Source of the DNA: Levilactobacillus brevis ATCC 14869 = DSM 20054
GTDB lineage: Bacteria > Bacillota > Bacilli > Lactobacillales > Lactobacillaceae
NCBI RefSeq assembly: GCF_001433855.1
Contig: NZ_AZCP01000004.1
Coordinates: 208,894 to 272,893, forward strand
Length of the DNA: 64,000 nt
Direction of reading: 5' to 3'
The notes beneath the pieces are model-generated. The model was not told where the DNA came from and did no database searches. It saw nothing but the letters and a program-made list of their open reading frames with translations. This document shows positions 1 to 64,000 of this stretch, piece after piece (the first letter of the stretch is position 1; each line of letters begins with the position of its first letter). Both the position numbers and the translations under genes were made by a program.

Positions 1-1149
1 ATTGGGCAAGATTTTCATTTGGCCGGCATGGCGGGGATTATTGATCCACCCCGTCCTGGTGTGGCCGATGCTGTCCGGCAGCTGCGGTACGCCGGTATCA
101 AGGTCAAAATGATTACCGGGGATGACCCGGAAACAGCTGCGGCGATTGCCGAACAGTTGAATTTGTCAGAACAGGCTAAGGCGATTACTGGGCCAGAACT
201 GGCACAGCTAAGTGATGATGAGCTGGCGAAAAAGATTGACCAGTATACCGTCTTCGCGCGGACAACGCCAGCTGATAAGCTCCGAATTGTGAAGGCCCAA
301 CAGAGTCGCGGGCACGTCGTTTCCATGACTGGTGACGGGGTGAACGATGCGCCGGCCCTAAAACAAGCGGATATTGGTGTAGCAATGGGGATTCGGGGAA
401 CCGATGTCGCCAAAGACTCCGCTGATATGGTGTTAGCCGATGATGACTTTACGTCCTTGCTCGGTGCTGTGCGAGAAGGTCGACACGTCTTTGATAATAT
501 TCGTAAGACGATTCGCTTCCTGTTACCAACGAGTTTTGCCGAAGGCCTAATTGTGGTGATGAGTATTCTGATGGATCAATCATTGCCGTTATTCCCAACG
601 CAACTGTTGTGGATTAACATGGTATCGGCACTGACGATTCAGTTTGCGTTTATCTTTGAACCGGCAGAAAGCGGCATTATGAAGCGGGGACCCCGGGACG
701 TCACGCAAGGGATTCTCTCAAAGTATGACGTGTTTGAGGTGACCTACGTGTCCTTATTGATCTCTGGACTAGGGATGTTGGCTTATGACCTCCTGACAGC
801 GCAAGGCTTATCTACCGTGGTCGGGAGTACCATGACGTTAAATGTGATCATCTTTGGTAAGATTTTCTACCTGTTTAACTTACAAAACGACCATCCGGTA
901 TTCTCTAAGTATTTCTTCAGAAATAAGATGAGCTTTGCTATTGTGGCCCTGTTGATTGCGTTACAGGCCGTGATTATTTACTGGCCAGCGATGCAAGGTG
1001 TCTTCCACACTACGAGCGCGAACTTCCACTACGGTTGGGGGATTCCAATCTTGGCGGGGATTGTTGTTTTAATCGTTACCGAGATTGCCAAATGGTTGCG
1101 TCACCGCTACGATGCCAAGATGGTGGCTCGAGAACAGCGTAATTTCTAA
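1..1149 (+). CDS. Cation-transporting P-type ATPase, C-terminal part (5' end outside window)
   Basis: The reading frame is open from base 1, so the gene starts upstream. The visible part begins at the P-domain junction IIDPPRP, followed by the TGD loop, the hinge motif TGDGVNDAP, and a C-terminal block of about six hydrophobic segments (Cation_ATPase_C). IIDPPRP and the long C-terminal membrane block are typical of the P2 group (PacL/PMCA-like Ca2+ or Mn2+ pumps) rather than the P1B heavy-metal pumps further on. The phosphorylation motif DKTGT and the ion-binding segment M4 lie outside the window, so the ion cannot be assigned. A terminator follows. Confidence 0.9.
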   Translation: MGQDFHLAGMAGIIDPPRPGVADAVRQLRYAGIKVKMITGDDPETAAAIAEQLNLSEQAKAITGPELAQLSDDELAKKIDQYTVFARTTPADKLRIVKAQQSRGHVVSMTGDGVNDAPALKQADIGVAMGIRGTDVAKDSADMVLADDDFTSLLGAVREGRHVFDNIRKTIRFLLPTSFAEGLIVVMSILMDQSLPLFPTQLLWINMVSALTIQFAFIFEPAESGIMKRGPRDVTQGILSKYDVFEVTYVSLLISGLGMLAYDLLTAQGLSTVVGSTMTLNVIIFGKIFYLFNLQNDHPVFSKYFFRNKMSFAIVALLIALQAVIIYWPAMQGVFHTTSANFHYGWGIPILAGIVVLIVTEIAKWLRHRYDAKMVAREQRNF

Positions 1150-1205
1150 TGACTGACGGGTGTGACGTGTATTAAGCGTCAGGCGTTAGTCATCAAATAA
1201 TAACC

Positions 1206-1250
1206 AGCAGCTCCCTTGGAATTTGATTCCTGAGGGAGCTGCTTTTTTTG
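1206..1250 (+). terminator. Intrinsic terminator after the P-type ATPase
   Basis: A perfect 11-bp stem (1206-1216 with 1233-1243) is followed by a run of seven T. Confidence 0.9.
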
Positions 1251-1359
1251 TTATTAGGAATAGAAATTTATTTCCACGGATTAACATTTCCCACAAATTT
1301 CGCTAGCTCTTAGCCCATGAGACTCCTATACTGGACTTACAAAGGGGGCGGAACAACAA

Positions 1360-2781
1360 ATGATGAAAAAAAGTTCCGATTGTACCGAGATTTTAGTGGG
1401 TAAAGCCGCCAGTATGGACGGTTCCACGATTGTAGCACGTAACGAGGATGGCTATGGGCCAATTAACCCCATTAAATTTGTGATGCACCCAGCCGTTGAC
1501 CAAACTGGCGCGTCATTTACGTCAGCCGTAACGGGGGTGGAAGTGCCCTTACCCGATCACGCGTACCGCTATACGGGTACCCCGCAGGCCGACCAAAGCG
1601 ATGGTCAGTACGAAGAGGCCGGGATTAACGAGCTAAACGTTGGGATGAGTGCCACTGAGACCACGGCAACGAATGCCCGCGTCTTGGGCTATGACCCCTT
1701 GGTGGACGATGGCATTAACGAAGAAGCCATGATTACGCTAGTCCTACCTTACATTAAAAGTGCCAAGGAAGGCGCCGCACGATTAGGCGCTCTGATTGAA
1801 AAATACGGGACAGGCGAAAGTAACAGCATTGCGTTTAACGATCAAAATGATGTGTGGTACTTAGAAACAGCCGGTGGGCACCATTGGGCGGCTATGCGGC
1901 TACCAGAAGATACTTATGCCATTGCGCCGAACCAAACGCTGATGCAAACGGTGGATTTGCAAGACACTGATAATTTCTTAGTTGCCAGTGATCTAGTGGA
2001 CTTTGTTGCGCAACACCACTTGAATCCGACACCGGACACGTTTAATTTCCGGGAAATTTTTGGGACACATGGTGAAGACGATGCCTACTACAATACGCCG
2101 CGGACTTGGTATGGTCAGAAGCTATTCAATCCGGAAATCACCGATCAACAACCAACGGATCAAGACATGCCGTTTACCAGAAAGCCAGCCAAGAAACTGG
2201 CGATTGAAGACGTGCAATTCTTCTTGTCATCCCACTACAACGGGACGCCCTATGATCCCTTTGGTACTTATGCCTCAGGGTCAGCAGCCGATCAGCGTAA
2301 GTACCGGCCGATTGCTATGGATCGTAACCAATGTTCGTCGATTCTTCAAATTAGAAATGACGTTCCCGCCGATCATGCGGCAATTCAGTGGATTGCGATG
2401 GGCTTCTTTGCCTACGCGCCATATGTGCCATTCTTTACCAACATTACAGACACGCCAGCTGACTATCAAAGCACGACAGCGGCAGTTGATGTGGCCAATG
2501 TTTATTGGTTAAATAAGACGTTATCCGTGTTGATTGAACCCCATTTCCACGACTATGTTGAGGCTGTTAACGCCTTTCGTGATGGGTGCCAGTCATATGC
2601 GCGGTCGCGCGTAGCGGCAACGGATGCGGCGGTTAGTGGTAACGTATCTGCCTTCCTCACGCAAAGTAATCAGATCACTGCTGGTGAGATTTCTAAACGC
2701 ACGCGGGAGTTATTTGACACGATTGTCAAGCATGGCCTGTTATTATCAAAGACGGCTTGGGAAAAGGGGCAAAACTTATAA
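1360..2781 (+). CDS. pepD: C69-family dipeptidase (PepD type)
   Basis: Predicted cytosolic N-terminal-nucleophile dipeptidase that releases amino acids from dipeptides taken up by the cell. The N-terminus carries the family pattern Cys-Thr-x-Ile-Leu-Val-Gly-Lys followed by DGSTIVARNEDG. Cys8 is the expected nucleophile exposed after removal of the short propeptide. The length of 473 residues matches lactobacillar PepD proteins. The ribosome site AGGGGGCGG lies about 10 nt upstream; the second ATG at 1363 is equally possible. Lactobacilli carry several paralogues, so the exact member (A, B and so on) is not assigned. It is followed 35 nt later by a secreted-protein gene that may be cotranscribed. 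Confidence 0.9.
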   Translation: MMKKSSDCTEILVGKAASMDGSTIVARNEDGYGPINPIKFVMHPAVDQTGASFTSAVTGVEVPLPDHAYRYTGTPQADQSDGQYEEAGINELNVGMSATETTATNARVLGYDPLVDDGINEEAMITLVLPYIKSAKEGAARLGALIEKYGTGESNSIAFNDQNDVWYLETAGGHHWAAMRLPEDTYAIAPNQTLMQTVDLQDTDNFLVASDLVDFVAQHHLNPTPDTFNFREIFGTHGEDDAYYNTPRTWYGQKLFNPEITDQQPTDQDMPFTRKPAKKLAIEDVQFFLSSHYNGTPYDPFGTYASGSAADQRKYRPIAMDRNQCSSILQIRNDVPADHAAIQWIAMGFFAYAPYVPFFTNITDTPADYQSTTAAVDVANVYWLNKTLSVLIEPHFHDYVEAVNAFRDGCQSYARSRVAATDAAVSGNVSAFLTQSNQITAGEISKRTRELFDTIVKHGLLLSKTAWEKGQNL

Positions 2782-2816
2782 ATTAGTCCGGGGGGACATA
2801 AGGGGGGAGAACCAAC

Positions 2817-3812
2817 ATGAAATGGATGAAGTTAGCATTCTTAGCCGGTCTAAGTCTAAGTTTATGGGGAACGACAACGGCTCAGGCGGCTAAGCGGACT
2901 GTCTTACCCAAGTATCCGCGGCAACGCCTATTTACGTTTAAGACCCGGCGGACTAAGGTGTACAGCTATCCGCGAGCGGCGTATGCCCGTAGCAAGGTGC
3001 TGGGCGTTAATAAGAGCACGAAAAAGCAGTGGACGGTTGATAAGGTCGTGACGGTTAATGGCAAACGCTACGTGCGTTTGGCGGCAGTCAGTGCCCAACC
3101 GTTGCATCACGGCACGGTTGCCCCACTGCCTGCTAAGCGCAATCAGTTGGCGGGAGGATACGTGGCCTTGCGACAATTACGCAGTCACTCAGTGATTCGG
3201 CAGTTAAAAGCCATTAAGAAAACGGCCTACTGGACGCCAACGACCGACCATGATTATTGGGATATGCCGGCGCGAACGATCGGGACGACGGCTGCCGTTC
3301 ATTACGGCACGACTTATGGTTACCGAACGTTGTATGCGACCGAGTCGTTGACGACAACCCGTCAGAAACATTATCTGTATCTCACCACGGCAAATGGCAA
3401 AGGGATTGGTTGGCTACCAGCCAATGTGGTGATTAAGGGCACTTACCCCAACTTATTGCAGCGTGAGGTGAATCGGCAGTTAACAGGGATCACTGCCACG
3501 ACCACGACAGTTGATGCGGCAGCCCACGTCAAGGTGGGTGTGGCGATGGCGGCCGGGGTGGTACAACGGGTTGTCTTGCTTCGCCAAGATAGTACAACGG
3601 TGACGTCTGACTTTGTTACTGGGCGGGCGGTGATCGCCACCACGCGGTCGGCAACGGGGAAAGTTGTTAAGACTGCGAAGGTTAAGCAAACCGCGCCTAT
3701 CTTTAGCTTTACCGCCCGTGCAGATTTTGATATTCATGGGTATACCTATCGCGTCAAAGTAGCGCAAACTGGCGCCGTAACGATTCTCGGAACCGGTGGC
3801 TGGATCGCCTAA
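2817..3812 (+). CDS. Secreted SH3-like surface protein
   Basis: It starts with a clear signal peptide (MKWMKLAFLAGLSLSLWG followed by a TTAQAA cleavage region). The mature part is very basic and rich in Thr, Val and Tyr. Blocks ending in a Gly-Trp-Leu-Pro-x-Asn-Val motif (about residue 200) resemble the small SH3-like cell-wall modules common in lactobacilli. No catalytic domain is recognised. The gene lies 35 nt after the dipeptidase with its own GGGGGGAG ribosome site, so it could be the second gene of that unit. Function unknown; a cell-wall-associated role is inferred from the secretion signal and module type. Confidence 0.7.
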   Translation: MKWMKLAFLAGLSLSLWGTTTAQAAKRTVLPKYPRQRLFTFKTRRTKVYSYPRAAYARSKVLGVNKSTKKQWTVDKVVTVNGKRYVRLAAVSAQPLHHGTVAPLPAKRNQLAGGYVALRQLRSHSVIRQLKAIKKTAYWTPTTDHDYWDMPARTIGTTAAVHYGTTYGYRTLYATESLTTTRQKHYLYLTTANGKGIGWLPANVVIKGTYPNLLQREVNRQLTGITATTTTVDAAAHVKVGVAMAAGVVQRVVLLRQDSTTVTSDFVTGRAVIATTRSATGKVVKTAKVKQTAPIFSFTARADFDIHGYTYRVKVAQTGAVTILGTGGWIA

Positions 3813-3887
3813 ACTAACTTCGTTTACTGACTAAGTTAACTAAAAGATCTGGTTAGTGATCAGCTAAGGGATGCGCTACACTACCAG

Positions 3888-3917
3888 TGAGCCACGCGGT
3901 AGTGGCCGTGTGGCTCA
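3888..3917. other. Strong 12-bp hairpin without T-tract
   Basis: Bases 3888-3899 pair with 3906-3917 (one G:T wobble) around a six-base loop. No run of T follows on either strand, so it is not a typical terminator. It lies between two convergent genes that already have a terminator at 3975-4017. Confidence 0.5.
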
Positions 3918-3974
3918 GTTATAAAACGGGAAGCTGTGGGACGTCTACCATCAAAGAAGTCCCAACCGAGCGTA

Positions 3975-4017
3975 AATAAAAAACGAATCTGAGAATACTC
4001 AGGTTCGTTTTTTATTT
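3975..4017. terminator. Bidirectional terminator between convergent genes
   Basis: An 18-19-bp A/T-flanked stem (3975-3993 with 3998-4017, one G:T pair) has T-runs on both strands. The stop codon of the minus-strand acetyltransferase (4012-4014) lies inside the stem. Confidence 0.85.
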
Positions 4018-4587
4018 GGTTGAATCAGTGGGGATGTTTTGGCGGATGACTCGGGCAGGGTTACCAGCAATGACGACGTTATCGCCAAAGGATTTGGTGA
4101 CGGTCGAGTTGGCACCAACCACCACATTGTTACCTAAAGTCACGCCGGGCAAAATGACCGATCCGCCACCGACCCAAACGGAATCGCCTAAGGTTACCGG
4201 CTTACCTAGGCCAATGAACTTGTCGCGACCGCGGGGGTCCAGCGGGTGATAGGCCGCATAGATTTGTACGTGGGGCGCCAACATACAGTGATTACCAATG
4301 GTCACTGGTGCAATATCTAAGATGACATTGTCATAATTACACATAAAGTTATCGCCAACGTGAATGTTATAGCCAAAATCGCAACGGAAATTGGGTTGAA
4401 TCCATGGGCTTTTACCAACAGAGCCAAAGAGCTGGCGGATGGTGTGGTCCTTTTCAGCAGCGGCGGTGTCGTCCAGTTCATTGATAATCTTGCATAAACG
4501 ACGGGCTTTGGTCTCCTCAGCAGCTAACTCGGGATCCATGATGTTATAAGGTTCGCCCGCAAGAAATTTTTCTTTTTCTGTTTTCAA
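4012..4587 (-). CDS. Maltose/galactoside O-acetyltransferase family protein
   Basis: A 191-residue left-handed beta-helix acetyltransferase of the MAT/GAT (NodL-LacA) type, expected to transfer acetyl from acetyl-CoA to a sugar hydroxyl. An N-terminal helical Mac-like segment (residues 1-60) is followed by hexapeptide repeats with the signature NFRCDFGYNIHVG. The catalytic His is in YAAYHPLDP (His114), and a C-terminal GNPARVIR closing motif is present. The ribosome site GGAGGCGG lies 8 nt before the ATG. The natural acceptor sugar cannot be read from the sequence. It is transcribed alone, towards the secreted protein gene. Confidence 0.88.
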   Translation of the reverse strand: MKTEKEKFLAGEPYNIMDPELAAEETKARRLCKIINELDDTAAAEKDHTIRQLFGSVGKSPWIQPNFRCDFGYNIHVGDNFMCNYDNVILDIAPVTIGNHCMLAPHVQIYAAYHPLDPRGRDKFIGLGKPVTLGDSVWVGGGSVILPGVTLGNNVVVGANSTVTKSFGDNVVIAGNPARVIRQNIPTDSTK

Positions 4588-4691
4588 ATGAAACCGCCTC
4601 CAGCGTTGTTTTGTTTATTGTAGCATAGTTTGCAGAATATTTATACGGATAAATATAGGGATCGAAAATTGGTTCGTTAATTTTTGGCCGG

Positions 4692-4720
4692 TTGCTATTT
4701 GGGATGAAGTTCGGTATACT
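4692..4720 (+). promoter_or_regulatory. Promoter of the leader-FBP unit
   Basis: TTGCTA (4692-4697) and TATACT (4715-4720) are separated by 17 bp, placing transcription start near 4727. The 5' UTR also contains a small hairpin, TTAGCC/GGCTAA, at about 4731-4747. Confidence 0.65.
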
Positions 4721-4768
4721 TACAGCCGCTTTAGCCAAATTAGGCTAAAATTAAGGAGATGATCAACG

Positions 4769-4810
4769 ATGATGGCATCGTTATTCGTACGGAAAAGTGC
4801 TGCTAGTTAG
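4769..4810 (+). CDS. 13-residue leader peptide (MMASLFVRKSAAS)
   Basis: A short ORF with a very good ribosome site (AAGGAG at 4753-4758, about 10 nt upstream) that ends before the hairpin array preceding the FusB/FBP-type gene. Its 3' codons (Lys9-Ser10) form the left arm of the first hairpin, so a ribosome stalled there would melt it. This layout is the one used by leader peptides of translational attenuators such as ermC. That it is translated is inferred from its ribosome site and position. Confidence 0.6.
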   Translation: MMASLFVRKSAAS

Positions 4811-4865
4811 CGACACTTTTCTGCGAGACCCTTTCAGAGAAGTGTCAGGTTTGTCAATCTGAAAG
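4793..4865 (+). promoter_or_regulatory. Putative translational attenuator of the FBP gene
   Basis: Three hairpins can form. H1 is 4793-4799 with 4814-4820 (7 bp). H2 is 4812-4823 with 4835-4846 (12 bp, one G:T). H3 is 4831-4837 with 4859-4865 (7 bp). H2 excludes both H1 and H3. H3 covers AAAGG of the ribosome site of the next gene (GAAAGGA, 4861-4867). Thus H1 plus H3 would hide the ribosome site, and a ribosome stalled on the leader peptide would favour H2 and open it. No T-tract follows, so control of translation rather than of transcript termination is the more likely mode. Confidence 0.6.
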
Positions 4866-4877
4866 GAATTTAATATC

Positions 4878-5525
4878 ATGGAACCAACAATTACTGCCTA
4901 TGAGTATAGTGACATCAAACAACACGTTAACGCCTTGGTAAGTGCCTATTTAGCCGTCAATGATCGCCATATGCGATCGATTATTCGGGCTGAGACAATT
5001 GCCTATGTGACACCATTCTTACCGGAGGGCGCCCCCTTAACGCAAGCATTTCTGGCTGGGTTACAGCCGGATCGCCTCAGTCGTAAGGAAGCGGCGAAGT
5101 TGTTACCGTTACTAGAACCCGCTGTGATTCCCTTTCCGCAGTTCAGTACCAAACAACTGGGAAAGCTGTTCCGCAAGGTGAAAAAGCTAAAACAACCAGC
5201 GTGGGCCAGTTTGAATCTGCATGAATTAACCTATCTTGGTTGGAACGATGGGGGCAGTCAGAAGAAATACCTGGTTATACCAGACCACGAGCGGTTTATC
5301 GGTATCCGCGGTGATCTGGCACCACAAACCGTCAAAGGGGTTTGCGCGATCTGTCAGACGATTGGTAACGTGTCGTTGTTTGTCTCAACGACGAAGACCT
5401 CTGGACTCGGGACATATACGCGCAACGGCAATTATATTTGTCGTGATAGTGCACAATGCAATCGGCAATTGACTGATCCACAAGCCCTACAGGACTTCTT
5501 AGCGGTCGTCCGGCCGCAACGTTAA
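4878..5525 (+). CDS. FusB/FBP-type EF-G-binding protein with treble-clef zinc finger
   Basis: A 215-residue protein of the family whose staphylococcal members FusB/FusC bind elongation factor G and help free it from fusidic-acid-stalled ribosomes. The N-terminal part is helical. The C-terminal half (about 140-200) carries the zinc-finger pattern Cys156-x2-Cys159, Cys188-x5-Cys194 with the intervening VSLFVSTTK segment. Homologues are common in lactobacilli without known drug selection, so a housekeeping role in ribosome or EF-G recycling is equally possible. The ribosome site is embedded in the putative attenuator just upstream. A terminator follows. Confidence 0.85.
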   Translation: MEPTITAYEYSDIKQHVNALVSAYLAVNDRHMRSIIRAETIAYVTPFLPEGAPLTQAFLAGLQPDRLSRKEAAKLLPLLEPAVIPFPQFSTKQLGKLFRKVKKLKQPAWASLNLHELTYLGWNDGGSQKKYLVIPDHERFIGIRGDLAPQTVKGVCAICQTIGNVSLFVSTTKTSGLGTYTRNGNYICRDSAQCNRQLTDPQALQDFLAVVRPQR

Positions 5526-5539
5526 CTGAATAATCCACT

Positions 5540-5570
5540 GAGCGCGACGATTTTAGTCGGGCTCTTTTTA
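5540..5570 (+). terminator. Intrinsic terminator after the FBP gene
   Basis: A 9-bp stem with one mismatch (5540-5548 with 5556-5564) followed by TTTTTAT. Confidence 0.7.
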
Positions 5571-5713
5571 TTTATGGAAAGGCCGATGCAAGATTAGTTC
5601 CGATGGTTCAAACCGGCGACCAGACGCGATTAACTAGCCATTAAAAAGAAACCGCTTTAGCAATTAAATTCGAAAAAAATTGGACAAAGGGGCCTAGATT
5701 GCCGGTCATTATC

Positions 5714-5722
5714 TGCTATAAT
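5714..5722 (+). promoter_or_regulatory. Extended -10 promoter of the uORF-EamA unit
   Basis: TGcTATAAT at 5714-5722 is a consensus extended -10. No good -35 is seen. Transcription would start near 5729, before the short ORF at 5764. Confidence 0.6.
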
Positions 5723-5763
5723 GGTTAGTACTTTGTGAAATTTGATGAGTAAGAGGGATTGAC

Positions 5764-5805
5764 ATGTTAATGAAGTTAAGGATTGATGGGAAGTGGTGTC
5801 AATGA
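5764..5805 (+). CDS. 13-residue upstream ORF overlapping the transporter start (MLMKLRIDGKWCQ)
   Basis: It has a good ribosome site (AGAGGGA, about 6 nt before the ATG). It terminates in TGA overlapping the ATG of the EamA gene (ATGA at 5802-5805). Such an overlap normally means translational coupling, so translation of the short ORF probably sets transporter synthesis. It is too short for any domain. Confidence 0.5.
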   Translation: MLMKLRIDGKWCQ

Positions 5806-6734
5806 CCCGCCAACACCATTTACGAGGCGTGCTATTGGCGAGCATTGCCTGCATGTTGTGGGGGATTTCTGGGGTTGCTGCGAGCACGTTGTTTACGTTA
5901 AATCATCACGTGACCGCTCTGTGGCTGACCCAGATTCGAATGATTAGCGCTGGGGCCATTCTGTTGATTTGGGGTCAACTAATTCACGCCCAGCCATTTC
6001 AAATTTGGCGGCAAAGAGCCACCGGACTACGTGTCATTAGCTACGGTCTACTGGGACTGGTCCCAGTTCAGCTATGTTACTTTGAAGCGGTGAAGTTTGG
6101 TAACGCGCCCATTGCGACAATCATTCAGTTCTTAGGCCCCTTTATCATTAGTATTTATTATTTCCTGTTTAAGCACATGACGCCGACTCGTCCCGAAGGC
6201 ATTGGGATGGTGATGGCCTTCGTGGGGACCTTGTTGATTGTGACGCATGGACACTTGACTAGCCTAGCGATTTCACCAGTGGTGCTCATCTGGGGCGGTC
6301 TATCGGCAATCGGGGTGGCGACGAACACCTTGATCCCACGCCCCTTGTTACCTAAATTTGGGGCTATGGCGGTAACCGGTTGGGGCTTGTTCGTGGCCGG
6401 GATTTGCTTAAATGTCTTTGGCCCGTTGTGGCGAGTACATGTCACGCTAACCGCGGCTGAATGGGGGCTGGTTTTACTGATTATTATCTTTGGGACGGTC
6501 ATTCCATTCTTAATGTTTGCCCACGCCTTAGGTTATATCTTACCAACAACGGCGAGTCTATTAGATGCTTTTGAACCCTTATCGGCGACGGTGTTCTCGG
6601 TCATCTTTTTAAATGTGCAACTGACAACTTTCGATTTAGTTGGTGGTGCTTTAATTATTTTAGCCGTCATGGTCTTATCCTTGAACGGTCGTAAGATGAT
6701 GAACTTTTTCCGCCGTCGACGCGCAGAAACTTAG
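5802..6734 (+). CDS. EamA/DMT-superfamily transporter
   Basis: A 310-residue membrane protein with about ten hydrophobic segments in two EamA repeats, including PVQLCYFEAVKFGNAPIATI near the end of the first repeat and a second-repeat counterpart PFLMFAHALGYILPTTASLL. It belongs to the drug/metabolite exporter superfamily; the substrate cannot be predicted. The ATG at 5802 is chosen because it overlaps the stop of the preceding 13-codon ORF; an in-frame GTG at 5793 is the alternative. A strong terminator follows. Confidence 0.85.
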   Translation: MTRQHHLRGVLLASIACMLWGISGVAASTLFTLNHHVTALWLTQIRMISAGAILLIWGQLIHAQPFQIWRQRATGLRVISYGLLGLVPVQLCYFEAVKFGNAPIATIIQFLGPFIISIYYFLFKHMTPTRPEGIGMVMAFVGTLLIVTHGHLTSLAISPVVLIWGGLSAIGVATNTLIPRPLLPKFGAMAVTGWGLFVAGICLNVFGPLWRVHVTLTAAEWGLVLLIIIFGTVIPFLMFAHALGYILPTTASLLDAFEPLSATVFSVIFLNVQLTTFDLVGGALIILAVMVLSLNGRKMMNFFRRRRAET

Positions 6735-6742
6735 CAAAACCC

Positions 6743-6794
6743 AAAAGATCGGTCTACTCAGGACTTAAACAGCTGAGTGGACCGATCTTTTTTT
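6743..6794. terminator. Terminator between convergent eamA-type gene and copB
   Basis: A long imperfect stem (6743-6760 with 6772-6790) with seven T downstream on the plus strand and a shorter T-run on the minus strand. Confidence 0.85.
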
Positions 6795-6831
6795 ATAGTG
6801 CAGGTAAACTATCTGGTAGACAGTTACCGTG

Positions 6832-8898
6832 TCATTTGACAGGTTTGAGTTTTAAGGTCATCGCGTTAATTGCCACAATCACGGTGCTAAGTGACATGAT
6901 GACGGCACCGACCATGGGATCAAGCATGAAACCAATGGGGGCCAAGATTCCAGCTGCCAGTGGAATCGCGATTAAGTTGTAGCCAGCCCCCCACCAGAGG
7001 TTTTCGGTCATCTTCCGTGTCGTCGCGCGCGCTAAGTCTAGGAATTGAATGACGTCGGCTGGATCACTGGCGACCAAGATAATGTCCGCCGATTCAATCG
7101 CGACATCGGTACCAGAGCCAATTGCCATCCCGATATCTGCTCGGGCCAAACTTGGGGCATCGTTGACCCCATCGCCGATAAAGAGGACTTTACCAGAGGC
7201 TTGGTACTGTTGAACGAGACGTTCCTTGTCTTCTGGCAATAAGCGAGCTTGTACATCCTCAATCCCAACAGCGTGGGCGACCTTATTCGCCGTTTCTTGA
7301 TTATCACCCGTCAGCATAACGGGGGTAATCCCTTGGCGCTTTAATTCACTGACGAGGTGCTGGGCGTTTGGTTTGATCTGATCACCTTCAGCGACTAACC
7401 CTAAGACCCGGTCACCTGTGACGAGATAGCTGAGTGAATTGCCTTCAGCGGCTAAGGTCTTGAATTGGGCTTGATCGTAAGTTAAGTGGTGTTGCTCCAA
7501 ATAGGAAACGGCAACGACACCATAAGTGACGCCATCGATGGTACCAAACTGGCCCATCCCAGTTTCTTGATGCGTGTCAGTAGCGGCTGTGTAGGTAATT
7601 TGTTGTGCCTTAGCAGCGCTAAGAATCCCGGTTGCTAGTGGATGACTAGAGCCGCTTTCCAGGCTAGCTAGTAAGCGTAAAATGGTTTCTTCACTGTAGT
7701 CTTGGTCTAAGCTAATCAAATGGTTCACTTGAAAATGCCCCATAGTCAAAGTTCCCGTTTTATCCATCAGCGCAAACTTTAAGTGTTTGACATCTTCCAT
7801 GGCATTGCGATTACGGATGAGTAAGCCATTTTGAGCGGCTAGTGCTGTACTCCGTGCGACAACTAATGGGACAGCCAAGCCCAATGCATGCGGGCAGGCG
7901 ATGACGAAGACGGCTACCGCTACGGGAAGTGCCACGGCTAGGTTGGCCACCGTTAACCAAATGAGGAAAGCCAGAATACCAACGAATAAAGCGGCGTAGA
8001 ACAACCAACCAGCCACGCGATCAGCCAAATTTTCTGAGGTTGACTTTGCATTCTTGGCATTTTGGATCAAGTCCATGACTTGAGCGAGATAACCGGAATC
8101 ACCAGTTCCGGTGACTTTAGCCGTAAATGTTCCGGTGCCATTCACGGAACCGCCGATGACTTGGTCGCCCGTAACCTTTTTGACGGCAGCGGCTTCACCA
8201 GTGACTAGGGATTCATTAACTGCGGAGGTCCCAGTTACAATCGTCGCATCCGCGGGAATTTGCTCACCAGCACGAACAACCACTGTCTGGCCAACTTGTA
8301 GGTCATTTAGGGAAACGTCGTGGGTGGTGCCAGCGTCATCAACGACGTGGGCAGTTTGTGGGAGTAGCTTGCCTAAGGCATCCACGGCTGACCCGGCATT
8401 CATGACGGTGTTCATTTCAATCCAGTGTCCTAATAGCATGATGACAATTAAAGTGGAAAGTTCCCAGAAGAAATTGTTGACCATCGGGGTGACATGGAAT
8501 AAGTCGTTAGCGATGACGGCATAAATACTGTAGATGTAAGCCACACCAACGCCCATCGTGATGAGCGTCATCATTGCCGGTTGCTTCATTTGGAGTTCGG
8601 CCTTGGCACCGCTGAAGAAGGGGGCACCACCATAAATGAAGAGAATCGTGCCTAAGATGGCGACGACCCAATCACTACCGGGAAAGGTTAACTGGAAGGG
8701 CAGGGTGACACCCATCATTGGTGACATGAGAATAATGGGGATGGTCAGAATCAGGGAAACCCAGAACTTACGCTTTAAGTTGCCCATGTGCATCATATGG
8801 CCATCGCCCATGTCCATATCGTTCATATTCATGTGATCGCCATGAGCCATATCCATTTGGTCCATGTGATCGTGGGTCATCATTTCGTGTTCTTTCAT
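6832..8898 (-). CDS. copB: Copper-translocating P1B-type ATPase, CopB type
   Basis: A 688-residue exporter. The first 40 residues are a Met/His/Asp-rich metal-binding tail (many HM, DM and MGD repeats). Then come the P1B membrane segments with the CPH motif (VIACPHALGLAVPLV), the actuator TGEAAAV loop, the phosphorylation motif DKTGTLTMG, the SSHPLA histidine-proline motif and GDGVNDAPSLARADIG. CPH instead of CPC is characteristic of CopB (P1B-3) pumps that export copper or silver. The start overlaps the stop of copY by 4 nt (ATGA), so it is translationally coupled to the repressor and controlled by it. A terminator lies downstream. Confidence 0.95.
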   Translation of the reverse strand: MKEHEMMTHDHMDQMDMAHGDHMNMNDMDMGDGHMMHMGNLKRKFWVSLILTIPIILMSPMMGVTLPFQLTFPGSDWVVAILGTILFIYGGAPFFSGAKAELQMKQPAMMTLITMGVGVAYIYSIYAVIANDLFHVTPMVNNFFWELSTLIVIMLLGHWIEMNTVMNAGSAVDALGKLLPQTAHVVDDAGTTHDVSLNDLQVGQTVVVRAGEQIPADATIVTGTSAVNESLVTGEAAAVKKVTGDQVIGGSVNGTGTFTAKVTGTGDSGYLAQVMDLIQNAKNAKSTSENLADRVAGWLFYAALFVGILAFLIWLTVANLAVALPVAVAVFVIACPHALGLAVPLVVARSTALAAQNGLLIRNRNAMEDVKHLKFALMDKTGTLTMGHFQVNHLISLDQDYSEETILRLLASLESGSSHPLATGILSAAKAQQITYTAATDTHQETGMGQFGTIDGVTYGVVAVSYLEQHHLTYDQAQFKTLAAEGNSLSYLVTGDRVLGLVAEGDQIKPNAQHLVSELKRQGITPVMLTGDNQETANKVAHAVGIEDVQARLLPEDKERLVQQYQASGKVLFIGDGVNDAPSLARADIGMAIGSGTDVAIESADIILVASDPADVIQFLDLARATTRKMTENLWWGAGYNLIAIPLAAGILAPIGFMLDPMVGAVIMSLSTVIVAINAMTLKLKPVK

Positions 8899-9341
8899 GA
8901 TTCACAGCTCCCTTCACAATCTGCTGGTAAACAGTCACAGTCGACCATTTGAGGCGCCTGCGGTAGCTTCTGGGTTAGTGTCCCAATTAACTGTTGAATA
9001 TCCGTTTGACTCAGTTCAGTTTGTTCTAATACGTGGGTCAAAGCTTTGCCGCGGTGCATCGCACACATCTGATCAAGCTCGGTTTGTAGGGCCGTGTCCA
9101 TGGCCGTTTGTTCATCGATAAGTGGTGTGTAGATATATTGACGGCCTTGTTTGGTGGTTGCCAAGGCGCCTTTTTTGACCAGACGTCCAATTAAGGTCTT
9201 AATCGTCGGGGCTTTCCAGTCGTGTTGGCGCTCAAGAAGTTCAATGATGGTATGACTATCGGCCTGATTTAACGTCCACACAATCCGCATGACCCGCCAT
9301 TCGGCGTCGGAAATGGAGACGGTTAATGTTGTATTTGACAT
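8895..9341 (-). CDS. copY: CopY/TcrY-family copper-responsive repressor
   Basis: A 148-residue BlaI/CopY-type winged-helix repressor (ISDAEWRVMRIVW at the N-terminus, GRLVKKGAL in the recognition-wing region). The C-terminal Cys cluster is Cys135-x-Cys137-x4-Cys142-x3-Cys146, close to the CxCx4CxC metal site of enterococcal CopY but with an extra spacing in the last pair. The start is placed at the ATG behind AAGGGGGGAG; the frame stays open 26 codons upstream, but that would put the start across its own promoter. It should repress copY-copB and the cupredoxin-copA unit through TACANNTGTA boxes. Confidence 0.92.
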   Translation of the reverse strand: MSNTTLTVSISDAEWRVMRIVWTLNQADSHTIIELLERQHDWKAPTIKTLIGRLVKKGALATTKQGRQYIYTPLIDEQTAMDTALQTELDQMCAMHRGKALTHVLEQTELSQTDIQQLIGTLTQKLPQAPQMVDCDCLPADCEGSCES

Positions 9342-9361
9342 AAGTGACTCCCCCCTTAGAC

Positions 9362-9419
9362 TACAAATGTAATCTTTAATAACTGACTTGAGTCTACATC
9401 TGTAGTCATGATGTGTCAA
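9362..9419 (-). promoter_or_regulatory. copY-copB promoter with two CopY boxes
   Basis: On the minus strand TTGACA (9419-9414) and TAGACT (9396-9391) are 17 bp apart. Two cop boxes of the form TACANNTGTA lie at 9395-9404 (abutting the -10) and 9362-9371 (just after the start site). A partial third copy, TACAAATGTG, is at about 9434-9443. Confidence 0.85.
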
Positions 9420-9583
9420 GGAAGAGACTTTTTTACAAATGTGCTAATAATAAATTAAAGTTTCGGCAAAAATAGTTTAGCACTATGCCTTTTTAAAGAT
9501 TATTTTTGTATAATACGAGTTACGTCAATCAAGAAAAGATAAACGATTAAAAAAATTGTGTTACGGAAAGGGGCGTTTAACAC

Positions 9584-10855
9584 GTGAAGATGTTAAAACG
9601 CTGGTTACGGTGGGGGGCTGTACTGGGCCTTATCGGTAGCCTACTTGGTGGTGGACCAACCGCTAGTGCTGCGGCAACCAAGACGGTATCTAAGGTGGCT
9701 GCGCGGGCGGCCTACGTCATGGATGCGCAGAGCGGTCAGGTACTTTACCAACAAAATGCCAATAAAAAGTATCCGATTGCCTCGCTGTCCAAGTTGCTGA
9801 CCGTTTACTTAACAGTGAAGGCCATTAATGATGGGCAAATTAAATGGACGGATAACGTGCCCATGAGTCAAGACTTGTTAAAGCTCAGTCATAGCTATAC
9901 GTATTCGTCATTGCGGATGAAAAAGGGTGAAAGCTTTACGGTCCGTCAGTTAGTAGCGGCGGCGATGATTGCATCGTCCAATAGCGCGGCTACGGCTCTA
10001 GGCGAGTACGTTGCCGGAAGTAATGCAAAATTTATTCAGTTAATGAATCAACAGAGTCGAGACTGGGGAATCGATGCCCATTTTATCAGTTCATCGGGCC
10101 TGGATAATACGGATTTGAAGGATTATCATTTGGTATTAGCTGGAACTGGAAAAAAGGAAGAGAACTTGGTCTCTGCGAAAGCCATCACCGTGGTGGCCCA
10201 ACACTTACTGGCTGCTGACCCAACGATAACAGCGGTTGCTAGCAAGACGCAGGCCACTATTAATGGCACCAAAATTTATAATGAGAATAGTTGTTTGCCC
10301 GGTAAATCACAGTACAAAAAGGCGAGTCACATTGATGGGCTGAAGACTGGCTATACTGAGAATGCGAAGTTATGTTTTACGGCGACCTATACCGTGAATG
10401 GGCAGCGGATGATTGCCACCATTCTGGGTGGTGACACAACTTTCTCAGCAATGAACAAGTTAATTAAACAACTCAAACAGAGCTATCGATTGGAGACTAC
10501 CGCGCTAACCAGTCGGCAGATTCAGCTAGGCAATGGTTTGGCAACGACCGTCACTGCGGCACCAACTTCCCAGCAGGCGGGGGTGTGGTATCGGACGCAA
10601 GCTGGTGGCTTGACCACAGCGGTGCAAACCCGATTAACTGCACAACAACTACGTCGGGGAGTGGTATCGGCGGGCGATCCTGTTGCGCAAGCGACCGTCA
10701 CCGACCGGCAAGCCGGTGTGCAGCAACAAATCACGTATCAAGCGGCTCAAACAGCCACATTATTTGCTGATCGGGTCGTGTTTCAACAAACTGATCAGAC
10801 CGATCCGTTATTAACGGCCTTGGTTAAACCGATGGCCCAGATTTTTACGACCTAA
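9584..10855 (+). CDS. dacA: D-alanyl-D-alanine carboxypeptidase (PBP5/DacA type)
   Basis: A 423-residue secreted serine peptidase that trims the terminal D-Ala of peptidoglycan pentapeptides and so limits cross-linking. It has a signal peptide with cleavage near residue 30. The active-site triad is S67-L-S-K70, S131-S-N133 and K254-T-G256, followed by the PBP5 C-terminal domain. GTG at 9584 is used here; the in-frame ATG at 9590 is an alternative. The ribosome site is GGAAAGGGG. The upstream region has TATAAT at 9509-9514. It lies between the two copper loci but carries no cop box of its own. A terminator follows. Confidence 0.92.
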   Translation: MKMLKRWLRWGAVLGLIGSLLGGGPTASAAATKTVSKVAARAAYVMDAQSGQVLYQQNANKKYPIASLSKLLTVYLTVKAINDGQIKWTDNVPMSQDLLKLSHSYTYSSLRMKKGESFTVRQLVAAAMIASSNSAATALGEYVAGSNAKFIQLMNQQSRDWGIDAHFISSSGLDNTDLKDYHLVLAGTGKKEENLVSAKAITVVAQHLLAADPTITAVASKTQATINGTKIYNENSCLPGKSQYKKASHIDGLKTGYTENAKLCFTATYTVNGQRMIATILGGDTTFSAMNKLIKQLKQSYRLETTALTSRQIQLGNGLATTVTAAPTSQQAGVWYRTQAGGLTTAVQTRLTAQQLRRGVVSAGDPVAQATVTDRQAGVQQQITYQAAQTATLFADRVVFQQTDQTDPLLTALVKPMAQIFTT

Positions 10856-10870
10856 TCTACAAGGACTCAG

Positions 10871-10896
10871 GGACTGGAAATAACCAGTCCTTTTTT
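10871..10896 (+). terminator. Intrinsic terminator after dacA
   Basis: A perfect 7-bp GC-rich stem (10871-10877 with 10884-10890) followed by six T. Confidence 0.85.
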
Positions 10897-10978
10897 GATA
10901 AGTAGATGTTTTGAGTTGCCTTCGTGTGGGACGAAGGGGGTAAGATGGCATTATGAACGATTAAAGGAGGACTTTTGG

Positions 10979-11824
10979 ATGACAACAATTACAGAAACCT
11001 TTGCGTTGAACAATGGTCTAGAGATGCCCAAGGTTGGTTTTGGGACGTGGCAAACGAAGCCGGGTCAAGAAACCTATGAAGCGGTTAGTCGCGCACTAAC
11101 AGCTGGCTATCGATTTATTGATACGGCGAAGGCTTATCGCAATGAAGCGAGCGTTGGTGAGGCAATTCGTGACAGTGATGTCGCCCGAGAAGACCTCTTT
11201 ATTCAGACAAAATTACCCGCTGAATCCAAGACTTATGATGAAACGTTAGCCGATTTCGAAAGTAGCTTAGCTGCGTTAGACTTAGACTATGTTGATTCTT
11301 ACATTATTCATGCGCCGTGGCCGTGGGCCCAAATGGGTTCCAACCATGATGCTGAAAATCGTGAGGTTTGGCGTGCGATGCAGACGATTTATCAGAGCGG
11401 TCGAGCTAAAGCAATTGGGGTGTCTAACTTTAATTCCCATGACCTCAACAATTTGCTGACCTGGGATGGCTTAACGGTTAAGCCCGCTGTTGATCAAATT
11501 CAATACTATGTCGGTCACACTCAGGCCTCAATTGTCGATACAGCAACGGCAAATGAGATTGTCGTTCAAGCTTATTCACCCTTGGCAACGGGTGGTTTGG
11601 TGGATAGTCCAGAGCTAGAACGGGTAGCTGGTAACTATGGGGTCTCGATTCCACAATTAGCGTTACGGTTTGTCATTCAAAATGGGGTGGCACCACTCCC
11701 TAAGGCCCGGTCAATGGCTCATGTACAAGCTAATGCGCAGTTGGACTTTACGATTAATGAACAGGATATGGCGTTCTTAAATCGCCTGACTGATAATAAC
11801 GGTTGGCATCCAGTCGGTGATTAA
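10979..11824 (+). CDS. Aldo/keto reductase
   Basis: A 281-residue NADPH-dependent TIM-barrel oxidoreductase. The tetrad is visible as Asp48 (FIDTAKAY), Tyr53, Lys78 (IQTKLP) and His111 (YIIHAPWPW). The NADP-binding KAIGVSNF motif and a C-terminal IPQLALRF..LPKA segment are present. The start is placed at the ATG 8 nt behind the perfect AAAGGAGG; the upstream in-frame extension would overlap the dacA terminator. The substrate is undefined; relatives reduce 2,5-diketogluconate, glyoxals and other aldehydes. Confidence 0.9.
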   Translation: MTTITETFALNNGLEMPKVGFGTWQTKPGQETYEAVSRALTAGYRFIDTAKAYRNEASVGEAIRDSDVAREDLFIQTKLPAESKTYDETLADFESSLAALDLDYVDSYIIHAPWPWAQMGSNHDAENREVWRAMQTIYQSGRAKAIGVSNFNSHDLNNLLTWDGLTVKPAVDQIQYYVGHTQASIVDTATANEIVVQAYSPLATGGLVDSPELERVAGNYGVSIPQLALRFVIQNGVAPLPKARSMAHVQANAQLDFTINEQDMAFLNRLTDNNGWHPVGD

Positions 11825-11870
11825 CTAAGATTGCCTAAATTTTAAGCAAACCGCATAAAGTGATAAAAAA

Positions 11871-11919
11871 AGACCCCCCGCAGTTACTGGGCATCATCGC
11901 CAGTAACTGCGGGGGGTCT
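11871..11919. terminator. Bidirectional terminator, perfect 20-bp stem
   Basis: Bases 11871-11890 pair perfectly with 11900-11919. An A-run precedes the stem (a T-run on the minus strand). It serves the convergent reductase and copA genes. Confidence 0.9.
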
Positions 11920-11926
11920 TCGTTTA

Positions 11927-13852
11927 TTAAGCACCACTGATAGTGGTCGTGAGCTTAGATCGATTTAACAAGACGGAGCTTGCCACGACGGATAAGGAGC
12001 TAAATGCCATTGCTAGACCAGCCAGTTCAGGACTGAGTGATAAGCCAATCGCGAAGAAGACACCTGCCGCCACGGGAATACCAAGGACGTTATAGATGAA
12101 GGCCCAGAAGAGGTTTAGTTTAATACGACTAAACGTTTTTTGGCTCAACGCCAAGGCCTTATCGACGTCACGTAAGTCGTTTTTGACTAAGACAATGCCA
12201 CCAGAATCAATGGCAATATCTGTGCCGGACCCCATTGCAATACCGACGTCGGCTGTCGTCAGTGCTGGCGCATCGTTGATACCATCACCGACAAAGGCCA
12301 CTTTGCCATCATGTTGGAATTGCTTAATCTGGGCGGCCTTATCGCCTGGTAAGACATCGGCAATCACTTCATCAATCCCAATTTGTTGCGCGACAGCCTG
12401 GGCTACCCGTTGATTATCTCCTGTTAGCATGACGGTTCTTAGACCACGTGCACGTAAGGCTGCAATGGCCTCTTTTGAGGTTGGTTTAGGGGCATCTTGA
12501 ATGGCGATCAACCCGATAATGCGGTCATCCAGACCCACAAATACCACGGTTTTGGCCTCGTTTTGCAGCCGGGTTTCCTGTTGTTGTAACTGCTTGTCAA
12601 AGGTCAGATCGCCTAAGAGTTTCTGGTTACCCACGACTCCTTGTTGACCACTAATGGTTGCGGCAACTCCCTTACCCTCAATCGCAGTGAAGTTCTCAAC
12701 CGGAAGCGTGGAGATGTTGTCAGCTTTAGCCTTAGCTAAAATTGCTGCTGCCAATGGGTGTTCTGATGAGTCCTCTAGACTAGCAGCAATTTGAAGGACC
12801 TGCTTTGAATCCCCAATGATATCGGTGACTTGGGGCTTGCCGACAGTGAGTGTGCCTGTCTTGTCAAAAACAACGGTCTGAACGTCGTTAACGGCTTCCA
12901 GAACCTCCCCATTTTTGATAAGAATCCCCATTTTAGCGCCGCGTCCCGTGCCAACCATTAAGGCCGTGGGCGTCGCTAAACCCAGCGCACATGGGCAGGC
13001 AATAACGACAACGGAGACCGCAAAGATCAGTGCATTAGCGAGGCTGGCATTCAACAGAACGTACCAGGCGAGGAACGTGGCAATTGCCAGAATCAAGACA
13101 ACCGGCACAAAAATGTCGGAGACCTTATCCGTTAATTTTTGAATAGGGGCGTGACTATTTTGGGCCTTTTTTACCAGGTCGACAATTTGCGATAGTAGGG
13201 TTTGATCCCCAATTTTATCGGCCTTAAACCAAAAGGTACCGGTGTTGTTTAGTGTCGAGCCGATGACAGGATCGGTTACCGTTTTGGTAACGGGCATACT
13301 TTCCCCCGTCACCATTGATTCGTCAACGCTGGAGCTACCCTTAACGATCGTCCCATCAACCGGGATCTTTTGGCCGGGTTTCACGCGAATGGTGTCACCT
13401 AATTTGACAGCAGCGAGGGGTACTTTGACAAAGTGATCGCCACGGCGTACCTCAGCGTCTTTGGCTTGCAAATTAACCAGTTTTTCAACGGCATTAGAGG
13501 CATTGTGCCGCATTTTTTCCTCAAAGACTTGTCCGAGGAGAACAAACGTTGTGACAAAAGCAGCACTTTCAAAAAAGACGGCTTGGTGGGTCACCATCGC
13601 ATAGATACTGTAAAAGTAGGCCGTTGCCGTTCCAATAGCGACTAGTGTATCCATGTTAGCGTGGTGCTTGGTGAACGAGGCCCAAGCGCTTTGAATAAAG
13701 GGGCCGGCCGATAGTAGCATGATGACAGTGGTTAACCCAAGTTGGGTCCAAGCCCCGCCTGGCAGCATCCAGCCGAATGGCATTAAAATCATACCAGCCA
13801 ACATTGGCAAGGAGAAAATGAATGAAATCCAAAAACGTTTAGTGATTGACAA
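11927..13852 (-). CDS. copA: Copper-translocating P1B-type ATPase, CopA type, without N-terminal metal-binding domain
   Basis: A 641-residue Cu(I) exporter. The CPC motif ([17 protein letters not shown]), phosphorylation motif [26 protein letters not shown] and the last-helix [12 protein letters not shown] segment all fit P1B-1 pumps. There is no CxxC heavy-metal-associated domain: the protein begins directly at the first membrane helix. The TTG start at 13852 follows AAGGAGT by about 10 nt and is the only usable start codon near that site. It lies 17 nt after the cupredoxin gene and shares its CopY-controlled promoter. The separate cupredoxin may take over metal delivery or extracytoplasmic binding. 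Confidence 0.93.
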
Positions 13853-13869
13853 GCGTGGCCAACTCCTTT

Positions 13870-14241
13870 TTATTTGATCGTTAAGTTACCGTGGAACATA
13901 TCCATACCACAAGCCCATTGGAAGTTACCAGGCTTACTAGTATCAATGTGAATGACTTCCTTTTGATGACGTGGAAGTTCTTGGTTAATGCCAAAATCGG
14001 CGAAGACGACGTGGTCCAAACAACTGGACGCGTCTTGACGAACAAAACTTAGCGTTGCCGGGATACCTTGTTTGAGCACGATATTTTCGGGTGAGTAGCC
14101 ACCATTGACTTCAATATCGATATTTTGGGTTTGCCCATGGGTGGCGGCAGTGACGGTAGTGGCGTGGTGGGGACCAAAGAACCACCAAAGAATAAAACCA
14201 ATAATTAAGAGACCAACAATGAGTACAGTTAGTTTGAGCAT
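13870..14241 (-). CDS. Membrane-anchored cupredoxin-domain protein
   Basis: A 123-residue protein with one N-terminal membrane helix (about 3-23) and an extracytoplasmic cupredoxin fold. Likely copper ligands are Cys74 and His77 (SSCLDHVVF) and Cys111, Met113, Met115 and His117 in [10 protein letters not shown]. Gene order cupredoxin then copA behind CopY boxes indicates copper capture outside the membrane. It is preceded by a roughly 145-nt 5' UTR. The ribosome site is AAAGGA. Confidence 0.88.
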
Positions 14242-14364
14242 GATAAACCAGTCCTTTCAGTCTAGATAAGTATGAGGAATACGGTAAGTGACACTAAAAA
14301 TGGTGGTGATCACCTAATGACTTAATTCGGTCGAATCGCTAAACGACTAAACCAAGCCTTTGTT

Positions 14365-14421
14365 TACAAATGTAATCCCAATTAACGAAATTAGTATATC
14401 GCCATCGTTTACATCTGTCAA
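14365..14421 (-). promoter_or_regulatory. Promoter of cupredoxin-copA with two CopY boxes
   Basis: On the minus strand TTGACA (14421-14416) and TATACT (14398-14393) are 17 bp apart. A perfect cop box TACAAATGTA is at 14365-14374, and a one-mismatch box TACATCTGTC at 14410-14419 overlaps the -35. The layout repeats that of the copY promoter. Confidence 0.82.
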
Positions 14422-14478
14422 CGATAAAATTCTGAAGCCAGGTGGCTGATTGGTTGCTTATCTTCAGTGAAGGGGTAA

Positions 14479-14523
14479 TTAAAAAGCGATCCGTTCAGCT
14501 TCAATACCTGCTGAATGGATCGC
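14479..14523 (-). terminator. Terminator of the 30-residue peptide gene
   Basis: A 14-bp stem (14486-14499 with 14510-14523, one G:T pair) followed on the minus strand by five T. Confidence 0.85.
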
Positions 14524-14551
14524 GACGATTTATTATTATTTATGACTGAAC

Positions 14552-14644
14552 TTAACCCCGAAACATAAAGATCCCCCGAATGATTTCCGCACCAATTAAC
14601 ACGATCATTGCTGACCAAGTCACTAACGTTACTATGCTCCCCAT
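14552..14644 (-). CDS. 30-residue single-pass membrane peptide
   Basis: A complete small transcription unit: promoter (14681-14709), an AAGGAGG ribosome site 8 nt before the ATG, 30 codons (begins MGSIVTLVTWSAM, ends GIFMFRG) and a strong terminator at 14479-14523. The sequence is one hydrophobic helix with a Glu-Ile-Ile-Arg-Gly turn near the C-terminus. No family is recognised. It could be a small membrane regulator or a toxin-like peptide; the well-formed expression signals argue against a chance ORF. Confidence 0.65.
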   Translation of the reverse strand: MGSIVTLVTWSAMIVLIGAEIIRGIFMFRG

Positions 14645-14680
14645 GGAAAAGACCTCCTTGTGTATGGTTTAACTACCTCT

Positions 14681-14709
14681 ATTGTACGCTGAACCGCGTC
14701 ATTCCGCAA
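14681..14709 (-). promoter_or_regulatory. Promoter of the 30-residue peptide gene
   Basis: TTGCGG (14709-14704) and TACAAT (14686-14681) on the minus strand with a 17-bp spacer. Confidence 0.65.
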
Positions 14710-14753
14710 TAGACACCGCTTACATTTTTATGTTGAAATAAACAGCGGCTACC

Positions 14754-14780
14754 AAAAAGCCCCGAACAGTCGTCGGGGTC
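14754..14780 (-). terminator. Terminator after the polysaccharide deacetylase gene
   Basis: A 6-bp GC stem (14760-14765 with 14773-14778) followed on the minus strand by CTTTTT. Confidence 0.75.
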
Positions 14781-14790
14781 ATTAGGAAGC

Positions 14791-15639
14791 TTATGAATGA
14801 TGAACGTTAATCAACGTCGCAAAGGTGGCCGTACTGATCCCCGGTGTTACGCGTAGCCGGGATAGATTATAACGACCTTCATGTAAGCTTGCCAAGCCTT
14901 CTTGTGTTGTTAACGCCAGTTGATACCCTGCCTGTTTAGCTAATTTATGAGTAGCCGCGTTGGCGCGACCGGCGGGGTAACATAAGAGGGTGGTCGTTTG
15001 GTGGAGGTGCTGATCCAGCCATGATTTGGAGCTGATTATTTCCGTTCGTTGCTGGGCCGTTGTTAAGGCATTGAGGTCGAGGTGATGAACGGTGTGGCTA
15101 CCAAAATCAACTAGGCCGGTTGCTTTCATCTGTTTAAGTTGGGCCAATGACAGATGATTGGTTTTGTGGGTGAAGCCAGTGATGACATTGATGGTCGCGT
15201 GAAAATGATCCTTTTTCAGGGTTGCCATAATTTTTGTATTGTCTTTATACGCATCATCTAAGGTTAGCCAGACGACTTTCTTTTGCGGAATGGTATTGGT
15301 CTTTAAAGCCCGAATTGCTTCGGCCGCAGTGAGGGTGCGGTAGTGATGCTGTTTTAAATACGTTAGTTCTTGAACGAACTGTTGCTTGGGCACGCGTAAA
15401 TTATTGCCGCTAGAGATACTGTGATACATCAGAATTGGTAACTGAAGTGGTCGTTTAAGTTTGATCCACGGTTTAGTCGTGGCAACGTGAGTTGTTTTAA
15501 CGTGACTGGTTTGTGTAACCGGACGATGGGCAGTTGCTGGTGTTGCTTGATGGGCAGATCGTTGACGAAGTCCAACCCCCACGATGATGGCAATGATGAG
15601 TACCAAACAACCACCTAAATACCCGAATTTTTTCTGCAT
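14791..15639 (-). CDS. Membrane-anchored polysaccharide deacetylase (NodB fold)
   Basis: A 282-residue extracytoplasmic protein with an N-terminal membrane helix (about 8-24), a Thr/His-rich linker, and a CE4/NodB domain. Motif 1 is TLDDAYKD (Asp128, Asp129) and motif 2 the metal-binding His182-x3-His186 in SHTVHHLDL. Motif 3 is YPAGRANAAT. It probably removes acetyl groups from peptidoglycan or another surface polysaccharide. The ATG behind GGGGGAC is preferred to an in-frame ATG eight codons upstream. A terminator follows. Confidence 0.88.
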   Translation of the reverse strand: MQKKFGYLGGCLVLIIAIIVGVGLRQRSAHQATPATAHRPVTQTSHVKTTHVATTKPWIKLKRPLQLPILMYHSISSGNNLRVPKQQFVQELTYLKQHHYRTLTAAEAIRALKTNTIPQKKVVWLTLDDAYKDNTKIMATLKKDHFHATINVITGFTHKTNHLSLAQLKQMKATGLVDFGSHTVHHLDLNALTTAQQRTEIISSKSWLDQHLHQTTTLLCYPAGRANAATHKLAKQAGYQLALTTQEGLASLHEGRYNLSRLRVTPGISTATFATLINVHHS

Positions 15640-15692
15640 GATAGTGTCCCCCAATAGTTTCATTATAAGGGGATCACCTTCAAAAAGGAAAA

Positions 15693-16517
15693 TTAATCGG
15701 CACGTTGGGCCAATCGACGATAATAATCGATCGAATCCGGTGGTAGATGCAGGGCGGCAATGACCTCCTGATCAGTTTTTTGGGGATTACGCCGAAGATA
15801 GTTAATTAAGTAACCTTGATATAAAACGGTGGGACTCAAAGAAAAGCCAATAATCGCTTCATCCGGTCGTAAATACTTATGCAAACCAGGTAGCGTTAAA
15901 TGGGGATCGGCCGCTGCGCGTTGTTTCAAAAACCAATCGGTGCACTGGAACCGTTGTTGCAAGGGAATAATGAAGGCCTGAAATCGCTTGAGAAACTGAC
16001 GAGCAGCTGGCGACCAGTTAGTAGGCTGTAGTTGAGCGGTCATGCCGGGCGTTAAGAAAGCCTGTTCCGGATAGCCTTGGGCAATTAATAAGAGGGTCAA
16101 TCGGGTGTATACGTGGAGGCGTTCATCACGCAAAAAGGTTTCAAGGTTGTCGACCCATTGATAATTAATTGGTTGAGCGGGTTGCTTGGGCTTGCTTTTA
16201 AGGTCCAGTGTGGGCAAATAAGGGGTCCATTGATGAGAAAAGAGAAATTTGAAGTAGACGTTGAGATGGGAAAGAATCTTATTGTAAGTTTGATTTTTAA
16301 TTTGACGAGCCGTCACCAACATACTTAAATACTGCTGGACGTCGGTTGTTTGTAACTGATTGACTTGATGGGTACGTTGATAAGTTGGATTGAAGTTTTC
16401 TAAGTAGTGGAAAAAGTCCTTTAATGTTGCCGTGTACTCATCATGAGTGGCCGTAGCCATGTCACGCTGGTCGAGTAGACGATCAAAGGCATCCTGATAA
16501 GGATAATCAACAGACAT
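15693..16517 (-). CDS. Tyrosine-recombinase-like protein with degenerate catalytic domain
   Basis: Residues about 1-115 resemble the SAM-like core-binding domain of phage integrases and XerC/D (DEYTATLKDFFHYLENF, a QYLSML segment and a YNKILSHLNVYFKFL helix). The remainder keeps only an echo of the catalytic fold: YTRLTLLLIAQGY where GLR with the first catalytic Arg is expected, and SIDYYRRL where the tyrosine helix would be. The Arg-Lys-His-Arg set is not visible. It is likely a DNA-binding protein without recombinase activity. It sits 54 nt upstream of the deacetylase on the same strand. No att sites or phage genes are near. Confidence 0.6.
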   Translation of the reverse strand: MSVDYPYQDAFDRLLDQRDMATATHDEYTATLKDFFHYLENFNPTYQRTHQVNQLQTTDVQQYLSMLVTARQIKNQTYNKILSHLNVYFKFLFSHQWTPYLPTLDLKSKPKQPAQPINYQWVDNLETFLRDERLHVYTRLTLLLIAQGYPEQAFLTPGMTAQLQPTNWSPAARQFLKRFQAFIIPLQQRFQCTDWFLKQRAAADPHLTLPGLHKYLRPDEAIIGFSLSPTVLYQGYLINYLRRNPQKTDQEVIAALHLPPDSIDYYRRLAQRAD

Positions 16518-16581
16518 TGGTTTACCTCACTTTCAAGCATGTTTAGCCTGATTATAGCAAATCTAAGACGGTAGTTAAAAA

Positions 16582-16626
16582 TGAAAAACTGACCGCTAGC
16601 CCTCACTGATGAGAGCAGCGGTCAGT
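16582..16626 (-). terminator. Terminator after the adenosine deaminase gene
   Basis: A perfect 10-bp stem (16588-16597 with 16617-16626) followed on the minus strand by five T. Confidence 0.8.
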
Positions 16627-16640
16627 CTGTTGTTTTTTAA

Positions 16641-17684
16641 CTATGATTGATTCACCGTACTTGCAGCGGCCCGCACGCGTTCACGTAGTTTTTCTTTAGC
16701 CGGATCGTTGAGAAAGGCACCGTCGATAGCATTGAGGGTCAACTGCTCCAGTAAAGACCAGTTGAGACCGAATTCATCGTGCATCCGCATGATTTCACTG
16801 GTGAGCGTGACGTCAGAAACGGTGCGATCATCCGTATTTAAGGTGACTTTTAATCCGGCGCTGAGGAATTCGGCTAGCGGAAAGGCGGTATAATCGACAA
16901 CCGCTTTAGTTTGGACATTACTGGTGGGACACATTTCAATGGTGGCACCGGCTCGTTTGGCTTGGTTGATCGTTGCCGGGAAGCCGCTCATATGAACGCC
17001 ATGACCAATTCGTTGCGCGCCGAGCGTTAGTGAGACCGCCACATTGTCCACGGGACCGGCTTCTCCAGCATGAAGGGTAAATGGCAGGCCAGTGGCTAAC
17101 CCGGCCTTCACTGCGGGTGCCAAGTCAATGGCGGGATGGTTGGCTTCATCACCAGCAAAGTCTAGGCCAACAACGCCTTGGTCGGCAAAATCGGCTGCCG
17201 TCTTAAAGACCGCGATACAGTCCGCTAGGGGTTGATCGCGCATGGCACAAACGATTGCGTTGACTGGGATGCCGAATTCTCGAGTACCAGCATGCAAACC
17301 ATCGAGTGTGGCGGCGATGGCTTCTTTAACGGTTAAACCTTGTGCGGTAAAAATTGCTGGGGCAAAGCGAGCCTCTAAGTAAATAAGGCCATCTTCGGCC
17401 GCGGTCTGAACCATATCGTAACCAGCAATTCGCAATTGTTCAGGCGTTTGCATCAGGTCAGTAACCACTTGGAATCGCTGCAAGTAATCAATCAGGCTAG
17501 TCGTTTCTAGCGGGGCCGTGACCAATTGGCGGAGGTCGGCATCATCGGCTGGTAGGGGGCTGTTCGTTACGGCCGCCATTTGCCGGATTGCTGAAAGTGA
17601 GATGGAACCATCAAGGTGGCAGTGTAACTCCACCTTGGGATAATGGCGGACATTTTCTGGGGTAAAGGGCTTAACGCTAGACAT
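16641..17684 (-). CDS. add: Adenosine deaminase
   Basis: A 347-residue zinc amidohydrolase converting adenosine to inosine in purine salvage. The zinc-binding HxH is in KVELHCHLDGS; LHAGEAG, RIGHGVH and the NTDDRTVSD motif near residue 290 complete the ADA signature. The ATG at 17684 is chosen because it follows AAGGAGGA by 9 nt. The only sizeable gap near it is upstream, shared with the divergent OatA-like gene. Monocistronic, with a terminator. Confidence 0.93.
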   Translation of the reverse strand: MSSVKPFTPENVRHYPKVELHCHLDGSISLSAIRQMAAVTNSPLPADDADLRQLVTAPLETTSLIDYLQRFQVVTDLMQTPEQLRIAGYDMVQTAAEDGLIYLEARFAPAIFTAQGLTVKEAIAATLDGLHAGTREFGIPVNAIVCAMRDQPLADCIAVFKTAADFADQGVVGLDFAGDEANHPAIDLAPAVKAGLATGLPFTLHAGEAGPVDNVAVSLTLGAQRIGHGVHMSGFPATINQAKRAGATIEMCPTSNVQTKAVVDYTAFPLAEFLSAGLKVTLNTDDRTVSDVTLTSEIMRMHDEFGLNWSLLEQLTLNAIDGAFLNDPAKEKLRERVRAAASTVNQS

Positions 17685-18154
17685 TACTGAACTCCTCCTT
17701 CGATTAAACACTTGTTCCTAGTATATCATGAAAGCGGTTAACCGCCAGCTAGGATCGATAATTTGTCGGGATTTAAGGCTGACCTCGTTGTTTCCCATTC
17801 TAAAGTTAAGCAATTGACCAAACTAACCGAATTGGGCGATTATGACTAAACAAGTGAATAACGCCGAATTGTTGGAAGTGAGCCCAACCGACTGGCAAAT
17901 TTTACAATTTATAAAGATAGTGGAAAATCGTTGTTTCACTTGACTAAACATTATATGATAGGGGTACTTAATAGAAGTTTGATTTGTAGCCGTGATTTAT
18001 GATAGAGAAATCATGAGGTGCTACAAGATTGGTTGTTAGTCTGGTTATGAACACACTAAAATAAATAACGCGGCTTAAAAATTGGCGAACGACCATTTGG
18101 GGGAGTGTCACCAAAAGCTTAGTAATCGGTTTGGTGGAAAAAGGAGTAATGGAT
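17685..18154. other. 470-bp divergent intergenic region
   Basis: It contains the control regions of add (minus) and the OatA-like gene (plus). A 17-bp-spaced promoter is listed at 17931-17959. The roughly 190-nt transcribed leader has a small TGATTT/AAATCA hairpin near 17993-18013. No convincing gene was seen. Confidence 0.5.
17931..17959 (+). promoter_or_regulatory. Probable promoter of the OatA-like gene
   Basis: TTGTTT (17931-17936) and TATGAT (17954-17959) with 17-bp spacing. Confidence 0.5.
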
Positions 18155-20095
18155 ATGGAACAATCTTACACGCGACTAACGCGGGAAGCAGTCCGGCGTC
18201 AGCATGCGGGCAAGCGGCGTTATATTACGGGATTTGATGGCATTCGGACGTTGGCAGTCTTAGGGGTTATTATCTATCATTTAGCGCCGTCAACACTTCA
18301 AGGGGGGTACTTAGGTGTTCCGATTTTCTTCGTGGTTTCGGGCTATCTGATTACATATTTACTGATTCAAGAGTGGGATAAGACCCAAGGCATCAATATT
18401 CTTGGCTTCTACGGCAGACGGCTAAAACGACTTTACCCGGCACTGGTCACCATGTTACTGGGGACCACGGCCTACATTACGCTATTTCAGCGGAGTCTGT
18501 TGTTAAATATTCGTGGTACGGTGCTGACAAATCTCATTTATGGGTACAATTGGTTTGAGATTAAGCACGGACAATCCTACTTCGATCGGTTTAGTGGGGA
18601 GTCGCCATTCACACATTTATGGTCACTGTCGATTGAAGGACAATTTTATCTCGTTTGGCCCTTTGTGGTACTGGGCTTGCTCTTATTCTTACGTAAGCGA
18701 CTACGAGCAGCCGCTATTTTATTGGGCGTGGCCATTCTGTCGGCCGTATTGATGGCCATTCTATACGATCCGGCCAATACGAACCGGGTTTATTATGGTA
18801 CTGATACGCGGATGTTTGCGATTTTGATTGGCACGGCGATGGCCTTCTTGTGGCCGGCTCACAAGCTCAATCCGCAAGTGACTTCCGCTCACCGGTTAAT
18901 TTTGGATATTGCCGGTGGTTTGTCACTGCTCATGTTGATCTGGATGTTCTTCAATATGAGTGGCCAAGCAGCCAGCACTTATCGTGGTGGGATGTTCTGG
19001 TTTACGTTATTGTCAGGAATTCTAGTGGCAACGGTAGCGCATCCCGGCAGTGATTTGAATCGCGTGTTGACGAATCCGGTCTTCAGCTATATTGGGCAGC
19101 GAAGCTACGGCATTTACTTGTATCAATTTCCCGTTATGATTTTTTATGAGGCCCGGGTTAATATTGGTAATCACCCGTTACTAAATTCGCTGATTGAGCT
19201 GGCCTTGATTATGTTGGTCACGGAGTTGAGTTACCGGTTAATTGAGAATCCAATGCGCCATTACCATTATGGGCAACTTACGCAGGATGTGGTGCAGTAT
19301 TTCCATCAACCTAGTCGCCATCGTTGGGCGAGCGGATTAGGGGTGGTTGCCGCCTTACTGTTTAGTTTATCGGCTGTGGGTTTCGTTCAACAACCAGCTA
19401 GCGCACAACCGACAGCGTTACAAAAGACGATTACGGCAAGACAAGCAGCGGCTAAGAAAAAGAATGCCGCGGCAGCCAAGAAACAACGCGCTTTGGCAAA
19501 AGCGGCCTCGCAACGAAAGCATGATAAGGCTGCGGCTTTAGCGAAGTTATCCAAAGCGGATAAAAAGATTGCGAAAACGTACTTCTTATCGGCTGATGAA
19601 CTACGAAGTAGCAAGCAGACGCCGTTAACGGCGGTCGGCGATTCCGTGTTGCTGGACGACTCTGGTGACTTGCAACAAGTCTTTCCGGGGGCGGTTGTAG
19701 ATGGGGCCGTTGGTCGGCAAGCTGATGCGGTTCCGGGAGTCATTCACAGCCTTGCTCAGCGGGGTGAACTAGCCAAGAATGTCTTAGTGAATATTGGGAC
19801 TAATGGTTATGTGACGCCTCAGCAGGCCGATGATATTGTGCACGCAATTGGTACCGATCACCAAATCTTCTGGGTGACGGCGCACGTCCCAACCCGTGAA
19901 TGGCAAGATTCAGTAAATAACCGAATTGCAAAAACGGCGGCTAAGTATAAAAATGTCCACGTTATTGATTGGTACACAACTGCGAAGACACATAGTAGTT
20001 GGTTTGTGAGTGATCATGTTCACCCGAATAATCAGGGTAATCGTTACTTCACATCACTAATTGCCAAAGCGATTGCTAAGGAAACGAAAGCGTGA
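18155..20095 (+). CDS. OatA-like acyltransferase: acyltransferase-3 membrane domain fused to SGNH domain
   Basis: A 646-residue integral membrane enzyme of the OatA type, which O-acetylates cell-wall glycans such as MurNAc (lysozyme resistance). The N-terminal acyltransferase-3 domain opens with GFDGIRTLAVLGVIIYHL and has about ten membrane segments up to residue 415. A Lys/Ala-rich linker follows, then an extracellular SGNH domain with GDSVLL (Ser), NIGTNG (Asn) and DHVHPN (Asp-x2-His). The ATG at 18155 gives proper spacing to AAAGGAG. Lactobacilli often have paralogues acting on GlcNAc or on teichoic acids, so the acceptor is not certain. A terminator follows. Confidence 0.88.
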   Translation: MEQSYTRLTREAVRRQHAGKRRYITGFDGIRTLAVLGVIIYHLAPSTLQGGYLGVPIFFVVSGYLITYLLIQEWDKTQGINILGFYGRRLKRLYPALVTMLLGTTAYITLFQRSLLLNIRGTVLTNLIYGYNWFEIKHGQSYFDRFSGESPFTHLWSLSIEGQFYLVWPFVVLGLLLFLRKRLRAAAILLGVAILSAVLMAILYDPANTNRVYYGTDTRMFAILIGTAMAFLWPAHKLNPQVTSAHRLILDIAGGLSLLMLIWMFFNMSGQAASTYRGGMFWFTLLSGILVATVAHPGSDLNRVLTNPVFSYIGQRSYGIYLYQFPVMIFYEARVNIGNHPLLNSLIELALIMLVTELSYRLIENPMRHYHYGQLTQDVVQYFHQPSRHRWASGLGVVAALLFSLSAVGFVQQPASAQPTALQKTITARQAAAKKKNAAAAKKQRALAKAASQRKHDKAAALAKLSKADKKIAKTYFLSADELRSSKQTPLTAVGDSVLLDDSGDLQQVFPGAVVDGAVGRQADAVPGVIHSLAQRGELAKNVLVNIGTNGYVTPQQADDIVHAIGTDHQIFWVTAHVPTREWQDSVNNRIAKTAAKYKNVHVIDWYTTAKTHSSWFVSDHVHPNNQGNRYFTSLIAKAIAKETKA

Positions 20096-20099
20096 GATT

Positions 20100-20140
20100 A
20101 AAAGCGTAAGTGCTAAGATATTTAGCATCTACGCTTTTTT
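20100..20140 (+). terminator. Intrinsic terminator after the OatA-like gene
   Basis: A stem 20100-20108 with 20130-20138 (plus inner pairs TGCTAA/TTAGCA) and a T-run. Confidence 0.8.
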
Positions 20141-20258
20141 AGTGGGCGCACTCATTTGGGGAAGTCAAGGTTTGTTGCCTGAATTTACTAGTGGATCAGT
20201 GTTTTTGCACATTCAGGACGACTTTCGAGTAGTCAAGTCGGTTGTCCGAGGAGAGATG

Positions 20259-20267
20259 TGCTATGAT
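20259..20267 (+). promoter_or_regulatory. Extended -10 promoter of the SH3-repeat protein gene
   Basis: TGcTATGAT at 20259-20267; transcription would start about 45 nt before the ATG. Confidence 0.5.
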
Positions 20268-20320
20268 ATCTGTGAATTCAGAGATGGGTTCGGACATATA
20301 ATCTACGGGGGGTAATTGTT

Positions 20321-21073
20321 ATGATGAAGAAAGTTGCAATGATTGCTGCAGCGGCAGCCATGGTATTACCATTAGGTGTAGGGGCGATTGCACCAACTAA
20401 CGGGAGCGCAACAGCTTTAGCAGCGACCAAGACCGCGGCTAAGAAAACCACATTAACTTTGGTTAGCTCAAAGAGTATGAAGAAAGCGGCTTTCCACGTT
20501 AAGAGTGGCAGTCCAGCACTATATAGTGCTGCATTTGCCGCAGACAAAGCCAAAGTAACTATGGCCAAGAAAGGCTCATTGACGGGCCAAAAGACGTATT
20601 ACGCAACGAAGAAGATTGTGGTTAAAACTAAAGCAACTAAGACAGCCAAGGCTAAGAGCGTGACGTATGTTTACGTGAAGACCTCCAATGGCAAGACCAA
20701 GGGCTGGGTTGCTTTGTCTAAGTTGACCAAGGGAATCTTTAAGGCAGCTGACGGCAAGAAGGTTACCAAGAAGGCCGCAGATAAGGTTGCTGGCAAGACC
20801 TACACATTGGTTAGCGCAACAAGTCTCAAGAAATCAGCTTTCCACTACAAGGGTAACGGTAGCGTGGCTTTCTTTACCGGCAAGTTTGCCGCAGATAAGG
20901 CTAAGGTAACCTTGACGAAGAAGGGGACTTTAGCTGGTGGCAAGACTTACTACGCAACCAAGAAGATCACGGTTAAAGAAAACAAGAAGAACGTGAACTA
21001 CCTGTACGTTTCCAGCAAGGGCTGGGTTGTGGCGTCACAATTGACGGCTGGCAAGTTCATGCCTGCAGACTAA
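20321..21073 (+). CDS. Secreted Lys-rich protein with two SH3-like repeats
   Basis: A 250-residue secreted protein with a signal peptide (cleavage near ALAA, about residue 35). The mature part is two copies of a roughly 90-residue module. Each begins TLVS.xS.KK.AFH, contains FAADKAKVT and KTYYATKKI, and ends with a GWV segment. About 20% Lys gives a strongly basic protein likely to bind acidic wall polymers. No enzyme domain. The codons are strongly biased to AAG, as expected for a highly expressed gene. The ribosome site is GGGGGG. Monocistronic, with its own terminator. Confidence 0.75.
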   Translation: MMKKVAMIAAAAAMVLPLGVGAIAPTNGSATALAATKTAAKKTTLTLVSSKSMKKAAFHVKSGSPALYSAAFAADKAKVTMAKKGSLTGQKTYYATKKIVVKTKATKTAKAKSVTYVYVKTSNGKTKGWVALSKLTKGIFKAADGKKVTKKAADKVAGKTYTLVSATSLKKSAFHYKGNGSVAFFTGKFAADKAKVTLTKKGTLAGGKTYYATKKITVKENKKNVNYLYVSSKGWVVASQLTAGKFMPAD

Positions 21074-21094
21074 ATTTAAAACGTGAATTATCTG

Positions 21095-21124
21095 AAAACG
21101 GCTGCCAATTGGTGGCCGTTTTTT
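21095..21124 (+). terminator. Intrinsic terminator after the SH3-repeat gene
   Basis: An AAAACGGC/GCCGTTTT stem with six T following. Confidence 0.8.
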
Positions 21125-21301
21125 GGGTGAAAAAAGGGCGGCCAAGTGGATCAAATAGTTACAACATGGCCTGTCACAATCCCCGCCAGATTAAGGATTC
21201 TTAATGTTTTTCGGTACCCGAAGTAACCGCTTTACAATCTTTGACAAAGCACGCATAATGGGTGTGTAAAAAGCAGCAAGAATCTACGGAGGTGTTTTTT
21301 G

Positions 21302-22996
21302 ATGGTAAAGACAAAAGCAGTAATGATTGGTGCGGGTTTAGCAAATATGGCCGCAGCAGTTTATCTGATTCAAGAAGGCCATTGGCGTGGCGATCAGATT
21401 ACTTTTTATGGCATCGATATGCACGGGTCCAATGATGGTGGGGAAGCACACGACTTCACGGATGAATACTGGAATAAGAATCATCCATTAGATAACCAGA
21501 CTGGGTATGTGGCTCGGGGTGGTCGGATGTTAAACTACCGGACCTACGTTGATTTAATGGACTTACTGGACCGGATTCCGTCAACCACGGAGCCAGGAAT
21601 GACGGCGGCCGAAGATACGCGTGACTTTGATGCACATCACCGGACGTTCGATAAAGCCCGTTTACTCCAAGGGGGTAAGGGGATCATTGATGGTGGCAAG
21701 CTGGGTCTGAACAATAAGGATCGGGTGCTGTTATCCAAGCTGGTTTTGATGCCAGATGACGAAGAAACAAAGTTGGATAATGTCACGATCGCCGAATACT
21801 TTAAGGACGACCCGCACATGTTCCAGACTAACTTTTGGTATATGTGGGAAACGACTTTCGCCTTTCGGGTAGAAAGTTCAGCTCAGGAACTGCGCCGTTA
21901 CATGCACCAAATGATTTATGAATTTACGCAAATTGAACATTTAGTCGGAGTTAACCGGACGCGGTACAATCAGTTCGAAAGCATGATGCTACCACTGATT
22001 AATTACCTGAAAGGTCAAGGCGTCACCTTTATTGGTAACCGGATTGTCACTGATTGGGAATTTGCCGATAGTCCGATGCAAGATGAGATTACAGTTACCG
22101 GGATTCACGTGAAGAATACCACGGATGACACCGAAGAATTGGTACCAATTGACGATAACACCGCCGTTATCTTCACAAACGGGTCCATTACGGATTCCAC
22201 TAGCATGGGGGATTACAACACTCCGGCTGTGGAAAATATGGAATACGGGATTAGTGCCGCACTGTGGAAGAAAGCCACGGAACGTTTCTATAATCTAGGC
22301 ACGCCAGATAAGTTCTTTAACGACCGGAAGAATTCCGAATGGACCAGCTTTACGCTGACCACTAAGAATCACTTGTTGTTAAACGAAATTACACGGATCA
22401 CCACACAGATGCCTGGGAATGCCCTGAACTCCTTCCTGTCCACGACGCCAATCACTAAGCTGGGGCAAAAGGATGTTAATATGTCGATTGTGGTGCACCA
22501 TCAACCACATTTCACGACGCAAAAGCCTAATGAAACAGTTATTTGGGGATACTTCCTTTACCCACGACGGACTGGAGAGTTTGTCCACAAACAGTACATT
22601 AAGATGACTGGGAAAGAAATGGCACAAGAGTTGATTGGTCAATTGTCTAAAGTTGACCCAGGACCCGATAATATTAAGCACAAGGAAGCAGAAATTTTAG
22701 ACAGTATTATTAATAATATTCCAGTGCACATGCCATATGCCTCGGCCTTATTTAACAATCGGGCTAAGACCGATCGGCCGGAAGTGATTCCAGCACACTC
22801 GACCAATCTTGCCTTTACGGGTGAGTTTGCAGAACAACCGTATCAGATGATTTTCACGGAGCAAAGTGCGGTTCGTTCAGGTGAAATTGCTGCCTATCAC
22901 TTTGCGGGTATTTCCATGGATCATTTGGTCAAGACGCCGCGTTATGATAAAGATCCGAAGACGTTGTTGAAGGCCACACGCCGGATGTTTAGCTAA
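21302..22996 (+). CDS. ohyA: Oleate hydratase (myosin-cross-reactive antigen family)
   Basis: A 564-residue FAD-dependent hydratase adding water to the cis-9 double bond of oleic or linoleic acid to give 10-hydroxy fatty acids, a detoxification step in lactobacilli. The N-terminal nucleotide-binding motif is GAGLANMAAAVYLIQEGHW, followed by the family block GGRMLNYRTYVDLMDLLD and an ending FTEQSAVRSGEIAAYHFAG. The length is normal. The start is the ATG 8 nt behind GGAGGTG. Upstream, TTGACA at 21241-21246 with a weak -10 near 21265 is the likely promoter. Confidence 0.95.
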   Translation: MVKTKAVMIGAGLANMAAAVYLIQEGHWRGDQITFYGIDMHGSNDGGEAHDFTDEYWNKNHPLDNQTGYVARGGRMLNYRTYVDLMDLLDRIPSTTEPGMTAAEDTRDFDAHHRTFDKARLLQGGKGIIDGGKLGLNNKDRVLLSKLVLMPDDEETKLDNVTIAEYFKDDPHMFQTNFWYMWETTFAFRVESSAQELRRYMHQMIYEFTQIEHLVGVNRTRYNQFESMMLPLINYLKGQGVTFIGNRIVTDWEFADSPMQDEITVTGIHVKNTTDDTEELVPIDDNTAVIFTNGSITDSTSMGDYNTPAVENMEYGISAALWKKATERFYNLGTPDKFFNDRKNSEWTSFTLTTKNHLLLNEITRITTQMPGNALNSFLSTTPITKLGQKDVNMSIVVHHQPHFTTQKPNETVIWGYFLYPRRTGEFVHKQYIKMTGKEMAQELIGQLSKVDPGPDNIKHKEAEILDSIINNIPVHMPYASALFNNRAKTDRPEVIPAHSTNLAFTGEFAEQPYQMIFTEQSAVRSGEIAAYHFAGISMDHLVKTPRYDKDPKTLLKATRRMFS

Positions 22997-23016
22997 ACGC
23001 TAGACTAGCGAGTTGC

Positions 23017-23078
23017 GGTCAAAAAAATAGGACCTCCCTAGAATCTGTCTGATTCTGGGGAAGCCCTATTTTTTTGAC
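23017..23078. terminator. Bidirectional terminator between ohyA and lepB
   Basis: A 15-bp outer stem (23017-23031 with 23064-23078) includes seven A and seven T. It has an inner TAGAAT/ATTCT stem. Confidence 0.85.
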
Positions 23079-23085
23079 CCAGGAA

Positions 23086-23670
23086 TTAACTAGCCATGGT
23101 GTTAATGTTGGTTCGATGTTGACGAGTTCCGGTCCAAAATGGCACCTTGACGACGCCCATCACTTTGTTAGCATCAACGTAACCCCAAGCGCGACTATCC
23201 TCGGAAATACTGCGATGGTCACCTAAGACGAAGTAGTGTCCCTGAGGAACGGTGTTGCCGCGGTAAGTCCAATGGTTCTTCTTAGCAAGACTGGCGAGGG
23301 TCCAGTTACCGGTCCCACCCGCACGTTCGGCCTGACTGATGAAAGACTGATTGATTTTTTGGTTGTTAACGTAAATATAGCCGTTCTTGCTGACCACCTT
23401 GTCACCGGGCAGACCAATCACCCGTTTGACATAGTTAGTGTTGGGGGCGGCAGCCGGGTCTTCACCATAGGCGTCAAAGACAATGACACTGAGTCGTTTT
23501 AACTTTAATGGCTTGATGACAACCATGCGTTCGTTGTTGGTTAGATTGGGTTCCATAGAGCCACCAGAAACCTTAACAACTTCAAATAGATAAGTACGAA
23601 CAAGTAGGACAATGACGACCGCGACCACGATCGGCACCACCCAACTAAGAATGTTACGGAGGACTTTCAT
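23086..23670 (-). CDS. lepB: Signal peptidase I
   Basis: A 194-residue membrane-bound type I signal peptidase that cleaves Sec/Tat signal peptides. One N-terminal membrane anchor (about 8-28), catalytic Ser38 in SGGSMEPNL, general base Lys82 in NYVKRVIGLPGD, and the box E motif GDHRSISEDSR are all present. The ribosome site AAGGGAG is rather far (about 14 nt) from the ATG. Other paralogues probably exist elsewhere in the genome. It shares a terminator region with convergent ohyA. Confidence 0.93.
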   Translation of the reverse strand: MKVLRNILSWVVPIVVAVVIVLLVRTYLFEVVKVSGGSMEPNLTNNERMVVIKPLKLKRLSVIVFDAYGEDPAAAPNTNYVKRVIGLPGDKVVSKNGYIYVNNQKINQSFISQAERAGGTGNWTLASLAKKNHWTYRGNTVPQGHYFVLGDHRSISEDSRAWGYVDANKVMGVVKVPFWTGTRQHRTNINTMAS

Positions 23671-23786
23671 AAGTCAGACGATCTCCCTTGTTTACTAGAC
23701 TTGATTGGTGTCATTCTAGCATAGCTTACCCTAACGTTTGCCTGTTTGGTGAAAAATTAACCAAATGACTAGAAATAACGATCTAG

Positions 23787-23800
23787 TGGTAGCGCTTTCG
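23787..23800 (+). promoter_or_regulatory. Possible cre (CcpA) site upstream of cdd
   Basis: TGGTAGCGCTTTCG fits the catabolite-responsive element consensus TGWNANCGNTNWCA with two mismatches and lies about 60 nt before the cytidine deaminase start. Confidence 0.3.
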
Positions 23801-23857
23801 GTTAAACTGTGTCACAATAAAGGGTGTAAACTGATTGACCTAAAAGGAGGCCGCAAC

Positions 23858-24250
23858 ATGGCAGAACAACAAGAATTACTAACGGTTGCAACGGCAATGC
23901 TCGATAAGGCTTATACCCCGTATTCTCATTTTCACGTGGGTGCGGCGGCTGTGGGTGCCAGTGGTAAGATTTATGGTGGATGCAACATTGAAAACGCCTC
24001 GTTTGGTGCCACTAACTGTGCCGAACGAACGGCTATCTTCTCGGGAATTGCTGCCGGGGAGACACACTTTACGGCGTTATTGGTAACTGGCAACACGGAT
24101 GGTCCCATTGCCCCTTGTGGCATCTGTCGCCAGGTCATTGCTGAATTCTTTGATGCCGACGCGCCAATCTACTTAACTAACCAGAAAGGGGCTTTTACGG
24201 CGACCACGGTAGCCGCGATTTTGCCTGGCGCCTTTACTGATTTGAACTAG
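23858..24250 (+). CDS. cdd: Cytidine deaminase
   Basis: A 130-residue tetrameric-type zinc cytidine deaminase (cytidine or deoxycytidine to uridine or deoxyuridine, pyrimidine salvage). Zinc ligands and catalytic Glu are in Cys54-Ala-Glu56 (NCAERTAIF) and the PCGICRQV pair Cys87/Cys90. The ATG at 23858 follows AAAGGAGG by 7 nt; the in-frame extension upstream lacks a ribosome site. Terminator at 24281-24320. Confidence 0.95.
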   Translation: MAEQQELLTVATAMLDKAYTPYSHFHVGAAAVGASGKIYGGCNIENASFGATNCAERTAIFSGIAAGETHFTALLVTGNTDGPIAPCGICRQVIAEFFDADAPIYLTNQKGAFTATTVAAILPGAFTDLN

Positions 24251-24280
24251 ATAGCGTAGGTTTATTTTAAATAAGGTTAT

Positions 24281-24320
24281 TAGCACGTCCAGATCCTGAT
24301 TTCTGGAGGTGCTATTTTTT
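24281..24320 (+). terminator. Intrinsic terminator after cdd
   Basis: A 13-bp stem with one G-G mismatch (24281-24293 with 24302-24314) followed by a T-run. Confidence 0.85.
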
Positions 24321-24727
24321 AGCCCAGAACTGATAAAGCGAGGTAAACTGGTTGGCTTAACAAAGGAAAATCAGCATCTATGATAGGCCACCAATCGTTT
24401 ATATCCCCCTATGAATGGTTGGTAGGATATTTTAACTGGCAATCAAACCCTGCATGGGAGTAGGCTCTTATCCAATTAACCAATCATTCTATGTAACTTT
24501 TCGATTGTTACCAGTCGTTGCAAATTGGGGTCACTTTTTCAGGGCTAGGCGCGGTATAATTTAACTAGACTAGGACTAATTTAAATGCGTGTTTTTGTTA
24601 GGTGTTTCGTGAGAATCCCGCTAAGCATGTTTTAGACAACGCTTGCAGAGAATTACCTTGGAAGCATTAACGATCTGCTAAAGACCCTTTATTTTTTGGG
24701 GAAGAGAGGCGATACTAATAAAGGGAA
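24321..24727. other. 400-bp intergenic region with an orphan promoter-like element
   Basis: TATAAT at 24555-24560 faces right, but no good -35 and no plus-strand gene follow for about 650 nt. A 16-codon ORF at about 24584 lacks a ribosome site. A weak GCAGA/TCTGC stem near 24646-24679 lies before TTATTTTTT. Either a small RNA or a decayed region. Confidence 0.35.
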
Positions 24728-24967
24728 CTAGCTAGAGTGTTCGTAAAGATGCCACCAAGATTGTAATTGGTGTAGTTGAACATGCGTAATATCTGCCAGT
24801 GGAATTTTTAAGGAACGACCAGCAGTTAAGCCAAGATAGACAGTGGAATCGGTGATAAAATCGATGGTTCCCGTGTATGTGGCCGCTTTGAGGGTGAGCG
24901 TTGTAACTTGGTTATTTTGGTAGGCATTTTGGAGTAGATGCCTAATTTGTGGACTGTTCGGGTACAT
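24728..24967 (-). CDS. Small conserved-looking protein with Lsm/SH3-like beta core
   Basis: A 79-residue protein. The central VTTLTLKAATYTGTIDFI and VYLGLTAGRSLKIPL strands suggest a small beta-barrel of Lsm/SH3 shape, but no family is firmly recognised. The start is the ATG (MYPNS) behind AAAGGA; an earlier in-frame ATG overlaps the probable TATAAT (25010-25005) of its own promoter and is therefore unlikely. It is divergent from the MarR gene. Confidence 0.6.
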   Translation of the reverse strand: MYPNSPQIRHLLQNAYQNNQVTTLTLKAATYTGTIDFITDSTVYLGLTAGRSLKIPLADITHVQLHQLQSWWHLYEHSS

Positions 24968-25215
24968 GATGGGCACATCCTTTGTGGTAAGCACTTCGTA
25001 CATTATTATAGAACAAACGTTCGACTTTTGAAACCAGTTTGCGAAACATTATCGGATAACTTAATTTCATGGTAAAATGTACGCAGGGTTATTCACCTGA
25101 TAAGTTTGTTGTCAGATGATAGACCTAGAGGGTATGCATGCGGTCCCGTAGCCGTACGCAAAGTTGGGTGAAAAAAGGCAGCGGATACGCTGAACAAAGG
25201 AGTAATGGACGAATA

Positions 25216-25761
25216 ATGACAGAGACAGCTAGTGAAGAAGTAACGGAAGCACAATTAAAAAAGGAATTCGATGATCTCTACATGCATATTTTTAAGTACA
25301 TTGGGGACTTCGTTTCCATTCCGACGCAAAAGTACAATTTGACTTTCGAAGCATTCATGGTCATGGATAACGTGGCACGGAGCAAGAATGGTCAAACGTT
25401 GGTGGAATTAGCTAAATTGGAGGGCGTTTCGAAGAGTGCAATTGCGCGCCAAGTAAACGTTCTGTTAAAGGAAAATTATGTGATGCAAAAGGTTGACCCT
25501 AACGACCGCCGTGTCAAATATATTACGTTAACGGCGGCTGGTAGCCGGGTTCAACGGAACTTATCCCAGGCAACGGATGAACGGTTCCACCGTTGGCTAG
25601 AATTCTTTGGTGGTAAAGAAGAAGCTGAACGGTTTATCAAGGTCTTACACAAAGCCAACGAACGGGCTATTGCGGCGGGCTTCGTTGGATTCGATAGCTT
25701 ACATGATAAGCGCCGGAATTCCAACCGTAGCCGGAACAGTCATGGCCGTACGGCTGAATAG
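25216..25761 (+). CDS. MarR-family transcriptional regulator
   Basis: A 181-residue winged-helix regulator: helix-turn-helix EGVSKSAIARQVNVLLKENYV and the wing VDPNDRRVKYITLTAAG are typical of MarR. The C-terminal tail is extended and basic (RRNSNRSRNSHGR). AAAGGAG lies 13 nt before the ATG used here; GTG/ATG codons upstream in frame have no better site. Divergent from the 79-residue protein gene and convergent with the GPH transporter; the target is unknown. Confidence 0.85.
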   Translation: MTETASEEVTEAQLKKEFDDLYMHIFKYIGDFVSIPTQKYNLTFEAFMVMDNVARSKNGQTLVELAKLEGVSKSAIARQVNVLLKENYVMQKVDPNDRRVKYITLTAAGSRVQRNLSQATDERFHRWLEFFGGKEEAERFIKVLHKANERAIAAGFVGFDSLHDKRRNSNRSRNSHGRTAE

Positions 25762-25874
25762 CTTAAGATTAATCTTAACGAGGAAGTAGCGCGGAACGGA
25801 GGTTTCGGGCTACTTTTGGGTTAAAGCGAATGGATGATACACGTGGCAATTAACACGGATTCAGACGCGTTTAA

Positions 25875-25929
25875 TAAAAGAAGCCGAGTTCTCAGGACGA
25901 AAGATCTTCTGAGAACTCGGCTTCTTTTA
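25875..25929. terminator. Bidirectional terminator between marR-type and GPH genes
   Basis: A perfect 20-bp A/T-flanked stem (25875-25894 with 25909-25929). It includes the stop codon of the minus-strand gene. Confidence 0.88.
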
Positions 25930-27258
25930 GTCACGGTCACTTTGCTGATCAAGGGTGATCTTTAAGCGACGTTCATTGTAGAACAACAAGGTAACAAACA
26001 TGACGATGTATAACAGTAGTGGCAACCAAGCATAATTTAAAATAATCATGTGTTGTGTTGCAGTATTTTGCGGGTGATTAGCCACGTATCCGGACAAGTG
26101 AAACAATCCGGCCGTTACTAAACCACCAAGGCCTAAACCGACATTAACCCCAAAGTCATCAGTTGACGCTAAGATGCCCTCGGCTTGAATCCCCAAAGCC
26201 ATCCCATAACGAATGGTATCGGCAATCATAATGGAAACTAGACCGATAATCAAACCGTTACCAACTGAATTGATTAGAATACCCGCGAATAAGGGAACTA
26301 ATTGATTGAACAAGACCCCCAGCGTTAAGATCAGTTGACCACCGGCGGCCAAGGCGATCCCACCCAACATTGTTTGTTTTTTCCCCCAAACGTGAGCCGC
26401 ACGAACAATCAGCAAGACACCAATTAGTGCGGCAAAAGTAAAGCTGTTGGCCCACGGAACCAGTGCCTCACTATGTTGGATATATTTGAAGTAGTAAATC
26501 GTCGTTTGGTTCTTAATGGCTGTGGTTAGCCAATATAACAAGATGACCACAGAGATGATTAACCACGGTTGGTTACGTCGTAGCATCCGACCGACAGCTC
26601 GCCACGATTGGTGAGCATGTTCTGGATTGGTAAAGCGCTCACGAACGTGGAAAAAGGTATTCCAGATTAATGCCAGTGAGATGGCGCCAAACAAAATGAT
26701 TGTGAGCAAAAATCCATGTTGCTGATTGCCGTGGCCGAACCAAGCAACCAGTGGCAATGTGAAGACGGCCACGATAATTTGCACCGAGCTACCACCAAAT
26801 TGACGGATGACCCCTAGGAGCGTTAGTTCAGATTCGTTTTGGGTCATGGTCGGTAGGATTGAAGTGATGGGTAGGTTAACCGCGGTGTAAAAGAAACCCA
26901 GGCCCAGGTAAGTCACGTATGCCCAAATAAGTTTTCCTTGGGCACCGAATGGCGGGGTGACGAAGGTCAGCACGGCAAACAATACGTACGGCAAGGCGTA
27001 CCAGAGGAAAAAGGGGCGACTCTTGCCCCATTTAGAATGCGTGTGATCAATCAACACACCGATGAGCAGGCTTTCAACCACATCAGCCAGCCGCGCAACG
27101 ATAAATAAAATAGCGGCGGCACTAGCTGACAGGCCATAAATATCAGTATAAAAGAACAGGAGATACGTGGTCATCATTTGAAAGACCAAGTTATCGGCTG
27201 CATCACTCAGGCCATAGCTAATACGTTCAGGCCACTTTGTTTGCCAAGGAGAGTTCAA
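25927..27258 (-). CDS. GPH-family (MelB-like) glycoside:cation symporter
   Basis: A 443-residue, twelve-helix MFS_2 protein. The start RISYGLSDAADNLVFQMMTT, the cytoplasmic LIDHTHSKWGKSRPFFLW loop and FTNPEH in the central loop are typical of the GPH family (melibiose, lactose, xylosides). There is no fused EIIA domain. TTG start 6 nt after GGAGGT. It follows the YagU-like gene by 18 nt as an operon. With no glycosidase nearby the sugar cannot be guessed. Confidence 0.88.
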   Translation of the reverse strand: MNSPWQTKWPERISYGLSDAADNLVFQMMTTYLLFFYTDIYGLSASAAAILFIVARLADVVESLLIGVLIDHTHSKWGKSRPFFLWYALPYVLFAVLTFVTPPFGAQGKLIWAYVTYLGLGFFYTAVNLPITSILPTMTQNESELTLLGVIRQFGGSSVQIIVAVFTLPLVAWFGHGNQQHGFLLTIILFGAISLALIWNTFFHVRERFTNPEHAHQSWRAVGRMLRRNQPWLIISVVILLYWLTTAIKNQTTIYYFKYIQHSEALVPWANSFTFAALIGVLLIVRAAHVWGKKQTMLGGIALAAGGQLILTLGVLFNQLVPLFAGILINSVGNGLIIGLVSIMIADTIRYGMALGIQAEGILASTDDFGVNVGLGLGGLVTAGLFHLSGYVANHPQNTATQHMIILNYAWLPLLLYIVMFVTLLFYNERRLKITLDQQSDRD

Positions 27259-27276
27259 CGGGTTACCTCCGTGCCA

Positions 27277-27798
27277 CTAATGGCGATGACTTTGTTGCGT
27301 TAACCGCCGATAAACGTCGGTACCAACTAGATCGTTGGTAACCATCCAGACGATATGGCCGAGGGCCTCGGAAATGTGTTCGTCTTTTGGCTGTTCTTTA
27401 GCGGTGGGAACGGTGCCCATGGCGGGCATGATGCCGAGATGGAAGGCTACCCAGATGGCTAGTCCAAACCAAGTACCGGCATCCTTTTTGATGGCGGGTA
27501 CCTTTTCACCGAGAATTTGGTATAGCACAGCGAAAGTGGTTGAAAAGCCAAAGTGGATGACAAAGCCAGCCCAAGGAATCTCGTGTCCGGAGTAGTGATA
27601 GCTAGCGTTTAAGATGCTATCTGGAATGCCAACTTGTTTCATTAAGGTTTCTGGTGGATTGACGGCGTCTCGTTTTGCGGTTCGGGGGGGCAACACATTC
27701 TCCCAACCGAGCTTAACGAAGCCAGAGATGATACCGGCCGCGCCGCCTGCAATGATTGCTGCGGGTAAATTTAAATGACGATGATCAAATAAGGTCAC
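27277..27798 (-). CDS. YagU-family (DUF1440) inner-membrane protein
   Basis: A 173-residue protein with four hydrophobic segments. The conserved GGAAGIISGFVKLGWENVLPPR N-terminus and a central HFGFSTTFAVLYQ match YagU, a membrane protein linked to acid resistance in E. coli. GTG start 7 nt after AAAGGAGGT. First gene of a two-gene unit with the GPH symporter and divergent from the uvrA-like gene. Confidence 0.82.
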   Translation of the reverse strand: MTLFDHRHLNLPAAIIAGGAAGIISGFVKLGWENVLPPRTAKRDAVNPPETLMKQVGIPDSILNASYHYSGHEIPWAGFVIHFGFSTTFAVLYQILGEKVPAIKKDAGTWFGLAIWVAFHLGIMPAMGTVPTAKEQPKDEHISEALGHIVWMVTNDLVGTDVYRRLTQQSHRH

Positions 27799-27968
27799 GA
27801 TGACTACCTCCTTTAAGTAAGTACACTATTGAGTATACCGGTCTTACCAGAATTTAGGGGGAAATTTGCTTGAAGCGTGAGGCCATCTGGATGGTTTTAG
27901 ATATGTTAAGCTGATAAGAGAGTCATGAAGGAATTGTTACTGTCAATTGAGTGAGAGAGGAGCGCGGC

Positions 27969-30245
27969 ATGGCAAACATGTTTGAGCAGGGTTATATTGA
28001 GATTCAAGACGCCACCCAAAATAATTTGAAGCACGTTAATTTACGAGTACCTAAGTACCAAACAACGGTCTTTGTGGGCCTATCCGGCTCGGGTAAATCA
28101 TCATTAGTTTTCGATACCATTGCGGCCGCCTCGCGTCGCGAATTGAATGAAACTTTCCCGAGTTTTACCCAGCAATATCTGCCTAAGTTTGGTCAACCCC
28201 ACGTGGGACAAATTGCACATTTACCCGTGGCGATTGTGATTGAACAACAGCGATTGGGAAAAAATGCGCGGTCAACGTTGGCAACGTATACGGGGATTTA
28301 CTCGTTGCTACGGCTACTATTTTCGCGAATTGGGCAGCCATTTATTGGCTACTCTGATAGCTTTTCGTTTAACTTACCACAGGGGATGTGTCCCACGTGT
28401 CAGGGATTGGGCTACGTTGATGACATTGATGAAAGTAAGCTGATTGACCCGGAGAAGTCGTTAAATGAAGGTGCAATTACCTTCGTCAGCTTTGATCCGG
28501 GCACCTGGCGCTGGCGACGATATGGGACGAGCGGGCTATTTGATAACGATAAGCCGTTGAAAGACTATACGCCGGCCGAATATGATCTCTTGATGCATGC
28601 GCCCCAGCAGCGATTAGCGCATCCAGGAGCTGGTTTTCCGCGGACAGCGTTATATGAAGGTGTCGTTCCGCGGATTCGCCGGTCGATTATTGGTAAAAAA
28701 GAGGCGGCACATCATCGAGAAGCAATTGCGGCGATTGTGACGCGCAAACCCTGTCCCACTTGTCAGGGAACGCGCTTAAAACCAGAAGTTTTGAAAAACC
28801 GAATTAACGGGCAAAATATTGCGCAGGTCAGTGCAATGGATTTACGCCACGTGTTAGCGTTCTTACAACAAATTACAGTCCCACTGGCGGCCGACGTCGT
28901 GCGTGAATTAACGACGAAGATTCAGTCATTAGTGGCGATTGGTCTGGGATATCTGACCTTGGATCGGGGGACGAGTTCACTATCTGGTGGTGAGGCCCAA
29001 CGGATAAAAATTGCGAAGTATCTGACCAGTTCCTTGGTTGATATGGTCTATATTTTAGATGAACCCAGCGTGGGGTTGCACCCGCATGATATTCAGCTGA
29101 TTAAGCAGGCCCTAACGAAGCTGAAGGATAAGGGGAATACCGTGCTAGTGGTTGAGCACAATCCGGCTATGATTGCGTTTGCCGATTATGTTGTTGAAAT
29201 GGGACCACAAGCTGGTCAAGGTGGTGGTACCGTAACGTTTACTGGTAGTTACGCAGACCTACTGGCGTCAGATACGTTAACGGGGAAGTGGCTGCGTGAA
29301 CCCCATCACTGGGGACCCGAACGACAACCCACGGGACAATTAGCGCTCAGAAAGATCACCCAAAATAATTTACAAGATGTGAATATCGATGTGCCACTGG
29401 GCGTGATGACGGTCATTTCTGGTGTCGCCGGTTCGGGTAAGTCCTCCCTGGTGACGGCCATTAAGGCGCATCTGCAGGATGACTATATTGATTTGGCGCA
29501 AGCACCGGTGGGGATTAACATTCGTTCGACGCCAGCAACTTATCTAGGGATTTTGGATGATATTCGTAAGCTCTTTAGCCAAGCTAACGGTCGGGTAGGT
29601 ACGAGCCTCTTCAGCTATAATGGTAAAGGCGCTTGTCCCCGGTGTAAGGGTAAAGGGGTCACCATTACTAACATGGCCTTCATGGACCCGGTTGTCCAAA
29701 CTTGTGAGTTGTGCCACGGGAAACGCTATAGTGACGCCGCATTACAGTATCACTATCAAGACAAAAACATTGCGGAGGTTCTCCAAATGTCCGTGACAGC
29801 TGCGGCCACATTTTTTGCGGATACACCAGCAATTGCCAAGAAGTTAGCCAACTTGGATCGGGTCGGTCTGGGGTACTTGACGTTGGCACAACCGTTGACT
29901 ACTTTATCGGGTGGTGAGCTACAACGTTTAAAGCTGGCGGTTGAATTGGGTAAGCAAGGGACGGTGTATCTTTTGGATGAACCCACCGCTGGGTTGCATT
30001 TGCAGGATACGGCACGGTTATTGAAATTGTTTAATGAATTGGTAGAGACTGGCAACTCATTAATCATTATTGAGCATAACTTGGCCGTGATCAGTCAGGC
30101 TGACTGGTTAATCGACGTAGGTCCTGATGCGGGTCGTTATGGTGGTCGCATTCAGTACAGTGGAACGCCACGACAGTCTGTGACAGTTGCTGATTCGAAA
30201 ACAGGTGTTGCTTTGAAACAGTGGCAACAGGATACGAAAGGATGA
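27969..30245 (+). CDS. Short UvrA paralogue (ABC-type excinuclease A-like ATPase)
   Basis: A 758-residue twin ABC ATPase related to UvrA: Walker A GLSGSGKSSLVFDT and GVAGSGKSSLVTAI; signatures SSLSGGEAQRIKIAKYL and TTLSGGELQRLKLAVEL; zinc-finger pairs CPTCQG (twice), CPRCKG and CELCHG. Ordinary UvrA has about 940 residues; this one is shorter by the insertion that binds UvrB, as in the drug-resistance and UvrA2-like group. A role in tolerance to DNA-binding compounds, not canonical repair, is therefore likely. ATG at 27969 behind GAGAGAGGAG. A tautomerase gene follows 6 nt later. Confidence 0.88.
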   Translation: MANMFEQGYIEIQDATQNNLKHVNLRVPKYQTTVFVGLSGSGKSSLVFDTIAAASRRELNETFPSFTQQYLPKFGQPHVGQIAHLPVAIVIEQQRLGKNARSTLATYTGIYSLLRLLFSRIGQPFIGYSDSFSFNLPQGMCPTCQGLGYVDDIDESKLIDPEKSLNEGAITFVSFDPGTWRWRRYGTSGLFDNDKPLKDYTPAEYDLLMHAPQQRLAHPGAGFPRTALYEGVVPRIRRSIIGKKEAAHHREAIAAIVTRKPCPTCQGTRLKPEVLKNRINGQNIAQVSAMDLRHVLAFLQQITVPLAADVVRELTTKIQSLVAIGLGYLTLDRGTSSLSGGEAQRIKIAKYLTSSLVDMVYILDEPSVGLHPHDIQLIKQALTKLKDKGNTVLVVEHNPAMIAFADYVVEMGPQAGQGGGTVTFTGSYADLLASDTLTGKWLREPHHWGPERQPTGQLALRKITQNNLQDVNIDVPLGVMTVISGVAGSGKSSLVTAIKAHLQDDYIDLAQAPVGINIRSTPATYLGILDDIRKLFSQANGRVGTSLFSYNGKGACPRCKGKGVTITNMAFMDPVVQTCELCHGKRYSDAALQYHYQDKNIAEVLQMSVTAAATFFADTPAIAKKLANLDRVGLGYLTLAQPLTTLSGGELQRLKLAVELGKQGTVYLLDEPTAGLHLQDTARLLKLFNELVETGNSLIIIEHNLAVISQADWLIDVGPDAGRYGGRIQYSGTPRQSVTVADSKTGVALKQWQQDTKG

Positions 30246-30251
30246 TGGGTT

Positions 30252-30641
30252 ATGCCATTAATGCGAGTTGATATGATTCGTGGCCGTAGTAAAGCGGAGA
30301 TTCGTCAGATTTTGGATATTGCTTATCAGGTAGCCTCTGAGGAATTTCATTTGTTGCCCCGTGACCGTTATCAGGTCGTCACACAACATGAGCCAGAAGA
30401 AATGGTGATTGAAGACGTCGGATTGGGACTCCCGCGATCGACCAAGTTTTTATTATTCAGCTTAACTTCTAGCCCGCGTGCGGAGGCTGATAAAGAACGG
30501 TTCTATGCGCGATTGGTTCAGGAGTTAAGTACGCACACGGATGTGGCCCCCAGTGATATTATGATTAATCTGGTCACCAATACTAAGGCCGATTGGAGTT
30601 TCGGCAACGGGGAAGCCCAGTTTTTGAATGGTAAATTATGA
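30252..30641 (+). CDS. Tautomerase-superfamily protein (MSAD-like)
   Basis: A 129-residue protein of the tautomerase_2 type: Pro2 next to the initiator Met is the expected catalytic base, and the RGRSKAEIRQILD helix and DIMINLVTNTKADWSFGNGEAQ C-terminus match the family. Such proteins have keto-enol tautomerase or hydratase/dehalogenase-like activity; the natural substrate is unknown. It lies 6 nt after the uvrA-like gene and is surely cotranscribed. Confidence 0.85.
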   Translation: MPLMRVDMIRGRSKAEIRQILDIAYQVASEEFHLLPRDRYQVVTQHEPEEMVIEDVGLGLPRSTKFLLFSLTSSPRAEADKERFYARLVQELSTHTDVAPSDIMINLVTNTKADWSFGNGEAQFLNGKL

Positions 30642-30672
30642 TAAAAGAGGCGGCCGGTTGGTCGTCTTTTTT
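30642..30672 (+). terminator. Weak terminator after the tautomerase gene
   Basis: An imperfect AAAAGA...TCTTTT hairpin with a GC-rich centre followed by seven T. Confidence 0.5.
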
Positions 30673-30760
30673 TGCTACGGATTAAACGTACGTTCCCCAT
30701 TTTTGCCGAATTATGGTAGACTGAAAGAACATGATTTTTGAGGATGGAGGAAATGGCTTA

Positions 30761-32302
30761 ATGGCAACCACAATTTTAACGCCAGCTGAGAATCGTTTCT
30801 TACAGCTGAGTCAGCCAGCACTACAATTAACGGAGCTGACGCGGGTTATGCCACTTTTGCGTGATCACCCAACCATTAAAGACAGTAGTGATTTTCTGTC
30901 GCGGTCTACTCGGCAACTCTTACTGGATCAACGAGTGAACTGGTTGGTTCAAGGCAGTGATGTTTGGAAGTTGTTAGCGCGGTTACCGTATGCCATTAAT
31001 GCGAGTGATCGACGCGCAGACTGGCACCATTGTGCGTTGTGCCATAAGCCGGTGCGCTACGAGTACCATGTGGTGTTGCGAACGGATGGACATGAGATTT
31101 TGGTGGGGTCGGAGTGCGTCAAGAAGTTCATGAGTGATGAGATGCAATACTTGATGACCATTACAACGGAGGATAACTTTCACGCAGTGGCCCAGTATGA
31201 TGACCTGACGGCACAGTATCCCCAGGTTCCTGAAATACTATGGGATCAACAGGCCTTGCCCCACTTACCACAACAGCATCGTCGACGTCAGCATTGGGTG
31301 AAGAATGGGACGAAGACAACGGTCACCGGTTATTTGAAGCACCGCCAACAGATATTGCCAGAAACCCAATTATCGCCTTATTTGGCAGAATATACGCAAT
31401 TGCAGGCGGTTGATCGCCAAATGGCTGAACGGCAACAAGTCCAACAACAACACGCCGTTCAACAGCAGGCCCAACTGGCTGAAAAAGAAGCGGCAGCTGC
31501 ATGGCAGGCGGCCGATCAAGCGCAGCTCACGGCAGAACAACAGTTGCGTGCGTCAACTAGCTATCAGACCTATTTACAGGCAGTAGCCGCCTTAATGGTG
31601 CAACATTTACCCTTGCCCCAATTTAAACAGCGTTTGCGTGGAATCACCATGCCACCAGCACTCGGTCAATTGGTAAATTCTTATCAACTCAGCGTGATGG
31701 CAACTGAATTTGCACGGACGGGCCAAATCACGGCTACGCGGCTTCAAATTGTGCCCCGTTACCTAGTCGCTGATCTGAATCGGTTCAGCCGGCAGTTGGC
31801 CGCGCAGCGCCAGCGGGATTGGGATGATGACGTCTTTAATGCAGCACTAGGGTTTGAGCTGACAGCTGACCAGCGGCGACAACGATTGACGCAGCTGCGG
31901 GATTGCTGGGAGGGTCGGCAATTATCCGATGCCTGTTATGCGACGCTATTGAGGTTACGGGAATCTTGGCAGCAGTCTCCAGTTATTCCGGCAACGTGGC
32001 CCGAAAAGCTGAGACAAGCTTTTCAAGTGCGGTTGGCCGAACAACCTGCCACTGGTTGGGTACCGGCCAAGAAAAATCACGTGACGCCCAGCCAACTTCG
32101 GCAATTGATAACGTCACAAGCAGACTTTGCAACAGTTGTCGCGCAGTATCATCGGCTGTACGCCTTGCCAACCGCTACAGAAGCGGTGACGCTGTCGGCC
32201 TTACATCGTTATTACTTAGTTAAAGCGGATCAACGGGCCGGTCGGTCCAAGGCGACGGCTAAGCTGGTAACGGAGTTGTTGAAAGAAGCTGTGGATGACT
32301 GA
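30761..32302 (+). CDS. Unknown Gln-rich protein with an N-terminal Cys motif
   Basis: A 514-residue cytosolic protein of unrecognised family. Residues about 85-125 hold HHCALCHKPVRYEYHV and VGSECVKKF (Cys91, Cys94, Cys119), which looks like a small zinc-binding fold. A Gln/Ala-rich probable coiled coil spans roughly 215-270. The C-terminal half is helical and rich in Arg, Gln and Leu, with no membrane segments or signal peptide. ATG at 30761 behind GGAGG is preferred to a start ten codons earlier. It stands alone between two terminators. A nucleic-acid-related role is only a guess from the Cys motif and basic character. Confidence 0.65.
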   Translation: MATTILTPAENRFLQLSQPALQLTELTRVMPLLRDHPTIKDSSDFLSRSTRQLLLDQRVNWLVQGSDVWKLLARLPYAINASDRRADWHHCALCHKPVRYEYHVVLRTDGHEILVGSECVKKFMSDEMQYLMTITTEDNFHAVAQYDDLTAQYPQVPEILWDQQALPHLPQQHRRRQHWVKNGTKTTVTGYLKHRQQILPETQLSPYLAEYTQLQAVDRQMAERQQVQQQHAVQQQAQLAEKEAAAAWQAADQAQLTAEQQLRASTSYQTYLQAVAALMVQHLPLPQFKQRLRGITMPPALGQLVNSYQLSVMATEFARTGQITATRLQIVPRYLVADLNRFSRQLAAQRQRDWDDDVFNAALGFELTADQRRQRLTQLRDCWEGRQLSDACYATLLRLRESWQQSPVIPATWPEKLRQAFQVRLAEQPATGWVPAKKNHVTPSQLRQLITSQADFATVVAQYHRLYALPTATEAVTLSALHRYYLVKADQRAGRSKATAKLVTELLKEAVDD

Positions 32303-32331
32303 TGGTTATGTGTATTAGCCAGTAAGTAATC

Positions 32332-32370
32332 AAAAAAATGAGATCATCCATCAGGATGGTCTCATTTTTA
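32332..32370. terminator. Bidirectional terminator between convergent genes
   Basis: A 16-bp A/T-flanked stem with one G:T (32334-32349 with 32354-32369). Confidence 0.85.
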
Positions 32371-32371
32371 G

Positions 32372-33709
32372 TTAAATATGCTGAGGTTCATGACGGATAT
32401 TTCCCAATGAAATTCCCAGCGATATCAGAATAAGCGGCCAGTTCAAGGCGACATTGTACAACCAGAAATGGTCGGCATTCGTGGGGCTAAAGAATGCCAG
32501 CAATGGCTGGGCCATAATGGCACTCACGGCGACTAACAGGCCGAACATGGTCAGTTGACCTAATAAGCCACCATAAGTTGAGAAGCGGTATTTATGAACG
32601 ATAGCAAGATCGTGATCAATGTCCGTGGCTTCATAGAGGGTCGTGTTGATGGTGGGGTTATCGTAGCCGATATAAAGCGTAATCAGTAAGAGGGCCACGA
32701 GGTAGCTTAGCCGCCAAGGAATGAGCAGTAAAAGGTGTCCCACGATGAGACTGCCCTGACTGAGACGCTGGGCCAAAGCCGTTTGGTGTTTGGCGAGTAC
32801 TTGGAAAACGGCGTAGCCGGCTTCAAAACCCAGTAAATACAACCCGAAGACGAGGTACATGCCGATGCTTCCCCAATAAAAATAGGCAAAAAAACTGTTG
32901 AACAGTAGAACAAAACTAATTAAGAAGCCCCGATTTAACAGGCGCATCTTGTAATCGGGGAGTACATGGCGATCGCTATACAACTCTATTGAGAAGACGA
33001 TCAAAGCGATGGCAATAATGGTTAACGTTACCCAACTTGGGAGATTTAAATGTGCTTTGCGTAAAGTGGTTAATACGGCGATGCCGGCAAAGCCAATCAA
33101 GGACAGTAACCAGCGCCAGATGTGATGTAGTCGATGAATCTTGTGCGAACGATGTTGGTAGAAATCGTTGACGAAGTTCCCCAGTAAGACACCACCGGGG
33201 ATGGCGCCGAGATAAAGTAAGGCCAGAACACTGAAAGTCAGGGTATAACTGAGGCCTAAGGACAAATCGATTGCCAGCATGATGCCTAATAAGGCAAAGA
33301 CTAACCAGTAGAGACGTTTCATTTTGAAGCTGGTGGTATGGGTCAGGTGAAGCTTGATCGTCAAAAAGTAGGGCCAGATCGTAGCGGCGCTGTATCCCCA
33401 TAAGAGGCTCCCAATGATGAGCCAACCGACACTAGAACTGAGGGCAAATAGCAGGCTCCCCAGTGCACCTAAAATCAGGGTGACCAGTAGATACGTCGTC
33501 GAATTAAGATTTAACCGCTTGGTGTAAAAGATGCTGGCTGCTCGTGAAATATAAAAGGCGACTAGAGCAATCAGAAACGTGGTACTTTGGGTTTGCTGAT
33601 AGCGTAACAAAATTAAAATGTAGGGCAACATGATCCCCACGTTAGCTAGAAAGTTTAGTGTACCAATAGAAAAATCAATACCGGCTTGCCGGAAACGGGC
33701 CACCGTCAT
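32372..33709 (-). CDS. Polytopic membrane protein, probable MFS-type transporter
   Basis: A 445-residue protein with about twelve hydrophobic helices and a central basic loop (QHRSHKIHRLHH), consistent with an MFS fold but lacking the usual DRxGRR signature. It may be a distant efflux or sugar permease. The start (MTVARFR) is placed behind GAGGAG at 33709; 14 further codons are open upstream without a ribosome site. A TATACT element on the minus strand near 33740 is a likely -10. Confidence 0.6.
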   Translation of the reverse strand: MTVARFRQAGIDFSIGTLNFLANVGIMLPYILILLRYQQTQSTTFLIALVAFYISRAASIFYTKRLNLNSTTYLLVTLILGALGSLLFALSSSVGWLIIGSLLWGYSAATIWPYFLTIKLHLTHTTSFKMKRLYWLVFALLGIMLAIDLSLGLSYTLTFSVLALLYLGAIPGGVLLGNFVNDFYQHRSHKIHRLHHIWRWLLSLIGFAGIAVLTTLRKAHLNLPSWVTLTIIAIALIVFSIELYSDRHVLPDYKMRLLNRGFLISFVLLFNSFFAYFYWGSIGMYLVFGLYLLGFEAGYAVFQVLAKHQTALAQRLSQGSLIVGHLLLLIPWRLSYLVALLLITLYIGYDNPTINTTLYEATDIDHDLAIVHKYRFSTYGGLLGQLTMFGLLVAVSAIMAQPLLAFFSPTNADHFWLYNVALNWPLILISLGISLGNIRHEPQHI

Positions 33710-33786
33710 CAGCTCCTCAAAATTATTTAGTCCTAGTATAGCAAATTCCATGGATGGGATGCTTAATGTAGGGTCATAAGGTCACC

Positions 33787-33847
33787 TAAATAAGCCATGT
33801 CGCCAGAACTTGAAGTTTTGACAACATGGCTTATTTACCAGTAATAA
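33787..33847 (-). terminator. Probable terminator of the opuC operon
   Basis: A perfect 13-bp stem (33788-33800 with 33834-33846) after opuCD; the T-run on the minus strand is short. Confidence 0.6.
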
Positions 33848-33855
33848 CGAATGAA

Positions 33856-34518
33856 TTAACGTTCCGAAGAGGTCTTAGGCGTTAATCGCTTTTCAATAAA
33901 GGATAACACCAAATCGGTAATGATGGCCATCAAGGCGGTTGGTAACGCCCCCGCTAAGATAATAGCTCCACCATCAGTTGCGTTAGTTCCCCGGACAATG
34001 ATGTCACCAAGACCACCAGAACCGATGAAGGAACCGATAACGGTAATCCCGATACCGATAACTAAGGCGTTACGAATCCCGGCGATAATGACGGATAAGG
34101 AAAGGGGGAGCCGAATGGTTTTCATGATTTGAAAGCCGGTCATCCCCATCCCCTTTCCGGCATCTAAGACGTCGCGGTCAACGCTCAACATCCCGGTGTA
34201 GGTATTTTTAATAATCGGGAGGAGTGAGTAAAGAAAGACCGTGACGATAACCGTCGTTTGGCCCAATCCCAGTCCTAGCATCAAGATCGATAGCATGGCT
34301 AACGAGGGGATGGTTTGAATAACATTGGCAATCCCGATAATGACGGGGGATAACCGCCGATATTGGGAGATCCAAATGCCTAATGGAATCCCGACAATTG
34401 CACCCAACAGCACCCCATAAATCGAAACGAGGAACGTTTGGTTAAATTGACTGAGCACGTACATCCCGTTGTGGCTAAAGTAATAGACCAACTGGCTAAA
34501 CAGACCCATGTCTTTCAT
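33856..34518 (-). CDS. opuCD: OpuC-type osmoprotectant ABC permease
   Basis: A 220-residue permease with five to six membrane helices and the EAA loop DAGKGMGMTGFQIMKTIRLPLS. With opuCA, opuCB and opuCC it forms the importer of quaternary amines (glycine betaine, carnitine, choline) used against osmotic stress. Separated from opuCC by one base; the ribosome site GGAGGGA lies within the opuCC 3' end. Last gene of the operon. Confidence 0.9.
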   Translation of the reverse strand: MKDMGLFSQLVYYFSHNGMYVLSQFNQTFLVSIYGVLLGAIVGIPLGIWISQYRRLSPVIIGIANVIQTIPSLAMLSILMLGLGLGQTTVIVTVFLYSLLPIIKNTYTGMLSVDRDVLDAGKGMGMTGFQIMKTIRLPLSLSVIIAGIRNALVIGIGITVIGSFIGSGGLGDIIVRGTNATDGGAIILAGALPTALMAIITDLVLSFIEKRLTPKTSSER

Positions 34519-34519
34519 G

Positions 34520-35452
34520 TTAGTTGTTCCCTCCTTCGAAGTAGTGGTGTTGTTTCAAATAATTCATGGCAACTGTCTGCGGTTCTTCAAGTTCGTCGTC
34601 AACCTTGTAGTTCAGTTCCTGCATGGTCTTCAACGAGATCTTACCCTCGAGTTTTTCTAAGACGGGTTTCAGTTCCGGATGCTTTTTCAAAATGGCGTTA
34701 GTGGCCACTGGACTGGCATCGTATGGTGGGAAGAAATGCTTATCATCCTTCAGTAACTTCAGATGATAACTGGCAACCCGACCATCAGTGGAGTAGCCAA
34801 GAATGGCATCCATTTTATTAGCCGATAAGGCATCATAGAGCAGTCCAGTCTGCATCGGATAAACGGTGCCAAAGCTATAACCATACATTTTTTGGAACGA
34901 TGGATACCCGTCACCTTGGCGGTTTTGCCAAATTTGGTCGATGCCGACCTTCATCTTAGGCGCCAACTTTTTCATATCACTGACGGTCTTTAAGTGATGC
35001 TGCTTGGCATACTTTTGGGTGACCATCCACGCGTAAGTATCCGCGAAGCCATACGTCTTAAAGTAGGTCATGTGATACCGATCTTGAAACCCTTTCGTCA
35101 CCGTTGCCTTAACTTTGGCCGGGTCTCGTTCGAATTTCTCGTTAAGAATCGTGGTAAGGTCGGTCCCATAGAAACGAATGGCGGAAATATCGGCGTTGCC
35201 ATTCTTTAACGCGTTAAAACTAACATTTCCGGACCCGAGGTTATTGATGATCGATGTTTTTAAGCTTGTGTCATGTTCAATCATGCCCGCAATCATATAG
35301 GCCATGATTTGTTGCTCAGTCGTATTTTGCGAGGCAATTCGTATTGTATCATTACCTGAACCAGCTAGACCTGGTAAGGAACAGCCACCCAGTGGTAAGA
35401 GGATGACAGCGGCCAAAAGTCCAGCGAGCCATTTTCGTAAGTGTTTGCGCAT
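34520..35452 (-). CDS. opuCC: OpuC-type osmoprotectant-binding lipoprotein
   Basis: A 310-residue lipoprotein with lipobox LGGC (Cys24). The OpuAC-like fold is recognisable from IRIASQNTTEQQIMAYM, YAWMVTQKYAKQH, GYSTDGRVASYHL and the closing helix LNYKVDDELEEPQTVAMNYL. It binds the quaternary amine outside the membrane and hands it to OpuCB/CD. The ligand preference (choline versus carnitine or betaine) cannot be read reliably. It lies 10 nt after opuCB. Confidence 0.9.
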   Translation of the reverse strand: MRKHLRKWLAGLLAAVILLPLGGCSLPGLAGSGNDTIRIASQNTTEQQIMAYMIAGMIEHDTSLKTSIINNLGSGNVSFNALKNGNADISAIRFYGTDLTTILNEKFERDPAKVKATVTKGFQDRYHMTYFKTYGFADTYAWMVTQKYAKQHHLKTVSDMKKLAPKMKVGIDQIWQNRQGDGYPSFQKMYGYSFGTVYPMQTGLLYDALSANKMDAILGYSTDGRVASYHLKLLKDDKHFFPPYDASPVATNAILKKHPELKPVLEKLEGKISLKTMQELNYKVDDELEEPQTVAMNYLKQHHYFEGGNN

Positions 35453-35462
35453 AGCGAGCCTC

Positions 35463-36089
35463 CTATCGTAATTGCCGTGGTGTCACGGCTGTTTCCAGTT
35501 TACCCAATAAGTAATCGACGATTAGTGCCAACAGGATAACCGGAATTGACCCGCCCAAGATTAAGTCGGAACGGTAGAGGTTCAAACCATTGAAAATGAA
35601 GTCACCTAGGCCACCAGCACCGATATAAGATGCCAACGTTGCCCAAGCAATCACATAGGTTGCTGAGAGCCGAATACCGGCCATAATCACGGGAGCTGCT
35701 AAGGGGATTTCGGCTCGCAGCATCATTTGCCACCAAGTCATGCCCATGCCTTTAGCGGCATCACGAACGGTTGGTGAGACCCCTTGCATCCCCAAATAGG
35801 TGTTCCGCAAGATGGGAAGTAGTGAGTAGATGAATAGGGCGACGATGGCTGGTGTCGATCCAATCCCAAAGATGGGAATCATCATGGCTAATAATGCCAT
35901 GGCAGGGATCGTTTGAAGAACACCAGCTAACGTAATCACAAAATTCGCGCCGTGTTTCATTCGCGTCAGTAAAATTCCCAGCGGAACGGCTACGATAACG
36001 CCCAGAGCGAGTGCCGCTGCCGAAATGTAGAGATGTTGGCCGGTCTTACTGATCAGCTGTGTCCCATAAGTCGCTAGAAAATGCATCAT
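35463..36089 (-). CDS. opuCB: OpuC-type osmoprotectant ABC permease
   Basis: A 208-residue permease, homologous to the opuCD product, with EAA loop [22 protein letters not shown]. It starts with two adjacent ATG codons overlapping the opuCA stop (ATGA), so it is translationally coupled. Confidence 0.9.
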
Positions 36090-37291
36090 TTCTCGGTGTC
36101 GCCCCCTTCATGAGTGGCTGCTGCGTGAATATCAGCATTGATTGGGGAAGCGGGAGTTTCATCAGCTTCTGGTGCTCCACGCAAAGCGTCATACACGATA
36201 TCAACCAATGCGGTCCGCGTGACGATCCCGACGAGCCGTTTTTGTTTATCAACGACTGGAACGTTTTTAACCCCCTGTTTGAGAATCCGATCAACGGTAT
36301 CACCGATTAGCGAGTCAGCTTTGACATAAAAGACCTTTTCGTTCGTCAGCTCACTGATTGGCGTATGTGGATCAGTCGTCCGGTTAATATCGTCTAAGTC
36401 AATGTAGCCTTGTAAGACCCCATTGGCATCTGTAACCAGCAAGGTATCCACTCGACGATCATGCATGACGTCAATGGCATCGTCTAACGTCTTATCTGGC
36501 GTAATAGCGACAGGGTTCTTTAACATGATTTGACTAACGGACAGGATATTTGGTTGGGCGCGAATCAAGCGTTCTTCACCAATCAAGTTCGTAACGAATT
36601 CGTTGGCTGGGTGACGCAAGATGTTTTCGGGCGTATCCACTTGGACCTGCTTACCTTGACTCATAATGACCACCTTGGTTGCTAGGTGGAGGGCTTCATC
36701 CATATCATGCGTCACAAAGATAAAGGTTTTACCCAAGTCCTCTTGTAAATGTTTGACTAAATCCTGTAATGATTCCCGCGTGATTGGGTCCAAGGCACCA
36801 AAGGGTTCATCCATTAGAATGATTTCTTGGTCAGCGGCCAAGGCACGTACGACCCCAATCCGTTGTTGTTGCCCACCGGATAATTCACCAGGGTAGCGTT
36901 GCAGCATCTCATCGGGGAGTTGGGCCAATTCAATCATTTTATGGGCTTGTTTAGCCCGTTTTTCTTTAGACCAGCCCAGCAATTTAGGGACGATTTCAAT
37001 ATTTTCTTGAATCGTCATGTGGGGCATTAACCCGATATTTTGAATGACATAACCGATTGAACGACGGAGCTTGACGGGGTCCATCTTCGAGATGTCCTTA
37101 TCGTTGATCTTAATGGTACCAGAAGTTTGGTTGAGCATACGGTTAATCATCCGCATGGTCGTGGTCTTCCCGGAACCAGAGGTCCCAATAAAAGCAATAA
37201 ATTCACCGCGGTCGACTTCAAGGTTGAAGTCGTCAACGGCAACTTTACCGTTGGGATATTCTTTACGTAGATGTTCCATTGAAAGTAGCAT
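36086..37291 (-). CDS. opuCA: OpuC-type ABC ATPase with tandem CBS domains
   Basis: A 401-residue ATPase: Walker [13 protein letters not shown], signature [16 protein letters not shown], Walker [14 protein letters not shown]. Two CBS domains occupy about residues 255-375 ([16 protein letters not shown] and [16 protein letters not shown]). CBS pairs in OpuA/OpuC ATPases sense ionic strength or cyclic di-AMP, linking uptake to osmotic state. A short acidic tail ends the protein. Start behind AGGAGG. First gene of the operon, behind a structured leader. Confidence 0.93.
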
Positions 37292-37323
37292 AGATTAACC
37301 TCCTGAGTAATGATGTTACTGAA

Positions 37324-37404
37324 CCGGCAAAGTGCCGGAAATAAAAAGACGATCGGTGTGCCGGGAGCACACGTCAGAGCGGGAGCAACCTGGGGACCGG
37401 TCGT
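37324..37404 (-). promoter_or_regulatory. Structured leader of the opuC mRNA
   Basis: On the minus-strand RNA a long-range stem (37404-37396 with 37357-37349, one mismatch) ends immediately before five U (37347-37343), resembling a terminator. A nested GTGTGC/GCACAC hairpin (37372-37367 with 37361-37356) competes with its last two pairs. A separate CCGGCA/TGCCGG hairpin (37338-37333 with 37329-37324) lies before the opuCA ribosome site. No known riboswitch class is recognised. Confidence 0.5.
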
Positions 37405-37433
37405 ATTTGATTTTTCGGCTTACGATTAAACCT

Positions 37434-37462
37434 ATTGTACACGATTTACCAGTAATTTCCAA
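37434..37462 (-). promoter_or_regulatory. opuC promoter
   Basis: TTGGAA (37462-37457) and TACAAT (37439-37434) on the minus strand, 17-bp spacer, about 140 nt before opuCA. Confidence 0.7.
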
Positions 37463-37619
37463 ACGGATACAATTCCTGGTGTTGATAATCATGTCATGTA
37501 AATGCCTGAACAACCCGGTCAAAACGCTGTACCCATCGGCTTGGGTGGCGATAGTCAAAATCTGTTTTTTGATAAGAAAATTCTTATTAAGAGGAGTGGA
37601 TTTTTTACCAAAAAAAGGG

Positions 37620-37650
37620 TTGCCTTCGACCTGCTCGAACCCTGTATACT
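37620..37650 (+). promoter_or_regulatory. Promoter with a palindromic operator in its spacer
   Basis: TTGCCT (37620-37625) and TATACT (37645-37650) are 19 bp apart. The inverted repeat TTCGA-CCTGC-TCGAA at 37625-37639 fills the spacer, where a repressor would block the polymerase. Confidence 0.45.
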
Positions 37651-37686
37651 ACATAACATCAACAAAACCGAAAGGGAGTTACGATC

Positions 37687-38166
37687 TTGAAACGAATCCT
37701 GCTTGCTGGCGCAATGGACGCGACCAGCCAAACCTTTGTCCGACAACTAAGCGAAAATAATCAGCTTCAGCTGACGGTGTACACCCCTAGTGCAGTGACC
37801 CTCCCCCAAACTGTGACCGCATTAACTGAGGAAACACTCGACGAAGGTGGTTTGACGGCTGCTATGATGGATCAAGACATCGTGGTGGCTTTGATCCCAA
37901 CAATTAAGCTAGCTAATACTGTGACGACATTAATTACTGCCGCTCAGGCTACCGGAACGTCACAAGTGATTGTGAGTCGGACCGATGACATTGTTGAATT
38001 GCCGGGACAAATCCGCGATGCCCGTCGCCGATTAATGACAGCACATTTAAATTTTGACTTGGTTGATGGACTTGCTGGCGTAAGCACGTTGCTGGCGGTT
38101 AATCCAGCACCAACGGCGGTTTTTGACCCCGAAACGTCTTTTCCCATTGAACAAATGATGAGTTAA
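37687..38166 (+). CDS. Short NAD(P)-binding SDR-like protein
   Basis: A 159-residue protein starting with a beta-alpha-beta unit (KRILLAGAMDATSQTFVRQL), in which the glycine-rich loop reads GAMDATS instead of GATGxxG. Later segments (DIVVALIPT and SQVIVSRTD) follow the atypical SDR/NmrA pattern, but the protein is shorter than family members (about 210 residues). TTG start about 10 nt behind AAAGGGA. It may be a cofactor-binding regulator rather than a dehydrogenase. Monocistronic. Confidence 0.65.
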   Translation: MKRILLAGAMDATSQTFVRQLSENNQLQLTVYTPSAVTLPQTVTALTEETLDEGGLTAAMMDQDIVVALIPTIKLANTVTTLITAAQATGTSQVIVSRTDDIVELPGQIRDARRRLMTAHLNFDLVDGLAGVSTLLAVNPAPTAVFDPETSFPIEQMMS

Positions 38167-38168
38167 AG

Positions 38169-38203
38169 AAAACGCGTTGCCCATCAGGACAACGCGTTTT
38201 TTT
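38169..38203. terminator. Bidirectional terminator
   Basis: An AAAACGCGTTG/CAACGCGTTTT stem (38169-38179 with 38190-38200) with T-runs on both strands. Confidence 0.85.
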
Positions 38204-39431
38204 ATGCGGCTTGGGTTTTAGAGCGGCGAATTTCAGGAACTAGCCACCAAACCAGTAACAGGTTAATCAGCATGAGCAGAGCGGTTGAGATAAAGACGGC
38301 GTTGTAATTAAAGACACCGGCAATCCAACCACCCAGCAGTGACCCCAGCATATTACCGATTGACTGAAAGGACTGATTCCAACTGAAGACCGTCGACGTC
38401 AGTTCGACTGGCGAGTTTTTGGTCAGTAGGGTTTGAATCTCCGGGAACAATGCCCCGTCAGAAATGCCAATCATGAAGCGCAGAATCCCTAACATCCAGA
38501 CGCTGGTGACAAAGCCTTGCGGTAAATACATGAGAAAGGCAAAGACGTAGCCGAAGATCAAGACTTTTCCCGAGCCGTGTTGATCGCCGTAACGACCTAA
38601 TCGGGGTGAGGCAAAAATATTTGAAATCCCCGGTAATGCGGCAATTATCCCAGCAACTACCGTAATGGGACCGACGTTATGCATGAGTTCCTTGACGTAC
38701 AAGCTAATAATGGGGGAGATGGAGATATTCCCAAATTGAACAATGAGCGTTGAGGATAACAAGACCAGAATTAATTTGGGATTAGGGAAGGCTGCCAGTG
38801 GATTATGACTTTTAGCCGCCCCAGGTTGCTTGACGACGGGCTTGAACTGTTCTTCAACGAAGACCCAACTTAAAATAAACGTCGAAAAGAGCAATAAGGC
38901 TGTGATGAAAAAGGTCAATCGAATGGAGAAGACCTGGGCCAAAACCCCACCGATGACCGGACCTAGTAGCATGCCACTCGTGACACCGGTCATTAATGTG
39001 CTGAGGGAAGCCCCACTGTGTTTACGGGGTGTTTGCGAGGCGACTAACGCCTGGGCATTAGAAATGAATCCGGCAAAGACACCCTGTAATGCCCGTAAGG
39101 CCACTAACTGCCAAACGCTGGTGGCAAAGCCCATTAAGGCCATGGCTACGGCCGTACCTAATGAAGCGCGCATTAACATGAGCTTACGACCCTTGCGATC
39201 GGCAACCATTCCCCAAAGGGGGGAAGCAATGGCACTGACAAAGAAGTCAGCAGCGTACACGAGGCCACTATACATGGTGACTTGTGACTTGGTGTAATCG
39301 CCAAGACTACTAATATATAGCGATAAAAATGGCATGATCTCACTAAATGCCATGCCGGCAACGAACGTACAGAACCAGAGAACCCGCAGATTACGCCGCC
39401 AAGGCCCGCGTTCTCTTTCAGCTTCGTCCAA
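38202..39431 (-). CDS. MFS drug exporter, twelve helices
   Basis: A 409-residue transporter with motif A GMVADRKGRKLMLM in loop 2-3, a central loop around residue 200 and motif C-like GPVIGGVLAQ (TM5), which marks drug:H+ antiporters. TTG start, 10 nt behind AGGAG; an in-frame TGA just upstream excludes a longer protein. A palindrome at 39469-39483 upstream may be the binding site of its regulator. Confidence 0.85.
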   Translation of the reverse strand: MDEAERERGPWRRNLRVLWFCTFVAGMAFSEIMPFLSLYISSLGDYTKSQVTMYSGLVYAADFFVSAIASPLWGMVADRKGRKLMLMRASLGTAVAMALMGFATSVWQLVALRALQGVFAGFISNAQALVASQTPRKHSGASLSTLMTGVTSGMLLGPVIGGVLAQVFSIRLTFFITALLLFSTFILSWVFVEEQFKPVVKQPGAAKSHNPLAAFPNPKLILVLLSSTLIVQFGNISISPIISLYVKELMHNVGPITVVAGIIAALPGISNIFASPRLGRYGDQHGSGKVLIFGYVFAFLMYLPQGFVTSVWMLGILRFMIGISDGALFPEIQTLLTKNSPVELTSTVFSWNQSFQSIGNMLGSLLGGWIAGVFNYNAVFISTALLMLINLLLVWWLVPEIRRSKTQAA

Positions 39432-39468
39432 AATATGTCAACTCCTATAACTTGAATTAATTGATCAG

Positions 39469-39483
39469 GTTACCCTAGGTAAC
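39469..39483. promoter_or_regulatory. Palindrome upstream of the MFS gene, candidate operator
   Basis: GTTACC-CTA-GGTAAC is a perfect 6-bp inverted repeat about 40 nt before the start of the MFS exporter gene; another GGTAAC half-site lies near 39510. The rest of the 307-bp gap holds no gene. Confidence 0.4.
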
Positions 39484-39634
39484 GCGAACCAATTGTGACT
39501 TATCCGTAATGGTAACTTTACTAAGATACGCCCATAGCCGCGGAAGGTCAACGTTAACGACTCATTTGTATGCGCTCGCAATGGTTTAAATAAGGGGCTA
39601 CCACTCAATGAAATTAAGTTTAGGTTACGGTTGA

Positions 39635-39672
39635 AAATAAAAAACGCCTAGGGCCAAAGTCCTAGACGTTTC
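39635..39672 (-). terminator. Terminator after the DyP peroxidase gene
   Basis: AACG(C/T)CTAGG arms at about 39643-39652 and 39661-39670, followed on the minus strand by a T-rich tract. Confidence 0.75.
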
Positions 39673-39738
39673 GGGTTTCCAAATAGTGATTAATTCAATG
39701 TGGATCAACTAATGGTCGTTCATGCCACTCATTAGAGA

Positions 39739-40692
39739 CTAGTCTTGTGGGAAATACGCACCATCGGCAATCTTTTCTAAGAGTCGCCGCGATGGGATGA
39801 AGAAGGCCGCCCCAGTAATGGGGGTGCTGAAGTCCAGTAGGCGATCGCTTTGGCTAAACATGTTGGTTAACATGCGTTGCGTCACGGTAAAGTGCCGCGC
39901 GTAGCCAATAAAGTAAGTTCCAACGATCCCTTTACCTGGTTCAGCGTAGGGCACATTCATGCGGACAATCTTGTGTTCAATATCACCATCATTGTCTTGT
40001 GAGGCAATGTTATGGGCATTCGGTAGCTTTTCGTCATCGTCTAGTTCCCGATCGCTGAATTTATGGCGACCAATCGCCTTTTCTTGATCCTCGGTGTGCA
40101 GGCCATTCCACGCGTCCATATTGTGGGTGTACTTCTGAGCAAAGGCGTAAGAACCATTAATAAATTCAGGATCTTCATCGCCAATCAATGCGTACTGCGT
40201 AGCATCTTGGCCAGCAGGATTTTCGGTCCCATCGATGAAGCCGATGATTGCTCGGCCCTCAAAATACCGGAACCCCGGTGTTTCATCGACAACGGTGGTC
40301 CAATCGCGTAAGAACTCACGGGCTTGATCGAGCACTTCGTAGACGACGGCCATCGTTTTGGCCCGGACGTGTAGGAATAGGTCAGCCGGAGTTGCCGGTG
40401 CGCTGTATTTAGGTCCGGTTACGCCGGTGAAATCAACGAGTTCTTTCGGTCGGTTGGCTGTAGGAAAAAGAAGCCGCCAAGCCGTTGCCCCAATACCGAA
40501 AGCAACTTTTAAATCAGCATCTGGATAGCGAATTACCATACTACGCTCAATTGCGGCCAAACGGTCGGCAAACTCGGCCAATGCTTCACGGTCGCCTGAT
40601 AGGTCATCACGGTTAATTAGATACGTGGTAAACATGATATTATCGCCGGCGTCACGGTAGACATCTTGCGCGTCAGCTGGATTGATTGACAT
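39739..40692 (-). CDS. DyP-type heme peroxidase
   Basis: A 317-residue dye-decolourising peroxidase using H2O2. The family signature is GFIDGTENPAG (distal Asp in the GxxDG motif); the distal Arg is likely in GYARHFTVTQRML and the proximal His in IGRHKFSDREL or nearby. No Tat signal, so cytosolic. Lactobacilli need exogenous heme, so activity depends on heme supply. ATG behind AGGGGGA. Monocistronic. Confidence 0.9.
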   Translation of the reverse strand: MSINPADAQDVYRDAGDNIMFTTYLINRDDLSGDREALAEFADRLAAIERSMVIRYPDADLKVAFGIGATAWRLLFPTANRPKELVDFTGVTGPKYSAPATPADLFLHVRAKTMAVVYEVLDQAREFLRDWTTVVDETPGFRYFEGRAIIGFIDGTENPAGQDATQYALIGDEDPEFINGSYAFAQKYTHNMDAWNGLHTEDQEKAIGRHKFSDRELDDDEKLPNAHNIASQDNDGDIEHKIVRMNVPYAEPGKGIVGTYFIGYARHFTVTQRMLTNMFSQSDRLLDFSTPITGAAFFIPSRRLLEKIADGAYFPQD

Positions 40693-40796
40693 AAGAACAT
40701 CCCCCTAATTCTAATAATCGATTTTAGTATAGCATGATCTCGGCGTTAGACGGTGAATAAGTTATCGAGTGATAATAGTTACGAAATAATGATACA

Positions 40797-40826
40797 TAAA
40801 AAGAGCCTAAGCTATAGCTTAAGCTC
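40797..40826 (-). terminator. Terminator after malY
   Basis: A near-perfect palindrome (40803-40812 with 40817-40826) followed on the minus strand by five T. Confidence 0.8.
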
Positions 40827-40832
40827 AAAGAT

Positions 40833-41999
40833 TTAGGCCTGTTCAAACTGATGAATGCCCGTCGCCAGACGATTCAAGCCATCTTGTAGGCGAGCTGGGG
40901 GACAAGCCACATTGATACGGACGAAGTCGTGACCGTCACCGCCATAGACCGCACCGGCAGAGATGAACAAGCCGGTTGTTTGCCGAATTGCCGAGCACAG
41001 GGCCTGGGTATCCTGGGTGACATCGCGACAGTCAATCCAGACCAGATAGGTGGCGTGACCAGCAATCACGTGTAGCTCTGGTAGTTGTTGCTGTACGAAT
41101 GTCGTGAGGGTTTGCTTGTTAGCCGTAATTGTTGCGTTTAGTTCATGAACCCACTGTGAGCCAGTTGTATAGGCCGCAATCGAGCCAGGAATGGCAAAAG
41201 CGTTGGGTTCCGCCAGTTCGTCGGTATTGATCCCCCGGTCGACTTGGTTGCGTAAGTTCTCGTTGGGAATGATCAGAGTCGCAGCGTGTAAGGCAGCGAC
41301 ATTAAAGGTCTTGCTAGGAGATACCGCCGTTACACTAAGATTAGCCGCCAAATCACTTACAGCGGCAAATGGCGTATAGCCATGACCGGCATCCGTGATG
41401 TCACCGTGAATCTCATCACTAAAGACGGTGACGTGATGAGTGGCCGCCAGTTCCGCGATATGTTGCAGATCCGCCGATGTCCAGACCTTACCGACTGGAT
41501 TGTGGGGGTTACAGAGGATCATCATGGTCGTGAGGGGTTCTGCCATCTTTGCCGCGAGATCGTCCCAGTCAATAGTATAGGCGCCCGCGTGAAATTGCAG
41601 GTCACTAGATAAGACGTGCCGACCGTTATTGACGATCGAATTATAGAAGATATTGTAGACGGGCGCTTGCACCAAGACGTTATCGCCGACGTGACTCAAA
41701 CGGCGGACAGCTGAAGAGAGTGCAGGCACAACACCAGTCACAAAACGCATCCAATCCGTATTAGGGGCCCAGTTATGTTCCGTGGCGTACCAGTGTTGCA
41801 CGGCTTCAAAGTAAGCTGCGGGAACCTCTTCGTAACCAAAGATGCCGCCGTCCGCCTTTTGTTTGATAGCGCTGATAATGCCGGGAGCGGTCCGGAAGTC
41901 CATGTCTGCTACCCACATGGGGAGCTCGTTGTCTTGGACGTCCCACTTAACTGAGTCAGTATGGCGCCGGTCGATCATTTCTGAAAAATCATACTGCAT
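40833..41999 (-). CDS. MalY/PatB-family PLP aminotransferase (cystathionine beta-lyase type)
   Basis: A 388-residue fold-type I PLP enzyme. The N-terminal DFSEMIDRRHTDSVKWD and PMWVADMDF blocks, NPHNPVGKVW, and the PLP lysine Lys230 in AVSPSKTFN are diagnostic of MalY/PatB carbon-sulfur lyases, which cleave cystathionine or cysteine conjugates to release thiol, pyruvate and ammonia. It overlaps the stop of the DUF3737 gene by one base (TAATG), implying coupled translation. Confidence 0.9.
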   Translation of the reverse strand: MQYDFSEMIDRRHTDSVKWDVQDNELPMWVADMDFRTAPGIISAIKQKADGGIFGYEEVPAAYFEAVQHWYATEHNWAPNTDWMRFVTGVVPALSSAVRRLSHVGDNVLVQAPVYNIFYNSIVNNGRHVLSSDLQFHAGAYTIDWDDLAAKMAEPLTTMMILCNPHNPVGKVWTSADLQHIAELAATHHVTVFSDEIHGDITDAGHGYTPFAAVSDLAANLSVTAVSPSKTFNVAALHAATLIIPNENLRNQVDRGINTDELAEPNAFAIPGSIAAYTTGSQWVHELNATITANKQTLTTFVQQQLPELHVIAGHATYLVWIDCRDVTQDTQALCSAIRQTTGLFISAGAVYGGDGHDFVRINVACPPARLQDGLNRLATGIHQFEQA

Positions 42000-42856
42000 T
42001 ACGGTAATGCCTCCTTGGTAGTTGTAATGGTGGTACGGTGTTCGTCAATGGTGGGATCATCGAAGATTACCTGACCAATTGCGGGTGCGGTGATTTGGCC
42101 GTTAACCGGATTTTTCACGCTATCAATTGCCGTATTGATGGTGGCGTCGATATCCGTGCAGTACTCGAAGGACAAGTCGGTATTGATAAGCGAACAGTTT
42201 TTGAGCGTGAGATGGTCCACGTAACACAGGCCTTGATCGCTTTCGAGCCAACAGTTGACGAAGGTAATGTTCTTGGTGTTCCACGCTAAATACTCGCCGA
42301 TAATGGTGGAATCATAAACAGTGACGTTGTCACAATTCCAGAAGGCGTCATGGGTAATTAACGTGGAATGATGAACCTCGACGTTTTTACTACCGTCAAA
42401 GGCATAGTTCCCGGTGATTTTTAGGTGATCAGCATAGACATTTTCACTATTCATGCCGAAGTAATCACCCGTTGCCGTCACGTTACGCAAATCAACGTCT
42501 TGGCACCACCAAAGGGTTTCACCAGCGTCCGCAAAAGTTACATCGTCTAGTTTGAGATGACTAGCATGCCGAAAGGTCTTAGTGGCCCGAATCAAGCTGT
42601 GCTGCATGGTGAGATCGTCTGTGTACCAAATACCAGCGTGAGCGTCTGGCTGCCACGTCGTGTGCGTTAGATTAGCGTGATGGGCGTACCATAACGGGTA
42701 CTTCCATTTGAAGATGGTGTGATCAATGGCGACACTACGCGCGTGCTTTAATGGGGATTCACCATCGACGAAGGTGCTATTGGTAATGTGGAGATCGTGA
42801 CCTTGAAACAAGGCCCGTTCGCCAGTTAAAGTTTGTTGATTAATTTCTGTAGTCAA
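41999..42856 (-). CDS. DUF3737 right-handed beta-helix protein
   Basis: A 285-residue cytosolic protein built from a repeating pattern of short strands (SVAIDHTIFKWKYPLWYAHH, NLTHTTWQPDAHAGIWYTDD, NVTVYDSTIIGEYLAWNTKN), as in DUF3737 solenoids. The family is often next to MalY-type genes in lactobacilli and its function is unknown. TTG start; ribosome site AAGGAGT is about 12 nt upstream. It overlaps malY by one base. Confidence 0.82.
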   Translation of the reverse strand: MTTEINQQTLTGERALFQGHDLHITNSTFVDGESPLKHARSVAIDHTIFKWKYPLWYAHHANLTHTTWQPDAHAGIWYTDDLTMQHSLIRATKTFRHASHLKLDDVTFADAGETLWWCQDVDLRNVTATGDYFGMNSENVYADHLKITGNYAFDGSKNVEVHHSTLITHDAFWNCDNVTVYDSTIIGEYLAWNTKNITFVNCWLESDQGLCYVDHLTLKNCSLINTDLSFEYCTDIDATINTAIDSVKNPVNGQITAPAIGQVIFDDPTIDEHRTTITTTKEALP

Positions 42857-42975
42857 GTGTGTTGTCGACTCCTTTTATCCGTTGAAGTTACTAGAATTGG
42901 TGAGGCGTACTCGCTCACTAGTAACTAGTCTAGTACCTTCGAGTGGCTTTAAGGCAAGTCATTTAGTTAAAAATT

Positions 42976-45024
42976 TTAAATTTGACGTCGATACCAGTAG
43001 AAACGATCGACAATCAGCAGGCCACTGAGCCACATACCACCGAATAACAACCAGAATTTACCATTTGATAAGACGGGGGCCACGCTTTGTTGTTGAACAC
43101 GGAACTGAAGATACTGATTGGCGTGGCCGATGATTGCTTGGGGTAATAAACGATAGGTTGCTGGCGCGGTGACGAGTTTTAGTGGTTGGGTGCCACGATT
43201 AGTCACACTTAGCGTGTAATGTCCCGCCATTTGGGGTGGGAAGTTCCAAGTTAAACGTGGTCGTTGTCCCCGCGATTGCCAGACCACTTTACCGTGAGCA
43301 TCACGTAAGATTAACTGGCCCGTCAGTCGTCGCTGCCCCTGATTAATGATGATTTGATCGAAAGGAAGACTGGCAGTAAAGGGTTGTGTCAGTGTGTGAT
43401 GGGGGGCAACCGTCAATCGGTGATTTTGGTAATACCGTCCCTCATTTTGACTAACGACACTGACCGGTTCGCTGTTAGAATGCACCATCAAACCGGCGTT
43501 TTGCCACGCTGCAATGCCTAAGAGCACCGTGAAGGCAGCACCAACACCTAGGGGTAACCAGCGTGATCGTAATGAATAACGCAAGACATTTACCGGTTGA
43601 CGATAACCGGCGGCCGTACCAGCGAGTAGCAAGGGGAGTAGCGGGAGTGCATAGCGTTCTTCAGCCTCCCAGAAGATAATGTGAAAGCAGGCTAAGCCAA
43701 TGAAAGTTAAGCCCCCCAATAGATAGGTAGCGGTTAAATGACGCCGTCGAAGCTGCTGAATTCCCCAGCCTAGGTTGACCAAGAGGAGGGTTAGATAGGT
43801 GATTTGACACCAGCTGGCAAGAAACCAATCGCTGGTGGCCCGGTGCTGGCGATACCAGTTAGGCGCCCGATCAAAGGCGGGATTAACTTGAAAACTATCG
43901 AAGGTCCCATTGGCCAAAAAGAGCCGTGCCTTTTGATAGAGGTGGCCGCTAATGCCAGCTGGCCCTAACGTGTCCAGCCGGTGCGTTAGGGTGGTTTTAG
44001 CCCACGCTCGTTTGGCAGATTGTGTTGGCTGTTGGCGAATGTGCGTGACATCTGGCCGATTGTATTGCCCCGAATAGTCGGGATTCCAGCTCATGGCGAC
44101 CCAGCTAAGTGCCGGTAAGGCCTGGTCAGGGTTAAGGCGATAACCGTTGGCCCGCTGCCAATTGTGACTTAGTCCGTTGCCGGCAATTAAAGTTGCTAGC
44201 AAGATGAGGGTGAATAGGCACCGGGTGACGCTTTGATGAGGCGCCTGATTTGGTCGGAGCCACAGGGTAAGCAAGGTGGCAATCAATAGGACGACCAGAT
44301 TAGCTTTTAACAAGTAGGCGGCGACTAAAAAGAGACTGAGTAACAGACTACGGCCCACGATTTGTTGCCAGGTTTCAGCTTGCTGAAGCCGATAAAATGT
44401 CACGACGGCAAGCATGATTAAAGGCAAGACGTAGACATCACTGTAGGTATTGAGCGCATATGCATAGAGTGGAACGGCCGTGATGACGAGACTTAAGAAG
44501 AGATTGGCGCGGGCAGGATTATGTTGGCGCAAGACGTGCCACACAGCGACTAGACCACAGTCCAACCAGATAAACTGAATCAGATTAAGGGTTACGCCAG
44601 TTCCGAGATGCATGAGGGTACTTAATAGGAGCGTAAAGGTGACATTGTTGGGGTACGTATAGAAGTAGGCTGCCCAGTGATGGTTACCCTGTAGCAAATT
44701 CAAGGCCTGTTGGTGAACAAAGTACAGATCAGCTCGGGGAGCGGCCACCCATGCGGTGGCCACCCATAGTTGAATGAGCAACAATAGCACCCACAGCCCG
44801 CCGGTTACCCACCAGTCAAACCGTTTTGGTAAGCGATGAAGGTAGCGAAATAACAATCCGATGCCCCCTAAATACAGGCCACTGGCGATGATTAATGCGA
44901 GCGGTTTCAACCAATCATGATCTACGCGAATGGTGACTGGAAATAAGGCTAGTAACCAAGTTAGCAGTAACCCAAGGCTAATCAGCCCCCCTAAGCCAAC
45001 CGTTAATGTGTGTCGAATTTTCAT
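42976..45024 (-). CDS. Large polytopic membrane protein, probable GT-C-type glycosyltransferase
   Basis: A 682-residue protein with about eleven membrane helices in the first 500 residues, an extracytoplasmic beta-rich domain (about 530-650) and a last helix close to the C-terminus. The early loop APRADLYFVHQQALNLLQGN has the acidic dipeptide position typical of GT-C enzymes using polyprenyl-phosphate sugars. It lies 11 nt after a GtrB/DPM-like glycosyltransferase, so it probably attaches the lipid-linked sugar made by that enzyme to a surface polymer. Confidence 0.7.
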   Translation of the reverse strand: MKIRHTLTVGLGGLISLGLLLTWLLALFPVTIRVDHDWLKPLALIIASGLYLGGIGLLFRYLHRLPKRFDWWVTGGLWVLLLLIQLWVATAWVAAPRADLYFVHQQALNLLQGNHHWAAYFYTYPNNVTFTLLLSTLMHLGTGVTLNLIQFIWLDCGLVAVWHVLRQHNPARANLFLSLVITAVPLYAYALNTYSDVYVLPLIMLAVVTFYRLQQAETWQQIVGRSLLLSLFLVAAYLLKANLVVLLIATLLTLWLRPNQAPHQSVTRCLFTLILLATLIAGNGLSHNWQRANGYRLNPDQALPALSWVAMSWNPDYSGQYNRPDVTHIRQQPTQSAKRAWAKTTLTHRLDTLGPAGISGHLYQKARLFLANGTFDSFQVNPAFDRAPNWYRQHRATSDWFLASWCQITYLTLLLVNLGWGIQQLRRRHLTATYLLGGLTFIGLACFHIIFWEAEERYALPLLPLLLAGTAAGYRQPVNVLRYSLRSRWLPLGVGAAFTVLLGIAAWQNAGLMVHSNSEPVSVVSQNEGRYYQNHRLTVAPHHTLTQPFTASLPFDQIIINQGQRRLTGQLILRDAHGKVVWQSRGQRPRLTWNFPPQMAGHYTLSVTNRGTQPLKLVTAPATYRLLPQAIIGHANQYLQFRVQQQSVAPVLSNGKFWLLFGGMWLSGLLIVDRFYWYRRQI

Positions 45025-45035
45025 GAATAGACTCC

Positions 45036-46055
45036 TTAATAAATGTGGTGGTCTTCACTTGGACTTATCTTATCTGAATGCGATGAGGTAAATGCCGGTG
45101 AGTAGGTATCCGTCTGGATGATGAACCGCGGTCGGTGTTTAACTTCCGTAAACGTGCGACCAATATATTCACCGATCATGCTGATCGCAACCAGCTGGAA
45201 CCCTCCCAGAAGCCAGAGTGAGGCCATAATGGATGACCACCCGGTTACAACTGTCCCATAAAGGTGACTGATCAAGAACCAGAGTAACACGAACAGTGAT
45301 CCGCCACAAATGGTCAAACCAACGTATAGTACCGCGCGAATGGGCGCAATTGAAAATGAAAGAATGCCATCTAACGCAAAACGAAGCATCTTACGCAAGG
45401 GATATTTAGAGACACCAGCTTGACGAGGTTGGCGTTTGTAAAATAACTTCGTGGCAGGAAAGCCTAATTGCGGGATGAGCCCCCGAATAAAGGGCCGACT
45501 TTCTTGGCAACGCATGAGCTCGGTGACGACGCGATGAGTCAACAACCGAAAGTCAGAATGGTTGGGAATCAAGTTCACCCCTAGTTTTCCCATTAACCAG
45601 TAGAAGCTTTGGGCAGTGGTTCGTTTGAACCAAGTATCCGTGGAGCGGTCATTGCGGACGCCGTAGACGATGTCATAACCGTCTTGCGCTTGGGCAATCA
45701 TGGCTGGAATAATGGTTGGGTCATCTTGAAGATCAGCATCAATAGTGATAATGAGATCTGAATACTGATTGGCGACTTGCATGCCGGCCATCAGCGCTGC
45801 CTCCTGACCATAATTGCGACTGAACTGTAATCCGGTAAAGAGCGGATCTTGGTGGTGGAGCTGGGTGATGAGTGCCCAGGTCTGGTCTTGACTACCATCG
45901 TCCACAAATAGAAGTTTACTGTCAGTGGCGATTTGCTGATTGTCGATTAGGTGTTGAAGTAATGTTTGCAAGATAGGCGCGCTATTAGGCAACACCGGTT
46001 CTTCGTTGTAGCACGGCACAACGATTGTGAGCCGTGGTAGTTGATTGTTTTTCAT
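45036..46055 (-). CDS. GT2 family glycosyltransferase, GtrB/DPM1-like
   Basis: A 339-residue enzyme expected to load a sugar onto undecaprenyl phosphate. The GT-A domain shows TIVVPCYNEE, LLFVDDGSQDQT, ITIDADLQDDP and the QSFYWLMGKLGVN segment; two C-terminal membrane helices (about 235-305) are followed by SMIGEYIGRTFTEVKHRP, typical of the GtrB/ArnC group. The ATG behind GGGGAGGT is used; a 28-codon upstream extension lacks a ribosome site. First gene of the pair. Confidence 0.88.
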   Translation of the reverse strand: MKNNQLPRLTIVVPCYNEEPVLPNSAPILQTLLQHLIDNQQIATDSKLLFVDDGSQDQTWALITQLHHQDPLFTGLQFSRNYGQEAALMAGMQVANQYSDLIITIDADLQDDPTIIPAMIAQAQDGYDIVYGVRNDRSTDTWFKRTTAQSFYWLMGKLGVNLIPNHSDFRLLTHRVVTELMRCQESRPFIRGLIPQLGFPATKLFYKRQPRQAGVSKYPLRKMLRFALDGILSFSIAPIRAVLYVGLTICGGSLFVLLWFLISHLYGTVVTGWSSIMASLWLLGGFQLVAISMIGEYIGRTFTEVKHRPRFIIQTDTYSPAFTSSHSDKISPSEDHHIY

Positions 46056-46540
46056 GATAACGACCTCCCCATAAGTAGAGCATCCTGAAATTCCCCTAAC
46101 TATTATCATAGGCCGATCTAACAGATGTGCATAAATCATGTATCAAACTTAAGGGATTCTTTCGGGAGATTAACTTTGCTTGATCTAACGGCTCTTTTTA
46201 TGTCATTAAGATCCAGTTATTAGTCGGTTTGAGCAATTCTCATCAATGAAATGGGTCACCTGTATCACAAGGCCAAAGGGACTAGCTGATGAACTTTTAG
46301 ACCGCCGTAAGATGTTAGTTATTGTTGATTTAACAGGCATTCCATTATAAATATAACTGTAAAATCCGGTAACTGAACTGCAATCGCCTTGTTACTGAAT
46401 GCACACTTAAAAGGGCTATGGTAAGGAAGGTTTATGAAGCGAGGTGAATCAAACCGGAGGATGAGACCGGTGCTGGGGCTAATCAGGGCATCGCAAGTGA
46501 GTAGGGGATCATCAATTTACGAAGAGGAAGTGCCAAACAG
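46056..46540. other. 485-bp divergent intergenic region
   Basis: It holds the promoters of the glycosyltransferase pair (minus) and the lysozyme unit (plus). TTGATT (46325-46330) and TATAAA (46346-46351) are only 15 bp apart. The last 110 nt before the lysozyme contain a short overlapping ORF (46434) and an ACCGG/CCGGT hairpin within GGTGAATC...GGGGCTAATC. Confidence 0.45.
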
Positions 46541-46574
46541 ATGTTGCATCAACAACAGTGGGCCAAACGATTAA
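46434..46574 (+). CDS. Possible 46-residue ORF overlapping the lysozyme start
   Basis: ATG at 46434 directly behind AAGGAAGG; it reads MKRGESNRRMRPVLGLIRAS and ends in TAA at 46572-46574, 31 nt inside the lysozyme gene in another frame. Basic and with no recognised family. The ribosome-site spacing (3 nt) is short. It may be a leader ORF that influences lysozyme translation, or a chance frame. Confidence 0.28.
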   Translation: MKRGESNRRMRPVLGLIRASQVSRGSSIYEEEVPNRCCINNSGPND

Positions 46575-47890
46575 CCCAAGCAGTGGTTGCCGCAAGTGCG
46601 CTTATCGGTCTTGCGTGGGGTAGCCAGTCAGTGGTCCATGCAAGCACCCTTGCCATTCCAGATATTTCTGAATGGCAAGGTAAGTTAACGTCAAGTCAGG
46701 TAGCCAACTTGAAGAGTCAAGTTTCTTTTGTGATTAACCGGCGGCAGTACGGATCGTCGTACCAAGATTTATATGCGACTAATAATACGGCGCTTTACGT
46801 GAAATATGGGATTCCGTTTGGTGAATATGACTATGCACGCTTCACGAGTGCCGCCAGCGCTAAGGCGGAGGCCAAAGACTTTTACAATCGGTCTAATAAA
46901 AATGCGCAATTCTACGTTCTGGATTTTGAAGAAAATGACGTCACTTCAGGGACCACTAACGCCGCTGTTAAGGCGTGGTATGAGGAAATGAGTGCTTTAA
47001 CGAGTAAGAAGTTAATCTTCTATTCCTACCAATCATTTGCGACAAGTTATGCCAATACGGCGCGCCAGAACTTTGATGCGCAGTGGATTGCGAACTATTC
47101 TACGACGCCCACCATTTCCTATGCGCTTTGGCAATATACAGATAATAACTATCTATCAGCATTAGGTGAGTATACGGATAATAGTCAAGCAGTGACGTCA
47201 GTTCATCCTATTTCTTGGTGGACGGACAGTGTGACAACGGCATTATCACACGTCACTTACGCATATAGTAGTTATAAGGCTGGACAACACATCTACCTAC
47301 ATAAAGGGGCAACTAAATATGTGGATGGTACAGCAATCTCGACTGCGGATCGGCAGAAATTTTATGCCATTTCCAAAGTGAAGAGTTTGACCCAATCTAA
47401 ATCAAAGCAGGCATTGTATATCAGTTCACTGGGCAAATGGGTTTTGTCACAGGATGCGACCGGCTTTTGGGTTGGTCAGCACGGCTCATATACGCTACGT
47501 CAAAAATTAAATATTTACTCGAACGCAGCATTGACGAAGAAAACAGGAAGTAGCTATGCTTCAGGCACCACTGTGGCAGGAACGGTCGTTAAGGCGCCAA
47601 GCGGTAAATCTTATCGTATCAAGACCAGTAAGGGGTATATTTCTGCTAACACGCAGTACTCGAATCATGCTTACTATGAATCTCTAGGCTCGGCGAAGAC
47701 CATTACAACCAAGAAAAAGGTGTATGAATATAGCAAATCAACATTCAAGCAAGCCAATCGGGCCTCGGCGGTGACTAAGGGAACCAAATTGACAGTTACG
47801 GCCGTTAAGAAACGATCGACAGGGTCTCGCTACTTTGTCTTGAGTAATGGCAAATATGTTACGGCTTTGCAAAGCTATGTTACCGAATAG
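46541..47890 (+). CDS. Secreted GH25 lysozyme (muramidase) with SH3-like C-terminal repeats
   Basis: A 449-residue secreted muramidase. Signal peptide of about 35 residues; GH25 barrel (about 37-220) with Asp41 in IPDISEWQG and the catalytic pair Asp128 and Glu130 in YVLDFEEND; YALWQYTDNN closes the domain. Residues 250-449 carry three SH3-like wall-binding stretches rich in Tyr, Ser and Lys. It hydrolyses the MurNAc-GlcNAc bond of peptidoglycan in wall turnover. The ribosome site AGAGGA is about 13 nt from the ATG. Followed after 12 nt by another secreted-protein gene. Confidence 0.9.
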   Translation: MLHQQQWAKRLTQAVVAASALIGLAWGSQSVVHASTLAIPDISEWQGKLTSSQVANLKSQVSFVINRRQYGSSYQDLYATNNTALYVKYGIPFGEYDYARFTSAASAKAEAKDFYNRSNKNAQFYVLDFEENDVTSGTTNAAVKAWYEEMSALTSKKLIFYSYQSFATSYANTARQNFDAQWIANYSTTPTISYALWQYTDNNYLSALGEYTDNSQAVTSVHPISWWTDSVTTALSHVTYAYSSYKAGQHIYLHKGATKYVDGTAISTADRQKFYAISKVKSLTQSKSKQALYISSLGKWVLSQDATGFWVGQHGSYTLRQKLNIYSNAALTKKTGSSYASGTTVAGTVVKAPSGKSYRIKTSKGYISANTQYSNHAYYESLGSAKTITTKKKVYEYSKSTFKQANRASAVTKGTKLTVTAVKKRSTGSRYFVLSNGKYVTALQSYVTE

Positions 47891-47902
47891 GGAGGTTAAA
47901 CC

Positions 47903-48544
47903 ATGCAACGAAAAACAAAAATCGTGACGGCAGTGACTGCCGCTCTAGCGGTGTTAACATTGGGATCGGGGACAATCTTACAGATTCATGCGGCTAACGA
48001 TGTCAGCTCAGTTGGGCAGACGGCTGCACCGACCACCGCGACGGCCGCTGGCACTAAATTGACGGCGACACGTGCCAGCGGTAATCAGCAGAATTATCGC
48101 GTGGCCTATACAGGACCCCGTGATCAATCAGCAACGTTTCAAAAGAAAACGTATGGGTCAACTAGTACCGCCGCTAGTCAGGTGGCCAACGTTGGTCACA
48201 CAAATGGTGCTACGGTTAAATTGAATAGTGCGACCACCGCAGTTGTTCAGGGTACCATGGGCCACACCTACGTGCACTGGAACAAGGGTGATTGGTCAGT
48301 CACGGCGGTTACGAGTAACGCGGATACGACTGGCACCCCGGCGCAATTTGCCAAGCAAGTCAATCGTCAATTGACGCGTGCGAGCTTACCGAGTCAGGCT
48401 AAAACTGGCGCGATTACGGTTTACAGTCAAGATGACGACGATCAGACGAATTCAGTGACGTGGCAACAGGGCAAACAGGTCTATCAGGTCAGTGGTACGA
48501 CGGCTGCGGCCACCGTTAAGGTTGCACAGAATGCGGATGACTAG
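47903..48544 (+). CDS. Secreted Ala/Thr-rich protein of unknown function
   Basis: A 213-residue exported protein: signal peptide (about 1-31, ending IHAAND), then a Thr/Ala-rich linker and a beta-rich domain (about 60-213) with VAYTGPRDQSATFQKKTYGS and TYVHWNKGDWSVTAVTS. No family recognised. The ribosome site GGGAGG and the 12-nt gap after the lysozyme show it belongs to that unit. It could be an envelope partner of the lysozyme. Confidence 0.68.
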   Translation: MQRKTKIVTAVTAALAVLTLGSGTILQIHAANDVSSVGQTAAPTTATAAGTKLTATRASGNQQNYRVAYTGPRDQSATFQKKTYGSTSTAASQVANVGHTNGATVKLNSATTAVVQGTMGHTYVHWNKGDWSVTAVTSNADTTGTPAQFAKQVNRQLTRASLPSQAKTGAITVYSQDDDDQTNSVTWQQGKQVYQVSGTTAAATVKVAQNADD

Positions 48545-48627
48545 TTGAGAGAATGCAGTTAAGCTAGGCGACTTAACTGAAATAGGTGTTCGTGATTATT
48601 TGCTGGTCACTTTTTGGCGGCAAGGCT

Positions 48628-48661
48628 GAGTCTGGGACAAAAGTCTCAGGCTCTTTGTGCG
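48628..48661 (+). repeat. 34-nt hairpin repeat, copy 1
   Basis: Identical to 59643-59676 at 30 of 34 positions; differences in the arms keep pairing through G:U. GAGTCTGGGAC/GTCTCAGGCTC hairpin followed by a short T-run. It serves as the terminator-like end of the lysozyme unit. Confidence 0.7.
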
Positions 48662-48744
48662 TTTCTGACTAGCTGACGTCGAAACGGGTACCAGCTAGTC
48701 GTCAGTTGTCCCACTCTTTTTTGTAATCCCCCCTAGTCAGAAAC
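48628..48744. other. Nested palindromic element downstream of the lysozyme unit
   Basis: Several inverted repeats overlap: TGGGACA (48632-48638) with TGTCCCA (48707-48713, followed by six T), CAGCTAGT/ACTAGCTG inside, and GTTTCTGACTAG (48661-48672) with CTAGTCAGAAAC (48733-48744). The whole element can fold in alternative ways and contains repeat copy 1. Confidence 0.55.
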
Positions 48745-48845
48745 AGTTGGGAGCCGTAAACTAAGACTTAGTGACTAATTCTTGAGTCGTGTTGGAAAAC
48801 CGATACTTATCAAGAGGAGAAAGTGATCAATTGGGAGGCGTCGCT

Positions 48846-50018
48846 GTGAAGAACTTGCGTCAACCAGAATCAGGCTTTTCCTGGTTCTATCAACGGTTTT
48901 TGAATAACCACATTACGATTCTGCTATTAAATATTTTTCTGTTATTGTTAGTGTTAAACGAACTAATGCAAAATGCGTGGCTTTTAGCCCCGGTCTGGCA
49001 ATTTATTGGGATCGCCATGCCGGCTGTCGTGGTGGCCGGTATTCTCTTCTATGTATTGGATCCTTTGGTACACTTGATGGAACGGCGGTTACATTTACGA
49101 CAGGGCCTCGCCATTGCGATCGCAATGATCGCAACCGCGGCAATTATTGTCATTATTTTTCTCAATCTGATTCCCTTTCTAACCAAGCAGACGACTGGGA
49201 TCATTTCAGCGTTACCGCAGTTTGCCAATGATATGCTGCATAACTTGAATCACTTGAATCAGCAGCATCACTGGCTATCGAACAAGAATTTGGCGGATAT
49301 TAATGAGCGTGTGTCAACGTATTTCTCTAAACGGGGGTTAAACTTGCTAACGGGAACGTTGAGTTCACTGGGTAATGTGGTCACCACAGTTAGTGACTGG
49401 ATTATTACGATTATCACGGCCCCGCTAGTCTTGTTCTTCATGTTAAAGGATGGAACGCGGTTTCCACATTACATCAGTCAAGTCGTACCAACCGCCTATC
49501 GCAGTCGATTCGTGGTCATGTTAGACCAGATGAATGTGAAGGTGAGTTCCTATGTGCGTGGTCAATTAACGGTTGCCTTATGTGTGTTGATTATCTTCAC
49601 AACTGGTTACTCAATTATTGGCCTACGGTATGCGCTGTTAATTGGTTTGCTAGCGGGACCATTGAATTTGATTCCGTACTTTGGTTCGGCGATCGCCTTA
49701 GTCCCAGCATTAATCATGGGGGTTGTGACCAGTCCATCGATGTTGTTGGGCGTTGTGATTGTTTATCTGATTGAATGGGTCTTAGAAACACAGGTCTTGT
49801 CACCGCTGATTATGGGAAATAGTCTGGCGATGCACCCGATTACCATTGTTTTTGTCCTGCTGGCTGGGGGCAAGATGTTCGGGTTAGTCGGGGTTATTTT
49901 CGGTGTACCCGGCTTTGCTGTTCTTAAGGTCTTAGCAACAACCGCTTTTCAGTGGTACCAAGAATATTCGGCACTGTATCCGGATGTTTTACCGCCGGAT
50001 AAGTTGTCTCAGCCTTAA
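48846..50018 (+). CDS. AI-2E-family permease
   Basis: A 390-residue membrane protein with about seven to eight helices of the AI-2E transporter/UPF0118 family. Recognisable blocks are FVMLDQMNVKVSSYVRGQLT, YALLIGLLAGPLNLIPYFGS and LAMHPITIVFVLLAGGKMFG. Members export small molecules or act as Na+/H+ antiporters; autoinducer-2 export is not proven for most. GTG at 48846, 7 nt behind GGAGGCG, is chosen; the frame is open further upstream. Confidence 0.85.
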   Translation: MKNLRQPESGFSWFYQRFLNNHITILLLNIFLLLLVLNELMQNAWLLAPVWQFIGIAMPAVVVAGILFYVLDPLVHLMERRLHLRQGLAIAIAMIATAAIIVIIFLNLIPFLTKQTTGIISALPQFANDMLHNLNHLNQQHHWLSNKNLADINERVSTYFSKRGLNLLTGTLSSLGNVVTTVSDWIITIITAPLVLFFMLKDGTRFPHYISQVVPTAYRSRFVVMLDQMNVKVSSYVRGQLTVALCVLIIFTTGYSIIGLRYALLIGLLAGPLNLIPYFGSAIALVPALIMGVVTSPSMLLGVVIVYLIEWVLETQVLSPLIMGNSLAMHPITIVFVLLAGGKMFGLVGVIFGVPGFAVLKVLATTAFQWYQEYSALYPDVLPPDKLSQP

Positions 50019-50045
50019 CGGTTTATTAAGCGAGTTCAAAAATTT

Positions 50046-50080
50046 AAAATGGCGCTACCCTTTGGGCGGCGCCATTTTTT
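50046..50080 (+). terminator. Intrinsic terminator after the AI-2E-family gene
   Basis: A perfect 10-bp AAAATGGCGC/GCGCCATTTT stem plus T-run. Confidence 0.88.
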
Positions 50081-50186
50081 ACGTTGATGGAGAAAAAGAC
50101 AAGTGGTCTGAAATGATGAACTTTAAGTTTACGACAAGCCGGGTTTGGCATAATCGTTTACATGTTATGAAATGGAGGCGACCCTA

Positions 50187-51662
50187 ATGAATTTTTTCAA
50201 ACGGGCCTGGTTAAATGTATGGGCGAAGAAAGGCCGATCAATTCTGTTGATTTTGGTCTCATCGGCCATCCTAATGTTTGTCTTGGCCGGTCTACTGATT
50301 CGTAGTGCAGCGGTTAAGGCTACCAATCAAGCCAAGGAAGAGGTTGGGGCAACGGTGACGCTGTCAGCCAATCGACAGGCGGCATTTAAGAAGATGCAAA
50401 GCAGTAGTTCGAGTAGCAAGTCTAGTCGGCCAAAGTTAACGTTGACGCCGGTGAAGTTGAGCGATGCGACAAAGATTGCCAAGCTCAGCAATATCAGTAG
50501 TTACAACGTTACGAGTAGTACCTCAGTTAACGCCTCATCCTATGATACGGTGTCGACCAGTAGTGGGATGGGTGGCAACAGTAGCAGTGGCGGTCCTGGT
50601 GGTGGCATGAAATCCTCGACCAGTTCAGGTGATACCCAGATCGATGGGGTCACGGCAACGAGCCTAACTAGCGACTTTAGTGATAGCCAAAGTAAGATTA
50701 CCAAGGGTCGTGGGATTACCACCGCCGATAAGGACACGAATCATGTAGTGATTGAAAAGGAATTAGCGAGTCAAAATGACTTATCCGTTGGTGATACGAT
50801 AACCGTTAAGAAAACTACGGGTAGCAAGTCTAAAGTGAAATTGAAGATTGTCGGTATTTATAAAGCAAGCGCTACTAGTTCTAGTAGCAGTCCAATGAGT
50901 ACGGATACGTCAAATACGATGTACACCTCTTACACGTTGGCCAATACTTTCAAAGGTAATAAGTACGCTGGGACGGCGGATTCTGTGACCTTTAATGTGA
51001 AGAATCCAGCGAAAGTCAGCAGTGTGAAAACAGCTGGCAAAAAGCTAATTAATACCAGTAAGTATGCCCTAAGTACGGATGACTCTAGCTATCAAACAGT
51101 CAAGGCCTCAATGGATAACGTGGAAAGCTTTGCCAATAAGATTGTTTGGTTAGTCGCGATTGCTGGAACGATTATCTTGGCCTTGATTGTCATCTTGATG
51201 ATCCGAGAACGTCGATTTGAAATCGGAGTGTTGCTGTCTCTTGGAGAAGCGCGCTGGAAGATTATCGCCCAATTCTTTACGGAAATGCTGATGGTGATTG
51301 TGATTGCCGTCGCGATTGCGGGCGCCGGTGGGAAGCTTGTCGGTGATCAATTAGGGTCGCAACTGGTTTCGCAAAGTACCACGACGACGCAGACGTCAAC
51401 CAGCAGTTCGACGGGACAACCCGGCGGTGGCGGTCAACCTGGCGGAAGCGGTAGTGGCATGAAGGGTGGCAACGGCGGCCCAGGTAACGTGGGACAATCT
51501 AGCAGCGCCACGAAGCAGGCCGATGCAGATCTCAATATCAGTGTCAGTGCGGTTGATTTGGCCGAACTGGGAGGTTTTGGCTTAGCCATTACATTCCTGT
51601 CAATTATGATCGCTTCGGGTGGTATTTTACGGCTAGAACCAAAGAAGGTACTTATTTCTTAA
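50187..51662 (+). CDS. MacB/FtsX-type ABC transporter permease with Ser/Gly-rich external loops
   Basis: A 491-residue permease: N-terminal helix (about 16-38), a large extracytoplasmic MacB-like domain (about 45-310), then three helices near 320-345, 370-395 and 460-480 around IRERRFEIGVLLSLGEARW. Two unusual low-complexity insertions are rich in Ser, Gly, Thr and Pro, in the external domain (about 75-165) and in the last loop (about 405-455). GGAGGCG ribosome site. It pairs with the ATPase 12 nt downstream; likely exports a peptide or lipid-like compound, or acts in envelope stress. Confidence 0.82.
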   Translation: MNFFKRAWLNVWAKKGRSILLILVSSAILMFVLAGLLIRSAAVKATNQAKEEVGATVTLSANRQAAFKKMQSSSSSSKSSRPKLTLTPVKLSDATKIAKLSNISSYNVTSSTSVNASSYDTVSTSSGMGGNSSSGGPGGGMKSSTSSGDTQIDGVTATSLTSDFSDSQSKITKGRGITTADKDTNHVVIEKELASQNDLSVGDTITVKKTTGSKSKVKLKIVGIYKASATSSSSSPMSTDTSNTMYTSYTLANTFKGNKYAGTADSVTFNVKNPAKVSSVKTAGKKLINTSKYALSTDDSSYQTVKASMDNVESFANKIVWLVAIAGTIILALIVILMIRERRFEIGVLLSLGEARWKIIAQFFTEMLMVIVIAVAIAGAGGKLVGDQLGSQLVSQSTTTTQTSTSSSTGQPGGGGQPGGSGSGMKGGNGGPGNVGQSSSATKQADADLNISVSAVDLAELGGFGLAITFLSIMIASGGILRLEPKKVLIS

Positions 51663-51674
51663 GGAGGCACGCAC

Positions 51675-52334
51675 ATGTTAAAAACTGAAGGTCTAGGCTA
51701 TTGGTATCAGGATAAAGACCAACCGTTATTTCAAGACATTAACTTAGAGTTTGATATCGGGCAGTCCTACGCCATTCTTGGTCATTCCGGAACCGGGAAA
51801 ACAACGTTTCTGTCGTTGATTGCCGGACTGGATAAACCCAAGGAAGGGGACATCTTGTTAGGAGATCGGTCTTTAAAAAAGATTGGCCTGACTAACTATC
51901 GGCGGAAAGATGTTTCGATTGTCTTTCAAGCCTATAACCTCTTTACCTACATGTCACCGTTAAATAATTTAATGACGGCGATGGCGATTACAGGCGCTAA
52001 ACATGCCGGTGACAAGGTTTACGCAAAGCAAATTTTAAATGACTTCGGTATTAGTGAAGAGTTAGCCTTGCGTAACGTGCAACACCTTTCCGGTGGGCAA
52101 CAGCAACGGGTCGCAATTGCTCGCACCATGGCATGTGACGCCCAGTTGGTGGTTGCTGACGAGCCAACTGGAAACCTAGACGAAGACAATACCAGAGACG
52201 TGATTGCCCAATTTCAAAAGATTGCCCATGAACAGCAAAAGTGTGTGATTATTGTAACCCACGAACCAGATGTGGCCGATCAATGTGATCACCAATTCCG
52301 TTTGGAAAATAAGCAGTTTACGCAATTGGCTTAG
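51675..52334 (+). CDS. ABC transporter ATPase (MacB/LolD type)
   Basis: A 219-residue ATPase: Walker A GHSGTGKTTFLS, signature [16 protein letters not shown], Walker B LVVADEPTGNLD, H-loop IVTHEPDVADQC. It lies 12 nt after the FtsX-type permease with AAGGAGG ribosome site, forming the usual two-gene mechanotransmission-type ABC system. A terminator follows. Confidence 0.92.
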   Translation: MLKTEGLGYWYQDKDQPLFQDINLEFDIGQSYAILGHSGTGKTTFLSLIAGLDKPKEGDILLGDRSLKKIGLTNYRRKDVSIVFQAYNLFTYMSPLNNLMTAMAITGAKHAGDKVYAKQILNDFGISEELALRNVQHLSGGQQQRVAIARTMACDAQLVVADEPTGNLDEDNTRDVIAQFQKIAHEQQKCVIIVTHEPDVADQCDHQFRLENKQFTQLA

Positions 52335-52344
52335 TTTATCGATA

Positions 52345-52388
52345 AAAAGGGTTAGTCTCCTTCAGCTCTGAGGGGACTAACCCTTTTG
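52345..52388 (+). terminator. Intrinsic terminator after the ABC pair
   Basis: A perfect 13-bp stem (52345-52357 with 52375-52387), T-run partly within the stem. Confidence 0.8.
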
Positions 52389-52579
52389 TGATGTCGGGCT
52401 GCGAGTCGCTTATGGTTTTGTCTTCTATTAGGACTTTGCGGCGCTTTTTCAGGTGGAAACTAGATTTTTTGGGAAATCAGCCGACAAACGCCTAAAAACT
52501 TGTTACAATTGTATGCGAATACAATCGCGTAAAACCGCTAGGACAACCGGTTGCGATTTGAGATGAAAGGACGACAATC

Positions 52580-54217
52580 ATGGCGGACACACAGTGGTGG
52601 CAACACGCAGTTGGATACCAAATTTATCCACGGAGCTTTTTTGACAGTAACCACGACGGTGTGGGCGATCTGCCAGGGATTTTAACTAAAATTGATTATT
52701 TACAGTCACTCGGAATTGATTTCGTCTGGCTGTCAGCGTTTTACCCCTCTGGAAATGTGGATAGTGGATATGACGTTACGAATTACCGCGATGTGGCATC
52801 CCAATATGGAACACTAGCGGACTTTGATCGGTTAGTGACAGCCTTTCACGAGGCGGGGATTAAGGTGGTCATTGATCTGGCGTTGAATCATACCTCAGAT
52901 CAACATCCGTGGTTCCAAGCGGCTTTAGCCGATCCGCAGGGTCCCTATCGTGATTACTATCTATGGCAACCGGCGACCGCGACCGTCCAGCCAAACAATT
53001 GGCAATCTGTTTTTGGCGATTCGGCGTGGACTTATGTGGCTGATCAACAGGCCGCTTATCTCCACACCTTTGCGGCTGAACAGCCTGACTTAAATTGGCG
53101 AAACCCAGCCGTTCGTCATGAAATGGTACAGATTATACAGTGGTGGGCTGATCGTGGTGTTGATGGGTTTCGTTTCGCTGGTGTTACACATCTTAAGAAG
53201 CGCACGGATTTTGCTGATGTGACGCCAGCTACCGCGTATTACGAAGATGTGGCGGATACGGTCACGTTACTAGCGGATTTAAAACCCGTATTGGTGAAAA
53301 ATCACTTATTGACCATTGGTGAGGCCGGGGGGATTGACCCCAGTACCGCACAACGCTGGCTAGATCCGGCAACCGGTTTTTTTGACTTGCTGTTAGAATT
53401 TGACCATGTCCATTTCTGGGAACAGGCCACGCCTAAGCTCCCAGTTGCGGCGCTACGGGCGACTTTATCTAGGTGGCAGCAAAGTCTCGAAGGAACCGGG
53501 TGGAATACACTGTTTATTGAAAATCATGATCTCCCGCGGGCCGTTTCTTATTATGGTAACGATCAAGGTGAGTATCGACGCCGATCGGCTAAAGCGTTGG
53601 GAATGTTGTACCTATTGATGAAAGGGACACCGTTCATTTACCAAGGTCAGGAATTAGGCTTACCTAATGCTGGCTTTACCAAAATTGCGGATTATCGTGA
53701 TTTAGATAGCCGGCGTTATTATCAGCGACAACGTGCTGCCGGTGTGGCTGAGCCACAGATTCTTTCACAATTGGCATTGCGGAGCCGGGATAACGCGCGG
53801 ACGCCAATGCCGTGGACACATCAGCAGTATGGCGGCTTTTCCGATCATGAGCCCTGGCTCCAGATGGCCCCTGGTGTAGCGCAAATTAATGTTGAGCGTG
53901 AAAGTCACGATCCACATGCGGTACTTCCATTCTATCAGCAGCTCATTCGGATAAAAAAATCCGTACCAGCACTGCGATCAGGACGATATGAACTGATAGA
54001 TACAGGAGATAATCAGCTGTATGTCTATCGGCGTACCCTAAACGGAGATAACTGGTTAGTCGTGGTCAACATGAGTGATCAACCAGCGACGACGCAAAAT
54101 TTTGATCTGACAACTAGTGAATTGATTTTAACTAATCTACCAGTTGATGCGGCTTCTGATGACATGCAAATTCAGCCTTGGGAGGCCCGATTATATCATT
54201 GGCGACGATTAGAATAG
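52580..54217 (+). CDS. GH13 alpha-glucosidase-like protein lacking the catalytic nucleophile
   Basis: A 545-residue GH13 protein of the oligo-1,6-glucosidase/alpha-glucosidase group. Region I is DLALNHTSD, region III TIGEAGG (general acid Glu248) and region IV FIENHDLPRA (Asp317). Region II reads VDGFRFAGVTHLKK: the position normally occupied by the nucleophile Asp is Ala200 (codon GCT, 53177-53179). All other landmarks, length and the C-terminal beta domain are intact, so this is not a decayed gene. It may be a non-catalytic sugar-binding protein or need an external nucleophile. ATG behind GAAAGGA; monocistronic, terminator at 54259. Confidence 0.88.
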   Translation: MADTQWWQHAVGYQIYPRSFFDSNHDGVGDLPGILTKIDYLQSLGIDFVWLSAFYPSGNVDSGYDVTNYRDVASQYGTLADFDRLVTAFHEAGIKVVIDLALNHTSDQHPWFQAALADPQGPYRDYYLWQPATATVQPNNWQSVFGDSAWTYVADQQAAYLHTFAAEQPDLNWRNPAVRHEMVQIIQWWADRGVDGFRFAGVTHLKKRTDFADVTPATAYYEDVADTVTLLADLKPVLVKNHLLTIGEAGGIDPSTAQRWLDPATGFFDLLLEFDHVHFWEQATPKLPVAALRATLSRWQQSLEGTGWNTLFIENHDLPRAVSYYGNDQGEYRRRSAKALGMLYLLMKGTPFIYQGQELGLPNAGFTKIADYRDLDSRRYYQRQRAAGVAEPQILSQLALRSRDNARTPMPWTHQQYGGFSDHEPWLQMAPGVAQINVERESHDPHAVLPFYQQLIRIKKSVPALRSGRYELIDTGDNQLYVYRRTLNGDNWLVVVNMSDQPATTQNFDLTTSELILTNLPVDAASDDMQIQPWEARLYHWRRLE

Positions 54218-54258
54218 GCTGAAATCGGGGCTATTCATCGTTGGCCTGAAATGTCTAC

Positions 54259-54287
54259 GGGGTGAGAAATTTTCTCTCCCCCTTTTT
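54259..54287 (+). terminator. Intrinsic terminator after the GH13 gene
   Basis: A 9-bp stem with one mismatch (54259-54267 with 54273-54281) and five T. Confidence 0.8.
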
Positions 54288-54446
54288 ATACCGTAAACTT
54301 TTCTTAAATGAACGTTTTGGCTTGCATTTTATACGGTTCTTCATTATTATTAAATGTATAGATATTTCTACGGGGTCAACGATTTTGCATATTGCTAAAC
54401 GTGTTAATTATCTTGCCGGTTAGTAAATGATAAGGATATGATGAGA

Positions 54447-54908
54447 ATGAAGAGTAGGGACGTACATGCGGAGAGCTTTTTTGAGTCCTTTATGGAACTT
54501 AAGCGTGAATTAGAAAAGGCAGCAACTCGTTTTCAACGGACAATGGGAATTTCAGTGGATCAATATGCAATTCTCCACAACATCTTGGAAAATCCCGGTA
54601 AATTAACGTCCGCAACGGTTGCAGATAGTCGTGGAATTTCTCGAGCAGCAGTGTCACGGGGAATTTCTCAGCTGATTCGGCGCGGATATGTGGAACAGAG
54701 TTACAAGAGTACGGATCGGCGAGTTCGGCCGTTATCATTAACGACAAGTGGCAAACAATTAGAAATTGATTGTCATGAGGCGTTAGAAAAAGCCGCACGA
54801 GTGATGAGTACAGCACAATTAGCTACTGATCATGAGTCTATCACAGTAGGTGAATTGACACAGATGTTAGCTGCGTTGACCACCAAAGATGATACTGAGG
54901 CCGATTAA
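54447..54908 (+). CDS. MarR-family transcriptional regulator
   Basis: A 153-residue winged-helix protein: long N-terminal dimerisation helix, HTH ADSRGISRAAVSRGISQLIRRGYV and wing YKSTDRRVRPLSLTTSG. Three ATG codons lie close together (54438, 54441, 54447); the last gives proper spacing to AAGGA. The A/T-rich upstream region has no obvious operator. Its target is unknown; neighbours are the GH13 gene and pnuC. Confidence 0.85.
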   Translation: MKSRDVHAESFFESFMELKRELEKAATRFQRTMGISVDQYAILHNILENPGKLTSATVADSRGISRAAVSRGISQLIRRGYVEQSYKSTDRRVRPLSLTTSGKQLEIDCHEALEKAARVMSTAQLATDHESITVGELTQMLAALTTKDDTEAD

Positions 54909-54926
54909 CAATTGAGAATAGACAGG

Positions 54927-54958
54927 AAAGAGGTGTGCCTATGGGGACACCTCTTTTT
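54927..54958 (+). terminator. Intrinsic terminator after the second marR gene
   Basis: A perfect 10-bp AAAGAGGTGT/ACACCTCTTT stem followed by T. Confidence 0.85.
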
Positions 54959-55036
54959 GATTTTGCCGCCAAAATAAATAGAGTGTGAGAATATGCGTTC
55001 CAGCAACATGTTGTTTCACGACTGGCTTAATTGAAT

Positions 55037-55050
55037 TGAAAGCGCTTTAT
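55037..55050 (+). promoter_or_regulatory. Possible cre-like site upstream of pnuC
   Basis: TGAAAGCGCTTTAT matches the cre consensus except for its last two bases; it lies about 65 nt before the -10. Confidence 0.3.
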
Positions 55051-55108
55051 GTACAATTTTCCGGTGTGAAACAATATTCTACAATGGCGGCAATGTCAGT
55101 AAAAATCA

Positions 55109-55180
55109 TGCTATAATCATTTCCGTTGTCCAAAAAGGACACCACAATATATTGTGTTATAGACTCGCTTATCGATAAGC
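55109..55180 (+). promoter_or_regulatory. pnuC promoter and three-hairpin leader
   Basis: TGcTATAAT extended -10 at 55109-55117. The 5' UTR of about 100 nt holds three consecutive hairpins: TGTCC/GGACA (55127-55141), CACAAT/ATTGTG (55143-55156) and GCTTA/TAAGC (55167-55180). PnuC genes are often under NAD-related RNA control, but no known riboswitch consensus is recognised here. Confidence 0.5.
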
Positions 55181-55223
55181 TCGTACTAAATATAGAAAAA
55201 TAAAATTAAGGGAGTTTATCGCA

Positions 55224-55976
55224 ATGACCCATTATCTACAATTTTTGTCCCACCAACTTAAAGGGTGGCCGCAGCAAAACTATTATCTTTTTTTCTTCAG
55301 TCTGGGTTGTCAGGTGATGACATTAGTTAATGCTCCCATCACATGGTTGACATGTTTAACGTTTGTGGGCACGACTTTAGGTGTTTTGTGCGTGTTAGCC
55401 ATTAATGCTGCCAAGTCAGTCAATGGCTGGCTTGGCGTCATATCTGCAATTTGTTTTGTGGTGACCGGCTTGGCTGCTAAAAATTATTTGAGTATTTTCG
55501 AACAAATTGCCTATGTGATCACCTTGGATATTCCAGTATTACTTAGTGCGAGCTGGAATGTAAATATGGCTGCTAAGATTCGTCGATTCACTGGTCGGAG
55601 TTGGGTTATAGCGGTATCGGCGACTTTGATAATTTATCTGGTATCCGGCTGGTCCATTGGCACGTTTACAGATGATCCACGGCCATGGGTTGACGCGATC
55701 AGTTTTGCCATTAGTTTAACCGCAGGGGTTATTTGTTTCTTACGGTTTAACAATCAATATGTGTGGTGGATTGCTTCTGGTTTAGCGCAAATGGTTTTAT
55801 GGTTTATTTCGTTCCGTCAAGGCTCCGCGACGCTAGCTATGTTCATTAATAGCTCGATTTATTTGATGAATGATGTGCTGGCTTTCACCATTTCGCCTTG
55901 GTACAATGCCAAAGAACGGCAGCGATTGATTAAGCAAGAAGCGATCTATGCGACTGAGGTTGCTCACGCGCACTAG
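55224..55976 (+). CDS. pnuC: PnuC-family nicotinamide riboside transporter
   Basis: A 250-residue membrane protein with about seven helices. The NGWLGVISAICFVVTGLAAK block and the YVWWIASGLAQMVLWF Trp-rich motif are PnuC hallmarks. It takes up nicotinamide riboside for NAD synthesis, needed by lactobacilli that cannot make nicotinate. Start behind AAGGGAG. Monocistronic, behind a structured leader. Confidence 0.9.
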   Translation: MTHYLQFLSHQLKGWPQQNYYLFFFSLGCQVMTLVNAPITWLTCLTFVGTTLGVLCVLAINAAKSVNGWLGVISAICFVVTGLAAKNYLSIFEQIAYVITLDIPVLLSASWNVNMAAKIRRFTGRSWVIAVSATLIIYLVSGWSIGTFTDDPRPWVDAISFAISLTAGVICFLRFNNQYVWWIASGLAQMVLWFISFRQGSATLAMFINSSIYLMNDVLAFTISPWYNAKERQRLIKQEAIYATEVAHAH

Positions 55977-56060
55977 GCTAAATATTTTCAACATTATCGG
56001 GCGAATTTCATTCGTAGACGTGGTACACTTAATCTACTAATGAAGAGAAGAGGAACGTCC

Positions 56061-56978
56061 ATGATTGTTGAACATAAGATTGGGGCCGGGGATCAAGACC
56101 TCATCTGGGTCATGGCGATGATTGAAGAAGATTCAGACCGGGAAGACTTACAGGTTAAGTACGGACTGACTGATGAGATTTTGACCTATGTAACCGATGA
56201 AAATGAGCGATCACACTATGATCGAGATGAGTATTTAAATACGCAGTTGTTTATTCTGCACGTGCCGGTCGTTGTTGATCAAGTCTCACAACGTTATATT
56301 ACACGGCCGGTGGCTTTCTTGCTGAAGGGTAATCGCGTATTTTCGATTACGACGAAGCGGACTCAGTGGGTGAATCAGACGTTGAGCGAGCGGATGAAAT
56401 TAGCGCAGATTTCAGATACCAATGAATTCATGTTGATTGGCCTATTTATTTTATTTGACCAATTTATTCCGCCAATTCGGAAAATCAATGCGGAACAAAA
56501 TCGGTTGGATAAGCAACTAAATCAAGCGCCAGATAATAAAGACCTGATTGCGTTATCCAATCTGCAGCAGAGTCTGGCTTATTTCGTCAGCGCCACGCGA
56601 AATAATGCGATGATGGTGGTTAACCTCAGCAGTACGCCGTTTGGCAAACAATTGTCAGATAAGAATGCGGAACATTTGGCGGATGCTGTCATTGAAGCGC
56701 GCCAGACTTCCGAAATGACGTCGATTGAAGCTGACGTGGTCGATCGTATTTCCAACACGTTTAATAATGTTCTAAATAATAACTTGAACGATACTATGAA
56801 ATTCCTCACAATCTGGTCGTTGGTGCTCACGATTCCAACGATCATTACGGGATTCTATGGCATGAACGTGCGCTTACCCTTTGCTAGTGATGCCATTTCG
56901 TGGATTTTCACGGTATTGCTCATGCTTGGATTGATGGGGATCGTGGCAGTAATGTTACGCCATCGCCATTTTTGGTAA
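56061..56978 (+). CDS. corA: CorA-family magnesium/divalent cation transporter
   Basis: A 305-residue 2-TM-GxN protein: a large cytosolic N-terminal domain, a long stalk helix, and two C-terminal helices with the pore motif GFYGMNVRLP. A short basic tail RHRHFW ends the protein. ATG at 56061 behind AGAGGA; the seven-codon upstream extension is unlikely. Terminator follows. Confidence 0.92.
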   Translation: MIVEHKIGAGDQDLIWVMAMIEEDSDREDLQVKYGLTDEILTYVTDENERSHYDRDEYLNTQLFILHVPVVVDQVSQRYITRPVAFLLKGNRVFSITTKRTQWVNQTLSERMKLAQISDTNEFMLIGLFILFDQFIPPIRKINAEQNRLDKQLNQAPDNKDLIALSNLQQSLAYFVSATRNNAMMVVNLSSTPFGKQLSDKNAEHLADAVIEARQTSEMTSIEADVVDRISNTFNNVLNNNLNDTMKFLTIWSLVLTIPTIITGFYGMNVRLPFASDAISWIFTVLLMLGLMGIVAVMLRHRHFW

Positions 56979-56983
56979 GAATC

Positions 56984-57026
56984 AGACGGTTGCAGTTGCC
57001 TTTTGGGCGCTGCAATCGTCTTTTTT
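56984..57026 (+). terminator. Intrinsic terminator after corA
   Basis: A 12-bp stem with one G:T (56984-56995 with 57010-57021) and six T. Confidence 0.88.
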
Positions 57027-57036
57027 GATGAGACAT

Positions 57037-57050
57037 TGAAAGCGTGAACA
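57037..57050 (+). promoter_or_regulatory. cre (CcpA) site upstream of pox
   Basis: TGAAAGCGTGAACA matches TGWNANCGNTNWCA with one mismatch. It is located about 50 nt before the probable -10 of the pyruvate oxidase gene; CcpA control of pox is known in L. plantarum. Confidence 0.6.
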
Positions 57051-57080
57051 AATTCACTAACAAAAAGTAAGCAAAAATAC

Positions 57081-57109
57081 TGGCATTTTGATTTAAAAGG
57101 GACTATGAT
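57081..57109 (+). promoter_or_regulatory. Probable pox promoter
   Basis: A weak -35 TGGCAT (57081-57086) and -10 TATGAT (57104-57109) with 17-bp spacing. Confidence 0.4.
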
Positions 57110-57186
57110 AACGACAATCAATCATTACGGGGCGCAATAGTAATCGTATGTGACCCGCCACATGAACTTAAAGGAGCGCGATTGAC

Positions 57187-58947
57187 ATGACAAAGATGAT
57201 TGCTGGACAAGCCTTAGTTAAAGTACTAGAAGCGTGGGATATTGACCACATTTATGGGATTCCGGGTGGATCGATTAATCACACCGTGGAAGGACTTTAT
57301 TTGGAAAAAGAGCACATCAACTATATTCAAGTCCGTCATGAAGAAGTTGGCGCACTGGCAGCCGCGGCTGATGCCAAGTTTACGGGAAAGATCGGTGTGG
57401 CTTTCGGTTCAGCTGGGCCTGGTGCGACCCATCTATTTAACGGCTTATACGATGCTAAGATGGATCATGTGCCAATGTTGGCCATTGTGGGTCAAGTTCC
57501 CCAGTCAACCATGAACACGAATTATTTCCAGGAAATGGATGAAACGCCGATGTTCAGTGATGTGGCGGTTTACAACCGAACGGCAACAACAGCAGAACAG
57601 TTGCCATATGTCATTAATCAGGCGATTCGGGAAGCCTACCGGCAAAAAGGACCAGCCGTTGTCATTATTCCGGAAGACTTGTCGGCCACAGAGATTGATT
57701 ATGAACCCGTTAAGACGCCTAATGTGGTGGCGAATACCTTTACTCAAGTCGTTGACCCACAAGCGATTAAGGCAACACTTGAGTTACTAAAAGCGGCTAA
57801 GCATCCGCTAATCTATGCTGGTCGAGGGTTATTAGGTGCCCGGGCTGAACTGGTTAAGTTCAGTGAACAATTTAATATTCCCGTCATTAATACGGTTCCT
57901 GCAACTGGTGTGATTCCAACCAATCATCCGAATGCGTTGGGAACGTTTGGCCGCTTGGGCTCCAAGTCAGGCTTTGAGGCCCTACAGCACACGGATTTAA
58001 TCTTATTCCTCGGGTCCGAATTTCCTTTCGCCCAGTTCTGGCCAAAAGATATTAAAATTATTCAAGTTAATAACAGTGCCTTTGATATTGGCAAAGTGGT
58101 ACCGATTGATTATGCAGTTATTAGCGATGCGAAGAGTTACTTGCAAGCCATGATTGCGACTGGTGAAACGTTACCCGAAACCACTTGGTTAACCGCTAAT
58201 CGGCAAAATAAGCAAAACTGGCAGACGTGGTTGGCTCAATTGGCTGCTGATGATAGTCAGGGATTGGCACCAGAAGCCGTCACAAAGAAGATTGCTGAAC
58301 TAGCAGGTCCTAAGGATACCTATGGTGTTGATACCGGGAACGTCTCTGAATGGGCTGTCCGGGGGCTACCGATGGATCAAGAACAGCGGTTTGCCATCTC
58401 GGGACTCTTTGCCACGATGGGCTATGGCTTACCGGCTGGAATGGCCGGTGCGTTAAGCGTTCCGGATGCCCAAGCTTGGTCACTATCTGGTGATGGGGGC
58501 TTTGCAATGGTGGCACCGGATATTATTACCGAAGCCCGTTATGGCTTGCCAGTTATCAACGTGGTCTTCAGTAACCAGCGGTTTGGCTTTATCTACCGTG
58601 AACAAGTGGATACGAAACAACACCTGTATGGGGTCGATCTAACAGATGCTGATTGGGCTAAGGTTGCTGAAGGCTTAGGTGGTATTGGCTTCACCGTTAC
58701 GAACAACCAAGAAGTGGCCCAAGTCTTTGACCAGATTAAGAAGTTGCAAGCCCAAGGAAACCGCAAGCCAATTGTGGTTAACGCGGTCATTAAAAATGAT
58801 GACCCTATTGGAACGGCCTTTATGCCACTCGATCCACAACTCTATGGTGAAGAGACGGTCGCTGCCTATGCTAAGGAAAATCATATTGATCGGCAGCAGC
58901 AACCAGCATTGGGAGAGCTTCTCCGGGCACAAGGCGACACGCTTTAA
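57187..58947 (+). CDS. pox: Pyruvate oxidase (acetyl-phosphate- and H2O2-forming)
   Basis: A 586-residue ThDP- and FAD-dependent enzyme: pyruvate + phosphate + O2 give acetyl phosphate, CO2 and H2O2. The N-terminal PYR domain shows YGIPGGSIN and RHEEVGALAAAADAK (activating Glu); the FAD domain spans about 190-340. The ThDP motif is LSGDGGFAMVAPD with the Asn at VVFSNQRFG. Length and motifs match lactobacillar Pox/SpxB. Strong AAAGGAG ribosome site. A cre site upstream suggests carbon catabolite control. Product H2O2 links to the DyP peroxidase and NDH-2 in the same window. Confidence 0.95.
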   Translation: MTKMIAGQALVKVLEAWDIDHIYGIPGGSINHTVEGLYLEKEHINYIQVRHEEVGALAAAADAKFTGKIGVAFGSAGPGATHLFNGLYDAKMDHVPMLAIVGQVPQSTMNTNYFQEMDETPMFSDVAVYNRTATTAEQLPYVINQAIREAYRQKGPAVVIIPEDLSATEIDYEPVKTPNVVANTFTQVVDPQAIKATLELLKAAKHPLIYAGRGLLGARAELVKFSEQFNIPVINTVPATGVIPTNHPNALGTFGRLGSKSGFEALQHTDLILFLGSEFPFAQFWPKDIKIIQVNNSAFDIGKVVPIDYAVISDAKSYLQAMIATGETLPETTWLTANRQNKQNWQTWLAQLAADDSQGLAPEAVTKKIAELAGPKDTYGVDTGNVSEWAVRGLPMDQEQRFAISGLFATMGYGLPAGMAGALSVPDAQAWSLSGDGGFAMVAPDIITEARYGLPVINVVFSNQRFGFIYREQVDTKQHLYGVDLTDADWAKVAEGLGGIGFTVTNNQEVAQVFDQIKKLQAQGNRKPIVVNAVIKNDDPIGTAFMPLDPQLYGEETVAAYAKENHIDRQQQPALGELLRAQGDTL

Positions 58948-59004
58948 ACGTTAAAGATGAAACAGGCGTTATAAATTTTAAAGAGTCTAAACGGCACTTA
59001 GCTA

Positions 59005-59050
59005 AAAGTAAGGAGGCACTCTCGGATCTTGAGAATGCCTCCTTGCTTTT
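59005..59050 (+). terminator. Intrinsic terminator after pox
   Basis: A long stem with a few bulges (AAGGAGGCA/TGCCTCCTT core at 59010-59018 and 59036-59044) and a T-run. Confidence 0.88.
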
Positions 59051-59209
59051 GTCTGTCACGTTTAATCAAAAATTAACGGTCGCTGGTTGACCGCGTTGGT
59101 AGCGCTACTATCCTAACCTTAGGAAGCAGCGTTATTTTATTTTAAATCGACTCGTGCTAAACTTCATGACCAAGCAAGGTCACTTAAGCAAAGAAACGAG
59201 GCGACTCAC

Positions 59210-59629
59210 ATGAAATTTGACTGGCGATATGCGTTTCATTCTTTTTGGTTTTTGATGGTACTCATGGTGTTGTTGAGTTTGACAACGGCTGTTGATCAAG
59301 TTCATGGCGTGCGAATTGCGCTAGGTGTAATTCTGGGGTTCCTGATTGTAGATAGTTTGTGGACGTGGCAGTATCCGTACTTCAATCGGTTAGACCGTCA
59401 AGGGGTGACCGCGCTGATTAACTTAGGTTTGTTTGTGGTGATTGCGGCCTTTACGTTAGCTCTCAAAACGGCGTGGTCTGCGAGTGTTTGGGGGTTTATG
59501 AGTTTTTGGCTGGCTAGTATTGGCGGGACGCTGGATGGCTATTTGGCACGACCCACTAGAGTCCTGGTTCACCAAACCCGCGGTGACTTACGCAAGAAGG
59601 CTGAAATTTTGCGAAATTCCACACATTAG
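59210..59629 (+). CDS. Small four-helix membrane protein
   Basis: A 139-residue protein with four hydrophobic segments (about 10-28, 33-50, 68-88, 92-112) and a basic cytosolic tail (QTRGDLRKKAEILRNS). No recognised family. Ribosome site GAGG about 9 nt before the ATG. Ended by hairpin repeat copy 2. Confidence 0.65.
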   Translation: MKFDWRYAFHSFWFLMVLMVLLSLTTAVDQVHGVRIALGVILGFLIVDSLWTWQYPYFNRLDRQGVTALINLGLFVVIAAFTLALKTAWSASVWGFMSFWLASIGGTLDGYLARPTRVLVHQTRGDLRKKAEILRNSTH

Positions 59630-59642
59630 GTGAAATTGTGGG

Positions 59643-59676
59643 GAGTCTGGGACAAACGTCTCGGACTCTTTTTGCG
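59643..59676 (+). repeat. 34-nt hairpin repeat, copy 2 (terminator-like)
   Basis: GAGTCTGGGAC/GTCTCGGACTC stem followed by five T, downstream of the four-helix membrane protein gene. It shares 30 of 34 bases with 48628-48661. Confidence 0.75.
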
Positions 59677-59687
59677 TATTAGCAAAC

Positions 59688-59719
59688 AAAAAACGAGTCA
59701 TAGCAGTCGCTATAACTCG
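59688..59719 (-). terminator. Terminator after the 82-residue protein gene
   Basis: A CGAGTCATAGC/GCTATAACTCG stem (59694-59704 with 59709-59719) followed on the minus strand by six T. Confidence 0.85.
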
Positions 59720-59741
59720 TGGTTTATTAATTTTTATACGG

Positions 59742-59990
59742 TTATTCGGCGGCATAAGTCCAATCGTATGAGAGAAGTTGGTGGAATCGTTCACCGATTG
59801 GGACCCAGAGCTTGGCCTTGGCAATGTTAGTAATCGATTCCCAAAACAAGGGGTCATGCCGTTCTTGGTCACTTAAGTTAATGTTGACGTACTTCCCAGC
59901 TTCCGTTTTGGCGATAACGTAGGGATAAAATACCTTCGTAATCCGGGCGGGAGTAATGGTATGAATTTGCGGGTTGTCATCAATCAGCAT
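59742..59990 (-). CDS. Small cytosolic protein of unknown function
   Basis: An 82-residue acidic protein, no membrane segment: begins MLIDDNPQIHTITPAR and has a Trp-rich C-terminal half (FWESITNIAKAKLWVPIGERF). No family recognised. ATG behind AAAGGAAG and its own terminator support it as a gene. Promoter not identified. Confidence 0.68.
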   Translation of the reverse strand: MLIDDNPQIHTITPARITKVFYPYVIAKTEAGKYVNINLSDQERHDPLFWESITNIAKAKLWVPIGERFHQLLSYDWTYAAE

Positions 59991-60081
59991 ATTGAACGCT
60001 TCCTTTCACTTGATGAATTCAGTATACCGGGGAAATGCTCAGACAACCAGTGGTTTTAGTTAAGGATTAACTGAGAAATTC

Positions 60082-61455
60082 TTAGTTTTCGTTAGCGCTG
60101 GGTAAACTAATGATAAAACAAGCACCATGTGGCGGATTATCCGTGATGGTAATTGTCCCCTTATTAAGCCGAACGAGCTGTGCAACGATGGCTAAGCCTA
60201 AGCCACTGCCTTCGATCTTATTGGAACGGGATTCATCGACGCGATAAAAGCGTTCAAAGATATGGGGGCGATCGGCAGTTGAGATTCCTGGGCCGTGGTC
60301 AGCAACACTGAGTGTGACGTGCTGGGCTTGTTTTGCAACCGTGACGTCAATGGATTGGTCGGGAGCACCATACTTGTGGGCATTGTCGAGCAGGGCTGTC
60401 AGTACTTGATGGAGCATGTCAGTATCGGCTAAGACCATCGTCGGGGTTGCGGGTCCATCATAGGTGATGGGCTGGTCAATCAACGGCTGATAATGGGCGA
60501 TAACGGATTGGACCAGAGGATCAATATCGACGGGATGCAGGCTGATCTCCGCTCGGTCTGCCCGTGACAAGTGTAGGAGGTTTTCGATCAAGTGTTGCAT
60601 GCGTAATGACTCCTGATCGATAAATCCCAGCGATTCGGGAATAATTTCGGGATGTTGTTTTCCGCGACGTTCAATTAATTTAAGGTTACCCCGAATCGTG
60701 GCGATGGGGGTCCGGAGTTCATGGGAAGCGTCTGAAATGAATTGACGTTCACGTTGTAGCCGGCCATTTTGTGCGGCGAGGAGCTGATTGAAGTCGCTAG
60801 CCAGTTGACCAATCTCCACGGGTTCACTTGGCTGTGGCAGTTCTGGCTGGGTAGCTTCGGAATTAGCCGCGGCTTGTTTGGCTGCTTGGGCTAGTGTGAG
60901 TGTCGGGGCACTCAAGCGCTTGGCCAGTCGGCGAACGTAGAGTAGGCCAATCAGCAAACTGAGTCCGATCGCGATAATCAAGACAGAAATTAAGACGTGA
61001 AGGTTGCCGATTAAAACGTGCATGCCGATAAACAAGGCGTAAGTCCGGCTACCAGTTCTTAAAGTTTCCGAGAAGAACAGGCCCCAGCCTTTAATATAGA
61101 CTAAATGGGTAAAGGGAACGGACCACGTGTTAGCTTTGGCTAGTTGTTGCGCATGGGGGAGTAATGAAGTCGTGGTGCCGTTGGCGTTCTTAATCAACAC
61201 AAACGTATTATGGGAATTTAGACCACTGCTCCGGTTAATGGTTAGCCAATCTTTAAAGTTGCTCACTTGGGTCGTCTGAAGACTAGCACTAAGCTTGGCC
61301 GCCTGGTCCTGTGCCCGCACAAGCTGGTCGATAGTTAAGGTGATACTGACGGTGATGACGATGATGACCCCAATCGTTAGTAACAGACTAGTGATAGAAT
61401 GACGGATAATGTCGGCATAAGTTCGCGGTGGGGTTTTAGTGCTCATGGGCCTCAT
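60082..61455 (-). CDS. Two-component sensor histidine kinase
   Basis: A 457-residue membrane kinase: first helix about 19-41, an extracytoplasmic sensor region (about 45-150), second helix about 152-175, HAMP, then HisKA (SHELRTPIATIRGNL) and HATPase with N, G1, F and G2 boxes (LLDNAHKYG, ADHGPGI, IFERFYR, GSGLGLAIV). It is similar in layout to ArlS/CiaH-like kinases. It starts within the 3' end of the regulator gene (ATG at 61455; a second in-frame ATG at 61446 is possible). Confidence 0.92.
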   Translation of the reverse strand: MRPMSTKTPPRTYADIIRHSITSLLLTIGVIIVITVSITLTIDQLVRAQDQAAKLSASLQTTQVSNFKDWLTINRSSGLNSHNTFVLIKNANGTTTSLLPHAQQLAKANTWSVPFTHLVYIKGWGLFFSETLRTGSRTYALFIGMHVLIGNLHVLISVLIIAIGLSLLIGLLYVRRLAKRLSAPTLTLAQAAKQAAANSEATQPELPQPSEPVEIGQLASDFNQLLAAQNGRLQRERQFISDASHELRTPIATIRGNLKLIERRGKQHPEIIPESLGFIDQESLRMQHLIENLLHLSRADRAEISLHPVDIDPLVQSVIAHYQPLIDQPITYDGPATPTMVLADTDMLHQVLTALLDNAHKYGAPDQSIDVTVAKQAQHVTLSVADHGPGISTADRPHIFERFYRVDESRSNKIEGSGLGLAIVAQLVRLNKGTITITDNPPHGACFIISLPSANEN

Positions 61456-62137
61456 CTTCTTTCAGGCTGTAGCCAACACCGCGAACGGTGTGAAATAAAT
61501 GTGGGGCGGCAGCTACGTCAATTTTATTTCTTAAATAACCAATATAAACGTCAACAACATTTTGTTGGCCGAGAAAGTCGACGCCCCAGACGTTATCGAG
61601 CAACTCGTCACGGGTGAAGACCTGACCGGGATGTTGCATGAGAAATAACAGTAGATCGTATTCACGCTGAGTGAGTTGAATGGTGTCCCCGGCACGATCG
61701 ACTTGGCGCGTTTTGGTCACTAAGGTTAAATCACCCAAATGATAGGTTTGATCGAGGCCACTTTGGTGGGCCGTTCGTCGTTGAATCACGCGAATACGGG
61801 CTAGTAGTTCTTCGATTTCAAAGGGCTTAGTAATGTAGTCATCGGCACCATTGTCGAGGCCGGTCACCTTATCGCCCAGGTAATCTCGAGCAGTCATCAT
61901 AATGACAGGTAACTCATCGTGTTTGCGAATCCGGCGTAAGACTTCCATCCCATCCATTTTAGGCAGCATCCAGTCGAGTAAAACCAATAATAGGCGATCT
62001 TTTTTCTGCTGATAGATTTCCCAGGCGGCAGCACCGTCAGTGGCTGTTAGAACGTCAAAGTCTTCAAACGTTAATTCTTTGGCTACATAACTAGCGAGAC
62101 CCTCTTCGTCTTCAACTAATAGAATGGTGTTCTTCAT
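61436..62137 (-). CDS. OmpR-family response regulator
   Basis: A 233-residue regulator: receiver domain with Asp9, Asp10 acidic pair, phospho-acceptor Asp55 (LLDWMLPKMDG) and Lys of the TKPFEIEELL motif, followed by an OmpR-type winged helix (LTQREYDLLLFLMQHPGQVFTRDELLDNVWG). ArlR/CsrR-like. Overlaps the kinase gene by 20 nt. AAGGAG ribosome site. Divergent from a small secreted protein gene that may be a target. Confidence 0.93.
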   Translation of the reverse strand: MKNTILLVEDEEGLASYVAKELTFEDFDVLTATDGAAAWEIYQQKKDRLLLVLLDWMLPKMDGMEVLRRIRKHDELPVIMMTARDYLGDKVTGLDNGADDYITKPFEIEELLARIRVIQRRTAHQSGLDQTYHLGDLTLVTKTRQVDRAGDTIQLTQREYDLLLFLMQHPGQVFTRDELLDNVWGVDFLGQQNVVDVYIGYLRNKIDVAAAPHLFHTVRGVGYSLKEDEAHEH

Positions 62138-62312
62138 GTAGGTTGCTCCTTAGTGTGACGTGATTTGTTGGCATGATACCATAATTCGGCAAGTGAAAAA
62201 TAAGAAATTCATAGATAAAGCTTAATGTCATTTCAAGATTGTTTGGCGTTGTGATGGTATAACTAGATTATCGAATGACAACAACTAACCCAAAATTTGA
62301 GGAGTGGTTAAA

Positions 62313-62609
62313 ATGACTAAAGTGAAAGCAATGGTAACCAAAATGATGTTAGGCGCGATGACGGTAGCAACGTTGATGGCGACCTCCGCAGGGGCTTCCG
62401 CCGCAACAGTGACGTCTAATGTAACGGCGCCAGAAATGGCGGTAGCAACGACGGTTAAGCTGGACACACACGCTAATACCGAGATTCAACCGACTAAGAT
62501 TCATTTGAAGCGGGTAACTACCAAAGCCATTTCTAACCAAGTACAAACGGCCGTAGACGCAAGTGCGTTGAATTTGGATCAACAGCATCGCGATCGGCAA
62601 CTAAAGTAA
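62313..62609 (+). CDS. Small secreted protein, divergent from the two-component system
   Basis: A 98-residue protein with a signal peptide (cleavage after ASAA, about residue 31) and a 67-residue mature part rich in Thr, Val and Ala with a basic C-terminus (LNLDQQHRDRQLK). No Cys. No family recognised; may be a wall-associated or signalling peptide. ATG at 62313 is 8 nt behind GAGGAG. Its own terminator follows. Confidence 0.68.
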   Translation: MTKVKAMVTKMMLGAMTVATLMATSAGASAATVTSNVTAPEMAVATTVKLDTHANTEIQPTKIHLKRVTTKAISNQVQTAVDASALNLDQQHRDRQLK

Positions 62610-62660
62610 GCATACCGAATCAAGCTTAACGGCAACCAAACAGAACAGAAGCTAATTGAC

Positions 62661-62690
62661 CAGTAGTGGCGAGACCGCTACTGATTTTTT
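62661..62690 (+). terminator. Terminator after the small secreted protein gene
   Basis: A 9-bp stem with one G:T (62661-62669 with 62675-62683) and a T-run. Confidence 0.82.
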
Positions 62691-62735
62691 AGTTAGATTT
62701 ATTTTAGCATAATGGTAGTGCTGTTAACGGACTAT

Positions 62736-62781
62736 TAAAAATGGTACCCTCAGAAATTAACTTTCTGAGAGTACCATTTTT
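62736..62781. terminator. Bidirectional terminator before the SDR-like gene end
   Basis: A long A/T-flanked imperfect stem, 62736-62755 with 62762-62781. Confidence 0.82.
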
Positions 62782-62817
62782 CCTGTCAGTCATACACGTT
62801 TATATGCGAATAAGCGA

Positions 62818-63459
62818 CTAACGTAAGGCCTCGGCAACAGGCGTGTTACCATTGACCAGTTCAATAATTTGTTTAGGTTGGGGATGCTTGACCACGGCAA
62901 CCACGGCAGCGGCGACATCACGACGGGTGATCTTTTTCGTGTCACTGGTGGCGGGATCTAATGAGATCTGACCGGTTGGGGCATCGTTGGTTAAAGCGCC
63001 TGGCCGCAAAATAGTGTAATCTAAGTCTGTTCGGTGGCGTAACCACTGGTCGGCATAGTATTTGGCAACGTAGTATGGTCGAATACCGGATTGATTCCAG
63101 AAAGCACGATCGTCCGTTCCAAGTGCACTAATGAGAATGAAGCGTTTGATATCAGCCAATTCAGTGGCGTGCATAGCTTTGACAGCGCCATCCAAATCAA
63201 TATTGAGCGTCATGTCATCACCGGTACTGCCACCAGAGCCAGCAGCAAAAACGACCGTATCAACACCGGCCATAGCGGGCACCATATCTTCAGCGGTCCC
63301 TAACAGATCAATGGTCCTTGGTTGACCACCAAGTTGCGTGATCGTATCGGCTTGTTCAGCGTTGCGAATACCGCCATAGACGGCTTCCCCAGTTGCTGCG
63401 AGTTGCTTAACGATGTGTTGGCCAACTTGACCATGGGCGCCAATAATTAATGTTGTCAT
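62818..63459 (-). CDS. NAD(P)H-binding atypical SDR protein (YhfK/YwnB type)
   Basis: A 213-residue NmrA-like/SDR_a5 protein: GAHGQVGQHIVKQL dinucleotide-binding loop, DTVVFAAGSGGSTGDDM, and YYVAKYYADQWLR with the YxxxK pattern, then DYTILRPGALTN. Its relatives are NAD(P)-dependent oxidoreductases of unknown substrate, often stress-induced. ATG behind AGGAGG. Divergent from ndh. Confidence 0.85.
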   Translation of the reverse strand: MTTLIIGAHGQVGQHIVKQLAATGEAVYGGIRNAEQADTITQLGGQPRTIDLLGTAEDMVPAMAGVDTVVFAAGSGGSTGDDMTLNIDLDGAVKAMHATELADIKRFILISALGTDDRAFWNQSGIRPYYVAKYYADQWLRHRTDLDYTILRPGALTNDAPTGQISLDPATSDTKKITRRDVAAAVVAVVKHPQPKQIIELVNGNTPVAEALR

Positions 63460-63641
63460 CCAAAAAACCTCCTATACAAAAATAACTTTACTAACCCATA
63501 CGATAACGGTTTTTAAAAATAAAGTCAGCTATTGTGACTTAATCAGCCTGAGACGTTGTTAAATCGGCAATTAAATTGTGTACAGTTGTCTTGTGAAAAA
63601 GATTACGATGCTTTCAGACTGGTTTTTCACCCGATAAGCCG

Positions 63642-63759
63642 TATAATAGAAGTAAATCATCTCTAGCAATTAGTTCACCCACTAGTTCCGATGGGGGGAG
63701 TGGTGGTGCTTAGCCGAAATTGTAACCGGTTAACTGGTTAAACGGTTGCGAACTAATTG
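63642..63759 (+). promoter_or_regulatory. Promoter and putative three-way-junction leader RNA of ndh
   Basis: TATAAT at 63642-63647 places the RNA start near 63654. A perfect 10-bp stem P1 (63667-63676 with 63750-63759) encloses two smaller hairpins: P2 63679-63683 with 63699-63703 (loop with six G) and P3 63724-63729 with 63734-63739 (one G:U). The fold ends about 25 nt before the ribosome site AAAAGGGG. No known riboswitch class recognised. Confidence 0.5.
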
Positions 63760-63798
63760 AACGTGAGAAGAACTTTATTAGAAAAGGGGTCGTTTATT

Positions 63799-64000
63799 AT
63801 GGCAACGATTTTAGTTCTCGGTGGCGGTTATGCAGGCATGCGGGCCATCAAGTTCTTACAGCGGGAGGTTCCGAGTGACGATCAGATTATTCTGGTCGAC
63901 AAGACGAGCACGCACACGGAAAAAACCAATTTACACGAGGTGGCCGCAGGAACAATTGCACCTGATCGGATCACTTATGAAATTAATGATGTTATTGGTA
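63799..64000 (+). CDS. ndh: Type II NADH dehydrogenase, N-terminal part (3' end outside window)
   Basis: The first 67 residues show the FAD-binding fingerprint VLGGGYAGMRAIKFLQ, the acidic end of the second strand (ILVDK) and THTEKTNLHEVAAGTI, typical of NDH-2 of lactobacilli. It oxidises NADH and passes electrons to a quinone at the membrane; in lactobacilli it works with supplied menaquinone. It is cut by the window end. Preceded by the structured leader. Confidence 0.9.
   Translation, partial: MATILVLGGGYAGMRAIKFLQREVPSDDQIILVDKTSTHTEKTNLHEVAAGTIAPDRITYEINDVIG

Follow-up and report, generated by a model that had tools for sequence, protein, structure and literature searches.

How is the gene for an EF-G-binding protein on the chromosome of Levilactobacillus brevis controlled, and what part is played by the very short open reading frame (ORF) that precedes it? 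The gene lies on the + strand at 4878-5525 of the window, by which we mean the whole stretch of 64,000 nucleotides that was analysed, in a genome of 2.47 Mb. We took as members of the FBP/FusB family those proteins in which both the EF-G-binding_N helical domain and the FBP_C treble-clef zinc finger score above their curated cut-offs. Both are found in the 215-residue product (PF07299, 82.9 against 27.1 bits; PF16571, 39 against 27.2 bits), which also matches the solved structures of 'Far1' (FusB; E 8.3e-37) and of 2yb5, a putative fusidic acid resistance protein (E 9.5e-36). Its scores with the NCBIfam exception models of the named resistance proteins FusB/C/D/F fall far short of the cut-offs, the best being 147.4 against 435 for FusF, and the closest named FBP loci are those of Levilactobacillus. 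Release of EF-G stuck on ribosomes is established for FusB; as a member of the same family the FBP protein would act likewise, and the product of the window gene probably frees jammed ribosomes.

Downstream of the gene, at 5540-5569 (+), an imperfect hairpin (GAGCGCGAC/GTCGGGCTC) followed by TTTTT, found by eye and absent from our pattern-scan list, is a likely terminator. Elsewhere in the window we noted two P-type ATPase genes and a Penicillinase_R-family repressor gene (6832-9419 and 11927-13852, -), perhaps a copper homeostasis cluster, the metal being a guess, and a gene at 2817-3812 (+) for a 331-residue protein whose N-terminus looks signal-like by eye and for which Pfam gave no match at E 0.001.

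Upstream of the FBP gene, and on the same strand, a sigma-70-like promoter candidate (TTGCTA - 17 nt - TATACT, 4692-4720) agrees with the consensus at 9 of 12 positions, and its TTGC and TATACT boxes are in place in most rows of our alignment; the call is weak by itself, as 5 promoter-like sites occur in 4588-5650 against a mean of 2.0 in shuffled sequences. At the 5′ end of the predicted transcript, folding and covariation reveal a hairpin, H0 (TTTAGCC/GGCTAAA, 4730-4749, arms 4730-4736 and 4743-4749). Six of its seven pairs have changed on both sides among 34 sequences, with 85.4% of cells paired, and most of it is absent from one locus (L028). Such a covarying hairpin, almost at the predicted transcript start, is possibly an mRNA 5′ stabiliser. 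The leader ribosome-binding site, AAGGAGATGATC (AAGGAG(ATGATC), 4753-4764), of which AAGGAGATGAT is near-invariant in the alignment, serves a 13-codon leader ORF, MMASLFVRKSAAS-stop, at 4769-4810, supported by sequence, conservation and the leader alignment. The ORF and its strong AAGGAG site are as the original prediction described them. A further hairpin, HS (AACGATG/CATCGTT, 4765-4782, arms 4765-4771 and 4776-4782), encloses the leader start codon according to folding, shuffles and covariation, and the ribosome-binding site of the EF-G-binding protein gene itself, AAGGA, is seen in sequence and alignment at 4863-4867. HS, H0 and the promoter-like site at 4692-4720 are additions of the present analysis. 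Searched against Rfam, 4300-5700 had no match up to E 1. Another short ORF, MINDDGIVIRTEKCC (4759-4806, +), overlaps the leader in a different frame and has similar counterparts in L002, L004 and L103; as a leader candidate it was rejected, since it begins directly behind AAGGAG, with no spacing, and is disrupted in the L009-L011/L033 group.

Four arms, the first within the leader and the last at the gene's ribosome site, can pair into three hairpins. The left arm of hairpin 1:2 (4790-4823; 4790-4799/4814-4823 and 4801-4804/4809-4812; 10 bp, -16.5 kcal/mol) consists of codons R8, K9 and S10, where Lys9-Ser10 had been proposed. The competing helix 2:3 (4812-4846; 4812-4823/4835-4846 and 4825-4827/4831-4833; 12 bp, -18.7 kcal/mol) shares arms with both of its neighbours, and hairpin 3:4 (4830-4866; 4830-4838/4858-4866; 9 bp, -12.2 kcal/mol) hides the gene's ribosome site, AAAGG of the AAGGA being included in its 3′ arm. 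The three hairpins of the original prediction, with a 12-bp middle one competing with both flanking ones and the last one over the FBP gene's ribosome site, were thus recovered. To ask how often such a nested triple arises by chance, we took the thresholds from the helices seen: at least 10, 12 and 9 bp, with correct overlaps and a last arm that extends to the ribosome site. None arose in 5000 dinucleotide shuffles of 4785-4868; the 12-bp helix alone arose in 107 of 5000. The fold of the whole region has a z of -2.86, and 2 of 200 shuffles were equally stable. Hairpins that exclude one another, with the gene's ribosome site masked by the last of them, are therefore present here in silico and by conservation. 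Two other marks of a translational attenuator are found as well: a short leader led by a Shine-Dalgarno (SD) site, and the absence of an intrinsic terminator from the leader, a pattern scan of the + strand of 4588-5650 having given no terminator-like site.

What would a ribosome on the leader do to this fold? We simulated a stall by keeping the ribosome footprint, which spans 15 nt upstream and 16 nt downstream of the first P-site base, unpaired in those 36 of 37 Lactobacillaceae regions that could be profiled (L038 duplicates L002). In all 36, the gene's ribosome site was at least 0.5 open for some stall within codons 4-10 (6 to 12 in 15-codon leaders), whereas with the ribosome on the last codon it was 0.18-0.22 open; in the window, the last two codons do not expose it. 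In the model, translation to the stop should therefore keep the gene off and a stall over a wide range of codons should turn it on. With no ribosome on the leader, the site was closed (0.30 or less, of which 0.2 stems from one base outside the helix) in 27 of 36 regions and more than 0.3 open in 9, and these nine leaky baseline folds are a counterpoint to the attenuator. Stall-induced opening as large as that of the window was reached by 1 of 60 shuffles. In simulation, then, a stalled ribosome would open the fold, and the stall need not be at Lys9-Ser10, since stalls at about codons 4-10 suffice.

We put the probability that this element is a translational attenuator inducing the chromosomal FusB/FBP gene upon ribosome stalling, closest to the pUB101 fusB attenuator, at about 84%. 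According to the folds, 1:2 and 3:4 would be paired in the absence of an inducer and 3:4 would hide the gene's ribosome site. In the simulation, a ribosome stalled at roughly leader codons 4-10 would cover arm 1, upon which 2:3 would form, arm 4 would be freed and FBP protein would be made. By analogy with pUB101 fusB, any cause of jammed EF-G-dependent elongation is likely to act as inducer; the example known is fusidic acid. The enclosure of the start codon in HS would probably keep leader initiation, and hence leak, low; we guess at this role because FusB at high level inhibits translation in vitro, as stated in PMC12493156.

The element is well conserved within the Lactobacillaceae. The same leader and arms recur in 30 of the 32 other FBP loci of named genomes (33 loci returned, one unrelated; L034, a 30-residue match, was dropped), the exceptions being a Furfurilactobacillus locus with a different leader and that of Secundilactobacillus kimchicus, which has no visible leader. 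The ORF, its stop position, the arms and the mask over the ribosome site are kept in Levilactobacillus, Lactiplantibacillus and Secundilactobacillus oryzae. A lack of conservation of the short ORF or of the arms in orthologous loci had been named as the outcome that would speak against the original prediction; both are kept in these 30 of 32. The folding and covariation analysis in related lactobacilli suggested at the same time shows the arms pairing across the 34 rows of our alignment A1 (which leaves out L030, L031, L038, a copy of L002, and L103; alignment A2 and the covariance model R1 comprise 23 of the rows), with double-sided changes mainly in H0 and HS. Indeed, 99.7% of cells are paired in 3:4, where six of nine pairs are invariant, 91.0% in 1:2, with one pair changed on both sides, and 88.5% in HS, with two such pairs. 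For 2:3 the figure is 91.8%, against 33.9-60.6% when the partner is slid, and for the off state as a whole sliding the partner lowers pairing to 36-55%. No covariation was seen inside 2:3 and 3:4 in the 34 Lactobacillaceae rows, where arms 2, 3 and 4 barely vary; that arms 2 and 3 each have two alternative partners would explain their near-invariance.

A search of 301 Lactobacillaceae genomes with the covariance model, made from 23 sequences, returned 23 strong hits (E ≤ 2.3e-22), each immediately before a PF07299 gene, and five weak hits elsewhere (E 0.01-0.07). Model members match by construction and the best 12 first-look candidates per genome were scored, so that the absence of the element elsewhere is good evidence, short of proof. 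Of the 35 genomes whose FBP gene exceeds the cut-off, 12 had no model hit; nine of these have another leader type (G057, G859, G872, G901, G902, G917, G960, G985 and G997) and three no countable leader (G046, G399 and G996, the last with only a 7-codon TTG ORF).

Is the window switch a one-off? We called leaders mechanically by a ribosome site with at least 5 consensus letters, a length of 7-30 codons and a stop 20-110 nt before the gene. In 395 Lactobacillales genomes this rule finds a leader before 85 of 108 FBP genes, and six of these leaders look like background (L071, L072, L212, L215, L221, L222); the background rate is about 10% (5 of the 47 remaining genes in the window and 9 of 88 neighbour genes). 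The 108 genes exclude five weak PF07299 hits that fall within other ORFs (G382:C12, G158, G132:C59, G086, G210), and the count also misses G009, G032 and G053, whose genes have leaders (L018, L021, L028). Leaders behind a slightly weaker ribosome site escaped the rule at L062, L153, L204 and L205. In other Bacilli the rule finds leaders at 9 of 62 FBP genes with a callable start (63 fetched; L130 has no start), which is near background. The f17 loci, taken as staphylococci because they score best with the models of staphylococcal FusB/C/D/F, have a leader in 7 of the 11 fetched with the whole gene (MLHKNATLLIQSVRLT and relatives, including some that the rule missed); one of these loci, L272, reaches a FusD score of 502.6 against a cut-off of 450. 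A leader, MQTKLHCSRLSNNGFRIV, is present in Listeria records and another, MIRQTLSLSKTHEVVCH, in an E. faecalis record, and we took f8 g44 as Listeria and f3 as Enterococcaceae since named records share their leaders or proteins. Judged from these sequences, the switch does not seem to be confined to the window, similar leaders being placed before the FBP/FusB genes of Enterococcus, Listeria and staphylococci. We also observed a short SD-led ORF (VFAFKRLSIN and variants) before a gene neighbouring FBP in three g62 loci (L094, L095, L101), which might be another leader, and two FBP genes in genome G087 (L068, L071), with a convincing leader only at the L068 copy.

On a tree of the proteins in 57 chosen rows, 5 changes of the leader label are needed, against 18.8 with shuffled labels; some labels were set by eye (L126, L131 and L141 as without leader though passing the rule, L062, L272-L274 and L280 as with leader though failing it or not run). 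The tree has a supported block of 20 rows without leaders, formed by f11, f22, f30, f36, f47 and two Bacillaceae plasmid records. An old origin of FBP leaders with some losses is the simplest reading. The switching signature also turns up in families of unrelated sequence, and more often than expected: among 34 scorable loci of 35 representatives (L157 lacked a scored gene ribosome site), 9 had at most 3 of 60 shuffles as open, where 2.2 were expected (Fisher 1.3e-5; 8.4e-5 without Lactobacillaceae and pUB101), and 15 further loci gave a Fisher value of 1.2e-4, the values 1.3e-5 and 1.2e-4 being too good as several loci are related. The remaining 25 of 34, including pUB101 fusB, L101, L189 and L069, do not stand out (more than 3 of 60 shuffles as open), nor do L062, L153 and L264 among the 15 show the signature. 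Consensus folds were derived for 8 of 22 MIRxVSS, 14 of 18 Listeria-type, 13 of 13 VSYL-type and 6 of 7 staphylococcal leaders, the g54 group (11) being left out. The eight MIRxVSS Lactobacillaceae loci, whose arms are unlike those of the window, have a 1:2 helix and a helix over the ribosome site, and also a 2:3 helix of 10 bp that competes with them. In this 2:3 helix 91.3% of cells are paired, against 24-53% when slid, and covariation does not beat shuffles (324 of 500).

The leader-start hairpin changes the way in which the conservation of the leader peptide can be read. We folded 46 nt around each leader start and compared the result with shuffled codons. In the window, HS pairs the AUG with a probability of 1.0 (shuffle p = 0.028), and in 48 of 57 leaders the start codon is paired with leader codons a few positions on with P ≥ 0.5. 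With about one leader per genus (three genera twice) this holds for 20 of 23, a Fisher value of 9.8e-9 versus shuffled codons; among the ordinary ATG starts of the window it holds for 15 of 43. Taken singly, the start hairpin does not beat shuffles in the g54 group, L059, L081 and many MIRxVSS leaders. In the 22 MIRxVSS leaders, I/V2, R3, V5, S6 and S7, which lie within or next to the stem, vary little or not at all, the loop codon 4 encodes 8 residues, and codons 8 onward vary. V5 is GTA in all 22, and synonymous changes occur at R3 (CGA 8, CGT 13, CGC 1) and S6 (TCT 19, TCA 3). In the window group, HS runs over codons A3-S4-L5, its 3′ arm encoding 'conserved' residues, and R8 is replaced by Q in 8 of 35 Lactobacillaceae leaders with the arm-1 pair kept. 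Conserved residues thus lie in arms and variable ones in loops, so that peptide conservation looks largely RNA-driven, which favours a sensor indifferent to the exact stall codon over an arrest peptide of the ErmCL type. Ser/VSS/SSL residues, tried as a nascent-peptide motif, were dropped after the start-hairpin test, the loop/stem pattern and the codon counts. A coding test was uninformative (dN/dS 0.49 in the leader frame versus 0.50 in frame 2).

ErmCL carries a macrolide-dependent arrest motif, and by analogy the FBP leaders could stall the ribosome through a defined nascent motif (LFVRK or similar) together with one ligand. We consider such a drug-specific arrest peptide unlikely here. 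Comparison of the leader peptides among homologues, a check asked for at the outset, does show SL[FL]V[RQ]K kept in 28 of 35 Lactobacillaceae leaders; [AS]SxIVRxK is found in some other leaders (L068, L139, L160), and the R3 of the MIRxVSS leaders is constant in spite of its varying third base. However, the loop and arm pattern and the R8 to Q changes just described, the L059/L060 leaders, which read MAPLFAQKRVVR, and the fact that no motif common to all families was seen all speak against it, a weak or family-specific motif being possible. Since stalls at many codons would be effective and the residues are largely dictated by RNA pairing, a drug-specific arrest peptide is probably unneeded. 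We think that, if the hairpins explain the conservation, the leader is read mainly as a distance and not as a peptide. A distance-reading leader would suit a sensor for fusidic acid-like jamming, which should need no special sequence.

The pairing argument has another side, as RNA pairing accounts for most of the letter conservation and the leader frame is not favoured by dN/dS. Both would fit a 5′ UTR with a purely structural role, be it a temperature, mRNA decay or protein-bound element, in which the ORF is untranslated. We nevertheless find it improbable, because the positions of ribosome site, start and stop are kept, indels between start codon and arm within groups are multiples of three, leaders with ribosome sites recur in several families, and pUB101 fusB is reported to act through leader stalling. 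If, alternatively, the last hairpin terminated transcription unless the leader ribosome stalls, the locus would resemble Listeria lmo0919, for which transcription attenuation is known (Rli53; PMC8079631). This is very improbable for the window, given the terminator-free scan of the + strand of 4588-5650 and the fact that 3:4 holds the ribosome site and is then followed by AATTTAATATC. Rule-passing ORFs before about 10% of genes could finally suggest a chance short ORF in a hairpin-rich UTR; with the triple missing from all 5000 shuffles, leaders called before most Lactobacillales FBP genes and conservation across species, we regard chance as negligible.

If the stall-induced translational attenuator is accepted, the leaders before the homologues and before the FusD-scoring gene look inducible by ribosome stalling, and the family would have its natural role in responding when EF-G is stuck or ribosomes stall. 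This class would then differ from erm leaders in its hairpin at the leader start and in apparently having no arrest motif in common. One may go further and suppose that the chromosomal FBP genes of Lactobacillales and staphylococci form an ancient inducible ribosome-rescue response and are not constitutive housekeeping genes with chance resistance. Their leader, a hairpin-locked start followed by a four-arm attenuator, would be a ruler indifferent to the stall codon. It would report EF-G jamming whatever the cause, and would require neither an arrest peptide nor a dedicated drug. We offer this wider view tentatively, at slightly less than even odds.

How does the element compare with known systems? 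The pUB101 fusB attenuator was reportedly first described by O'Neill and Chopra in 2006. According to PMC12493156, PMC12008383 and PMC12190993, it is a translational attenuator induced by fusidic acid through leader stalling; the inducible leader control of staphylococcal fusB invoked by the original prediction is thus on record (PMC12493156, PMC12008383). A review calls the regulation of FusB homologues unknown, and in the open-access literature we found no report of leaders before chromosomal FBP genes. Like the window, pUB101 has a FusB-family gene (its protein 34.9% identical to that of the window) with an SD-led short leader, MLKDITYLKLLDLEYKMLCS, at -138 to -75, which differs from MMASLFVRKSAAS, as the original prediction said. 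Its gene ribosome site is likewise masked (0.01 open), stalls in mid-leader open it in part, to 0.32, and the leader start codon lies in a hairpin (shuffle p = 0.004). Unlike the window, it is a plasmid resistance gene with other leader and arm letters, for which induction by fusidic acid is reported, and its simulated opening is not above shuffles (7 of 60).

The comparison with erm attenuators stands for the four-arm switch; pUB101 fusB is a better counterpart than ermC, and the leader peptide of the window seems mostly constrained by the RNA, with no demonstrable arrest motif. The ermC attenuator shares with the window the 1:2 and 3:4 hairpins set against 2:3, the leader ORF and the masked ribosome site, whereas its target is an rRNA methylase and the window adds a leader-start hairpin. 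In Listeria Rli53/lmo0919, according to PMC8079631, an antibiotic-stalled ribosome on a very short ORF also switches RNA folds, but the outcome is transcription attenuation and the gene is a different one. The window element therefore belongs to the already known kind of translational attenuator represented by pUB101 fusB. What appears to be new, on the sequences compared, is the presence of such leaders on chromosomes across the Lactobacillales and before staphylococcal-type chromosomal genes, together with the hairpin at the leader start and the evidence for a peptide that looks largely constrained by the RNA.
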